NCBI GenBank assembly: GCA_039619475.1
Contig: CM077115.1
Location: 40,796,944-40,860,943 of the forward strand
DNA from: Icerya purchasi
Taxonomy: Eukaryota > Arthropoda > Insecta > Hemiptera > Monophlebidae
Reading direction: 5' to 3'
Length of the DNA stretch: 64,000 nucleotides
Below the pieces are notes generated by a model that had not been told where the DNA came from, made no database searches, and worked only from the letters and a program-made list of their open reading frames with translations. Positions within the stretch are counted from its first letter, which is position 1, and each line of letters begins with the position of its first letter. This document shows positions 1-64,000 of this stretch, piece by piece. Position numbers and translations under genes: made by a program.

Positions 1-359
1 TTTCTAATATGTTATGCAGTAAAAGCAGAAAATATAAAAAGTATTAAATGTGAAATATTTTTTCATGTAAATGACTGCAAGCAATATTTAATATAAAGTC
101 AGGAAGATTGCTAACATTCAGAAATGGTGGAATTGGCGCGTCTTTATATATACTAACAAAATCCATTATCAAAAAACTTAAACTGTCTAAAGCCCAAGAG
201 TATGACGGAATAAGCATAAGAGATACAATCATGCACTTAAAAATGTTAATTCCACTATAAACAAAAATGATTATTTACTTTTGGAAAAAAGAAATATTTC
301 CGCCAAAAAGCTAGAAATTGATATAGTAAAGCCAATTTTCCAAAGTGAAAATCGAAAAT

Positions 360-1061
360 AGTGTGAGAATTACAGACTAATTACATTAATCAGTTACAGC
401 AAAAGTAATTAAGCGATACATAAATAAATATTTGAAAAATTAATTAGTATATAATAATCAAGTTTTAGAAAGAGAATCAATGATAATACTATTAAGAACA
501 ATTATGTGGTATATTAATATAGGACTAGAAGTGGGTAATCAATTTTTGTTAGTTTTTTTAGATCTTACCAAGAGTTTTGACTTAATGGATCAAGAAATAT
601 TAATTCAGGATATGAGCAAAATGAGTGTAAATTAGAAGTCTTAAAATGGTTCAGTAGTTATGCAAGGGAGAGAAAATTTTTAATAAAGCGAAAACGAATA
701 TAGTAAGAAATCAATGAATTATGAAATAGAGCAAGGGGTGATATTGGCACCGATACTAGTTTTAATATATATTAATTCATTACATAAATATGTAAGGAAC
801 TATAAATCTGAAGCTTATGCAGATGATATTATATTGGTTGTTAAACATTCTAGCAAAGAAAATGCGGAAAATTTGCTACAAGAAGACCTAAATAATGTGT
901 GTAAATGGTCACATGACAAAAAATTACTAATTAATATCAAAACAAAAGAAGTACTATGCATAAAAACATTAAGCAGATTTAGGACATTTATTCCTAAAAT
1001 ATTACTATGTAATACAAGGTATCTATACAGTAAAGAAACATATAGTTGTAAAAATTTTTAA
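360..1061 (+). pseudogene. Decayed non-LTR reverse transcriptase fragment
   Basis: Translated pieces line up with the reverse-transcriptase core of non-LTR retrotransposons. There is an ENYRLITLIS-like block near 365, a FLDLTKSFDL block near 555 (the usual F-D-x-x-K-A-F-D motif), then GVILAPILVLIYIN near 735 and YADDI near 815, which is the catalytic Y/F-ADD box. Several stops and frame changes separate the blocks, so no functional enzyme remains. I cannot assign the clade. The A-rich stretch after 1061 may be the tail of the same copy but has no motif I recognise. Confidence 0.65.
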
Positions 1062-1833
1062 AATGTTAGTAATTTAAAATATCTCCTATTAATATTAAAT
1101 AAAGCTCAACATGGACGGACCAAACAAACTATTCCAACAGTATGCGTATTAAAATAATGCATCATATACAAAAACATAAAATTATATTTTAAAACACTAA
1201 TAATGTTTAAAATTAAAAATAACATTAAAATTTGGAAAGTGGTAAAAATAACAAAAACTAACAACTTGCAAAAAAAATGTTTAAAATTAGTGTTATCGCC
1301 CAATATTAATTTGCAGAACAAGAATAATAACTTCAAAAATTTTATTATGATAAATTACTGACAGCTGAAAGTGAAGATTGAAAATTAAGAACTATAAAAA
1401 AACGTACAGAATACTTGATATACATACATGATCTAGAGTGATTATTAATGAAATAGACAATACAGTAGAAGAAATATTAATAAAATTAATTGGAAATATA
1501 CCAAAGGAAATTCAAGATGGAAAAAACCTGAACATACAGAAAAATAATAAAAATTTAGTTGATATCGTGGAGCAAATATTAACAGAATTAACGACAAAAA
1601 GAGTTATAATAAAAAATCTCTTGCTTTTTTTGTTTTGTTTTATTCTTTACTTATTTATTTTTCATACTTTCTTTCATTTGTTGTTGTTTATAATACTACA
1701 TAGGTCGTTATAAAATGTTATATTAAGCTCAGATTTAGGTTCCCAGTAGCAAAATGGTTGAATTAGTGGCTAAAACAAAATGTTATATACTGTGGTTGTA
1801 ATTTATAACAACTTAAGATTATATTGTAATCAG
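1062..1833. other. A+T-rich stretch without a recognisable gene
   Basis: Short open frames here are low-complexity (N, K, I-rich) and carry no motif. It could be the eroded 3' part of the retroelement fragment to its left. Confidence 0.4.
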
Positions 1834-2850
1834 GACCGGATTATAGCCAAATACCGCTGTAGGCTCAGTAATTTCTACCGTTCTTGGAATAATTTATAAA
1901 TTAACTAATAAAAATTATAATCGAGTAACTGAAGTAAGAAAGGACATAGAAGTTAAAAATTAATTTTCAATTAAAAGTTAAAAAGGGTTTCAATTAAAAA
2001 ATTTCACACATTTTTAAAACATACTTAAATTTTATTATAATTCTATATATACATTATTCTTTCATGTGTTAATTAAAGTTTACATTTTTTACGATGCAAT
2101 TTTAAAGATGCAAATTCATTTATTATATCATCAAAGTTTAAATTCTGTTCTTCAATAAATAAAACAGATAGATCATTTAACTCTTTTGGTGGGACATGGT
2201 TAATCTAAAAAAATTTTTAATTCTTTTCATTGTGTTTATTCATCAGATTCTGTATTCAGAATAGTTTCAAAAGGTTATGGGCCCAACACGCTTCCCGCAG
2301 TGCCCCAGTGCCACACTATTTTGAGCACCTTTCATCGTTTGATACGACAAGAAATAATATAAATAATTCTTCGAAAAATCTTTTAACTTTTGTCGTATCA
2401 ATGAGATACCGCTACTATATTTGTGAATTTTCAGTTTTTCTTCCAGTCTTGTTTGACCTCTTATCATGCCGACCAGCCATTGTGCACACTTCAAGAATTT
2501 CTTTTAACTGCTAATATTATAAGCGTTTTGCCTAATAATAATGCACGTTCCGATTTACACTTCGTTAATTTTAAATTCATTTCTCGATTCCCCTGCTTAC
2601 ATGTCATTTGTTTCTATAATCATTTGAAAATTTTACCTAAATCAATATATTCCCATTTTAACTTTTCTGTACATTAATGCAAGTTAAAAAATGATTTTAT
2701 CACATTCCTCTCCTACCTTGCTATGACCAAAAACGCCATAATATATAACAATATTTTGGAAATCTTACATATTTTTCAAAAGAAAAAACATTTTAATCTC
2801 ATGTAAATTTGCCGCTGTGGGCTGTAGCCCATTTAAGTCCGTGGTTTAAA
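1834..2850 (-). mobile_element. Possible hAT transposon remnant
   Basis: On the minus strand, about 2090-2200 reads as an open stretch containing FIEEQNLNFDDIINEF and then ASLK. This resembles the extreme C-terminus of hAT transposases, where an L-S-I-E helix is followed by an F-D-D-I-I-x-x-F-A motif. The left edge begins CAGGACCGGATTATAGCC. The right edge near 2812-2848 ends in a partly complementary sequence, as expected of diverged hAT termini. I found no convincing 8-bp target duplication and the rest of the coding region is not readable. Old remnant; assignment tentative. Confidence 0.35.
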
Positions 2851-4135
2851 TCCATGATTGATCGTTATAGTAGTCTTTATATAAGATGTAATGTTAACAA
2901 ACCACAAACGAGCTTGTGTAGAATGGAACTCGTAATATTTTTTTTAAAAAAAGGTATTTTATGAAATATTAGAAAATAACTTACTAACTCTTATTTGTTT
3001 AAGATTAATACCTACAGTAATAAATACACTATGACAGTATGACATTTAGAAAAACGTTTAGTTAATTCATAGATAGTAATGATTAAATAAAAATTTTAAC
3101 TTTAATTGCTTGAATCCATTTTTGATATCAACTTGTATAAAATATTTTTAGTTTAACTAATGTGTTTGTGCAATTATAATAACTTCAGAAAAACTTTTTC
3201 CGTCATAACATTCACTTCATTGCGAATAAATTAAATATTTAAATATTGGTCTTCCGTTATGCATAAATGGAAAATAAGAAATATTCCATATTTACATAAT
3301 AATATACAATTATATCAGTGTTTTGTTTTTCCATTTTGAATAGTGTAAAACCGAATGAAATTATTCTAAGCAGATGTTCGTTCTAAAATTGAACTATATT
3401 TTATTATTGGTTTATTGTAAATGTAACTATATTTATTATAAACAATTAATATACCGATATATAACTGACAGCGATACAAGTATTGTGAAGCATATGAAAG
3501 CAAAATAATTCTAAAATTTGTAATTTTACTTGAATCGTTTTATAAAAATTTTGAGACAAAACATTATAAATCATTTTAAATGTTACAGTATACAAAATAT
3601 ATTAAACGTTTTGGAATTTTGTACTATAGTTTTAAAAATATGTTATAAAAATAAATATTTAAAAACAAAAAAAAAAAAAATAAAAAAAAGATGTACTTAG
3701 ATATAACACCTAGATAATATTATTATTACCTATAAATAAAAATAAAAAATGTTTATATTACTTAAAATGTGATTTACAAAAATTATTAATTTATTTGAAT
3801 TTAACATTTGATTCTAAATCTCATTGTAAATCGCGATTAGACGCTTTCTAAAATAGTCACACAAAAATAAAAAAATATTAAAAGTAATAATCAAATTTTG
3901 GTTTTATTATATTATAGAGAATAAAAAATATTTTTTGCAACATTTCAAACATTATTTAGAACTATTTTAAATTTATTTATGGTTTTTCTTTAATGTAATG
4001 CTGGCTCAATTTTGCTACTACAAATACCATAAAATTCGGGAGCAAAATTCCAGAACACTTCTGATATGTTTTAAGTTATTGTGTTTTAGACTATTGTTTA
4101 AAAACTTTTACGAATGTTGTAATTAAATTTTTTGA
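2851..4135. other. Intergenic A+T-rich DNA upstream of NAXE
   Basis: No coding motif or clear repeat was seen. It must contain the NAXE promoter and 5' leader, but no core promoter element is clear enough to mark. Confidence 0.4.
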
Positions 4136-4894
4136 ATGTTTACTGTCAGTACGTTCTTGAACAGTGTATATTCCAAATTTTTTATTTTAAATTTACATCG
4201 CAACATATACACTATGATTAAATATTTAAATCAATCGGAAGCAATTAATATCGACGAAGAATTATTTACTAGCTATAAATATAGTGTTAACCAGTTAATG
4301 GAATTAGCCGGGCTAAGTTGTGCCAGCGCTATAGTTGACTGTTGTCCGGATAATAAAAAGGTATTGGTTATGTGTGGACCGGGAAATAATGGTGGGGATG
4401 GTCTGGTTTGTGCTCGTCATCTAAAGTTATTCGGATTTCATCCGGACATATTTTATCCGAAACGAACAGATAAACCGTTATACAAGAATTTAGCTCATCA
4501 GGCCGAGGCTATGAATATACAGTTTGTGGATCTGCCTTCTATAGAAGAAATGAACACTAAATATGATCTAATTGTAGACGCTTTATTTGGATTCAGTTTT
4601 AAACCTCCTGTTCGTCCTGAATTTTCTGACGTAATAAAGAATTTGGAAAAAACAACAACTCGTATCGCTAGCGTAGATATACCTAGTGGTTGGAATGTGG
4701 AAACCGGTAATTCGTCTACAGGAGGAATCAATCCAGATATACTGATCTCGTTAACAGCTCCTAAATTATGCGCTCGTAATTTTCAGGGACGATTTCATTA
4801 TTTAGGTGGTAGATTTGTACCACCAGAGTTGGAGAAAAAATATGACTTACAATTGCCCGCATATCCTGGCATACAATGCTTTGTAAAATTGTAA
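4136..4894 (+). CDS. NAXE: NAD(P)H-hydrate epimerase (AIBP/YjeF_N family)
   Basis: Encodes 252 aa without an intron. The family epimerises the R form of hydrated NAD(P)H to the S form, so that the partner dehydratase (NAXD) can restore NAD(P)H. Visible landmarks are the start of the YjeF_N domain ([15 protein letters not shown], about residues 30-44), the nucleotide-binding loop GPGNNGGDG (81-89), DALFG (148-152) and the DIPSG block with Asp181. Residues 1-26 are hydrophobic and basic with no acidic residues, like a mitochondrial presequence. Met27 (base 4214) would give a cytosolic form beginning exactly where the conserved domain begins. Length fits the family once presequence variation is allowed. 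No AATAAA lies close downstream. A lone exon could mean an old retrocopy, but there is no poly(A) tract or flanking duplication and the frame is intact. Confidence 0.95.
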
Positions 4895-6239
4895 CATATA
4901 GCAATTGTGATAATATTTAATTTTTACTTGGACTGAAAAAACCCGACTGTTTTTATCACTTTTATCTATTATTCGAAAATGTGTCGTAAAATGTATCTTT
5001 AATATACTTGTGAATAATTACCAGATGGTGTTTAAAAAAATTTTTAATTTTTTAATTTTATTCGTTTAATATCTTTATGAATTACTCAACATCGAATCAA
5101 GAATAAGTCAAAGGTTTTATTTATGTGTCATGTACGTAACGCATACAAAGGATAAATATAATTTTTAGCGCATTTTATTTAAAACTCAAATATGGAAAAG
5201 TAGAAAGAAAAAAAATCGTTCGTTTAAAAAGTTCTAAACATTTTTTCCTAGGTGTGTACTTCTTAAGCTATTTAATAAGTGTCATTATTTTTTAAAAAAC
5301 CTTTACTTTGTTAAAAATGTTTAAATACATAGTAATTTTATCCTCTTCTACAAACAACTAGCGATGGCGCTGTACTCACGCCGTCCTTTGTAGTAGAAGA
5401 AACATTTAACCGGGTCAAAAGAAGCATAAAGTAAATGAAATGTTTTTATTATAATGTGGCAACGATATTATGTTTTTCTACTTAAATATACGAATATATA
5501 TTTGGTTTTTACATTTAATATTGGATTTTGTTAACTATAGTATGAGTCCGAAACCTTGCCGGGAAAATTTCCAAAATTTCTAGAACGTCACTGTAAACAC
5601 CCTTAAGAGGAAAACCCATATTAGGAGGCTCTGATTTTTAAGCCTTTTTACAGGTTTTCTTGAGACGTATAAAATAATTCGAATTTATTCAAACACTGGA
5701 ATCATTTTATTCATATTTTTAAGTACACATATATAAAAAAAAATTCAAGCCGTTTCTAATGAATATGATCAAGTTACAAACTGTCGTCGTCGCTGCTGGT
5801 CATTCTCGAGTTCACAATTTTAATCTGAAAACAAAATAGTATATTCCATACAATATCAACATGTTTTCTAAGAATATGAACTGAATTACAATTGAAAACG
5901 TTGAAAATTAAATGTTTAAGAAGCATTTAAAAAAAAAAAAAATGTCAACTTTTACCATTGTTTGCAATTATTCTGCAATAAAAATCACATTTTAAATTTT
6001 ATTACTCCGAAATTTAGTTCATGTTTTCCGTAATTCGAGTAAGACTGATTTTATATGTTTCTTAGCGATCGATGATAGCTTTTTGAATTCAAATTCCCGC
6101 CAGCTGAAAAATGTCATTTTGAGAAAAACGCGTTAAAAAAAATTACGGAAAACTAGAAAATCAAAACAGTATATGATTAAAAAGTGCTTACTAGTTAATC
6201 AACAATTCCGGTACCATATCGTAATCCTTCCTCTTCTTC
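4895..6239. other. Intergenic DNA with small inverted repeats
   Basis: No gene seen. A short unit at about 5343-5402 is bounded by TCTTCTACAAA and its near inverse. Another inverted pair (GTTTTCCGTAATT near 6023 and AATTACGGAAAAC near 6140) brackets about 115 bp. Both look like scraps of transposons. An A tract of about 12 bases lies near 5930. Confidence 0.4.
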
Positions 6240-6339
6240 GTAGGCCTGATTTAACTTGCATTTTCTTTTTTGCCCTCCGAGCTTCCCTGGTCTCCAAGGC
6301 ATTACGATTGTTTTGCTAGTTCACGCGCTACTCAATCAT

Positions 6340-6970
6340 TTGTTGTGCATGATGAAGTTCCGCCGCTCACCTTTAATCTTCAACTCTTTCAATTACATAG
6401 AAAGTGCCAAATTCCTTTCACTGAATAAGCCAGTAGCTGAGAATGCGGCTACTTCGGCATTTTTTAATCTGCAATACAAATGTTTTGCAGCTAAGCGCCA
6501 AACTGTTGACTTAAAGCTTTCACTTACGTTGTCCGTGTGATCGTCTAAATATCTTGATAGTAATTCGTCCTTTGACAAATCTTCGTATATTGTATGAATT
6601 GCCTTTTGCATGTCACGATGCAATGGAATAGGGTGCGCTTCAGAGTCCGTACTCAGTACTTTAGTCTACTGCCATTTACACCAACTGTCTAATCCGGCCG
6701 GATAATTCTAGTTCTTACGATTTTCGGTGACGGATATGATGTGGTGATAAATGGCCATAAATAGTCCTTTTCATATCTTCAGCGCTGTTTATATTCTCCT
6801 TCGAATCGCTAAGCCCTAATTGCTGAGCTTTTTAACCAAAGCCTCTGTTAATTTTCCTTTTCCGCCAATTTTTCAACTTTTCTGATATTTAAAAGAGCGT
6901 TTACATTCTTTTTTGATCGGTCTTCGCAACTGTTAATTAATCACCCCCAAAGGATTTAAATTGAGAATAG
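6340..6970 (-). pseudogene. Decayed transposon-type protein remnant
   Basis: The minus strand from about 6690 down reads DSWCKWQ, one stop, and then an open frame of about 76 residues with AIHTIYEDLSKDELLSRYL and DNVSESFKSTVW. That layout (S-W-C-K-x-Q, then I-Y-x-D-L-x-x-D-x-L-L, then N-x-S-F-N/K-x-x-x-W) recalls repetitive uncharacterised insect proteins thought to come from DNA transposons. I recognise the pattern but cannot name the superfamily with confidence. Stops upstream make it non-functional. Confidence 0.45.
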
Positions 6971-7079
6971 CCGAAATGTATTGGAATTTCGCTCGAGCGC
7001 CGAACAGCCACTTTTATGTTCATTGTATCGTAACGAATCCATCCATTGGTATGCTCGATTTCGAGCGTCGTGACCCATT

Positions 7080-7379
7080 TTATTGCACTGCTGAAAGTTT
7101 GCGCCATACTTCACTGTTCTCGGTTTTGCGCATCAGTTCTTCGACTGTTGAGGCACCGGCTATTTTTTTTAGTTGGCCGATAAATCGCGTTGGTGGTCGA
7201 CCACCTCTTCGTCTCGAACCCTGTATTTTTCCCTGGATCGCCACATTTGCGGTACTATTGGCGGGAATCACATGCCCATAGAATTTTACCTTTCTCTTAT
7301 ATATATAGCATAGAAAGTATTCTTTGGGAATTTCACTTTGAAACTTTGGGAACATGTTATTTAATAGTTCTACAGTCAA
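7080..7379 (-). pseudogene. C-terminal fragment of a non-LTR reverse transcriptase
   Basis: An open 99-codon stretch contains RKVKFYGHVIPANSTANVA, then QGKIQGSRRRGGRPPTRF, then TVEELMRKTENSEVWRKLSA. This is the familiar end of arthropod non-LTR polyproteins (a K-x-x-x-F/Y-G-H-V, G-R-G-R-P-x-x-R-W, R-x-x-W-R type tail). The catalytic part of the enzyme is missing, so it is a 5'-truncated or broken copy. Confidence 0.7.
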
Positions 7380-7399
7380 TTTATATCATATGAAGCGCA

Positions 7400-7764
7400 T
7401 CATGAATACAGAGGTTTTTTTTTTATTTATATATATTTTTTACAGCAACACCTATATAATATATATTAATAACGTCATTCTTAGCTCGACCACCATCACT
7501 ATTTTCGTTCCAAAACGTTATATTTATTGTATATATAAGAAGACAAAGTATCGACAAAATGGAATGCTGCCCTGGTTAATTATGTTATTCTTACGTTTGA
7601 ATTAATAAGAAATGCCGCTACGTTCTAGCGTTGTGGAAGTAATGACAAACATTTCTATGCAAACCCCAAATTAAATTTATTAGTTTTGAATTATTTCTTG
7701 ATTACAATGAAAAAAAATTATCATGCGAAGAATATCATGGTTAATTTAAATCAACTCTTCTATA

Positions 7765-7799
<35 letters not shown>

Positions 7800-7935
7800 G
7801 ACGTCATTCTTAGCCCGATGCCCATTACTTTTTCTATCACAAAAATTTGTCCCAAAATGCGATATTAAATATTTATTTTTCTTTTTTTTTGTCGCGCAGT
7901 CAGAAAGAATGACGTTGTCAATTTTCCTTGTTCTA
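7400..7935. repeat. Two diverged direct repeats about 330 bp apart
   Basis: The motif ACGTCATTCTTAGC occurs near 7472 and again near 7801, each preceded by a T-rich/TA-rich run and followed by related sequence. This looks like a degraded tandem or twice-inserted repetitive element. It has no coding content. Confidence 0.4.
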
Positions 7936-8040
7936 TACGAAATACAGAACAGATAGAGCTAAGATTCTAGGGGTGTCCCCAGCCGGAGTCAACAGCCGGA
8001 GGGCCTGGCGAGGTACGGAGGACCGAGTTAAATATATGTA

Positions 8041-8737
8041 TACAAAGGGGGGTGGCCCAAAACTACTGTAACTACTCTCCGTACGGAGTATGGACGTTAT
8101 CTAGCGGCCAAAAAAACAAATGAAACATGAAGTTCATTCTTTTTGAAACAGCACAAGCGTTGAACGAACGTCAGCGAAGCAATATGAACCGAGATGCAGC
8201 AGTGTGAACGAAGTGTAGTTAGAGTTCGCATACAAACTATAATATACATATGGTGTATTGCGCTGTTATCAGCTGATAACATGGAAAGATGTCCAATTCG
8301 TTATTGTTCGAGATACACTACAGCCCAGATCTTGTACCATGCGATTTTTGGCTCTTCCCGACCGTAAAATGCATGCTGCGAGGCTTCAGACACGGGCGGA
8401 GATCGTGGGAGCTATCGAGGACGCGTGAAGGCCATTCCAGCAGAGAAATTCCGGGAAACGATTTTCAAAAATTGGCCCGAAAGGATGCGCAAGTGTATTG
8501 CGAAGAACGACGGATACTTCGAGAAGGAGCCTGCGGGTAAGAATTTTTTAGTCTGCATGCGAATTTTAACTACACTTCGTTTACAAAACTGTATCTTGGT
8601 TCGTATTCCTCCGCTGACACTCGTTCAACGCTTGTTCTGCTGTTAGAAAAAGAATGAACTTCATGTTTCACTCGTTTTTTTATCGCTAGATAACGCCCGT
8701 ACTTCGTACGTAAAGTAGTTTTGGCCCACTCTTTGTA
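8041..8737 (+). mobile_element. Mariner-family element with long terminal inverted repeats
   Basis: About 190-200 bp at each end are inverted copies of each other (roughly 8041-8238 and 8549-8737). The outer ends read TACAAAG...GGCCAAAACTACT in both orientations. Between them lies only the 3' end of a Tc1/mariner transposase on the plus strand: YSPDLVPCDFWLFP, which includes the last catalytic Asp of the D,D34D triad, then AIPAEKFRETIFKNWPER and RMRKCIAKNDGYFE. One frame change is needed near 8420. The rest of the transposase is deleted, so the copy is non-autonomous. It ends in TA as expected for this superfamily. Confidence 0.8.
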
Positions 8738-8755
8738 TATAATATATATATATAT

Positions 8756-8785
8756 GTAGAGAGAGAGAGAGAGAGAGAGAGAGAA
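8756..8785. repeat. (GA)n microsatellite
   Basis: About 14 GA units directly after a short TA run and next to the right end of the mariner-family element. Confidence 0.9.
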
Positions 8786-8929
8786 AGTTTTTAAATGATT
8801 AATCAGCACCGAGAAAATCCTTTAGGTCATTAGTCAGAGGGGATCAAATTTCAACAAATTTTTTACAGTTTATTAAAAGTTATATCTATCAAAAATTTTA
8901 TCAAGAGACTACAAACTCGCAGAAATCAA

Positions 8930-9470
8930 AAGAAGTTCGACAAAATAATATATCTAAGCTAAAGCTTATCTCTAGACAAAAGATCAGAAAAATTAATAAA
9001 AAATGGAATTTCACGAGGATTGAAAAAATGTTAGTCTTTGAAGTATATACTAAAGGAAAAAAATCAAAATAAAACAAAATCTAAAATAATTAATAGTTGT
9101 GTAGTACCTGTAATTACTTATGGTGCCTTATGTTGGATTCTTAGTCATAAATTGAATAATAGGCTAATAGTAACATGCAATACTATGATTCCTTCAACTG
9201 TAAAAACTTTAAAATCAACATAATTAAGCAAAAGAATTAATATAATGGTAAAAAGTATTCACGAATTAAGAAAGAAGTAGAAATAGACGGGACACAATGA
9301 AAACTAAACGATAGGTTGCGGTATTTAAATTGATGTCTAGGAAGTGAGAGAAAGAAGAGAAAGTAAATAGCGATATTTATTAAAAACAGACAATTCACTG
9401 AAGTGGCACAAGCCGGCTTGATTGGGATCGGTTAAAAGAATGTTATGTATTTATTTATTATACAATATAT
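8930..9470 (+). pseudogene. Non-LTR reverse transcriptase C-terminal debris
   Basis: A frame at about 9038-9220 contains KSKIINSCVVPVITYGALCW. This matches the K-x-x-x-x-N-S-x-V-x-P-V-x-x-Y-G-x-x-x-W motif found just after the reverse-transcriptase thumb in insect non-LTR elements. The frame stops soon after and the following bases to about 9470 are unreadable. Remnant only. Confidence 0.55.
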
Positions 9471-9617
9471 TGTAATGAGCAGTAGTAAAAAAAAGTAGTA
9501 TATTTTTATAAGTTCGCACAAATTTTTCGAACTAGAGATCCCGAATTTTCACTAGTATAAACATGCACGTGGACGGGGTATGTTTCAATATTGAGCTGAG
9601 CAATTATTCTTTTATAA

Positions 9618-12523
9618 CAGTGGCGTAGTGTGGGTTTCCGCCGCCCGGAGCGCAAGCAGATTTCGCCCCCCACCCTTATTTAGGTATTTAAATTCAAAAG
9701 ACTCTAACTTTTCGGCAAGAAAAATTATCATTAGTGGGTGTTATACAGGATGCAAATAAAAAAGTAATATATACGTATGTTTTACAATATAATAATCACA
9801 TTTATTACAAAAATTCTTACACGTATGCCACTTACATTGATATAACAGGTACAGAACACTTATGATCATGTGTTAACGGTTGACAATTAGCGAATTGAAT
9901 ATAAAACACAAATGAACTTACAATTAGAACTAAAACGATACTGTTAGTATTTATATTTTTATTAAAAAATAATATAATTGATAGGATTAAAAATTAAAAA
10001 CTTCTGCCTTTAACTAAAACTCTATTCGTCTACTTTTTTAAAGAGAAAAGTCTTTTATTGCACTATCAATGTCTATATGACATAGCTCTTGCTCAATAGA
10101 CAAGATAACCGGTTTGGTTAGCCTTAAAGTACTCATTGTTGATCTTAAATAATTTTTGAACAATTCCAACTTTGAAACATTTCTCTCGCAACTGATATTG
10201 CTTACGGCAATTATAAGGAATTTTCGGAGCATTATTATAATATTGGGCAGCGTATCTTCCAGCTTGGATTTCACAATAAATGTTAATAATTCAAGCGATC
10301 CGCATTATTTTATTTTCATTGCCTGTGGCAGCAATGAAAGTCCGCAGTCTAAGTCGTTCGAGCTTAAAGACCTGCTCGTCAATTTCGGCAGATGCATAGT
10401 CTAGATTACATTTAATGTCGCCCGAATCTAATAATATAACCGGCGTTAAATATGCAAATTTATCCGCCAAATTCTGTAACTGCTGAAACCACTCACGAAT
10501 TTCTACAATTACTCTATCTAACGAAGAACTAAGCTTCCGTCTCATTTTCATAAGACAAGTTGGCATCTATGATTCCGTCATCAAAAATGTGCCTTCTTGT
10601 TATGCGCCTCTTAGGTTCCATGGAAATGCTAAGTTCTTCGCACGTATATTTTGCCTAACTTACAGCGTCGTCTGACCATTCCTCTCGTTTCTCTATCAGT
10701 ACCATCTGCAAAGCATTTACTTTCTGAGCGTACAGGCTTACATCAAGTCCCTTTGTTTGTAAATATTTTTGTGCATCGTTCACTTCATGTAGCACAGAGG
10801 CCCAAAAAACAAAGAATGGAAAATTACTGGATCGCAATTAGCAAAGTTCCTGCATCTGTTTTTGTGATTAAGCTTTGAATCGTCTCTGACAGTTTTTCCA
10901 AAGTAACGACAATGTCTTTGTAATGATGTCATGTCATATTTATGGCATCTCCTCTTGCACTCCATCGCGTATCTTGAACACGTTTGAAACTTTTACCTGT
11001 AGCTGCTATCAGAACTTCCCAACGATGTGTGGATATGGAAAAAAATGAATAGCAACGTTCTAATGTGCCAAAAAAAGTTACCGAACTCACCTCAACTGGC
11101 GCAGCGTGTAAACAAACCGGGTTTAATGAATGATTTGAGCAAGGTACGAATTCAACTTTAGGATTTATTTCTTTATTTCTTTGCTGAACTCCTGAATGTC
11201 TTCCAGCCATAACAGCAGCATTGCCATACGCTTGCTTGCCTTCAACAGTTGTTTATATCAAGACCATCAGCTTCAAGCTTGCTTAAAATTATCTTTGAAA
11301 TTCCTTTAGCAGAGTTATCTTTTGTTTCAATGAAATTTATAAAAGATTCCACTACTTGTACTTCCTGATTTTCAATCATTACGTATCTTAATACCTGGCT
11401 TGTTTGATCTTTATGAGAAACATCTGAAGTACTGTCGAATATAATCGAATAATACTTGGCCTTTTTTACTTGTCTGATGATATGTTGGCGAACTTTATTT
11501 CCCAAAATTTCAATAAGTTCGTTTTGAATTTCTGATGACATATGTATACGTGATTGAAATTTTTGAGCTGCCAAGCATCACCTTTCTGCTGACTATTCTA
11601 TACTGTTGTATGTAGCCGACACAGATAAATGAATTGTTTTTTTCGTTCTTCAAATCGGCGCATATGAATTCTATATTTCTTTAATTATTGGTTTTACAAA
11701 ACAAATTTTTATTCGCCGATATTGCAGCTTGCCGTCGAACTGAATCAACTTGAATTTCTCAAAGTTTTCAGCTTAAATAAACCAAAATTAATTTCCATTT
11801 CAAATTACTAATTTATAATTTTATTCAAATTATGAAAAACGTTTTCACACTTGTTATCATATATGACCGGCAAATTTGTTTTGGCGACTTCGAATTAGAA
11901 TTTTTCGAAAATGCCGACAATTTTTTTTTTTTTTTTTTTTGGAGGGGGAAACACCCCATTTATTCCCTGTTTGATACGCTCTCACTTATGAACACCGAAA
12001 TCACAGGTTTGGAAGGCGTATACATATGTACGATTAAGTCAATGTAAATTGGACGACTGACGATCGAGCAATAAATAAACTTTGATTTGTTAAAGCATCA
12101 CTCACGGACTTCCTTGAAGGGATTTACTCGTACTGTAACCTAATTTGCAGTTGTTATTAGGCAATATTGAACACTATTCTTTATATGAAATAAGTTATTC
12201 TCGCTGAATATTAATCGTAAACAATCCGAACACAAAATAAAACAGGGGGATCACTGGAAGTCAGTACAGACGGTGTTGCCAGTCACTACAACGAGCAAGA
12301 TGGTTACATTCATTTAAAATTGAAAAAAAGAGGATTCCCCGGTTTCGTCACAGAATAAATAAAAAGTTCTCTATGCTCATTTTAATCGGTCCGAATTGTA
12401 GGTGCGACAAAAATATGAAGTGGAATGGTTCAAATTTTTACAAGATATTATTATTATGTATTGTGAAATGTTGCCGCCCCCTAGAAGTGCCGCTCCTCCC
12501 GCCACCACTACTCTACGCCACTG
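9618..12523 (-). mobile_element. hAT-superfamily DNA transposon with perfect target duplication
   Basis: The ends are inverted copies beginning CAGTGGCGTAG. The left copy starts at 9618 and the right ends at 12523. Both are flanked by the same 8 bp, TTTTATAA (9610-9617 and 12524-12531), the 8-bp target duplication typical of hAT. The 2906-bp body carries a broken transposase on the minus strand. A run of about 18 T near 11921, a lesion-rich N-terminal third and several frameshifts indicate a dead copy. Even so, the target duplication is still exact. Confidence 0.92.
10038..11574 (-). pseudogene. hAT transposase pseudogene (ZMYM1/TTF-like)
   Basis: Open pieces in several frames give the hAT transposase order. 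About 11574-11242 holds KAKYYSIIFDSTSDVSHKDQ, with the first catalytic Asp in F-D-S-T. About 11230-10930 holds AVMAGRHSGVQ and the CSNHSLN block. About 10274-10040 holds the dimerisation tail with SCERNVSKLELFKNYLRSTM and LSIEQEL. The residue before N-A-A-V-M-A-G, normally the second catalytic Asp (Y-D-N-A), reads Gly (Y-G-N-A). Frameshifts near 11235, 10930, 10800, 10600 and 10285 break it. It is inactive inside the element at 9618-12523. Confidence 0.88.
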
Positions 12524-12531
12524 TTTTATAA

Positions 12532-13825
12532 TTAATACTTTGTTTTTCAGTAATTTTAGTTTCTTTTTTTTTTTTTTGATAGTCCATTAGTTGTTTTCAG
12601 TTAAAGGATTTCTTCAGATTTCATTCTATTACGGTAACGCACAATCAGCGGAAATAGAACAGATCTTTTGTTACGGAAAATGTTGCAAATCGGTATTTTT
12701 AAATTTAGATTTTTTTTGAATGTGTTTAGAAATTGGATAAAATGTATTCAGGACGCACTGCAAGTTATTTAGAGGTAGGTTTGGATGATTTACCTTGATC
12801 AGTAACGTGCACAATAGTTGGCATTGTTAGCATTTAGCGCTGAATATAATGAGGTGAGCGATCCTAGCTGAAGGGCAAGTTCGCTGTATGTAGGGCTAGT
12901 TAGATAAGGTTCTAAACATAATCGTACTCCAGCGTGATGAATAATATCTAATTTTTATGGGAAGACTGACGCTGAGCGGCATAATACACAGCCAGTGATG
13001 AATCCAGTGTGGGTTTTAGGGGAGCAATGCCCCCCCAAAAAAAAACTTAATACAAGCTGTTTAAGAATGCAGCAATTTAATAGGAAATAAAATCCTTTTT
13101 ATTCGCTTTGTTTACACTTAATTCAAAAGTTGCTGCCAAAATATTTTAAAATGGTTCAATAAGTTGTATATTTTTAAATTTCAAAATTACGAAATTTATT
13201 TTTGACGGAAAAATGAAACCTCTTAAAATAGCGATAAAAAGAAATGATGTTTTAAAATTTAGCTTTGACGTTTGCTTGTATTTTACGAGTATGAAAACTG
13301 ATATGCTTTTATTGCAAATGTGTGAAAGATGTAACATACTGACGAGCTGAAAAAAATATTAGCCGCAGTTCGTATTTTTTGTCAACCGGAACTATCACGA
13401 TTCACGTCAATCCATTTATCATTAATATCAATAAATTGTTTAAACGTTTCTCGTTTCAGTTTTCATTTATTCTTTTTTTTTTTTTTTTAAAGCGACATGA
13501 TCGATAGACAACTTCATTTCGGTATCTCTGTTGCTTTTTTCTTGTTTTTTATTTCCAAGAAAAGTCCCCATTTAAAACAGCTTAAACATCACAGCGTATT
13601 CGTTTATTATAAAAAGATAATGAAGCCGTTAGAATGTTTTTAAGTATGTTCTTTAGTGCTACAATTAGAATTAATCATTTTAAAACCAATTAAGAAAACA
13701 TTGTTGTTTATAATCGGTTATTTTACTTGAAATTTATTGTTCACACTTGCTTTTTCATTATTTTAAATTACATAGTAAATCATTTTTTACATATTTGGTT
13801 TTATTCAGGAATATCCAAAAAAAAA
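12532..13825. other. Intergenic DNA, possible MITE edge
   Basis: No gene seen. Around 13000-13060 a CCAGTGTGGGTTTTAGGGG...GCCCCCCC stretch followed by an A run resembles one end of a hAT-type miniature element. No matching end was found. Poly(T) lies near 13470. Confidence 0.35.
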
Positions 13826-14158
13826 ACGTCAGTTTTTAGCCCAAAAACGGATCACAACGTTGAACCACCCCCTATACTCGCTCAATTTAAGTCTCCCGGA
13901 CTACTTTTTATTCCCAAAACTCAGAATGGAGCTGAAAGGAGATCGTTTTTCAACCGTAGAAGAGATCCAGAAAGCTGTAACCGCCAAGCTGAAGACGTTT
14001 CCAAAAGAGACCTACTAGAAATGTATGAATGACCTAAAAACGCGCGCTGACCAGTGTATCGTTCTTAAGGGTTCGAATAAAAAAATTTTTGTTGTATTTT
14101 TATAATTTTTTGGGGAGGCTATGTGACGTCAGCCCGAAAACTTTCGGGACGCACTGTG
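13826..14158 (+). mobile_element. 3' fragment of a mariner transposon
   Basis: The plus strand reads, after frame correction, LPDYFLFPKLRMELKGDRF, then TVEEIQKAVTAKLKTFPKE. This is the C-terminus of a mariner transposase, with the third catalytic Asp in S/P-D-Y-F-L-F-P. It is followed by about 100 bp ending ACTTTCGGGACGCACTGTGTA, which reads as a mariner right terminal repeat (inverse begins TACACAGTGCGTCCCGAAAG). The left half of the element is absent. A frameshift near 13950 and a stop near 14020 make it inactive. Confidence 0.75.
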
Positions 14159-14432
14159 TATATATATATATACACACAAAAAATAATTGTTACGAATATA
14201 ATTTAAAATCATTTTTACGTCCTACTTATTCAGAGCTGAAATAATCACCAATTTTCCTTGTTCACTTTTATGTAATTTCAGTACTATTAATGATATGAAA
14301 ATAAAACAAAACATAAATCGTGTCAAATAATTTAACTTTTAAATCACATAAATTTGATTAATTCTACAGTATTCTGGTTATATAACCGAACCAACTTACA
14401 TCGATTAGACAGACAGACAAAGAAGTTCTAGT

Positions 14433-14438
14433 TTTATT
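14433..14438 (-). terminator. Putative poly(A) signal of the SAC3D1-like gene
   Basis: AATAAA on the minus strand, about 125 nt beyond the proposed stop codon. Position and exact match make it the best candidate, but in A+T-rich DNA the motif also occurs by chance. Confidence 0.4.
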
Positions 14439-14562
14439 AATCGGTATAAATTATAAAATACTTTATAACATCAATTAAAAAATACTTATAAAAGTAAAAA
14501 ATAATACTTATGTTATAAAAAATCCGTAATTATCCTGCGCATTGCATAAAAGCAAAAATTGT

Positions 14563-17500
14563 TCATTCTGCAGTGCATTTTAAAATCATCGATGAAATAT
14601 CGACTCCGTCTAATGATTCTTCCAAATATTTCCAGCTAAATGAATTTGCCTTTAAAAAATATCAGTTAAAGATCATTAAATTATTAAAATATACATATTC
14701 AGTCTTATAAGGGTAAAATTTGTTAGAAATAACTTATTCGTTTATAACCGTACGACGGTCGATTCAATTTTTCTAAACAGTCTTATCAGCCAAGTTATAG
14801 TGGAACGAACCATTGCTCTGCGCTGAAAAATTGTTTCAACCTCTACAAAGTTTTACTGAATTCCACAAAAGATGACTTTTCAATCAACTATAAAGTCATT
14901 ATACACCGGTGATAAATACAGGCTTAAAAAGATACGTATCTGACAATCCATATCATGCAATGAAGTTTAGTGATGTAATTCTGACTACAATGTCAGGTAC
15001 TCTAACCTACCGATGATGAACTAATCGACAAATGATTCGATACTCTTATAAATTCAGAAAAAGGAAAAAAAATTCAAGTGAAACAAACAGTTTCAGTTGT
15101 TTGCCCAGATAAAAGTAAAAATATTATTTATCCTTAAAAGAGAAGAACAGTTTATTATAATCTCTGCTCTTGTCTAAAACTTCATTCCGAATAAACAATT
15201 GAGAGCTTATGTTCCAGATCAGCTAATAAAGTGGAAAATAATGAGAATTAAATTATACGTCACTTACACTTACAAAAGGAACCACTAAGAAATAAATTAT
15301 TAATCACTTAATACGTGCATTTATGAATGACAAAAAATTTATTCGCTATTTTTCGCTGAAGTAATACATGCTTAACTCTGATTCGCAGCTTTGTAACATT
15401 AAAAATTCTCGTATGTAGTTGCAAAATAGATTATAACGACAAAAAATTAGATTTATAATATAAAAAATATATTTATTTCGTAAAATAGAGCTGTATGTCT
15501 TACACCTTTATTAAGAAAACACTACCTTTTTTTTCTTACATTTTTTTACTTAATTTTCTAATTATTTATTGTAAGGAGTGTACCCCCTATAATTTAGAAA
15601 CTAATTTTGTTAATATATTGTAATTATGTTCATTTTATTTGATGTATACATATATCTGAATAGTATTATAAAAATGGAAAATGTTTTTCTTCATTAATTT
15701 TCTGATCTTATTCGCATACTTATCCTGAAAATCCTGAAAAAACTACTCTTATTATTTTTATTTCTTGTTTCAGAAAATCAACTTACAAAAATTGCTGTAT
15801 ATAGTATTCAATCCCACCAGTAGTTAATATCCTTCGAGGTAAAACTAAAAGTGAACTGTTTACAGGTAGAATTATTATCAATGGTCTCCCTAATTTATAC
15901 ACAGCTTCTTATTTTGCAGTAATAAATTTAATAATCATTCAATGTGAGGTCTGGAATCATGATTTTTAATTATAGTTATTTATCAGTAATTATTGTTAGT
16001 GATTATTTGATTACACCTTCAATAATCAAAATCACGGAATGATTTCAATTGTAAAAGTAGCCAGTAACACGATTAATGTATTTGATTACCAATCATAATC
16101 GTTAATCAGTAAGCGGATTAATTTGCCCAACTTTACTATCATCCGATTTTATATTCTTATTGCAAAAAGCAATATGAAGGACATTTAAAAAATATTTCAT
16201 TTTCACCTTTCGAATATGTTTCGAATTATTTACCACTACACTGGACTTTTGTCAAAAAAAAAAAAAAAAAGTTGTATGAGAAATTTCAACAACATTCACT
16301 TTAATCAAATTCATTCAAAAATGTTATCGTCACAGCACCGTTCCTTCATATATATATACACACATATTTTTCATTCATCTTATGCATATTTATATACAAT
16401 TTTTTTCAAAACTACTAATTAATAAAACTAATAAAAAGCCACTTTATATTTATTATTACAATAAAAGCGCTCGGAAGTTTCGATTAGTTAAATATAATTG
16501 TTATTTGTTATCGTTTGGCATTCAAGCAAAACGGATTCTAAAAAAATAAACAAACACGAAAATATTTTTAAAATTATTATTACGTTTTTTATCTACACTG
16601 AAAAAACTTACCAAGTCTGTCTCCTCTATATTATATTGTTTAGTAAATGTGACAAGATCTTTTTGTTCCGATAAATGTAAATTTGAACTTAAACATATGC
16701 TACGGAACTGATCTTCCGAGTTGTATGCTAAAACGGACGCAATTTTCGAAACTGGATATTTTCCGATATTCTTTCCAGCAGTATTAGAAAAAAATATTCT
16801 CCTCAAAGCAGTTCTGTAAAATGATTTCATTTTATGAGATACGCATTAGTGCTTGGCCTTTTTATATAAATAATTTTGTATGAGCAGTAAACTTTAAATT
16901 TACCACTTTACAAAATTATTGCATCCTTCCTAGGTGAAATTAAATAGAATATTTTTTTTTTTTAAATTAATTTAAAAATTATTATTTTGCTTTCTCTAGC
17001 CCCTCAATGAATAAACGAAATCGACTCAAACGTTGTATTTACCTAGCTACTTTTCTACAAAAACACCGTGTGCATTAAAACATTCCAGTAACTTTTCAAT
17101 GCTCGTACTTTAATAATACTGCTTATTGAAAAATCGCCTTAAATCAGTATTCGCCAAAATTCAATTCTTCTATTAAAGTTCTCATTAATTTCATTTAATT
17201 TTATTCATCCATAAGAGTACTAAAGAAAAACGAATATCACTGTTTGAACAAACCTCTTATCAAAATATTTAAAAAAGAAAGCGAAAAATTATTTATAAAT
17301 TTCGAATTTAAATACAATACAAAAATATTCTACGCAATAAGACATTTTTTAAAACAATATTCACTTAATAATATAACAGTATCAATGAGAAAATTCACTC
17401 TGTAAAATACCTGATTTGGGTTCTTCTTTATATACATTTTCTGTCGCTCTAAATAAATTATAATGCATTTATTCATTCCCTATTACTGAATATTACAAAT

Positions 17501-20500
17501 ATAAAAAAAAGTTACAATCATAAAGAAGATTTTTATCAATAATTCCCTCACTTTTTTCAATTTTTTCTTTTTTTTTTTTCAATTACGACTGTAAAACAAA
17601 TACTATTTGAAATTTTAAAAATTAAATTAAAATAATTTCTACAAACAACTAACGATAGGAAATAGGTTTAGCCATTCTAAATTTTATCGAAAAAAATATA
17701 TCTGTCTCTGAAACCGTTTTGTATTTAAATACTAAAGAGAAAATTTAAAATCATAATTTTTCAAAAAAGATGAAAAAAAGCGAATTGTAAATATATTTTC
17801 TTATTTAACTGTACGTAATTTTTCGGCAGACACTACTCCGGGTTAAAAATGATGACAATTTTCAACAGTTGTAACTTCTTTCTTTTTATTTATTTAAGTG
17901 ACAAAATAAGGAATATAATCATAAAAAAAATTATACTATTTGGTGATTTATATTACCTTCTGATTACGCTGCCATGTATTGCATAAAATACGCATTGATG
18001 AATTTTCGGTAATCGTCGAATATTCTTAAATATCTGAAAATAATTAAATAGGGCAAAATTTTTACATATATCTAATACAGCTTTCGACGGAGCATACCTA
18101 AAATAATAGAAATCATTTTTTACATTTTTCAAATTTTTATAATATTGCAAACTTAACAAATTGCACAAATATAACTAAATCGTCTTAAACTAAATACCTG
18201 TTTTTGGTGGAATCACTATGTTTTTGTAACTATGTAACATCGAAAAACTTAAAAATAATATAACTAATCTAAATACAACAACCAGAAAAAAAAAAAAAAA
18301 AAAAACAATGTAAAAAATAAAACAATAAAAGAAAAATTTATGATAACAAAGTATAAAAAAATAAAGGAATATTGCTCTTCAGTCATAAAACTAAAATACT
18401 TCGAATTAATTTTAGATTAATAGAAACACCACGAAAGATAAATAGAAGATTGTTAATTTATTGATTAACATAAATCTAATAGGTTAATCACACCAACAAC
18501 TGATATTCAGGAATAAACGGTAATATAAAGTTTTACAGTCAGTTTAAAAATTAAATTACAACGCTTGTTTTTTTTTCATAAATAATTCCACATGATTAAA
18601 ATGAAAAATTTTATCGATTTTTTCCCCCAAAATATTTCGTTTCTTCATAAAGTAAATAATCGATAAAAATAAATTTTATTTATTTAACGTAATTATAATG
18701 TTACAGCTTCAATAATTTAAACTAAGCCACCTACTATTAACAGCAATCATTATAATAAATAGTTAAAATTAAACACAATTTCTCTTTTTAACTACGAATG
18801 TATCAATTTTTTATGTTTATCATTAATGTTAAACTTCTTTTCTATCTTACACCTTCTCCGTAACCGAATTAAAATTTTGTAATTTGTTTCAACATGAACT
18901 TTTTCTGTAGCTGGGAGATCAAAACAAAATTTTTTAAATGAAAAAACCCCTATTGATACCATTAAAGAAGAAATTCGATAACTAAAACGATATATTTATT
19001 TTATTTTTCAATACTTTTTCGATCCGAAATGAAAAATAAAATGTGGAAATATTAATTACATCGATCTGTACAATATAAAAATTACATTTAGAATAAATAA
19101 ATAAAACAAAAAAAAAAACAATATTTAAAGTTATATAAATAATCTAAACCTATAAAAACGAGATTAAAAATCAATTACTTCTAATATCCGAAAAAGATTT
19201 TAAATTACTTCCCATTTTTACACTTAAAATCCTGAATAATTTAAATCGGAGACGTTTTGCGTTATGAATATTTTATTTATTTAAATAAGTCGCGTCATAA
19301 AAAGTATAAACAAAAAAAATTTTTTTTTTTATTACATTGTTCCATTTACTTTTTTACTTATCTTTCTCAAATAAATCTATTAATATCAAGAAAGCAACGT
19401 TAGCAATTTAATTATAAACAAAAACACTTTCTATACTGATATTAAAATTCCTACTTGATTTAAACGAAGAAATATTGGCAAAATTAAATTAAATTTTTAT
19501 TCGTTATAAGTTCTATTTTCGATGATATTGATTTAATTTGTCTTTTCATACAAACATTTTATATTATGAAGAACTATTTTAGTCTATTAAAATCTCTAAA
19601 TCTCTTCGATCTTCTGTTTTGTAAATTGTTTTAGAATTCTATACGCTGGAAAGTTAATTTCAATTGTTATTTAAGACTCTCAACATAAAAATTTTGCCTC
19701 TTTGTTATTAGCGCGGTATAAAAATAATGTATCACAGGTTTACACAAACATTTTAATCATAGCTAAGTCTTTGATGATTTATTTATAGCAAATTATTCTT
19801 TTATACTTAATTTATTAGCTTAGTTAAGATAGCAAAAAATGTTTAATATTATTCTTCAAAGCTTTATATGTATAACGTACAAATAATGAGATGTATGCAA
19901 TTAGGTATAGTATAAATTGTAATATTTAATGAATAAAAAGTGCGACTATGTGTTACTTATGTTAAGATTGTAACGATAAAATTTGGCTTGACAAAATCCA
20001 AGAAAGGTAAATGATATTAATCGTTTTTTTTTTTAAATACCTTTAAAATTAAAATTTGGAAAAATTGTGATTAAATGTGGACTATGACGACAAAATTTTT
20101 ATTTTATTTCTATTTTTTTCTAAATTTGATAAATTTTCATGAATTTTGACAAAAGAAAATTTTTTTTCCTTTTTTTCTTGCTATTTTACACCTAGTCTTA
20201 TCAACTATTTGGTAATCTATGGAATAAGTTAAAATAACATGAATAAGCATCCCATCCAGTGAAGGGTACTAAAATTAACTTATATATTTGTAAACACAAA
20301 ATGCATACACACATACTGTTGTATTCTCACGTATGCATACATACCATACATACACGTACCCGCACCCACGCCCGCACATATATTCTCACATATCACGCAC
20401 ACACACATATTATTTATACATTTATAATTCATATGAGAGAAAATATACTTACAAAATTTTATCGAAATATTTTATACGCTGTGCGACTATGTACATTGCA

Positions 20501-23500
20501 TCGATATTAACAAGAATATACAATGTTTCCATTTCCTGACGTTCTACTTTATCGTATTTATCACGAATACTTGATTCTTCGTAAATGTTCATCAACGTTA
20601 TAAAACAATTTTCAAGGCACTTTATATTTAAATTCCAATGCAATATTTTATCGTTTATTAATCTGAAATGTTATATAATACATTATAAAGAACAGTCTAC
20701 CCGAAACTATTAAAAAAGCAAAAAAAAAAATATATATATAAAAGATACAAAACAACACGAAAAACAAAACATAAATACCAATACCAAATTTTATTATTAT
20801 AGACAAGGGAAACATAATACCTGTTTATTTAATCATGCGGTCTATATCAAACATACGATCTTACTGAATAATACAGGCTAATAAAATTAAGTGTCAAAAC
20901 ACATTTGATTTTTAATAAATAAATTGTATTTTTATTACGGATTTAACATTTCCAAAAATAGTGATCGCAAGACATTATCAAGAAGAAAAAAAACAACCTA
21001 TAGAAATCTAAGGACATAGGATTGAGCTCAATAGTATTAGGACATATATTCATATACGTTCATATAAGATTACATTTGGTTCTTAACACTATTATTTTCT
21101 TCTAGCCAACAAATCAAAAATGATGATAAGTAATGTTAAATAATTCAAGACCATTTTATTAGGATTCCGATATACATTGTATATACCGAATCTTAAAAAA
21201 AGACAAAAACAAAAAAATTAAAATACCGCAGGCTACAGAACTGATAAAAATTAATAAAAAGTAAAAACAAAAAAGGAAAATTTCGAAGTACAAACAACGT
21301 TAAATATAAAATTTTTACGCATTCTGTTTGTTAGATAAATTAATAACAAACAATTAAGACGTATATAAATAATTAGCTGTAGAAACATTTTTATCCCATC
21401 ATCACCAAAAGACATGTGAACGTGACAGGACCTAAAAGTTTCATTTAGGTCCTTGTCACATTCCCTTTTTTTTTTTTTTTGGCTGATGTCGGAACAGTCC
21501 AAAATCGTTTTTGAAACTAATAATTTCAGATAAATTATAGTTAATTATTATTAGTTTATAAATAAAATAACATTAAACATTAAAATGAAAATAGCATAAC
21601 AAGAAAAAAATATAGCAAAATAAAGAATTTTCTGAAAAAATTTGAATGGCACGCAAAAAGGGCAAAAAGGAAGATAACAGAATTAGCAATGTAGAACATA
21701 CAATTTAAAAGACAATTAAATTATTACAAATTGCAGGAAAGGAAAGAATACTCTTAAAACAAGAAGAAAAATTATAATGTAAAAAATTAAAAGTGGAAGT
21801 ACTTTAGAAAGGAAAAGCAAACAAAAAAAAATATAAACATGAAACAAAAATCTAATTATTTCTTTCAATAAATAATTAGTTATTTCGGGTATATACGTTT
21901 TTGTTTTTTTTTTTGCTTTTCATTTTTAATTTTTCTACATTACAATTATTATCAGCTGGTTTTTTAAAAACTTCGTCCTTCTTCACCGAATTAAAACATC
22001 GAAACACTTTTGCTAAAACCAATTTCAGAATCATCGCACAACTTATTAAATATGAACCGCCAAAGAGTTAAAATAATTTCTTTAATTATTTCCTTAAAAC
22101 TTAAATGCTTTACAAAAAGTATAACTATGAAATTTTGCTTTTCATTAATTTATCTAATCGAAAATAACGCGGCAATACGTTACAAAAGAATTCAGAATTT
22201 TCATAATATATTATACCTGTAAGAGGCATAGCAATAAAATCGAATCATAGGCGGTAATATTCGTATCCATTCATTAGCTCCAACTTGTTGTATAACAGCG
22301 TCCTGTCTGACTGATCGCAATCTATCTGAAATGAAATCATATTTTAACGGCCAGCGGACTTCTCTGTTAAGCACGCTGAAACATAACTACACATTTAAGT
22401 ATAAATTTTTTATTATTATAAATAATACAAAAAAATACATTTGTGTTTTGCCATCACACTCTTTTAGTAGTCTGCACTTATTAAAATATTATACATACAT
22501 CTACATTTTAAATATTTTTATAAATGCCTCCATTCGGTATAGATAACGTTCTGATACCAGCTAAAATAGATCATACACACGGTTTTTATACTTCTCAGTA
22601 ACCTGATATTTTTATGTCACACTTACAATATTGCCTGTAGAATCCTCCAAACTACTATAGGCGTGCAATTTTCCATTTACAATCCTCAATTCAAGTCGAT
22701 CCATTTTCAGTCTGCAAACTGTGACTATAATTTCAAAGCCATTTAAATCACTAAATAACTGCATTTTGAAAATATATGCTCTTCCTATTTCAATTTTACA
22801 CTTCTTCTACTTTAATCACGGTGTGAATTAGAAACGTACGTACGAAACTTAACGTTTGTATGCATTGTGGTTCCAGGGATTTCGTGTTTTTAACTTTGTC
22901 CCTTTTTTTTTTTCGGAATTTTTTTTTTCATGATTTCTAACGTTAAAAATATGCTTAAGAAAATTTAATTCTTATTAAGCATCTAAAAACTATGAGGAAC
23001 TTAAGTACCAAATTTCAAATTTGTACGCATTATGATTCTAAGTTTTGATTATTTGGTTTGCAATATATATCTATATATAAGTATAATAGGAGACTAGGCT
23101 CGTTAACTACTTCACAGAAAACCTTTGGATTTTTAGTTGTTTTACTTCATGAATTTTTAAAAAAGAATGTAGCATTCACATAACGTTTATTAAAAAACAA
23201 GAAAAAAAAAGGAATAAGTCAATTTAAAAAGTGAATTTTGGATTAAAATACTTCTAAAATCGCTGACGTCGTAATATATGTGACATTTAATTCTTTTTAG
23301 AACGAGACATTGACAATATATTTTTTTTTAACTGGGTTTGTCAGCAAGAACATTATTCCAAAAATTGAAAAGGAGGAGAAATAAATTTATATTCTTATGC
23401 GTTTAAGGATAAAGAATAAAAATAATTCAAGAACGACAATAACTGAAACAGAAAGAAATTAGAGAATACAAGCAGCACTGTAAGGAGTAGAGATATCAAG

Positions 23501-26035
23501 TTCTAACAGCGAACAATAGAAGGACGATTGCTCGGCAGAGAAGGTCATACGTTCAAATAACGGAAAGCATATGGAAGGGGTTTTAAAGGACAAAATGGAA
23601 TAGATGCAGATGAAAACCGAGAAAATGATGCAGGAAAGAAACTATGGTTAAAGCAAAAGCGACAAATAGCAGAGATTGTAGAGCGTTTAAAAGAGGGGAA
23701 GTCAAGGAACCGTGGGCGAGGAGGAAGAGATGGCTGAATAGAGATAAAATAAGGCAGGATTAGAAAATGAAGAAGAATAGGAGTTAAGCCATAATTTGGA
23801 ATGAGTGACTGAAGAAAGAAGAGCAATATTATGGGCTGTAGATATGCCCTTGGAAATAGAAGAACAGGTTAAGGAATCCACTATCTCATTGCCTTAATTT
23901 TTTTGCTGGAAATATACATATATATATACACTTTTCACTTTATTTATGACTTTAGTATCAATATGTATTAATGATACAGTTCCCATTATGTAAAATATAT
24001 GAAGGTGGTACATGTTTCTTTTCGGCATTACTTACTTTATGATAAAAATTGTTAGGACTAGAAATGCGGAAAAGTTTTAAACTAATTTTAAAATGTATAT
24101 AATTTAAATATTAATGTAACAATGAAAAAAATAATAAAATAAAAAGTTTACAAATACACATAAAAATTTTAGGAAAAAAACTTCGTTATTAACACATATT
24201 AATGCAGTTTTGTTTATATGCAAATTGTAATTAAAAATAGGAAAATAAAACCCATTTGCATTTCAATTGAATGAATAAGTAATATGAGATCAACGAAATG
24301 CTAAAAAGCAAATTAAAAAATGAAAGTAGTGATCAAAGAAAATGTATCCAAAAGGGTGATAAATACGTGGGCGAATACACGTATAAAATAATTATTTTAG
24401 ATTATTTTTTATACAGCACAATAGGCAACTTTTTTTTATGGTTTTTAATTTTTTTTTATTAAGACAGATAATGACCATATGCCAAAAATGGCGAATAGCG
24501 CTTTCTATAAAAACGTTAGTTTACGCAAAAATAGAGAACAACACTTTATCATTTTCTTCACGAGAGCAAGTATCTTTGTTTTTTAAACATTTAAAAACAT
24601 TTTTCTACTCTTAAAAAGATATACAAAGAAGGAACGCCAAGAATTTTATATACAAAAAGTGCATCGTTATTTTTTAAATTAATATCAAAGGGAGCAATTT
24701 CTGTAAATGAAACACCTTGTTCCAAAAGATAAAACAGGTTGAAACCATGAAAGATGTAGTTCATACAAATCAAATAGATTAAAAACCTATTTTTTTTATA
24801 AAAATAATTTAACTCTCTTAATCTGAAATTCAAATAAAAAATATATGGTAATTTATGGTTCAAATGTAATGTTAAATATTAATATCTAATGTTTACAGTG
24901 TGGAGATACTGTTACTCTATTCAAATATTAAATTACCTTATTTATTTTATTTGTAAAAATTAAAAGGAAAACATAAAAACGCAATATTATTTAAACATTG
25001 TATTATATATGAACATTTAGATTAAAATGATTTAATTAATATTTGTTTGCAAATTTTAATACATACTCTGTCAATAAATAAACCACTGTTCTAAATAAAC
25101 AGTCAGGCGGTCGCAATAATTCGGGTATCGCTATATTTTGTCCAGCAGCTGACCGAATGAATTCTTTAACCATGTTAGAATCATCATCAGGTTTAACATT
25201 TTTTTCTAATATATGAACTGTCTTGTTTTTTCTTCTCCTGAATATAACAAAATATAAACATTTTGATATCACACTGTGCCGTTAGACAAAAAACGTACCA
25301 TTAAATGTCTCTTCTCTCATGCAAGCAAAAATTAATATGTAGTTTTGGACCGATCATGTAGCATTTTAAAATTAACAAAAACGTAATTTCTTATCTCCAA
25401 TTCAAAGAGCATAGCCAATATTTAAATATGATATTCATAATTATATTACTGTTATGCATCTTTTAACCAATGCGAAAAATTCAGAATAATATATTTAAAA
25501 AATTAATGTTAACGCGTTTCGAAACAATAGCTTCATGATCACAGCATATAATTTTTTGACATAAACCAGCTCACTAAAGGCCACTTTACCATGCAAATAA
25601 TGCTACAGTTTCATGTGCACCTTACAGAAAGCAGCTAGAACAAAACATTACTTATCAAACTAATGAATGAAGAAAATTATCAATGCGACCAGGGTAAATT
25701 ATCTCGGATAACTAGCAAATGTATAAATAAAAATTATTTTAGGGTTTTAAAACAGTCAAGTTAAATCAGAATTTTATAAAGAAAGATTAAATTTTTTAAA
25801 TTTTATGCAGCTATAGCCGTTTAAGCTGACCAGAGGTACTATAATAATTCAGTAAAAAATCGTAAAAATATGCGCATAAAAACATCGTTCCCTCAATTCA
25901 ATACTTACAAATAGTAAATAATGTAAACATAATATATAAATATATATATATATATATATAGATATTGAAATCTTACCTTACACATTCTTCTAAAGGGCAC
26001 ATATCTAAACATGTTCCTTTCAATTTTATCTCCAT
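14563..26035 (-). CDS. SAC3D1: SAC3/GANP-domain protein, SAC3D1-like
   Basis: Seven exons joined in phase (minus strand, 5' to 3'): 26035-25977, 25237-25067, 22375-22217, 20662-20453, 18097-17957, 16813-16612, 14649-14563, giving 342 aa. Every junction is GT/AG and leaves the frame open. The signature is GTCLDMCP (residues 7-14), matching the SAC3 start G-T-C-x-D-M-C-P. It is followed by VKEFIRSAAGQ and ELLRPPDCLFRTVVYL in exon 2, and YDFISDRLRSVRQD (89-102) in exon 3. Exons 4-6 form the helical remainder of the domain (MYIVAQRIKYF, NYFQIFKNIRRLP). Relatives act in mRNA-export/TREX-2-type complexes, and SAC3D1 is linked to centrosome duplication. The chosen Met is the first after an in-frame stop. 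The last exon is the least certain: its acceptor (TTTAAAG) is weak and the tail is poorly conserved. Confidence 0.85.
14650..16611 (-). other. Intron 6 of the SAC3D1-like gene
   Basis: About 2 kb of A+T-rich sequence. No coding motif, RNA gene or clear transposon recognised. Confidence 0.5.
16814..17956 (-). other. Intron 5 of the SAC3D1-like gene
   Basis: A+T-rich with homopolymer runs (T tracts near 16951 and 17570). Nothing recognisable. Confidence 0.5.
18098..20452 (-). other. Intron 4 of the SAC3D1-like gene
   Basis: A+T-rich. Contains an A tract near 18285 and, at its exon-4 side, a CA/CG-rich microsatellite (20290-20410, listed separately). No gene. Confidence 0.5.
20290..20412. repeat. 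Impure CA/TA microsatellite
   Basis: Runs of CACA, CATA and CGCAC mixed together over about 120 bp. The apparent reading frames here (H, T, Y-rich) are artefacts of the repeat. Confidence 0.75.
20663..22216 (-). other. Intron 3 of the SAC3D1-like gene
   Basis: A+T-rich. Contains a T tract near 21468-21480 and a short complementary pair (GACCTAAAAGTTTCATTTAGGTCC) near 21429. No gene. Confidence 0.45.
22376..25066 (-). other. Intron 2 of the SAC3D1-like gene
   Basis: About 2.7 kb of mostly A+T-rich sequence. The only distinct segment is the purine-rich island at 23340-23890, listed separately. Confidence 0.5.
23340..23890 (+). other. Purine-rich island, possible transposon ORF debris
   Basis: This 550-bp block has a G+A-rich plus strand, unlike the surrounding intron. 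Plus-strand frames read as charged Glu/Lys/Arg-rich segments broken by stops, for example KKLWLKQKRQIAEIVERLKE and, in another frame, EERRAILWAVDMPLEIEEQV. The composition is like the coiled-coil ORF1 of insect non-LTR elements, but no diagnostic motif is visible. I cannot identify it. Confidence 0.3.
25238..25976 (-). other. Intron 1 of the SAC3D1-like gene
   Basis: A+T-rich, with a (TA)n run of about 24 bases at 25938-25961 close to the exon 1 donor. Nothing else seen. Confidence 0.5.
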
Positions 26036-28291
26036 TTCAAAGAGAAAAAATATAGACAAAACCCCCTTGAAAAAGAATAAACGTATTAAATTGTTATATT
26101 AAGATACACTATTTCAAATACACTGTAATCATAAAATAGACTATTTTTTATGCTAATAATTTTTACAGACAGTTATTTATATCTTTTAAACATTTCAACG
26201 AAATTAACCAATACCATATAAACCAGAATAGAATTCCCAATTTACAAATAAAAGTCTGGATTATTTATATTTGTTGAAATGTATAATTACCATGTTAGTT
26301 TTTTAGAGAAAACTGCCAAATCAATTTGAACAAATTTAGGTCATATAACTCTTATACTTCAAGAGACTTAAAACTAAATAATACATTTACATTTATTTCT
26401 CAAAATCTAAAGGGAGGAGATTAATATTTGTAATCGGCTACAATTACAAACATGAAAAGTCTATTAAGGATATTTGGAAAAAGTAATTAAAAATATGGTA
26501 AACGGCGATCATATTGCTGTGGCAGTTCATTTTGACATAATTTAAGTCCGTTAAATTTACTGCTGTTCACAGCCTGAATTCATTCGAATTCAAACTGTAG
26601 ATAAATGAACACATTAAAAGCAAAATAGCATTAACATTAGGGAACAACAAATAAAAAGAGAAATTTAAAAAATAACAATAAAATAACGAGGAACGAGTGA
26701 ATTTAAGAAATACATCATATAAAATAATGAAGTTAAAATTTTAAGATACTGCACTACCTTAGTACGCCGGATACATTTTTACGGTGGTTTTAAAAAACTT
26801 ATCAACACTCCCGAAAAGTGACACCTGTTATAAGAAATAAAATTCCGCAATGCAGGACCGAAAATGTTTTCTCTAAGCACTACATTTCGAAATTTAATTG
26901 TACGCTTCACACCACAAATGTTCAATATGGTTGGTGTGTATGTATATCGAATTATTTGTGATTCAGTGGATATAATTAGGATCAGCCAAAATGGGTTGAT
27001 AAGAAGACGATTCATTTGTGTGGATAATTAAATCGGAAGCAAAAATTCAGCGGATAATTGGAAGTAACGTTTGAGAAGGACGAGCGGGGATAAGCACTAA
27101 TTGGAAATTGCCGGACGAAATATTAATAGCACCAAATACCGCAAATTTACTTCTTTTCATGTGGAAGTAGATATAAATTTTTCTTTGATGATTTTCACCT
27201 CATCCAATTAAAATATTCGACTCTTACTTCCTAACGGCGCCGAATGTTTCTCATAATAATGTACTTTAACCTCACGACAAAAGGAAGTCCAATGTGTTGT
27301 TGTTTCACTTCATAATTATGAAAAATGTACACCAATTTATTAAATTAGTTAATTCACATATTAAATGAAAGTCAAGTGACTGCACTGTATGTTTTCAAAC
27401 TATGTTAATTATAATAAATAAATATTAATGAGTAAAAATCTACCTATATATCAAGCGCTAATAATGATAGTAACAATACTATACAAAGGTTGATTAAGTA
27501 AATACATGCTTTACAATCTGACGTCTTGAACCATTATTTGACGGTTATGAAATCTTTGAGCAACTTTAATATTAAATAATTTGACATTATTGATGAAAAA
27601 CTGAAATATGTAACCAACATTTATTAAGTTTCAGCCGATATACAAAACAAAAACATTATTTTGTTTTAAAAAGACAAATACGAGATAAATATGTCGATTA
27701 TCAAAATTCTAAGCGACCATTAATCGAAATCGAAATTGAGTCTCATTATTCAATATTTGAAATGTTACTAATTTTTGTACTCACTAAATTTTAAAATAAA
27801 ATATAAAAAATAATCCTGTAAAAATTGTAATTTTATTTATAATTTTATGTTCTGTTTTTTACAATTCTACTACATTTAATATAACTTTTAATCATGAAGT
27901 TATGCTGATAACATCTTTATATTCTTGTTATAAAATTTAATATAAATTAATATCAAAATATTTAAGTTTATATTTCTGACTGTGCATAAATTATTATCTA
28001 CTTTTATGGCCGAAATTTTGGTTAACTACTTTATTCAAAAAAGTGTCTATAAATACTAGTTATTGTAAAAACTTCAATTTACTCTCTAAATACATTTCTT
28101 CGTTCCTATTTTTATCCACATGTCTTTGAATTTGGGTAAAAATACACAGAGAATGAAAAGTATTGGCTATCATGCATCCTTATTCTATCATAGTGTTGAT
28201 TCTGAAATTTACATATTTTCATATAACATTTGAATTAGAGATAATTTTAATAGGCATAAGTATATTAGTATTTACATTACCAACATTTTTC

Positions 28292-28326
<35 letters not shown>

Positions 28327-28912
28327 AATGGTGATGCGTACATCATTTTTTACTCCCTCACATATTCAATAAGTTGTCTAAAGAAAAAGGCTTCATCAAG
28401 TATCGTACATTGATATCAAAAATTGAAGTAGATCTAATAGTTTTCATGTTCTATTTTGAATAATTGTACTAAAAACTTTACTAGCTGCACATGGTAATGT
28501 AACAGAATTATTATGGGTATTATATAGTATAAAAATTTTACTTAGGTCTTTGAAATTTTATGGTTTACTTTCTCAGATTTTGTAATTTAAGTTAAGCAGA
28601 CGTTAGGTCATTTAAAAAAATCCATCTGTTCTATAAAAATCAGCTACAATACAATTTGGCTTTGAAAATATTTTTTAGACTTTTAAATCTTTTGAACTTT
28701 ATTTATCATTAAAAGTGCATCAAGTTCTATGTCAGTTTCATTTATAAATATTAATTATAGTGTTTTTTTTTGTAATATAATATTTTCTTGTTCAAAAGCT
28801 GCTATTAACACAATTTACACTCGCCTTTTACTTCTCTTTTTCATACGATGTTGCCATTTGCATCTTACATAGCTATTTTACAATCATATTTAGGCTGAAC
28901 AGCACTTTTATA
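26036..28912. other. Intergenic DNA upstream of the SAC3D1-like gene
   Basis: Must contain the 5' leader and promoter of the SAC3D1-like gene. Short open frames near 26779-27015 and 28163-28372 have no recognisable motif, and the latter runs through a (TA)n tract at 28296-28322. No gene supported. Confidence 0.45.
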
Positions 28913-28920
28913 GTCTTGTA

Positions 28921-29338
28921 CAAGGCCGTGTCCACGGGGGGGGGTTAACCCCCCCCATGAGAACTGAAATAGTTATTATAAACACACAAAAATCTGAAAA
29001 AAATCACAAATTTAAAATAAATATTGATGATTTTTTAAGATGTTTTTACCTACTTTTAAAAGAAAAAAAAAAAAAAATGCTCCATATTTTTAGGTACTTC
29101 ATTAATATGTTATGCAAAATTTTTTATTACGAGTATAATTAATAACGTATGTAATTTTTATTAATGTTCATATACGGGGTAATTCATTTATGTGAATTAT
29201 TAATATATAAATCAAAATGATGGAAATTATTAATAGTACGAATATTAGTGAAAAATGTATTGTTATTTATAGAATAAATATACAAATAAAAATTTCACCC
29301 CCCCCCCCCCCAAAAAAAAAATTCTGGGCACGGGCCTG
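28921..29338. mobile_element. hAT-type MITE with 8-bp target duplication
   Basis: A 418-bp element whose ends are inverted: CAAGGCCGTGTCCA at the left and the inverse of CAGGCCCGTGCCCA at the right. Just inside the ends are a G8 run followed by a C8 run at the left (about 28937-28957) and a C14/A9 run at the right (about 29298-29320). It is flanked on both sides by GTCTTGTA (28913-28920 and 29339-29346), an exact 8-bp duplication. There is no coding capacity. Ends and duplication length place it in the hAT superfamily. The terminal sequence differs from the 9618-12523 hAT, so that element is not its parent. Confidence 0.88.
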
Positions 29339-29346
29339 GTCTTGTA

Positions 29347-32300
29347 GAATAGTACATATTGTTTTTATCAGATAGGATTCGCATTTCATTAAACTATTAA
29401 TTTTTTTGCTTTCTGATTTTATAGTAAACCTTTATCGTCTTACTCAACTGTAATCTGTTTGTACACATTTTTCGTGTCTTAATACAATTTTGCAGATTTC
29501 CTTAATTGTATTTTTCACATTTCTCCAAAGGGGACGTGTAACATTCATAGGGACCAATGTTGTCCAGATAGATTTATAAACCCAGGACTCCTTAGTGAGT
29601 AATTACGCAGAGAGTCCTCTTTTTGGTAATTCAGTAGAAAAAGAAACTTTAATTTTTTATTTATTGAAGGTAGTTTGAGTTTAGACTGTCTAAATTTACT
29701 TAGGAATGAAATAAACATGTACCTATTATGACACGTTACATTTACTTATAAAATTACATTTATTAATCTTTGCAGACACATACCATACCATAACTACAAG
29801 TCGATCTATATAGGAAATGCCAAAAGTCAAATTGACTGATGGAAAAATACTTAGCATTAGCATGTTTTATTTCATCCACAATCGTGGTTATGACTTTTTC
29901 TGCAAGAACTATAATAATTTCTTTGTCGGTATGTTATACTACATTTTTTTTTCTTAGCGTTTTATGCGTGTATCTGGAAAATAATTAAAATCAGTCATAA
30001 GTTTAAGGGCCATGATATAATTCCCACTGCTTCTAAACCCAAATCTCTCTTATGATTCTTTAAATCGTAATCAACGTGCAGACAATTATCTCGTGGCAGC
30101 CACAATATGTTTTAAAATCTCACTCTAATATTTAAATATTTAATTTCCATTTAAATATCTTATTTTAATTTTAGTACTAACATTCTTTCTTACTGACAGC
30201 TGAATATGTGCTGCTGACCTATTACCGTCTGAATTTTGATATTCTTTTTATTCTCTTATACATTTCGCCAAGCATTATACACTTTATTACTAGCTTACGC
30301 CTTAGGTTTTTTGAACATTTTAGAGGTGTGGGGGAGCAGAACATGATATCTCCGCTTTTTGAAAGTACTGGCCTAGGTCTAGGTTGCTTTTTACCATTAG
30401 GAATGTTCAGATAATTAGGGAATGAAACAAATACATAGTTGTATCTGTGTACCGGCGGTTTGAAAAAGATAAATCTATATCCGCTTTTTGTTTCACATTG
30501 TTTTATACGAAATGCTTGAGTATAGTATTGCTAGTACCCATGCGCATAATTTTCTCTAATAGAGATTATTGAATCTCAACACATGCGGTTACATGTGATT
30601 TAGAATATTCATCGCAATTTTTTTCAAAGACTGGCGTGATTTCCAGAAATTAAGTTTTAGGAATGAATTGATTTATCACAATAGAAAAACTAATGCACCG
30701 ATATTAGTTATATATCTAAGAGAGGCAAAGAACAAATTCGATTCAGGAACATTACTAAAAAACCTTCTTTTCCTTCTATAATTTCTTCTTATTCCTTTTT
30801 ATTTTTTATAATCCACTCAGTTTTCTATTAACATGAGACACTAGTAATTTTGAAACAACATAGATAATGAAAGTAAAGTTAGTTACACATAATTATTCAA
30901 CTTACAATTAAATAATAACTCACAAACAAATCTTTAACACTATAAGAATCAACTTTCATCTTGAATATTTGAAGAGAGAAATTTAATTCGTTAAAATTAA
31001 ACACACCTAAGATGGTTTCATATGAATTACAAGTCGTAAATCTTAAAAATTGCCAAAAATTGGGAATAATATCATTATATAGTCACTAACATCTTTTGAG
31101 GAGAAAGCATTAAAAGAATAAAAAATAAAGAAATTCAAAAGAGATCGGCATCAAAGAGGTAAAAAGATGTGACCAAGCAAACTAAGAAAGTTAAAAATTT
31201 ATTATAAAAGTAATCAAATAGCACCTTTACGGAATATGTATCTGCACACTGTCATCTTAATCAAATGATATTAGATTTCATGTATTCGATTTGGTTACTA
31301 AGTTTTCAACTTAAAAACTCAGTTTATACTTTATTCCTTTTTATTAATTTTAAAGTCTTACAAATTACATTTCGAGAATATTTACTTATTAATTTTTATT
31401 TTATAAGTTAGCCCTACTCAAAAATCATTTATTTCAGATAGTCTGTTCATAAATTTAAATAAAACATAAAACACTCTATCGACTAAAGATTGATAAAAAT
31501 TAACAAAAATCGTGACTGTACTGTTCGGTAATACATTTATATTTTATTATCATACCGTGTATTTGCATAATAAATGTAAACGAATTAATAAAAATACACT
31601 ATATTCACGGAATTTATTAAAAATAAATAAGCAAAACAGAAAACATCAATCTGTATTAGGTTATAAGTTCGTGGTAAAGAATTTTGATTTGATTATTAGT
31701 CTTACTATCATTTTATTAACCAGAATGTAATTTTTCTTTTTCATATTTCACTTTATGTAAAAAAATTTTAAACTTATGACCACCGTTTCCAAATTACATT
31801 TTACCGTTCTACTTAAAGAATAGTTAATTTAAATTATTTGAAAATTTTTTATAGTATTGGTCTCACATAGTAAATGCATCACACCGCTGTTGGGGAAAAT
31901 TCTAAATACACAATAATTTACAATCAAAAAAGGAGCAGGAAATGGCTTCTTGATTTGTTTTTGTTTGTGCAGAAGTGGGTGCGATTATATGTTAAGATAA
32001 TTCCATTTCAACATTTTTCTGTCTTAGAGAAGTATCAGAGAAAAAATCAATATTCGCCACCGGTCACTAGCCCGTGTGTTTAATGCGCTTTAAATTTTAA
32101 ATATTTTTATCTCAAAAAGTACCTGTCGCATTTGATATTGAAATTAACTTCCTTTTATGTTTGAGAAATGTTCTAACCGGATAATATAAAAAATTTATAA
32201 TTATTTCTTTTTAGCCGCCTTCCAAAATGAAAATCACAAAATTTATAATTTTATAAATTTGAGTTTTAATAAACTTGCGCAAGTCAATAAATGACTTCTT

Positions 32301-32430
32301 TTTTTTTTTTTTTTTTTTGATTTTAAAGCTCAAAAAAACAACAACAATTTGTTGCTTTTATTTTACCGTTAATATCACGCGTCCCCAAAAAGCATTTAGC
32401 GGTATAAAAAATGAACATTAAAAGTATTTG
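29347..32430. other. Intergenic DNA between the SAC3D1-like gene and DDX52
   Basis: A+T-rich. No gene, RNA or transposon that I can support. T tract of about 20 bases near 32300. Confidence 0.45.
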
Positions 32431-32436
32431 TTTATT
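32431..32436 (-). terminator. Putative poly(A) signal of DDX52
   Basis: AATAAA on the minus strand, about 185 nt past the DDX52 stop codon. Plausible but unproven. Confidence 0.4.
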
Positions 32437-32620
32437 TTATTTCGTTAGTATCTAAAAATAAAATGAGATTTTTTAAAAAACACGCAAAATTAAATCTTTG
32501 CGTCTCTCTTTTTTTTTTAAACTGAAACTTGTTGAACTTGTATCTGCGAAACTCTGGTTAATGTAAATGAGGCCACAGTAATTTTGTTTTTCATTTTCTT
32601 CAACAATTTTTCCCATACAA

Positions 32621-35600
32621 TTATTTACTCTCATTATCTTCTCCATCATTAGTAAGTTCAATTTTTGCCTTTTTCGGCGGTGGTAATCTGGAAAAATTAG
32701 ACACAAACAATACAAAATATTATTAATTACATACGTTACATAAATTAACTTTTATATTCTATAAAATTATTAAAACCGGATTCGTAAGTAATAAAATTAG
32801 TTCAATATATTCCGACAAACTACATAATTCGGTAAAGTTATGTACCAGAATTATACTCAATAAAAGTAACGGATGCTGATTTGACTACAACTCGAAGAAA
32901 TTTATAATTATTTAAAATGCAATAAAAATTTCGTGAAATAATTATTCATATACACAGACAGACATATAGACAGGTAGATAAATAAATTTGTATCGTATAC
33001 ACAAGCAACTTTGAACGCACTTGTACATCGATGGAAATTAATTTTTCAGTACCTATAAGGACTGAATCGACTTAGAACGGGAAATCTTTTTGAACGTAAA
33101 ATACAACATACATCTATTTACAAACAGTTTAGTTTGCTGTGTGGCAATTATGTGGGTTGATTTCAATTTGTCCAATTTGTAAAAATTAAGATGATCATGA
33201 ATTAAACTTTACATATATAGAATATGCTAATGGAAAATCATAAAACTGTACGATATTTTATGCTGTTTAAAAGCGTTCGACTATAGCACGCACACCTAGC
33301 AGATTAGATGCATCACAAACCTGTGCGATTTCTAATATTGCACATTACGTATGTAGGACAAGATCGTGACGCGAGTTGTCTTCTAAGCTATTCGAAGACA
33401 TTAAGATGGCACCTCGAATGGAGTAATGCAATCTCGAATGTTCACCGCAAGGGAATTTCACGAACACGGCAACATTGAACCGATTTTAGCAGGAAATTAA
33501 ATTTAAATATTATTAAAGGATGTGCATTGAAGAGATAATTTCCCCTGTTTCAATATTATTATAGTGTTGCGGTATAGTCGGAAACATGTTACTTCCATCT
33601 TACTTTTTTAAAAAATTAATTTTAATTCTCCTTCAAAAAATGTCATTTCACAATTCAATTACTTATTTCACATCTCATAATTCCGTAAAATTTTTTTTAT
33701 CCCCGCAGACTAATAAAAATAATAATTTATTTCAATATGCTAAAACGTTACCGTTTTATTTTTATCCCTATCAACACAACAAATGCTAGCAAACTATCCC
33801 CGTTAATTATACACTTTTAAATGTTGTTAATTAATTTTATCAATATTAGTAAATATATTAACGAACTTGCGAAAATGCAACTTGTATAAATGATATGCAG
33901 AAAAAAAAATCAAATAAGGAATTTGTAAAATAATCTGTTAGAAATCACGTTATACATGCGATATAACTGATTACGAATGTATTTTTGAATGAATGCCGAG
34001 CCACTACGAAGTAAAAAGATAAAAAGGTAACAACCATATTACAAGAGTATATTTAATCAATCATCATACATTTAATTTTGTTTGAAACCACGTCATAATT
34101 ATTAACTATTAACGTTTCGAAATGTAAAAAGCCGCGAAAATTCAATTTACCTTTGTATTTAATCAGCTTGCGGGAAAAAAATGCTTGATATAATAAAACA
34201 ATTAATATTTCCATATTTCAAAATAGCTTTACAAAATTTTAAACATAATTCACCACTGTGATTTTTAAGGCAGAAAATTTTCAATTACGACGTTTAAAAT
34301 TTCAATACTTTAACTAACACATATTGTTACCTGTATCGATGAGGTTTTTCGCAAACTACATTTCTCGTTGGAACTGAACTTTGTAACTGTTTACGTTTTC
34401 GTTTGCTGGGGCGTTTCAATTTCTGTAGGTGTTCCGGAATAGCGCATCCTGATTCTTTCATTACATTTATTATTCTGTTTTAAATAGAAAGAGAAGAAAA
34501 AAAAAATAATAAAACAATTTTGATACCAGTTTTGTAAATTAAACAAAAATAAACATGTTGTTCAATCCTAATACTTGCAGTTTGGCACCAATATAAGTTT
34601 TTTATCACCCGTATATCTTTGTCATCAATGCCTGTTCTTTTTAGGATATCCATTAGTTTATTATGCTTTACATTGTCGAACGCTTTTTGAAAGTCGACAA
34701 ATCATATAAAGACTGTACGCGCAAGATCTCTGCATTGCTGAATTAGCATCTTAACATTGAATAGGGCGTCTCTAGTACCTACATTTTTCCTGAATCCAAA
34801 TTGATGAGTATCAGCTAGTTACTCTTCTATTTCCTTGTATATTCTCGAGTATATAATTCGAAGGAAAACTTTTAGTAAGTGACTCATCAAACTGATACTT
34901 CGGCAATCCTCATAATCATCACAAAACAATTTGATCGCAAATTAGCGTATTTATTAAAATTATTAATAACAACCTTTTATGATTTTCAATAATTTTATAC
35001 TTTTACGAGTGTAACACAAAGTAAATATTTTAATATAAAAACTGCATATGTAACTTATTCACACGTTTGATGTTAATTATCGAACGAAATATAATGACGT
35101 AAACCAAAAATCATCAAAAATTCAGTATTTCATCAAAACTAATTAACGAAATTATCTTGTTTCCACTGCAGTAGTATATCTTTAGCAAATTATTAGACTC
35201 TGCTACTTTAATAACATCACTGTTACCAGTACGGTATACATTGGTCAAAGTGCAGAACTTCATCATACCTGGGGCAATAAATTTTTAGCATCTTTTAAAA
35301 TTATAACATTTGCTCTTCATCCTACACTACCCTGTCTGTATCTATACATATATAGAATAGTAATTTATTATTTTTACACCAATTGCGACGACCAATCTAA
35401 TAATTCGAGTATATTTCTTATTTGTATACTTTCAGTTTCTCGACTTTGTGAATTCTCAAATATTTTATATATTAATTTAATTCGTATTTTTGTTAGTAAA
35501 AGATTTAATATTTTCATCGGGCTTAATTATCTGTTATTCAAATTGTTTGGTTGAAATTCTATTAAACTCAAGATTACGGAAATGTATTTATGGTAAGACC

Positions 35601-38287
35601 ACCGATTTATCGTCATATCGCAGCATCACTTACGAAAGCAAAAATTTTTTAAAATAAACTAAATAAAAAAATCGATAAGACTACAACATTACTATTTTAC
35701 TATAACCTATGTTGATGTAAAATATAAATAAATTGTTTAAATCAAGAAAAAAACAAACGGTCTGAAATACTCACTCCGGTAAATATGGTAAATCTTCGTT
35801 TGTATAAAATGTTACAGCTTTGCCAGTCATCCCAGCTCTTCCTGTTCTTCCTTTAATTGTACAGAACAAATAGACAATTTATATTAAAAAAATAGAATAA
35901 TAAGCCTATTACATATTCCATACAGTTTTAAAATATAATGTTTATTAGTAAAAAAATTAATATTACTATATTAAATCGAGGGTTCCCAAAGGAACGTGCA
36001 AAAAAATATTTTCGGAAATGCAAGAAAAATTATTTTAACTAAATTTAATCTTTGGTCCCGCATCACCTTTGTTAAAATAATAACACAATCTATACAATAC
36101 AAAAATTTGATATATATATATACATTTTTCAAAATTTATAAAAATCGGCACAACATAATTAACTAAATACTAAGGTGACTTTAGTCAAATTTAATAGAAC
36201 AATTTGGTTTATCAAATTATACTAAAAAAAAAACAAGAAAACAATGATTTATTAAATATTTTAATTTTTTTATTTTTGGAGTTATAGCTTCTTACCTCGA
36301 AAAACTAACAATTAGTCTTCATCGCGTAACAAATAATTTTCTTTCTTAGAAGGAGCGGAGGTTCATTATTATTATTATTATTAGTTTTTTTGTTGGAGAG
36401 ATATAAAAAGGGATTAGAAACTCCGTACTAATTAAATGTTTCGAATTATTTCGAAATTAAAGTTAACAAAATTAAATTCAGTAAAGTTATACAAATGATA
36501 CGGTTAATAATATTGCTAAAATGTTAATCTACTGCACGAATTGGATATCTAGATTTGCAAGTACAGTTTTAATATTTTATTTATATATATATATATATGC
36601 CTATACCAAAATAAGAAAAAAATAAATAAAAATTCATAAAATTAAGAAAGGCAGCGATGCGCAAAAAAAATAATTCTAGACGTGGCAATTACGAAAAATA
36701 GGAAGAAATGAAAACATTATTAAAAGCATCTGGGAGGATAAGTTTTCAGTTATCTTGAAAAAACACAGGATGAAAGTTGTAAATTAAATATCTCGAAAGA
36801 AACTAATCTAGTCTACAGAAAAAGGTATTCTCTATCGAAATATGGCTCATTTCAGAGCCAGTAGAAAAAAAAATAAAAATAAATAAATGCTCTAAAAATA
36901 AGATATCAAAGGGTATACATTAAATTAGAAACACCAACATAAAAACGGAATTCCAGATAATTCAAAAGACTCCTTTTATAGCTTAAATGATGGTAAAAAC
37001 TATACAAACATTTGGAATATGTAATATAATTTGATGTAAAAAACTTAATCGCTAACAAGCAAAAATAAATTAAAAATAACGGGTTTGGTTTCACTAAAAA
37101 TAACAAATTTCACGTCCGTTTTGATTTAGTTTAATAAACCGTTAACTTTTTATTGTTCTTGCATTTTTCTACGGGAAAATATTGCAGCAAATTTTCTTCT
37201 AAATGGTTTTACGTACAAAATTCATTTTAGAAATTATTGTTTGTACATTATTATTAATTCTTATATTGTACATTATTTAAAATACACTAGTAAGTTATGA
37301 AAAAAATAGTATACTTTTTAAAAATAAACTGAGACCGACTATTTTATTTAAAAAATTGGGATAAACGAGATTTTACTAAATATATCGATAAATACATTAA
37401 CATTATAAAATTCAAACGAATTTTATTTAACGAATTAATTATTACTAAAAGATTATTCGATGAAAATAATAATATCGCAGGGAATAATATATGAATCTCA
37501 TCTGTACCTATCCTGTGTATATATGATATTGCGCTGGGAGGAAAATCATAGTTTATAACTAAATTCACTCCTTTAAAATCCATTCCACGTCCTAGTAATT
37601 CCGTACAAATTAGAATCCATATTTTCCCTTCTCTGAACGCTTTTACAGCGTTGTCCCTCTACAAAAAAATAAAAATTACGAAGGATTAATTCCTTAACTG
37701 ATACACAGTTTTTTACTGTAGTACTGTTCTCATTGGCGGTGTGAAAACAAATGAATGCTGTTTGCTGAATGTATATTTAGACATTCGAATTAGCTACTTC
37801 ATCAATGAAAAAATATACACTTCCGTTAATTTCTGTATAAAATCGATTAACGTACCAAAAAAAAACAACAACAAAACAACAAAAAAACAAAAAAAAACAT
37901 ACACATGTATATATATATATATATATACATATAGGTGTATATATATGTAAAAAATATAATTCAGATCGAAAGAAACATCGATGATGTCAATTACAGTAAT
38001 ATAATAACAATAGTTTCCTTAACCATTACAGAATAAATTTATTTCTTAATAAAATTAAAATCGACGCTATTAAAAAATTCGTATTCTCTTTAAGATTAAC
38101 TAATAAATTATCCTGATGGAGTTCAATAGGGCGAAACTAAATTTTAAAACATTAATTAAAGAGGAAATTCATTTAAATTTAACGCGAATTATGTTAAACT
38201 AGAAGTTAATTACAGCTTCACCCTTGTAATTATTTTTTTTTTAATGCGTAATCTACGTATCTGCTATATATATATATATATATATAC

Positions 38288-38341
<54 letters not shown>

Positions 38342-41004
38342 ATATATATATATTTATATATTAAATAGAACATTCACATACAAACTATACATCAAAAACT
38401 TGTGTTAGTAATAATTAAGGAAATTCTGTTTATATACTTACCCAGCTAATAACTGAAATATCACCAATAAACATGTCATCATATTTGGCTACCACACTGC
38501 ATGGTGTTTATAGCACCAGATGTTTACGTTTTACTCGACGGCAATAATAACATATTTTCCGATTTTGTTTATGTTTTCGGCAATAGCCGGCTGTTAAATT
38601 TTATACGATTTGACAGGAATATCGTTGCCTCTTTCTTTTTTCAACTTTAAATTACACAAAAGTAACAAATCCAGAAAGGGGAATGGAGATGAGATTTTTT
38701 AAAGATGGTCTACTGGCCAATAAGTATATTATTTTCCATTTTTAGCCGACGCTGTTAAATTTTAAACGATTTTACAGAGATATCGCTGATTCTTTCTTTC
38801 TTTCTTTCTTAAACTTTAAATTGTTATAACTTCAGTTCTATTTGTGATATCAATAAGCTTAGAACGAATCCTCGGTAATATACGGCTATATAGGCTATGT
38901 GAATTTCATTACTATTGTTTTAATAGTTTTTCAGTTATATCGGAACAGACAGACAGACAAAAATTTAAAAAAATACATTTTTTGTTTATATGCGATAAAA
39001 ATAGCCCGATGCAGTGATTATAATGAAAATATTCGCAAATCGCAAACACTACAGTTTTATGTATTAGTATAGATGATAGCAGCGTTTTAGGCAAATAGTA
39101 TAGAACTACATCTTCAATGTTTCTATGACTATACTGATATGTATCGTACATGCAGCGCAATCTATTTAAATTCAAAATTATTATTATTATTATATTTTCT
39201 AAACAAAGGATTCTGACACTATCTTGTGGTTGATCTGGAGTAGAACTAATGTCATTCATCTAGCGGTATGTTATCGGATTGTTTATATGCATATATAGAT
39301 AATATTTTACAGGTACATTACTGTACACCGATTTACTATTATATGCTTTTTCTCTAGCAGAAATTAACTCGTGCGCTCAATGCTGAGTACATTTACTAAA
39401 AGTTGAATTGTGCGATCTGAGAATGGAATTTATACGGATATAAGCGTATTTCCCGCTACTCTATTTATGTACTGGTCGAACGACTAGACGGATATATCCG
39501 AATCTTGAGTAGGTTAGTGCATGTACTCGCACATAAGATATAGTAGTTCGATATTTTACCAGCGAGCCGCAGTAGTAAAAAATTTTGAAGTTTCTCACAA
39601 AACTGGTTATCCGCTTAATTTTAGGAAAATTTTGCAATTAATGATCGAATACAATCTGGTCGTACGCTACAGCCGTATTTTATCGTTTGTCTGTGGTCAC
39701 TTGTGCCGTCTTGTTTTATACGTTACATTTTCTAGTTAACGATGTATACTAAATTTGACGTCGATTTTTTTAACCGCTTTTGTTTATTTTAGTATTTACA
39801 TTGTTTTGTTGTTTTTTTTTATTTTTGAACGAAACCATTAATTTCTACGGGAAATAATTTTTTATTTTATTTTACCGCGCACCGTTAATAATTATTTCGG
39901 TGAGATAGGGGGTCATTGTTCTTTCATTCCGTAATTCTCTACGAGCACTGTTGTCACCGAATTTCTACACAATTTACCGCAAAGTCGGGAAAGAAAATTT
40001 CAATAATTTACATCAATTTTCAACAGTTCATAACATTGGTTCAAAGAGTAGAAATAAATAAAACAACGTCCCGGTTTTTATCAAATTTTTACATTACGAA
40101 TATTTGATTTTGCATGACTAAAAACACGTAGATATAAAATTTGATGAGTATTAGCTCAATTTTTTTTCATAATATAAATTTACGAGTAGAAACCGAAAAA
40201 AGAAAAAACTTTCAAATCACAAATTAACAATTTCAACTAATTTTTAATAAGTCAAATTTAATATAAAAAAAACTCGATTTTCCCGGGTTTTCTAAAGTGT
40301 TCTGCGATAAACGAGCTTCGCGTATGGTATATAAGACGACCGTTTACGATTGAGAACACTTAAGAGTATAAACGAATAAGAGCACTGAAATTTAAAGCTA
40401 ATCGACTTACATTAGAATTTCTTATGCACATACCTGTAATTGTGTTCTATCCGCGTGAATAACGTCTACATTAATTCCATCATAGAGAAGTTCACGAAAT
40501 AAGTCTCGAGCTCGTTCTTTTGACTGCAAAAATATTAACACGGGAGGAGTGATGCCCTGAAATGTATCCACAACATGTGTTAACCTTATAAATTCAGACA
40601 TTGTATTCTTGGAGAACAATGGTTACATTAGATATCGCAGCGGTAAAGCAGAAATATCGAATTCCGTAATTTTTGATAAACAATTTTAGCGTAAATAAAT
40701 ATCTTCTCTTTCAAATAATATTTACCTTTTGAACTAAATTTCTAACGGCAAGCAATTTTCCTTCTTCCGTACCAACGTAAACCAATTCTTGTTCGACTGT
40801 ATCTACAGTAGTATTCCTAAACAGTAATGTAAAAATGTTTATTATGAACATAATTTTTACCTATGTACATAGCACTTTCTTCCAACTAATTACGTTTCAT
40901 GTAGTATGGATACTAAATTTACCGGTGAGGCTATTGAAACAGTTATTACTTTACTCTTACAAAGCTCCCGTTATATTATAATTTATATATAAACTCCAAA
41001 ACGC

Positions 41005-41068
<64 letters not shown>

Positions 41069-44000
41069 TGCATATATACACGTTACATTACCTGTGACCA
41101 ATTGTTACTAGAATTAAACCTTTTAAATTTTGTCGACTCCATTTTGCTACTTCGACAGTGTGTGTCGCGCTGAACATAGCTCTTTTAACAGTTTCCGAAT
41201 CGCAAGCTTGATATATCGTAGCCAACTGCTCTCGGAAACCTCGCAGACCGGTTTCAAATAATTTATCTGATTCATCGATAATTAACCACTGAACCCTATG
41301 CAATTTCAAATTTCACGTCAGTTATTCGATTAAAATAAAAATTACAATATTTACGATTTTTATTTGTAATTATCATTCTTTTCCAATTTGAACTTTGATG
41401 TAAAAATTCAACAATGTGCCAATATTTTTCTTCATCTATCTTCACATAAACTAACTTATTTTGTAACTTCCCCTTTTCCTCAAAGACAACTTTATCTGGT
41501 TTATGACAAAACCTTTAGTAAAATAATGCACTTTCAAATTTTCACCGAATATTTTACACAAAGTATATTACAAGTAAGTAAACCAATAGTTGTTGCCCTA
41601 AAATTTTCACGGTTTTCCGGATTTTTATAATTTTTTTCCCTAACTTTAAAGAAACAAATCTGCGCAGAGAATATTATTGTATAAATTATTAAGTGCTTTA
41701 TATAACTTTTATTATACCACGATTTATTCCTTCGATTAAAAATTAAACGCGATATTATATTTCCTAAAAAAGAAAAAAATATAATAGAAAAGTAAAACAA
41801 TCGTTATCAATATACACTTCATTTTATTAATTTAAAAAAAAAAAAAAAAAAATGAGACTGCCATAAAATACTTAAAACTAGTTTCTTTATTCGCTTGTCT
41901 AATCCACTATCAAGTATTTTTTTCTTTTTAATCGGGAGTTCTTTGAGTTTTTCTTCATACACTTCTCCATTTTTAAATAAGTCATCTTATTCTCCGTTTT
42001 GTTTATCGAAAACTTCTTGGCATAAATTAAAAACATTTCTTGCTGCGAGAAAAAGTTTTTTTAAGTAATGTATACTTTTGTACTTCACAGTGATGCTTAA
42101 TTGTATCATATACTGGAACCTTTATGTAATCAGTGAATGTTCATGAAGATTATTAAGGAGTTATATACAGTTGTAGCGGTCAAAATTACATTTTCTCGAT
42201 TTTTTTTTTTTTTTTTTTTTTTTTCGACAGCATAATAATAAATAATTGTTTAAAAACTGTTAACAACATCGATTAGTTCATGTTTTGGAGTACTCGTTTA
42301 ATTTTTTTCGTAGAAAAATATTTGAAAATAGCGGAATTACAGCTGAATTTCAGGAGCACCTTTTTTTGGGTATCGCTTGCGGTGGACATGATAACTCGAG
42401 AACGGTTCATTTAAAATCCAAATTTCAAAAAAAAAAACTTTGGTATATTTTATTGTCTAGTTGCTGAACGAAGGATCTGTCAAAATTTTTATTTAAAAAA
42501 AAAAAAAATGGTGACAGTTTAACAAAAAGTTTATTTTTTTAAAGTATTAAATTTGTGAAGTGAAACTTCTCTTTCGGGAGAACACCACGAGTTTTGAGAT
42601 AGAGAGTAAACTCGTCGAACTAACAAAATCTGTTAAACTATTAATTCTTTTCTAGTGCCGGTTCACTTTAAGATGGAGTGAGAATGACATATAAAAGAGA
42701 AAACGGCGAGAATAGTCACCGGGTTTCTGTTTCTACTTTTTCTTTTAGTTTAATTTAAATCAATAACGCTAATCCATTCGAGTTAATGCCATTACACCTG
42801 TATAATTACTCGATTGGTTCTTCATATTTGTATTTCCTGCCAACTAATTGGCAACTCTTTACGTCAGTAGAATCAGGCAAAAAGGTTGTTATTTTCACTT
42901 AAATATTTTGAAAGAGCAATACTACTGTGAAAAGCAAAGTTAAATGCTCCTTTAGGCAGCAAAGTGGTGTCAGAAAAAAGAAGGGCCGGGTCAGGTACAT
43001 GAGACAGCCTCGCCCGCATAAACAGGTGTCATTATAAAACAAAGTGAACGACTTAAAATCTGCCAATAATAAACCGCCGCCCCGCGAACACATCCATTGT
43101 GCGGTCTCGAAAAAGAAAGACATAGAAGAGGCGAGACAATAACTTCGGCAAAGATCTTTATAGAAACTTAGCTGAAAAACCCTCCAAAAGAATCGCAGTA
43201 AAAAACGAAAAAAGTGCAATTGTTAACGAGTGGAAATGAGAAAATGCTTTAAGCTAGGTATTAGATAATTTGTACATAATTGTTAATGAACATGATATAT
43301 AAAACCAACATATAAAAACATGTGCGTCAGTCGAAAAAACTGGCAGCGTTAGAAGTGAAACTTTTTATGGAATTTCAAGAACTGTTAAAGAGGAAACAAA
43401 AAAAGTATACTTAAAACTAATAAAAATGATTTGTAATATAAATCAATAATAATCTCGAATTAAACACTACACAAGTTTCACTTGCATATACTAGTTATAT
43501 ACGTACATGTAACAATAAATATGTACATGCAAGTGAAACTTGTATAGTGTTTAATTCGAGGTTACCTGCAGATCATTATTGATTTAACAAATCATTTTTG
43601 TTAGTTTTAAGTATACTTTTTTTCACTTCAATGTACTTTTTTTTGTTTCTTCTTTGATAGTTCTTGCATTCCGTAAAAAGTTTCACTTCTATCGCTGTCA
43701 GTTTTTTCGACTAACGTACATGTTTTTGTTTTTTCGTTCTAAAAAAGAATTTTTAAAAAAAAATTAAAAATCCTTTGGTTGGCGATATTATCGTTATAAA
43801 TAAGTAGTCGAAATTTGGTATTGATCGGATTGATAGTTTTTTAGTAATTGTGTGCACCGCAAAGGGTCTACTTTCAAAAAAAAAACACGATTCTAAGATA
43901 ATCGAGTTTAAAGTTTCAAGTTCGTTTATTTCATATAAATGCTGAACATACTTGCACGAAGGAATATTGCGCTGCTCGTAATTGTTGCACATAACTGCTA

Positions 44001-47000
44001 CCTTAAAGCTCACGTGTATCGGTTGATGCAAATGTAATATCATCATCACGCTCTTTTCACTTCACTAATTCCGAAATTATCGTAAAAACCTAAATAAAAT
44101 TTAAAATGCGGTAACGCAAAATTATCTACCAGCATTGTGACCCCATCGATAAGCTTTTTTTTTTTTTTTTTTTTTTTTTTGAGACGCACTAAAACTACTT
44201 TCGTCGGTCTCTGCGGTTTTCGGGTTGGAATGTTGTTTTTTTTCGTTTTGGTCAGTCCGCGAAATCCTGTAGATGCTCTTCTTTCACACGTTGTTTTGTT
44301 ACGTGAATCGGACATATTTATAATACAAAAAAATTGATGTTTCTACGAGCGAATTTAAAGAAACTGTCGATTTGATGTTACAACTGCTAGAAGTATACAC
44401 GATGTTGAACATTCCAGAATGTCTATACACAGCTGCTCTAGAGTTTCAAGGTCATAAATTTCGAAGGATACAACAGAGAGCGGCTGATGTTAACGTACGA
44501 TTTATTTTATTATACCAAGTCACAGCTGCATCATTCAGCGTGGCTACACGCGCTATAAATAGCTATAAGTTTGGATTTAATGCTCCGATCATTATGAAAT
44601 TTATTGACAATATTCTTAAAATAACGCATATAAAGAATACGCAAAAGAAAAAAAAAAAAAACGATTTTCCCGACCATTACAATCCCCTTAATTGAAGTGT
44701 AGTTATTGAAAATCCTCTTTTACAAAACGTATTTCTATATGATAATTTATAAAAAAGAACATAACCTCTCATACTGTGTAGTTGGATTACTGCTAAGTAA
44801 AAATCATCTAAATGACGTCCGCTCCCAAAAGAAAAACAACATAATTCGTATGTTACGTCACTTTGAAGAAAAGAACCCGACCAGTTATAAATAAAATTTT
44901 TATTCTTTATCACCGCACACATTTAAAATCTTATCGATTCTAAGAAGTATAAAAATTCGCTAATCAGACAGAGAACTATACACAACTTGATTTACTTCAT
45001 CTTTTCATACTTTTAATTTAATTTAAATTTAAGGTCTGTCCTAACTTGAAACAAAATTTTCTAATATTTCTCGGTTTTGTATAGAAAATAACTACGCTGA
45101 AATACAGTCAGTAACATAAGAACATTATAATACCCGACTGAAGATGAGTTTTTTGGCTATAGCCAAAACTGAAAATTCTGAAGATATTAAAGATATAATA
45201 CCCAAAATAATTTTATAGAGTTAGTTTACAGCTCGTTAAAAATATTTATTTTTGAAATTTGCGGTACTATACAATTTTTTAAAAGTAATTTTAATTAATA
45301 ATTAAAATAAAATAAGTTTTTATTGTAATCTGAGTTTAGTAAAATTTTACCTCGAACAAATTAATCTTTGTCCGACAATACTGATAATATATAAGTCGGA
45401 AAAGTTCATAGATAATTTTTAAATTACTTTTTACAAGAAACGTAAAAATTCGATTTTATTATTTCGAACTTCTTTCTCTCAATTCAAATCAGTGCTTTAG
45501 CAGAAGGGATAATTTTTAGACGAACATTCGATCAAATAAAGTATGATATTAGCCTAGTGCACAAGGCTGTAATTCGTTACAAAATTCATTAGAAAATTTT
45601 TGTACGCATAAATAGATACAAAAACAAATATAAATATATATGTATATATTAAGATCCATATTTATTTTTATGCCAACTTGTTTCAAATTTTATATTTAGA
45701 AACTTCACGAAAACAGTGAACGATTTTCAAAATTATTTACTTAAAACTCTACACATACTTACTGTTTAAGACAAAGTACTGGCGATTCTTGATTTAAAAT
45801 GTATACTAATTTATTCGGTGTCGTAATTAAAATATCTGAAACAAAATTTTTAGTGAATTACCAGTTAAAAGGATACGTGTATATTTTTTCTTTCTTGAAA
45901 GTAACATAAAATTAATCTAACCGCAAAATAAACTTACCAAATTTACTGGATAAATTTGGTCCCAATTTTTTAACTGATTCATTATACTTCGTGATGATAT
46001 GAACTTTAAGGCCAATTCCAGAACATAATTTTTCGCATTCTCTGCAATAAAATCCAAATTACATATAAAACCATCCTAAGAGTATTCGAAATTGGCCAGT
46101 TACAATGAAAAAATATTTGTATTAATTACCGTGAGAGTATAATAATATTCACTCATTAATTGAAAAATTTGTTTTTTTTTTAAATGAAGTTAAAATATAA
46201 TTGCACTGTACACGTGTTATCGTCTGTATCAACGCAAGCAGGTATATATTTCAGTACAACCAGAAATTATGAGATGAAGAAAGCATCAGTAAGCGGTAGA
46301 TAGTGCAACCTTTAAATAAATGTTAGCTATGAGAAAGTTAAAGATAAATGAGCAGTCGCGGTCTAAGAGTGGTAATTTTGAATCGGAACGGACCAAAATA
46401 CTTTTGAAAAAGTTCCTTCGAGAAAGATTAAACAAACTCGGTAGCGGCACACTGCTGACGCAAGTAGGACAGCCGTAAACTTATATATTACTTAAAATCT
46501 GGAAGTGACAGTTCCACAGTGCACCAGCGGGCAGCGGTTAGCATGTGTTTTTCTTTCACGTTAATGGTGGCTGATGTTCTGTTATGCGGAAAGAGGTATC
46601 TATTAAATAGTCTTATCAGACGCTGTTATTGCTTAACTATACGACTATGACAATGCGATTAAAAAGACAAGGAGTAACCGATCCATTTTTCTCAAAATTA
46701 AATAAATACTCATTTTACCAAGTATCCCGGAACAAAAGATAGAATAATATGCCACATAATCTGAGACCGATTGGCATCGTTTAAAATATGATCGAGTTCA
46801 CACCTTCAAATCCTACCTGTCGGAACTTGCTACTTCCAAAGAATCTGGATATTCACTGTGGAAAGCCGCCAAACGAATACGCAGACCTCCTCCTGTAAAG
46901 TCTTCTCTCAAAAGGGAAGACGGAACCTAAACTAGAAACGAACGTGAAAGAGCTGAACTATTTGCTCTGCACTACACCGAAACGTTCCAAACGAACAATA

Positions 47001-50000
47001 TGCACTCTGACATTGACCCTATTCCATTACCTCCAAATGAGGGTCATATCAAGCCTACATCTCCACTGGAAGTCGCCAGACTCATAGACAATCTAGCAAT
47101 CTAGCACTGCACAAATCTCCAGGTCTTGATGAAATTCCGACGATCATATATCGTGATCTACCTAGAAGAGGCATAGTATTCAACGCAGCACTACGTATGA
47201 GACATGTGCCGTTATCGTGGAAAGCAGTCAAAATGATTGTCATATTGAAACCAGGAAAACCCTCAGAAGACCCGTCCTCGTATCGTCCTATTTCGTTGCT
47301 TCCTATCATAGCGAAACTTTTTGAAAGAGTGGTACTTAGTAGAATACAAATTATCATCATATGGAAAAAGATGCTAACAGATATACAGTTTGGTTTTCGT
47401 CATAAACACTCAACGATCGAGCAGATCCATAGAGTTGTCCACTCTATCTCGCAGGCTCTCGAAAATAAAGAGTACGCCCCAACAGCGTTCTTAGACGTCA
47501 GTAATGCCTTTGATAAAGTCTGGCACAAAGGCCTTCTTCATAAAATCTCTCCCCACTTTCCTGCTCCTCTAAGACTGCTGATATCATCCTACCTATCCCG
47601 ACGTTCCTTCCAAGTATTCATCGGAACCGTACATTCCGGTACTCACCCAATAGCTGCAGGCGTTCCTCAGGGCAGCGTCCTTGGCCCTACTCTTTTCTTA
47701 TTATATACCATGGATATTCCTCAAGCCTGCAATGTCACGACAGCGCTCTTTGCAGATGACACAGCCGTAACAGCGTGCAACATAAATTATGACACTGCAG
47801 TCAGTAATCTCCAAAATGCGGTCAATCAAATATTCACTTGGGCCTCGCGGTGGAAAATAAAACTGAACCAATCGAAGTCAGTTAGGGTTGACTTCGCGCT
47901 GCGCCCTCACCACTACACTAATACGATCATCGAAAGTTCTCCGGTCCCTACTGCCAGTCATGCACGCTATCTAGGTCTACACTTGGACTGCAAGCTCAAT
48001 TGGCAGGATCATGTTAGCGCCAAAAGAGACCTCCCAAACATGCAGTTCGACCGGTTCCACTGGCTTATTGAACGGCGATCAAATCTCAGCCTGGTCAACA
48101 AGAAGCTGCTCTACACTACGATATTCAAGCCCATGTGGACTTACGGATGCGAGCTCTGGGGAACCACTCGCGATTCAAACAGACTTATTATTGAGCGGTT
48201 CCAAAACAAATTTATGCGAACAATAACGAAGGCCCTGTTTTATTTCACAAATGACCAGCTCCGTAGGGATCTCGAGTTGGACTCCATCAGTGAGACGATC
48301 AGGAAAAAGTCAACCCGTTACGTACAGAGACTTCATAATAATACCAACACGGAGGTCGTACAGCTCCTGGATGACCAAAATAACACACGCCGATTGCGAA
48401 GACGAACTTCGTTTAATGTGACTAGTCGTAACTCCGTTTATGTAACCTACTTTAAATAGTGCTAGCCACTTCCTTTAAATCGCCCGTGTACTCCTCTTTG
48501 TTCTAATTTGGTAAATGCTGTACTAATTTAGCAGATCCGAATAAAAATTAATGAAAAAAAAAAAAAAAATTAGGAAAAATATATATTTTTTTTTTTATTT
48601 TTATTTAGGTTGCAAGGTAAAATATACATGACCTATAGAAATAAAGAAACGAAGTATACTAAAGAAAAATATGACAAGAAATAACACTGATATTCGAAGT
48701 ACCGCCCCGAAACTCACTGAAGGAGACTAACGAAAACATAAAGCACATATATAATCCAGTCAATTAAACAATTATAAAAACCACTACGAATGGTATTTCA
48801 GTAAAAATATACATATTTCAATATGTATAAAGAGCACGTATAAAACACTAGAAAATGTACCGACTTATAATTACAGCAGACCATATTGAGAAAATCGATC
48901 ATCCGAAAGCAATAGATGAAATATGATTTTGGGTACATGCAAGTGAGTGATCGAACCGATTCGTTGTTAATAATAACTTGATGACTATTAATACAATGTA
49001 AAAGCATAGTCCGCAGTGCGTGTATAAAATAAAATACCACACTAATTATGTGCATAAAAAGAAAAATTAAAGGACACTTAGAAACAGAAAAACTAAACCA
49101 GATATAAATTGTAAATAAACTTTTGTTGGCTAATTTCATCTTAAAATTGAGAAGTAGAACAGTTAAAGAAAAGAAAATTTGGTAATATTCATGTACGAAT
49201 TTTGTAGAAGACATCAGAGAAGTACACCAGTGCACCACACTAGACGGTAATGTGAAAAATATGTAACTACTGTTCAAAAAATGGACTGAAATGTTCGTAA
49301 ACAATACCTAATGATTAAGAAAAAGCGAAAAAAAAATACCATCATAAAAACCAAAAAATTGTTTAAAAAGAGTAAAAATATTTAGTACATGTGAAAAACT
49401 AAAAATAAGATCTAGTAAAAAAGATAAGAATTCTTTAATTGTTCATAAAGAATCAAAAAAACTATTGCCACTCGACGAAATATGATATTTCATCAAATAG
49501 TTAAAAAAGTCACAATATTTCGGTAATTTAAGCAAACGTAATTTGTTAATATTTACCGATAAATTTGACGAGCCAATTCCCTGGTAGGACTCACTATAAG
49601 AGCTCTAAATCCACCAGTTTTGCGTCGGGCTAACTTATGAATTATAGGAACCAAAAATGCTACAGTTTTACCGGAACCGGTAGGAGCACAAGCTAATATC
49701 TGGCGATCCTAACAGGAAAAATAATTAAATATAAAAAACCATAACAAACGTTCTAAAAAAAAAAAAAAAAAAAAAAAAAGTCTTTTTCAATAAGACAATT
49801 AAGAAGCTTTTAATGTTCATCTGATCTACAAACAAATTACTTACTTCCAACATAACTGGAATAGCTTGCATTTGAATTGGCGTTGGTGAACTATAGCATT
49901 CTTTAATATTCTTTAGTAAAGTATTAGAAAGTTTATACCTCTTCGTTAAATCTTCGAATGTGCATATAGGAGCAGGTACACCTTTTCCGGAAACATTTAT

Positions 50001-50783
50001 TTTATGCTTATTACGAAAATGATTTATCTAAAATATTACATTTTTAATTAATTACTTAACAATATAACCGATTATACAGATGAAAAATACAGTATAATAC
50101 TACATAATTAAATGGAAAAACCAAATTTTGATACACTTTCGGTAAGGAAATCGAGTTCATGAAGTAATTTGTGAATGTCGATAAACTTAGTGTTTATATT
50201 TTCATTTGATTATTTATTTTAGTTGTATTAAACACAATGTGTTTGCTTTATAAATTTTCGCTATTTTTTCTTCAGTTTTTTCCAATTTACATCTGTCCGA
50301 TAAAAACAATTATCACATGCGATTATTCGATTCGGTAAATCTAAATATATAAGTAAAATTGTACATGAATATTTTGTACTTAATTCAAAAGCAAACTCCG
50401 TTTACTTTGAACTACTTAATCATGCAGGTACGGTTCCTTAGGAATATCCGAATCTAAATAAAATCTTTCTAATTCATACTAAAAAAATTAGCTTAACTAA
50501 ATTAATGTAGTTATAATATTCACGTTTTATAAATTACCTCTTCAGGAGAATCGCCAACAACTTCCTCTTTCTCTTTAGTGTTTTCTTGAACAGTGTCATT
50601 TTTCTGTAAATCATTGAAGACATTACATTAGTAATAAAAGAAAATAATAAATTATTTACGCTTAGAAAAAAAAAAAAAAAATTTAACACATATATATATT
50701 TAAATTACTTTATTGTTATCAGTTGTTTTTTGTTTAGGAAAAACAGCACCAAGAGTTAATTTCCGAAATATATCCTCGTCCAT
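32621..50783 (-). CDS. DDX52: ATP-dependent RNA helicase DDX52 (Rok1)
   Basis: Thirteen coding exons, all GT/AG and in phase (5' to 3'): 50783-50709, 50603-50538, 50027-49845, 49708-49557, 46041-45938, 45835-45763, 41295-41092, 40816-40726, 40556-40434, 37658-37508, 35850-35775, 34474-34331, 32687-32621. Product 502 aa, shorter than human DDX52 mainly at the N-terminus. DEAD-box motifs are complete: [10 protein letters not shown] (Q motif), APTGSGKT (116-123, ATP binding), PTREL (149-153), DESD (225-228, the DDX52/Rok1 variant of DEAD), SAT (260-262), RGMDFKG and HRIGRTGRAG (motif VI). The C-terminus is Lys/Arg-rich. The family works in the nucleolus on early 18S pre-rRNA cleavage and 40S assembly. 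The start is the only Met before the conserved FRNKHKI segment and opens exon 1. Introns range from about 100 bp to 4.5 kb and hold several transposons. Confidence 0.95.
32688..34330 (-). other. Intron 12 of DDX52
   Basis: A+T-rich, no recognisable element. The open frame at 33586-33789 is low complexity and not supported as a gene. Confidence 0.45.
34575..34925 (-). pseudogene. Reverse-transcriptase fragment in DDX52 intron 11
   Basis: The minus strand reads, with one or two stops, [21 protein letters not shown], then [19 protein letters not shown], then [17 protein letters not shown], then [15 protein letters not shown]. These are successive reverse-transcriptase blocks (palm motif F-x-D-x-x-K-A-F-D) of an arthropod non-LTR element. 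The F/Y-A-D-D box is not present, so the copy is truncated. It lies in the same orientation as the host gene. Confidence 0.75.
35851..37507 (-). other. Intron 10 of DDX52
   Basis: A+T-rich with an (ATT)n run near 36368-36384 and (TA)n near 36581-36598. No gene. Confidence 0.45.
37659..40433 (-). other. Intron 9 of DDX52
   Basis: Contains (TA)n runs at 37908-37926 and 38263-38361. A 38500-38960 block holds two similar sub-segments (each with a GTTAAATTTTA(T/A)ACGATTT(T/G)ACAG core, near 38593 and 38753) and ends in a (CAGA)n stretch, probably a repetitive element. No gene seen. Confidence 0.4.
38263..38361. repeat. (TA)n microsatellite
   Basis: Nearly 100 bp of TA repeats with a few TACA and TTTA interruptions. 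Confidence 0.9.
41007..41067. repeat. Compound (TA)n(CA)n microsatellite
   Basis: About 45 bp of TA repeats followed by about eight CA units, ending some 25 bp from the donor site of DDX52 exon 7. Confidence 0.9.
41296..43313 (-). other. Part of intron 6 of DDX52
   Basis: Homopolymer tracts (A near 41836, T near 42200). A less A+T-rich block at 42930-43200 differs in composition from its surroundings and may be an unrecognised insertion. No coding motif. Confidence 0.4.
43314..43727. mobile_element. Foldback (palindromic) element in DDX52 intron 6
   Basis: Two arms of about 190-200 bp are inverted, imperfect copies of each other around a centre near 43505. The outer ends are ACATGTGCGTCAGTCGAAAA and the inverse of ACATGTACGTTAGTCGAAAA. 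The inner arms share GAATTAAACACTA(C/T)ACAAG and TTTCACTTGCAT. No coding sequence. A transcript of the intron would fold into a long hairpin. The superfamily cannot be told; no clear target duplication was identified. Confidence 0.75.
43728..45762 (-). other. Remainder of intron 6 of DDX52
   Basis: T tract of about 26 bases near 44155. Open frames at 43753-44049 and 44372-44695 show no family motif, and I do not support them as genes. The GAAGATGAG...GCCAAAAC stretch near 45143 resembles the tail of an interspersed repeat. Confidence 0.35.
46790..48565 (+). mobile_element. Jockey-type non-LTR retrotransposon, 5'-truncated, antisense in DDX52 intron 4
   Basis: Reverse transcriptase on the opposite strand to DDX52. 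The readable start is [16 protein letters not shown] near 46795. A stop (TAA, 46928-46930) and a small duplicated AATCTAGC near 47090 that shifts the frame interrupt the upstream part. From 47197 to 48459 a 420-codon frame is open: [30 protein letters not shown] (first catalytic Asp, residue 100), [20 protein letters not shown] (185-188, catalytic). A Jockey-clade C-terminal tail ([24 protein letters not shown]) follows with no RNase H. AATAAA and a run of 15 A (48551-48565) mark the 3' end. ORF1 and the endonuclease are missing. The long open frame and lower A+T content suggest a fairly recent insertion. Confidence 0.88.
48566..49556 (-). other. Remainder of intron 4 of DDX52
   Basis: An open minus-strand frame of 168 codons (48798-49304) is hydrophobic, rich in F, I, Y and C, and has no recognisable motif. 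I regard it as a chance frame. Confidence 0.4.
49757..49779. repeat. Poly(A) tract in DDX52 intron 3
   Basis: About 23 consecutive A in the 136-bp intron between exons 3 and 4. On the gene strand it is a T tract near the acceptor of exon 3's downstream intron and could serve as, or disturb, the polypyrimidine region. Confidence 0.7.
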
Positions 50784-51542
50784 AATTAAATAAACATTTC
50801 GGCAAAAATTTTTAAATATTAATTTTTTTGTCTTCTTTAACGACGTTTGCTACCTGTTTTGTAAATTTGTATTTTATATCGATATCCTAAGTTGTGTGAT
50901 AAATTGTTTTTATTCTCTTTTCATAACAATCCTAGTTAAGAAAAAAAAAAGAGAACCGCTATAAATAGAAAAAAATTAACATTATTTGTAAAAACGATTA
51001 CTTTAAATTTTACCACATTTATTTGGGTTTAATAGTTTCTAATTAACTTTGTAATTGTTGTATAATAAATCAAAATTTACAAAAAAAGATGAATGCGAGA
51101 ATTGCGAGCTTTCTAAGAAATGATCAGGCGCTGCATGTCATTTTTTTTTATCATTGCATGAAATAATTTTTTCTTCACTATAATTTTATACATTTGCTGA
51201 TGTTTGGTAAATTTGTGAAGTGCTCTGGTATTGTATAAAGTGCGCATGAGTATGTTGACAAAGTGGAAAATAGAATAATTCATTACATAATTTTGAATAA
51301 TTTCGTTAAAATTTATTATAATGAATTTATTTTATATTTTCCCAATATATTTATGCATATTTCATGTAACCCTCAAGCATTTTACAAGTCTACAAAGCAC
51401 AAAAACAAATTTATATAACTAGAAAAAAAATAATCTCATGCAATTGCTAAAATAACAACTTAAATACTTAGGTATTCTATAGAATACCTGGATTTCATAC
51501 ATTACTGATGATATACATATTAGGGATAGTGAAATGTAACTG

Positions 51543-51600
<58 letters not shown>

Positions 51601-51909
51601 TACGATATGCCTTTGTCAATCTACTCCTGGATAAAGATTTCCTTCAATATCTTCCATCCACTTCTGTTCTGTGCATTCCTCATCCAGTTCTTTCCAGCTG
51701 TCTTTACTAAATCATCCTGCCAACGCGCTATTGGTCTTTTTATCTTTGCCTATTTATGTTGTATAGATGAAGATCAACGGCTAATCATGTTAACAAAAAT
51801 GTTACATTTAAATTCGTACTCGATACTTCTTTATTGTTTATTGTTTTCTCAACGAAAATCAGAGATCCATGTAGCTCTTTAATGGCCAACAAAACAATTC
51901 AATTGAATC
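50784..51909. other. Upstream region of DDX52
   Basis: Holds the DDX52 promoter and 5' leader; no core element is distinct. Includes a (TA)n tract at 51544-51596. Open frames spanning that tract (Y/I repeats) are artefacts. Confidence 0.45.
51544..51596. repeat. (TA)n microsatellite
   Basis: About 26 uninterrupted TA units. Confidence 0.95.
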
Positions 51910-53235
51910 GTTAAACTAAGTAGCTATAAATATTTCATTTAGAAGTTTTCTCCTAGGACAGTGGACGAGTAAATGTTCAATTGTGTATGGAAAATTGCAA
52001 TTGGAACATAGCGGAATAGGTTGTCTGGACAGGAGGTGGCTATGGGTGATTTTGGAGTGACCTAGGTGGATTCTTGTGACGATTTCATTCCTTTGATTGG
52101 TGAATAATGGGGTTTCCATGGTTGAATAGTATCTCGAATTGAGCGCAGCTTGTTCATGTTCGGGATGTTGATCCACTATTTTTGCCATGTTTGCAGTGAT
52201 TTTTGCACTACATGAACTTTAAGGTCCATTGGCGGTATATTCGGCACCAGAAAGAGCAATGAGCTTTCTATTTCCCTGGATTCCAACATGTTATTGGATC
52301 CATGCAGACGAGACAATACTTGTACTACAAAGAGTGCAAATAATTTCTTTGGTTATTGGGTATTGGCAAGGAGAGTTGCATTTTTGAATAGACGTGATCG
52401 CGTTAAATGAGTCTGTACATATGAAATGTGAGAAGTGAGGATCAGAAATTATTATATTTTCCATCGAAAGTTTCATAGCAAATAGTTCCGCAGAAAAAAT
52501 AGCACCGGAAGAGAGTAGCGGAAAATAATTTTTTTGTCAGATGCTACTCCACAACTTGTTCCTTAGTTTTTTGGAGTCGTCAGAAAAAATTATTTTGCAG
52601 CTGTCATATTCGCTGATCATGAATTGATATATACGGAACGCAAAATTCTGGGATATGTTTCCTGTTTTGAGAATTGCTGGAGCTGAAGATCTATGCTGAG
52701 ATGCAGGTTTACCCATGGAGATGTTGGTGCTACATAGTCAGTTGATGATATGTCGGTGGTAAAGTGAATTGCATCGAATCTAAGATTTCAATGACTTGCT
52801 TATGGAGAGTGGGAACCGATGTATGAGGTGATGTTCGAAGCGAATTCAGCGAAGGAATATTGACCGACGACTTAAGACGAATCCACGTGTTTTAAATGCT
52901 CCGGTTTCTGTAAATATTGAAAGGAGGAATACCGCCTTCACAAAGAATACAAACAGATGGAGAAGTAGGAAAAGCGCCAATGGCGAGTCTCGTAGCAGTA
53001 TGATGTATTGTATTGTGTGAGTTGATGATATTTTGACTAGCCGAAGAATAGATTACAGCGCCGTAGTTGAGCCTCGATTTAATCGGTGCTTGGTGGTTTC
53101 TCAATAAGGAGAAACGATTTGAGCCATACAATGTGCCAGCCAGTTTATGAATTAACTTTTGTTTTTTGGTGCAGCCCATTTTTAGTTGGTTGATAAATGA
53201 CTTCTATGAAAGGTTCTCATTCAAAGTTATTTAAC
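51910..53235 (-). pseudogene. Non-LTR retroelement 3' half with RNase H remnant
   Basis: Minus-strand pieces occur in the proper order. Near 53170-52900 is the post-thumb segment (KSRLNYGAVIYSSAS, HHTATRLAIGAFPTSP). Near 52500-52290 is an RNase H-like segment (AMKLSMENIIISDP, then FICTDSFNAITSIQKC, then SSAWIQ). Near 52190-51920 is the C-terminal cysteine motif (TRIHLGHSKITHSHLLSRQ, then PLCSNCNFPYTIEHLLVHCP). That order (RT, RNase H, then CCHC-like tail) is typical of I-group non-LTR elements. Several stops and frameshifts; the catalytic reverse-transcriptase core is gone. Confidence 0.8.
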
Positions 53236-53639
53236 TTTTTTAATTGTGAAAAACTGTTTGTAAGATCATAAGTATGACATACCTTCTCGGCAAACTTTTT
53301 TTTAGAAAGGGCCAGATGGTAAAAATTTTAGGCTCAGCAGGCCAAATAGCAAACGTGAAGATATAAATGGGTAATAAAAAGAGCTTTAATTTTTTTGTTA
53401 TGAAGTGATACTTTTGTAATATATGTACACATGTTACTACCACTTACAAAAAATAACGAATAACATTTACATTTACATATGAAAAAAATGTTATTATAAT
53501 ATAGATTAAAATTTCTAATGTGAAAAATGTAATTGTTTTTTCTGAGATAATATTTCATCATATTGGAGTTTGAAATTAATATTTTCTACCATTAAAGTTA
53601 TTTGCAAATGGTCATCTATTAATAATAATGTGAATTGCG
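53236..53639. other. A+T-rich spacer between retroelement and hAT remnant
   Basis: No motif recognised. Confidence 0.35.
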
Positions 53640-54170
53640 GTTTTACATATTTCATTTTTTAAAATGTCTCTTCACATTGGTAAATTTTCGCAAGTACGGA
53701 TATAAATCCCCGTGCATGTGATTTTTAATGGAGCATATCTATTTTCCGAAATATACTTATAAAATTGAGTTAAACCCTTTTCATTAAACATAATTTTCAA
53801 CCTATCATTTTGCAAATCAATCACTTCCGGTTGAAGGTCTCACGGAAACTCAGTCGTAGTCAAATGGATTTTGAAACATGGAAATACTTTTTGTATTTAC
53901 ATCGAAATCCGCAAAACGCTGTTGCAATTGTAGTATAAGTTCAGGAAATATATCTTGAGGGATTTTTTTGGGGAATGGGGATTTTGCTAATATTTAAAAT
54001 TTTTTGCAGCATGTAAAATGGTTAAATTTGTTTAATGTTATTTACGTTTTGAACAATTTAAATTTTTGGCGATATGCTTTTACAATAGAACATCATTCAG
54101 CGAGCTGGATTAAAAACAAACAGCGGTCGAATTTGAATTTGGCCCGCGAGCCGTAGTTTGTCGACCCCTG
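53640..54170 (-). mobile_element. hAT (ZBED/Buster-like) transposon remnant
   Basis: Minus-strand codons at about 53835-53680 read IDLQNDRLKIMFNEKGLTQF, then YKYISENRYAPLK. This matches the C-terminal region of hAT transposases related to GTF2IRD2/ZBED5 (E-L-I-x-L-Q-x-D...F-N...F-Y-x-x-L). At 54141-54170 a GGCCCGCGAGCCGTAGTTTG...CCCTG stretch is a typical hAT terminal repeat (inverse starts CAGGGGTCGACAAACTACGG). The left terminus was not found. Stops make it inactive. Confidence 0.7.
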
Positions 54171-55185
54171 CTCTAGACCATTAGTACACGGACTCTTCTC
54201 GAAAGTTAATTTTAACAACGGGCCTGCTCAAATCCTTTTTTTTCGACCGCGTCCAATATTGAAAACTATTTTTTTTAAATACTTCCTACTTTATTTACCT
54301 GTTCTAGGCAAGCAATTTCTGTCTACATATATGTAGAATTTAAAAATATATACTTGCTTTTCAAAAATAAAATATTGAGCTTTATTTTTACGATCATAAT
54401 GCAAAATCCAGACATTAGAACAGTGGAAGTCCAATATTAAATTTACATCTGTAATTAAGTTTCAGTAATACACTAAATTAGAAATTTTGTGTATAAAACT
54501 GTTGAAAACAATTAATACATAGATGGAAATCAGGTTTAATACAATAAACAATTAGATAAGCGTCGCGTCGTTATGCTGACTGCGTTTAGTGTACTCTCAC
54601 AAATCTTTTTAAGGACACACTACCAGTTGTGTAAATCACACTTTTATTCTATTGTTTCTTTTATGTGGAATGTCAAATCAGTAAAAACCAATTTAAAAAT
54701 CTGATTGTATTCTTTTTCTTCAAAAAATATAAAGAAATTAATTAAAATATCAAATATTTATAGAATGAATCAGTTGATTTTAATGTAAACTGCTAAAAAT
54801 ATTTAATTATTAATCTGCGGCTCCCGCTTTTATTTTTCAGATTATGTTGTAGTTTTAGATTTTAATGTTAAGATGCGTATCTGGTAGTCGCACACTAATA
54901 AAGTTATTTTGTATTTCATAGTGCATAAATAAAAGGCTATTTTTAAGTTTATTTTGTATTTTTTTTGTCTGGACTTTTTACCATGTATTTCAATAGCAAA
55001 AAATAGATTTAGAATTGTATTTTATTTTGCTTTATTTTATTCAATATCTTGCTCATAGAACATTTACAGAAATTTGTGTTACATTATATTATTAAATAAT
55101 GGATCGCATTCTTTCAATTATATTATTTTTTTTTTTCATACAACACACGGAATCCTCAGCACATGAAACGCAATGTTTGACTAAT
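54171..55185. other. Intergenic DNA, nothing recognised
   Basis: A+T-rich. No coding or RNA motif. Confidence 0.4.
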
Positions 55186-55920
55186 AGAGCGATCTTTCTA
55201 TTGATAAATTACACGATTGAAAAAAAAAATATTTTTTTGAAACTTTTGAGCTTTCAACGCCCCAAGGGTCCGATTTTAAAGTTGGAAACTGAAATGCTCC
55301 AAAGTAAAAAAAAAAAACACAAAGATGTGCATTTTTTTAACCTTGTTCAATATATTTAGCTATAAAGCTGAGCCACGAGCGGGGACTACACGTGATTTTT
55401 TAGCTTTTTTAAACTTTTGGTAAACTTCCAATGTTTCGTTAAAAAAATGCAATACGAGTTTGCTACCGACAAATAGCGTTCTTTCCAACAGTATATCATA
55501 TGCCCCGAAAAAAAAATATTTTTTTTCATAAGTTCCAGCTCTCGAAGCCCCGCGAGTGGCTAATTTTAAAGTTGGAAACCTAGATGTTCCAAACCAAAGA
55601 AATATACGTGCATATGCATATTTTCAACCTTGTTCAAAATTTTTAGCTATAATACTCGTGCCGCAAAGAGGGAGCTACATATTAGATCTCACGCTTTTTT
55701 GAACTTCTCGTAAACTTCAAAAGTTTCATTAAAGAAATAAAATATGGTTTTTTACTCGACAAATAGCGATCTTTCCAAAGAAAAAAAATTTCGAGCTTTC
55801 GGCGCCCCGAGGGTCTAATTTTAATGTTGGAAGCCCACATGTTGCATAATATTGTATTGCATTTACAATAAGCATTTCTGCAAAAGGACACTTTTTTAAT
55901 TCATCGGGAAGTAGGGGAAA
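55186..55920. repeat. Two and a half diverged tandem units of about 250-290 bp
   Basis: The block CTTTC(A/G)(A/G)CGCCCC.AGGGTC followed by ATTTTAA(A/T)GTTGGAA(A/G)C appears near 55251, 55541 (more diverged) and 55795. The AGCTATAA...GCCACGAGCGGGGACTACA / GCCGCAAAGAGGGAGCTACA block follows the first and second. The motif ACAAATAGCG(T/A)TCTTTCC appears near 55468 and 55759. No protein-coding sense. It looks like an old tandem repeat or a repetitive insertion. Confidence 0.6.
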
Positions 55921-56477
55921 AATCGTTCGCAAGATTCACCGTGGACAGACAAGACAGAACGACAAAGCGAGAAATAAAACGTTATAAAAATACGAAAATA
56001 ATTTTAAAGGTGTTGTATGAATTTGATATTTCACTCGTGAACCTTCATGAGATAATGCAACTTCTCTGAATCGCGTTAATAGGAGAATTCGTTTAAGAAA
56101 GGTGGAGAATACTTCGCGAAAAGTAGAATGATTCATTTGTTTGATTGCAACTGATTCTTACGGCTTTATTGTATGTGTTAAAACATATTTGATGTTAATC
56201 TATAAATTTAAAAAATTAGTTACTTCTTTCAAAAGAATCAAATTATTTAAGAGCAATAACAATTAAAATATGAGAATTGGTAGAAATAGTGAATTCACAA
56301 TGATCATAAAATATTTATTATTTACTTCTGAACAAAATGATTCACAGCAAATAAATTCTTTATATAAATTTCTGTCCAACAAAACACGTACTATAAAAAC
56401 TGATTTTTAAATTTTTTATACTTTTCGTTAATTTTATTTAGTATATATTTTTTCGTTCACATTTTTGTATATAAAAC

Positions 56478-57217
56478 TAGCAAAACCCGGCTACGCTTCG
56501 CTGTGGCTTAGTTTAGTATTATTACGAAAGTAAATAAAAGTATTCGGGTAAACATCGGTTCACCAAGAAAATACATCATTCAATTTAATACCATACCTTG
56601 TTACTACAAACGAAAGAAAGAAAAAATGTTTTTCAATGAAAATCGTTTTTTATTGTAAAGTTAGTGAATGTATACTACAACACCAATGCTCCACCAAATG
56701 GGACCTGATTATTTCGCAAGTCAAAGAAAACTGTTGAACACTTTGGAAAAAGACAATGTACACAGTGCAAATTACAATTTCAAATGCCACGTGGTTCAAT
56801 CTTCTTCAGCAGTTTACACCTTGAAATCGCGAATAGTGTCGTTTTTTTTGTTTTAGCATGATTACCAACCTGTTTGCTTGCTTGACGATAACGATCGTTT
56901 CCTCGCAACAAACCTGCTGCAGCGGTCTTTCTCTCACTAATCGGGCACTGTCACCGCATACATAATCACTATACGTTTTTCTGGAATTCCTCTCTATAAT
57001 GCCGAAAGCAAATCATAGATCGCGCCACTTACAATTGTTTCCGAAACGCTTAAAATTCCCCATTCCCGGAGGAACTTACGAGATTAAAAGTATATAAAAA
57101 TACTCTTACACAGGAATTCAACGTTGCGTAAAAATTTCAAGTTAATCCATCCACTACTTTTCGAGTTTTACGGCCGCAAACATATGGAAGCCGTATTTTT
57201 ATATATATAGAAGATAT
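56478..57217. repeat. Interspersed repeat with CCCGGCTACGCTTCGCTG end
   Basis: The left edge ACTAGCAAAACCCGGCTACGCTTCGCTG and the right edge ...CATATGGAAGCCGTATTTTTATATATATAGAAGAT are of a kind I know as the edges of dispersed, non-autonomous repeats in many arthropod and other animal genomes. The interior has more G+C than its surroundings and no coding motif. I cannot name the class. Confidence 0.45.
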
Positions 57218-57705
57218 TTCGATAGTTTTATAGGATATTTGAACCTCCGCATCCCCCTTGCTTGCAAGCTCTTTTATATGTAATATTAATATACGTATAC
57301 TTATGATCGAATTTCGCAATTTACATTAGTAATAATCTTTCTTTAACTTTAATAAAAGCGTAGTAGTTCATTTTCTGTACTGATATTAAATATAAATAAA
57401 TAAACATAAAAAAACAGAAATTGATAACTTCACAAATAAATAGATAAAAACAAATCGATAGGTTTCCAGCAAAATCGTGATCGTTAATAACTGATTATCG
57501 AGTGATTCCAAAACATGATCAATCATTTTTTATATTTATTTATATTGAATATGAACTTCAGTTTTCTAGATAAATTGTGTCAATACAAAGCCGCGAATGT
57601 GAAAAATGGAAGTTTACTTAGAGTACTTGATTTCTGTTTATAGCGGGACACTATTAAAGTGAATACTTAAAATGAACACTATTAAGTGATATCCGAAATA
57701 ATACA

Positions 57706-57711
57706 TTTATT
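57706..57711 (-). terminator. Poly(A) signal of RPL15
   Basis: AATAAA on the minus strand, 36 nt beyond the RPL15 stop codon. The short 3' UTR is normal for a ribosomal protein gene. Confidence 0.7.
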
Positions 57712-57746
57712 TTGTAAAAAGTATTTCAAATACAAGATATTTATAA

Positions 57747-57941
57747 TTAACGTTTTCTGCGTAACTGGAGAGAATTCCTTCTGATCCAGGATGCTCGTCT
57801 GGAACCTCCTGTTGTATGCGAGTAACCATGTCCTTTTCCGAGTCCACGGGATTTGCGGCCGGCGGAAGTCTTACCTCTTAATTCACGATGTTTATGAACA
57901 GGTTCACAAACCCAATTAATTTTTGGATCTGTTCGAATAGC
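57747..57941 (-). CDS. RPL15: 60S ribosomal protein L15, last coding exon (partial gene)
   Basis: The minus strand encodes the C-terminal 64 residues of eL15. It starts [20 protein letters not shown], continues with [20 protein letters not shown] and ends [17 protein letters not shown] before TAA. The match to animal RPL15 is unmistakable ([27 protein letters not shown]). eL15 is a core rRNA-binding protein of the large subunit, near the 5.8S/28S domains. The exon begins at phase 0 after a TTTATTTATGTAG acceptor. The preceding exons are not in the window, so the intron is at least 6.06 kb and hosts the snoRNA array. Poly(A) signal at 57706. Confidence 0.97.
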
Positions 57942-60050
57942 CTACATAAATAAAATTTAAAACAATGTAATATATTCTTAAATTAATAATGTTTTCTAAA
58001 GGAATGGTGGCTAACTAATTGAACATCATTGTTCAAGATAATGTGTAAATAAATAAAAATTTCACGTTTTAATTTTTTATTTGTATTATATTTTTGCTAG
58101 TTATGCAGGGGGGAGGATGAGTCGCACGCACATTCACTTATTTGTCCTGATGGTAGATTATTGACATAATTATTTGGATTATTGTTGATAGTGTATAATT
58201 TATTGTATAGTTTGTTATTGGTATAACGTAATATTTGACGTGCTTTTCGGAAGATATTAAAAATGTTCTAAATCAGCGGATTAAAGTAAAATTTTGCACA
58301 TTGCATATTATTAGTTCAGTTGTTTGATATTTGTTTTTAAAAAAATATATTTCCTTTGTATTCGTTATTTAGGTGTGTAATTGTTATTTGTTGTAATGTG
58401 TTTCGATGAGTCTATTCTTCAATTGTATGTTACCGACATAAGTGGGCTAAGCATTAATAACGATATATGTCGATGTGCGTTTCCCGAATATTTCGTATTG
58501 TAATGATTTATTATTTAATGTTATTTTAAATCAAAAAGGTTAATTATTTTGTGGTCATTTTCTATAGTATATTATACGTTATTGTTTATTGAATTAAAAA
58601 AAATTAAGAAATAGTTTATCGTAATTTATGTTATTATTAGTAACATATACATCAAATATCATCAACACATCTAATGCAAAGTAGGATGTTATAATTTCAA
58701 AATTTATTACATATATTATCTTCGTAGTGTTGATAAGTGTTTCAATTGATAAGCATTTATTCTAAATATAGACTTTGTTTTTAATTATGAAATAATAGTA
58801 TTTATAGTATCAAGAAGTTGGCTAGTATAACATGGGTCATTCACATACTTGAACATATTATATTCAAATTTATGTTTCGAGTTCCTATTTTTTGATGCTA
58901 AAATGCTTGTTACTGATTAGGTATGGTATTGTTTAGCTCTATTCAATTTAAATACATTTACAGCCAAATAAAAACACCTGCAAATAATTCAATTATTTTT
59001 GTAAAATAGATTATTTATATATATATGCGTTTTTTTGTATAATTTCTTATAAATCTGAATCACATTTACTCTACAATCTCGAACTATACAATGTAATGCA
59101 AATATCACTAGAGTATATCTTCAATAGCTCGCAGAACATTTCATTCTTTTTCAAATTAAGAATTTCAAAATTTAACAATCAAGAAAATTTTAGTATAATT
59201 TACAGACTAACTCTTAATTGTCCTTAGAATCAAAAGAATCCTTTCACAAATAATGCAATTCAGTTTATATTTAAACATTAATTTAATCCTAATAATAATT
59301 CTAAATATCGGCGGCAAACTTTCCATAATTTGTTCCTTTTTTTCTTTTTTATGTTATCATTATATTTAATTTTTGAAAATAGTGTTATAATATTGCTAAT
59401 GGCAATATGTAACAAGATGCTTCTTTACCAAAGTAAGTCTATTTCGATTTCACAAATCCTCAATTTTACGATAATTTAATGAAATAGTTAATTCCTGTGG
59501 TACGATATATTTCTTAAATGTCTTAATTTCCCCGCAATACCTAAAGACACGAACAGATCCAAATACAGTCCTTCCTTTAAGGCCACTTCAATTTCAGTTA
59601 CAAATCGAGATAGTTTATAATTAAAAGCTGATTGCACTTACATATTCTCATTTCTTATCATAAAGATTGCTCGCTGTTATTTTGCTTATCGTTATTAACA
59701 AATAATATACAAATCAAAAAGGGGCTCAATACTAATAATAAACAACGAATTTTATACTTGGTTATTACTTGTTTATGCTAAAGTTTTATATGGAATTAAA
59801 TTATTTCAACGCTTGAAAATAACCTACTCATTGAACCACTCCATTATTAGTACGAAGCAACTTTAACAGAGACACTTACATCATGTTATTTCATGACCCT
59901 GCACTATACGTAATTATTATTTATCCGGCTTAATCATTTTCATCTTAAATAGGAAATCAGTCAAAAGCTAATGAGGTTGTTATCACCGAATATTGCAGAA
60001 ATAAATAAAAAAAAAATCATAAAAATATATAATACATATCGCGTATTTTG
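57942..60050 (-). other. RPL15 intron, snoRNA-free 3' part
   Basis: About 2.1 kb of A+T-rich intron between the last exon and the first snoRNA copy. No exon, C/D box RNA or transposon that I can support. Confidence 0.5.
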
Positions 60051-60134
60051 GATGCCTTCAGAAAGTAGTTGGTGATAATATTCGTCAGATTTATTTTCAG
60101 ATTGGTGCATGGTTCACTTTCATCATAAGGCGTT
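60051..60134 (-). ncRNA. Box C/D snoRNA copy 1 (18S G1328-type guide)
   Basis: 84 nt, minus strand. C box ATGATGA at 60120-60126, D' box CTGA at 60097-60100, D box CTGA at 60058-60061. The D' guide contains CCATGCACCA. The D guide is CACCAACTA, nine pairs to 18S instead of ten. The terminal stem is damaged: the 5' side reads AACGCC against GGCATC, leaving about four pairs. This copy is nearest the RPL15 exon, its flanks are unlike the tandem unit, and it may be an aged copy. Confidence 0.8.
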
Positions 60135-60273
60135 AAAAGAATTTATAAAATTATTTTTATAAAACATTCAAATGGGAAATGTAATAGATTATTACCTTTT
60201 ATTAAACGTTCACTTAAACGAATAATATGCTTTCATAATAAAAATCACTATAAATAATTTTCTTTCGTAAACT

Positions 60274-60686
60274 GCGATTAATACTAGCAATGGCAAAGTA
60301 AAACAAGCCACTGTATATTACTTACATGTTTTATTCCTGTTATATTAATAATAAATAAAAGTTCGCAACGTATAACATTAATTATCTTGAACAGTATAAA
60401 ACACAAAATCACACAAAAATGTAATATATAAAAAACGTAAAATAATACAGCAGTCTGACCGGATTATTTTTATTTAGACGTAGCCATGAATATGTCTAAA
60501 TAAAAAGACGAAAGCGGTCGGACTGCTATATTATTTTACGTGAGTTTGTGTTTTATACAGTTCAAGTTAATGTTATACATTGCGAACTTTTATTTATAAT
60601 TAATACATATAAGGGAAATATAACAATTACGTAAGTGCATATAAAATGATTTGTTTTACTTCGCCATTGCTAATAATAAAAATCGC
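60274..60686. mobile_element. Foldback palindrome between snoRNA copies 1 and 2
   Basis: Two inverted arms of about 190-200 bp meet near 60485. Shared blocks include AGCAATGGC(A/G)AAGTAAAACAA at the outer ends, AATAAAAGTTCGCAA(C/T)GTATA in mid-arm, and GCAGTC(T/C)GACCG with TATTTAGAC towards the centre. No coding capacity. Part of the RPL15 intron, so the pre-mRNA would carry a long hairpin whose feet lie about 140 and 60 bases from snoRNA copies 1 and 2. Probably a foldback-type transposon or an inverted duplication; no clear target duplication. Confidence 0.75.
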
Positions 60687-60747
60687 TTTTAAGCCGATCA
60701 TATTTTGCGTTTATTTAAGGTTATTGTGAAAAAATTTAGTTAATTTG

Positions 60748-60831
60748 GATGCCTTCAGAAAGTAATTGGTGATAATGTTCGTCAGAATAATCTTCAGATT
60801 GGTGCATGGTTCACTTTCATCACGAGGCATT
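60748..60831 (-). ncRNA. Box C/D snoRNA copy 2 (18S G1328-type guide)
   Basis: 84 nt, minus strand. C box GTGATGA (60817-60823), a permitted R-U-G-A-U-G-A form. D' box 60794-60797, D box 60755-60758. Terminal stem five of six pairs (AATGCC against GGCATC). D' guide unchanged. The D guide has one change that turns a pair into a G-U wobble. Flanks differ from both copy 1 and the tandem unit, yet all boxes keep their offsets, which points to selection on the RNA. Confidence 0.88.
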
Positions 60832-61256
60832 CCATAACTATAGTGCGGTTTAATTTTGAGAACATTTCAGATTATAAACACAAATAAATATAAAACATAT
60901 TACTCCGCTCGGGCGAGTCGTAAGAAGTTAAATAATAGGTATTCAACATTTAAATCAGCGAAGACAAAAAAAAAAAAAAAAAAAAATGGAAATGAAAATA
61001 TTAGACTACTTGGAAAATAAATAAACTAGCCGTCGAATAACAAAAGAATGAAATTCAATTGAAAAATCTAAAAGAAATAATTATCGTTTGAACTTGTATT
61101 TAAAGAAATTATGTATCAATATTCGTTTAAAAATAAATTTTTTGTTTCGGAGAATGAAGCATATAATTTTCGACGCGTCACTATAAATTAACATTATTTT
61201 ATTTAAACGAAAAAATGATTCTGGTTATAACAAAATTCATTTATATTCGTCGGATG

Positions 61257-61340
61257 GATGCCTTCAGAAATTAGTTGGTGATAATATTCGTCAGATTTAT
61301 AATCAGACTGGTGCATGGTTCAATTTCATCATGCGGCATC
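61257..61340 (-). ncRNA. Box C/D snoRNA copy 3 (first in the tandem array)
   Basis: 84 nt, minus strand. C box ATGATGA (61326-61332), D' box CTGA (61303-61306), D box CTGA (61264-61267), perfect six-pair stem GATGCC/GGCATC. The base two positions upstream of the D' box is G instead of A, outside the 10-bp 18S match. Both guides intact. Confidence 0.92.
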
Positions 61341-61834
61341 TTTAATTACAGCATTTATGACATGAAATTTAAATTTTCGATTATAACAGCCAGATATTTT
61401 TATATACTTCTTTTTATTAGTATTTCACCAATCGTTAAACTACCTTACATCTCATTCAAATTTAAAATCTAATTTTAATTTGCCGTCGTCAACAATTGAA
61501 AATCAATCACAGCATTAGCAGTGGAACACCCAAACCTTTAAATTATAATAATGGATAATATAATGCACAACCTTTTTGAATAGAAGAAAATTAGTTATTA
61601 TCATTTTTTATAGAAATGTATGTAACAGGATGCACTTTTTTTTTTTTAAATAAATTTTGCCATGTCTTCTAAAAATGACTCGATAATGAATGTACGAATA
61701 TCCGTTTAAAAACAAATTTTACGTTTGGGGGAATGAAGTATATTATTTCGACGCATGGTTACCACAAAATAAATTATTTTATTTAAATGAAAAAATGATT
61801 AGAGTATATAATAAAATTTAATTTGCATTCGCTG

Positions 61835-61918
61835 GATGCCTTCAGAAATTAGTTGGTGATAATGTTCGTCAGATTTATTATCAGATTGGTGCATGGTTCG
61901 ATTTCATCATACGGCATC
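61835..61918 (-). ncRNA. Box C/D snoRNA copy 4
   Basis: 84 nt, minus strand. All boxes and the six-pair terminal stem are intact at the same offsets as its neighbours. The only differences are outside the guide and box positions (for example CGAATTT replaces the common TTGAATT beside the C box spacer). Confidence 0.92.
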
Positions 61919-62408
61919 TTTAATTATAGCATTCATGATATGAAAATCAAATTTTTGATTATAATTGGTTCCTTCCGTTCTTTCTTTTTTATTTTTTTGT
62001 ACTGGTGTTTCATTAATTAATAGATTACCTCACATCTTAATCAAATTTAAAATCTAATTGAACTTTGCCGTTGTCGGCAATTGAAGAATCATAATCACCG
62101 CATTAGCAGTGTAACACTCAAACCTTTAAATTATAACAATGGATAATACAATGCACAACCATTTTGAATAGAAGAAAATTGGTAATTATCATTTTTTATA
62201 GACGTAACAGGGTGTATACTTTTTTTTTTTAAAATAAATTTTGCCATGTTTTCTTAAAATGACTGTATGAATATCCGTTAAAAAACATATTGTTTTAGGG
62301 AATGAAAGAAATATATTATTTGGACGCATGGTTACCACAAAATAACATTACTTTATTTAATTAAAAAAATGATTCTAGTATATAATAAAATTAAATTTGT
62401 ATTCGTTG

Positions 62409-62492
62409 GATGCCTTCAGAAATTAGTTGGTGATAATATTCGTCAGATTTATTATCAGATTGGTGCATGGTTCAATTTCATCATATGGCATC
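62409..62492 (-). ncRNA. Box C/D snoRNA copy 5
   Basis: 84 nt, minus strand. C box ATGATGA (62478-62484), D' and D boxes CTGA, stem GATGCC/GGCATC, guides complementary to 18S TGGTGCATGG and TTAGTTGGTG. One change in the two bases between stem and C box. Confidence 0.92.
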
Positions 62493-62993
62493 TTTAATTA
62501 CAGCATTTATAATATGAAAATCAAATTTTTGATATTTGGTTCCTTTCTTTTTTTTTTTTTTTTTTTTATTGGTGTTTCACTGACTAATAGATTACGTCAC
62601 ATCTTAATCAAATTTAAAATCTAATTGTACTTTGTCGTTGTCGGCAATTGAATCATTCTTAATCACCGCATTAGAAGTGAAACACTCAAACCTTTAAATT
62701 ATAACAATGGATAATATAATGCACAACCATTTTGAACAGAAGAAAATTGGTAATTATCATTTTTTATAGAAACGTATGTAACAGGTGCACTTTTTTTTTC
62801 TTTTTAAATAAATTTTGCCATGTTTTCTAAATATGACTCAATAATGAATGTACGAATATCCGTTTAAAAACAAATTTTATGTTTTGAGGAATTAAGTATA
62901 TTATTTCGACGCATGGTTACCACAAAATAACATTATTTTATTTAAATGAAAAAATGATTAGAGTATATAATAAAATTTAATTTGTATTCGGTC

Positions 62994-63077
62994 GATGCCT
63001 TCAGAAATTAGTTGGTGATAATATTCGTCAGATTTATTATCAGATTGGTGCATGGTTCAATTTCATCATACGGCATC
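62994..63077 (-). ncRNA. Box C/D snoRNA copy 6
   Basis: 84 nt, minus strand, intact boxes, guides and stem. The sequence is identical to copy 7 across the whole RNA as far as I can read. Confidence 0.92.
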
Positions 63078-63580
63078 TTTAATTATAGCATTCATGATAT
63101 GAAAATCAAATTTTTGATTATAATTGGTTCCTTTCTTTCTTTCTTTTTTATTTTTTTGTATTGGTGTTTCGCTAATTAATAGATGACCTCACATCTTAAT
63201 CAAATTTAAAATCTAATTGAACTTTGCCGTTGTCGGCAATTGAATCATAACCACCGCATTAGCAGTGTAACACTCAAACCTTTAAATTATAATAATGGAT
63301 AATATAATGCATAACCTTTTTGAATAGAAGAAAATTGGTAATTATCATTTTTTATAGAAACGTATGTAACAGGTGCACTTTTTTTTCTTTTTAAATAAAT
63401 TTTGCCATGTTTTCTAAACATGACTCAATAATGAATGTACGAATATCCGTTTAAAAACAAATTTTACATTTTGGGGAATTAAGTATATTATTTCGACGCA
63501 TGGTTACCACAAAATAACATTATTTTATTTAAATGAAAAAATGATTAGAGTATATAATAAAATTTAATTTGTATTCGGTC

Positions 63581-63664
63581 GATGCCTTCAGAAATTAGTT
63601 GGTGATAATATTCGTCAGATTTATTATCAGATTGGTGCATGGTTCAATTTCATCATACGGCATC
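63581..63664 (-). ncRNA. Box C/D snoRNA copy 7
   Basis: Reference copy for this family: 84 nt, minus strand. The 5' stem GATGCC is followed by GT and the C box ATGATGA (63650-63656). The D' guide containing CCATGCACCAAT comes next, then the D' box CTGA (63627-63630). A spacer with a further CTGA (63615-63618) leads to the D guide containing CACCAACTAATTT, the D box CTGA (63588-63591), A and GGCATC. Counting five bases up from the D' box points to the second G of 18S TGGTGCATGG, the residue methylated by human SNORD32A (G1328), yeast snR40 and the fly Me18S-G1358 RNAs. It lies on the host-gene strand, so release by splicing and exonucleolytic trimming is expected. Confidence 0.94.
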
Positions 63665-64000
63665 TTTAATTACAGCATTTATAATATGAAAATCAAATTT
63701 TTGATATTTGGTTCCTTTCTTTTTTTTTTTTTTTTTTATTGGTGTTTCACTGACTAATAGATTACGTCACATCTTAATCAAATTTAAAATCTAATTGTAC
63801 TTTGCCGTTGTCGGCAATTGAATCATTCATAATCATCGCATTAGAAGTGAAACACTCAAACCTTTAAATTATAACAATGGATAATATAATGCACAACCAT
63901 TTTGAACAGAAGAAAATTGGTAATTATCATTTTTTATAGAAACGTATGTAACAGGTGCACTTTTTTTTTCTTTTTAAATAAATTTTGCCATGTTTTCTAA

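Follow-up and report, generated by a model that had tools for sequence, protein, structure and literature searches.

Several snoRNAs within one intron are unusual in animals, where one per intron predominates according to the available part of PMC11028025, which agrees with the description of this locus in the initial annotation as unusual for an animal. The likeness to plants proposed in the same annotation holds in part: plant clusters are usually intergenic in the portion of PMC11028025 at hand, although single-intron plant clusters are cited in the accessible part of PMC2656528. Intronic clusters are listed as a known class (PMC12205218, in its available sections), and in Drosophila the introns of 27 cytoplasmic ribosomal protein genes host snoRNAs (PMC2246290, likewise in part); the accessible sections of PMC6171561 and PMC9196750 held nothing decisive. 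In Plasmodium falciparum, the paralogous box C/D copies PFS15 and PFS16 share a target and lie in a single intron of the ribosomal protein gene RPS27a, a situation like that of our array, whereas PFS15/PFS16 comprise two copies with another target in a protist and our array comprises nine copies plus one decayed copy in an insect (PMC2656528, partial text). We propose, with a probability of roughly 0.85 for the reading as a whole, that intron 3 of RPL15 carries an array of a single box C/D snoRNA gene, nine of whose copies are intact and one decayed. In our judgment the snoRNA array is real and intron-encoded, and it takes a known arrangement to an extreme.

The window, that is, the whole 64,000-nucleotide stretch analyzed here (G000:C1:40796944-40860943), belongs to a 1.1-Gb genome of 1,103,370,081 bases in 41 contigs; coordinates above 64000 are window-extrapolated and were drawn from the next 40 kb of the contig. 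Within the window, RPL15 is represented by its last coding exon only (57750 to 57941, minus strand; residues 141-204), which was identified by eL15 chains (best E, 7.4e-26) and PF00827 (E, 2.8e-18) and has an ATGTAG acceptor, with the stop codon just below 57750. Joining this exon to the minus-strand coding exons at window-extrapolated 68439-68268, 68021-67885, and 65714-65604 gives one open reading frame of four exons and 204 amino acids, with GT-AG junctions in the genomic sequence. Intron 3 extends on the minus strand from 57942 to 64000 in the window and on to window-extrapolated 65603 (7,662 nt in total, G000:C1:40854885-40862546; donor, GTAATT), and it holds all ten segments, nine intact and one decayed. 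The placement of the snoRNAs inside a single RPL15 intron, as first annotated, appears right on this predicted gene model of four joined exons. Elsewhere in the window, the open reading frame at 4136-4894 encodes an NAD(P)HX epimerase; among the 120 matches listed, its named relatives were almost exclusively insects and other arthropods, and the first few of these named relatives shared 61-69% identity with it.

All nine intact copies lie on the minus strand. Two of them, c1 (60051 to 60134) and c2 (60748 to 60831), are old, with flanks that differ from those of the other copies; these are followed by the 84-nt copies c3 (61257 to 61340), c4 (61835 to 61918), c5 (62409 to 62492), c6 (62994 to 63077), and c7 (63581 to 63664) and, outside the window, by the intact copies c8 (window-extrapolated 64164-64247) and c9 (64751-64834, likewise extrapolated). 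The decayed copy c10 (window-extrapolated 65470-65521), near the intron donor site, keeps the C box and a remnant of the D' guide but has lost D' and D. Seven 84-nt minus-strand copies had been annotated, and these were found at the places given, but the total comes to nine that are intact and one that is decayed. Copies c6, c7, c8, and c9 are identical over 84 nt, whereas the older copies can be distinguished by their letters at positions 18, 33, 39, 40, and 55. Together the nine constitute an intronic snoRNA cluster, defined as at least two snoRNAs in one host intron on the same strand. When an 85-base query was compared with the whole genome, nine places were recovered, all within the array (9/9 candidates scored). 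Genome-wide patterns with zero mismatch permitted in their fixed letters likewise each matched 9 places, none of them outside the array, both for C box, D guide, and D (1 match for the reversed-pattern control) and for C box, D' guide, and D' (control, 0). The array is the sole source of these guides found genome-wide by such no-mismatch patterns; because no mismatch is tolerated, a diverged copy elsewhere could escape them, as c10 does.

In RNA positions, box C (RTGATGA) occupies 9-15, box D' (CTGA) 35-38, and box D (CTGA) 74-77, which matches the offsets annotated for these three boxes in the seven copies, and a C' box (CTGACGA) absent from that annotation lies at 47-53. Boxes C, D', C', and D are present in 9/9 intact copies; the D', C', and D boxes and the D' guide are invariant in all of them, and box C varies only between A and G at R. 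The terminal stem joining C and D has 6 bp in eight of the nine intact copies and 4 bp in c1. On the minus strand of c7, for example, box C (ATGATGA) lies at 63650 to 63656, the D' guide at 63633 to 63642, box D' (CTGA) at 63627 to 63630, box C' (CTGACGA) at 63612 to 63618, the D guide at 63595 to 63605, and box D (CTGA) at 63588 to 63591. C/D boxes near the ends, a terminal stem, an internal D'/C' motif, and an rRNA antisense element were all found, and this anatomy supports the identification of the copies as box C/D snoRNAs that are predicted to be expressed and bound by core proteins. The guide anatomy originally proposed is likewise supported by the boxes, the stem, the D'/C' motif, and two antisense elements. 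The RNAalifold structure of model R1 was not treated as a real fold.

A 9-mer complementary to the D' target occurred 7 times in the window, compared with 0.05 expected, and 0 of 100 shuffles reached 7. Scanning of both window strands for a C box, CTGA, and a stem of at least 5 bp gave 8 hits, comprising six copies and two unrelated matches, with c1 missed because its stem is 4 bp; a looser scan from 57500 to window-extrapolated 104000 gave 13, of which nine were the array copies, two belonged to a second snoRNA, and two were unrelated. For the second snoRNA, located in RPL15 intron 2, no convincing target was found in the rDNA stretch examined, which excludes the 28S 3' half. When the seven copies were used to build a covariance model, it matched them alone in the window, as it would be expected to recover the copies from which it was built. 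Counting against the reading, none of the Rfam families attained its gathering score at any place in the window; below threshold, RF00300, among several other box C/D families, matched all seven window copies on the minus strand (E, 8.1e-6 to 2.3e-3). With relaxed limits, the array region gave 58 Rfam matches, nearly all of them minus-strand hits to box C/D families, with RF00300 the best. The best scores were 39 bits for RF00300 (gathering, 44), 26.1 for RF00533 (gathering, 50), and 23.8 for RF01201 (gathering, 50). The E values of RF00533 and RF01201 were 0.0032 and 0.014 on one copy and 0.013 and 0.11 on another, respectively, and unrelated C/D families scored similarly (e.g., snoR53Y; E, 0.00039). 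The copies do not reach the gathering cut-offs of RF00300, RF00533, or RF01201 and were not filed in any of them.

The genome's own 18S was located with a eukaryotic 18S fragment from viral_contigs as the query and confirmed by RF01960 (L024:7207-9764; 2,558 nt). The D' element (CCATGCACCA) forms 10 Watson-Crick pairs with 18S positions 1701-1710 without a mismatch, and the D element (TCACCAACTAA) forms 10 Watson-Crick pairs and 1 G-U pair with positions 1717-1727, the two pairing sites being 16 nt apart. The D element has 9 such pairs plus 1 G-U in c1 and 8 plus 2 G-U in c2, and both copies are without the D-guide pair adjoining the target base. The targeted nucleotide follows from guide pairing by the fifth-base rule, under which the D' guide is predicted to point to G1703 and the D guide to U1718, located 15 nt downstream of G1703. 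Among 3000 mononucleotide shuffles of both guide stretches, D' reached 10 pairs in 85 and D did so in 71, and both guides reached at least 9 within 25 nt in 1 of 3000, so that pairing by a single guide would count for little as evidence, unlike pairing by both. This pairing supports the earlier reading of the copies as putative 18S guides, amended here to two antisense elements. The D' guide occupies the same position in the alignments of RF00533 (Me18S-Gm1358), RF01201 (snR40), and RF00300, and because the same guide lies directly upstream of D', the same 18S site is predicted as for these families. Comparison with these alignments supports the D' element as a putative conserved Gm1328-type guide, with G1703 as the probable equivalent of human Gm1328 and Drosophila Gm1358 (18S site tables in the available parts of PMC3511168 and PMC8817022). 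An early assignment of the D element as a Um1326/Um1269 guide (U33, snR55) was dropped because the RF00533, RF01201, and RF00300 alignments and the PFS1 sequence in the accessible part of PMC2656528 place the conserved site at Gm1328, which is reached by D'.

Nine guides would be carried on each RPL15 transcript and presumably transcribed together with RPL15; snoRNPs would assemble on intron 3 and then be released from it. The D'/C' half could thereby act in fibrillarin-directed 2'-O-methylation of 18S G1703, and the D element may hold or modify the 18S stretch 16 nt downstream. No counterpart of U1718, the target of the D element, is known to us. A two-headed guide, in which a new D element gained in this insect lineage would direct a second 2'-O-methylation at U1718 or lock that stretch during assembly, in addition to serving the Gm1328-type site, with nine snoRNPs freed by between-copy cleavage, is a speculative extension that we consider doubtful.

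The RNA segment is under constraint while flanks and spacers drift. When copies 1-7 were compared with 250-nt flanks, pairs including c1 or c2 were 86-94% alike in the snoRNA and 40-48% alike in the flanks, and in units 3-5 the snoRNA window scored 0.952 and the windows from column 84 onward 0.27-0.77. Across the nine copies, 3 of 43 positions in boxes and guides were variable versus 12 of 41 elsewhere (Fisher p, 0.010, in a test that treats sites as independent). Units 3-9 recur every 574-587 bp (unit 3, 509 bp), and Tandem Repeats Finder with a longest period of 500 returned no row. Spacer identity was 99.4% for units 6/8, 99.6% for units 7/9, and 94.1% for units 6/7; the near-identity of the 6/8 and 7/9 spacers suggests that these copies are young and that the most recent step was the doubling of a block of two units, about 1.17 kb long. 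On this comparison of units, the array evidently grew through local tandem duplication. Its stages of growth are visible in the old copies 1-3, the near-identical pairs 6/8 and 7/9, and the dead copy 10.

Amplification of the dosage of one 18S guide, or selection for it, is unproven, because local duplication under little selection on copy number would give most of the array. Even so, every one of the nine intact copies has retained its four boxes, and the D' guide is the same in all of them. A passenger expansion, in which the RNA comes from one copy or a few and the rest ride on unequal exchange in a big intron and later decay like c10, disputes only the dosage claim and not the identity of the RNA, and we hold it to be a serious contender at somewhat less than even odds. 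The existence of c10, the youth of units 6/8 and 7/9 implied by their spacers, and the spread of C/D genes via cis-recombination, as put in the available part of PMC11028025, are in keeping with it, but copies 1-3 are old and still retain the four boxes and the D' guide despite their diverged flanks.

How the copies of the proposed array would leave the intron bears on a second alternative. The distance from the end of a copy to the 3' splice site is 2.1-6.8 kb, and that from the 5' splice site to the start of a copy is 0.8-5.5 kb. In the release pathway described in the accessible part of PMC11028025, the debranched intron is trimmed back at each end. Since end trimming frees no inner copy, between-copy cleavage or long snoRNP-capped RNAs have to be considered. 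A search for a spacer hairpin as a cutting site, over sixteen 120-nt windows of one unit, gave one at a z of -3.6 with a fold not conserved across units. The lack of a conserved hairpin in the unit scanned is consistent with inner copies not being freed singly, such that exonucleases would be stopped by the outermost snoRNPs and long capped RNAs of the sno-lncRNA type would remain, besides or instead of nine guides, a known result when two snoRNAs share one intron (PMC11028025, in part). We find this improbable, as conservation is limited to the snoRNA while the spacers drift, and clusters in other groups are known to release single RNAs. A false duplication of units 8 and 9 in the assembly, suggested by their repetition of units 6/7 with 99.4-99.6% spacer identity, is very unlikely; units 8/9 do differ from units 6/7, and the question leaves the seven older copies untouched. 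The regular recurrence of units 3-9 might also evoke an intronic satellite resembling box C/D snoRNAs by chance, which is scarcely credible against constraint limited to the snoRNA, two paired guides, and a known D' guide at its known place.

In a limited literature that did not include the Drosophila snoRNA papers, no description of a guide present nine times within a single animal intron was found, and no priority is claimed. An intron with nine copies, whose spacers allow the units to be dated, offers a natural test of snoRNP number per intron. End trimming accounts for the release of one snoRNA, and the array could test the need for between-copy cleavage, as well as whether the level of methylation at a single 18S site is governed by copy number.

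Among known guides, the Gm1328-type guides (U32, snR40, Me18S-Gm1358, and snoR21) are like our array in that the guide points to the equivalent 18S G. In contrast to RF00533, RF01201, and RF00300, the array has nine copies, which score below the gathering cut-offs of these families, and, compared with their consensus sequences, only the array has a D element against 18S 1717-1727. Huang reportedly described intronic H/ACA clusters in Drosophila in 2004; several snoRNAs share an insect intron there as here, but the class is H/ACA, unlike the C/D class of our copies. Mammalian SNORD113-116 and rat Bsr resemble our array in that one C/D snoRNA has been amplified in tandem and its copies homogenized, whereas they are orphans in repeated introns of noncoding hosts and the array is a putative rRNA guide within one intron of a protein gene (PMC11028025, in its available part).

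The ribosomal DNA of the same genome was represented by a unit of approximately 14.5 kb within G000:C21:26801-43300 (contig C21 of the whole-genome set G000, covered by stretches L024 and L026). Of the 3401 positions of the LSU model, its 28S aligned only to 24-1455, in the initial portion; within the L024/L026 stretch, no match to the 28S 3' half reached gathering score, and a search for a known 28S motif was likewise negative.

In the window itself, a single open reading frame at 4136-4894, which served solely for placing the organism, constituted an NAD(P)HX epimerase gene, with relatives in PF03853, and a 420-aa open reading frame on the plus strand (47197-48459), judged by eye, reads like a LINE-type reverse transcriptase. 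A long imperfect palindrome (60278-60679) lay between snoRNA copies 1 and 2, matching its own reverse complement at 70.6% and folding with a z-score of -23 (20 shuffles). This palindrome, of which no further copies were detected within the window, is perhaps a MITE-like element.

Beyond the window's end, in the sequence carrying the rest of RPL15 (L012; window-extrapolated coordinates), a decayed, stop-containing duplicate of exon 3 (66296-66373) was situated inside a larger duplication of exon 3 and its surroundings, with 85-88% identity. RPL15 intron 2 also hosts a box C/D snoRNA, different from that of intron 3, in two minus-strand copies (66691-66754 and 65921-65985) located by box scan, with boxes identified in both. 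A genome search with a 96-base query returned these two places only, and one copy resembled RF00333 (snoZ157; E 0.0023), with a score below gathering.
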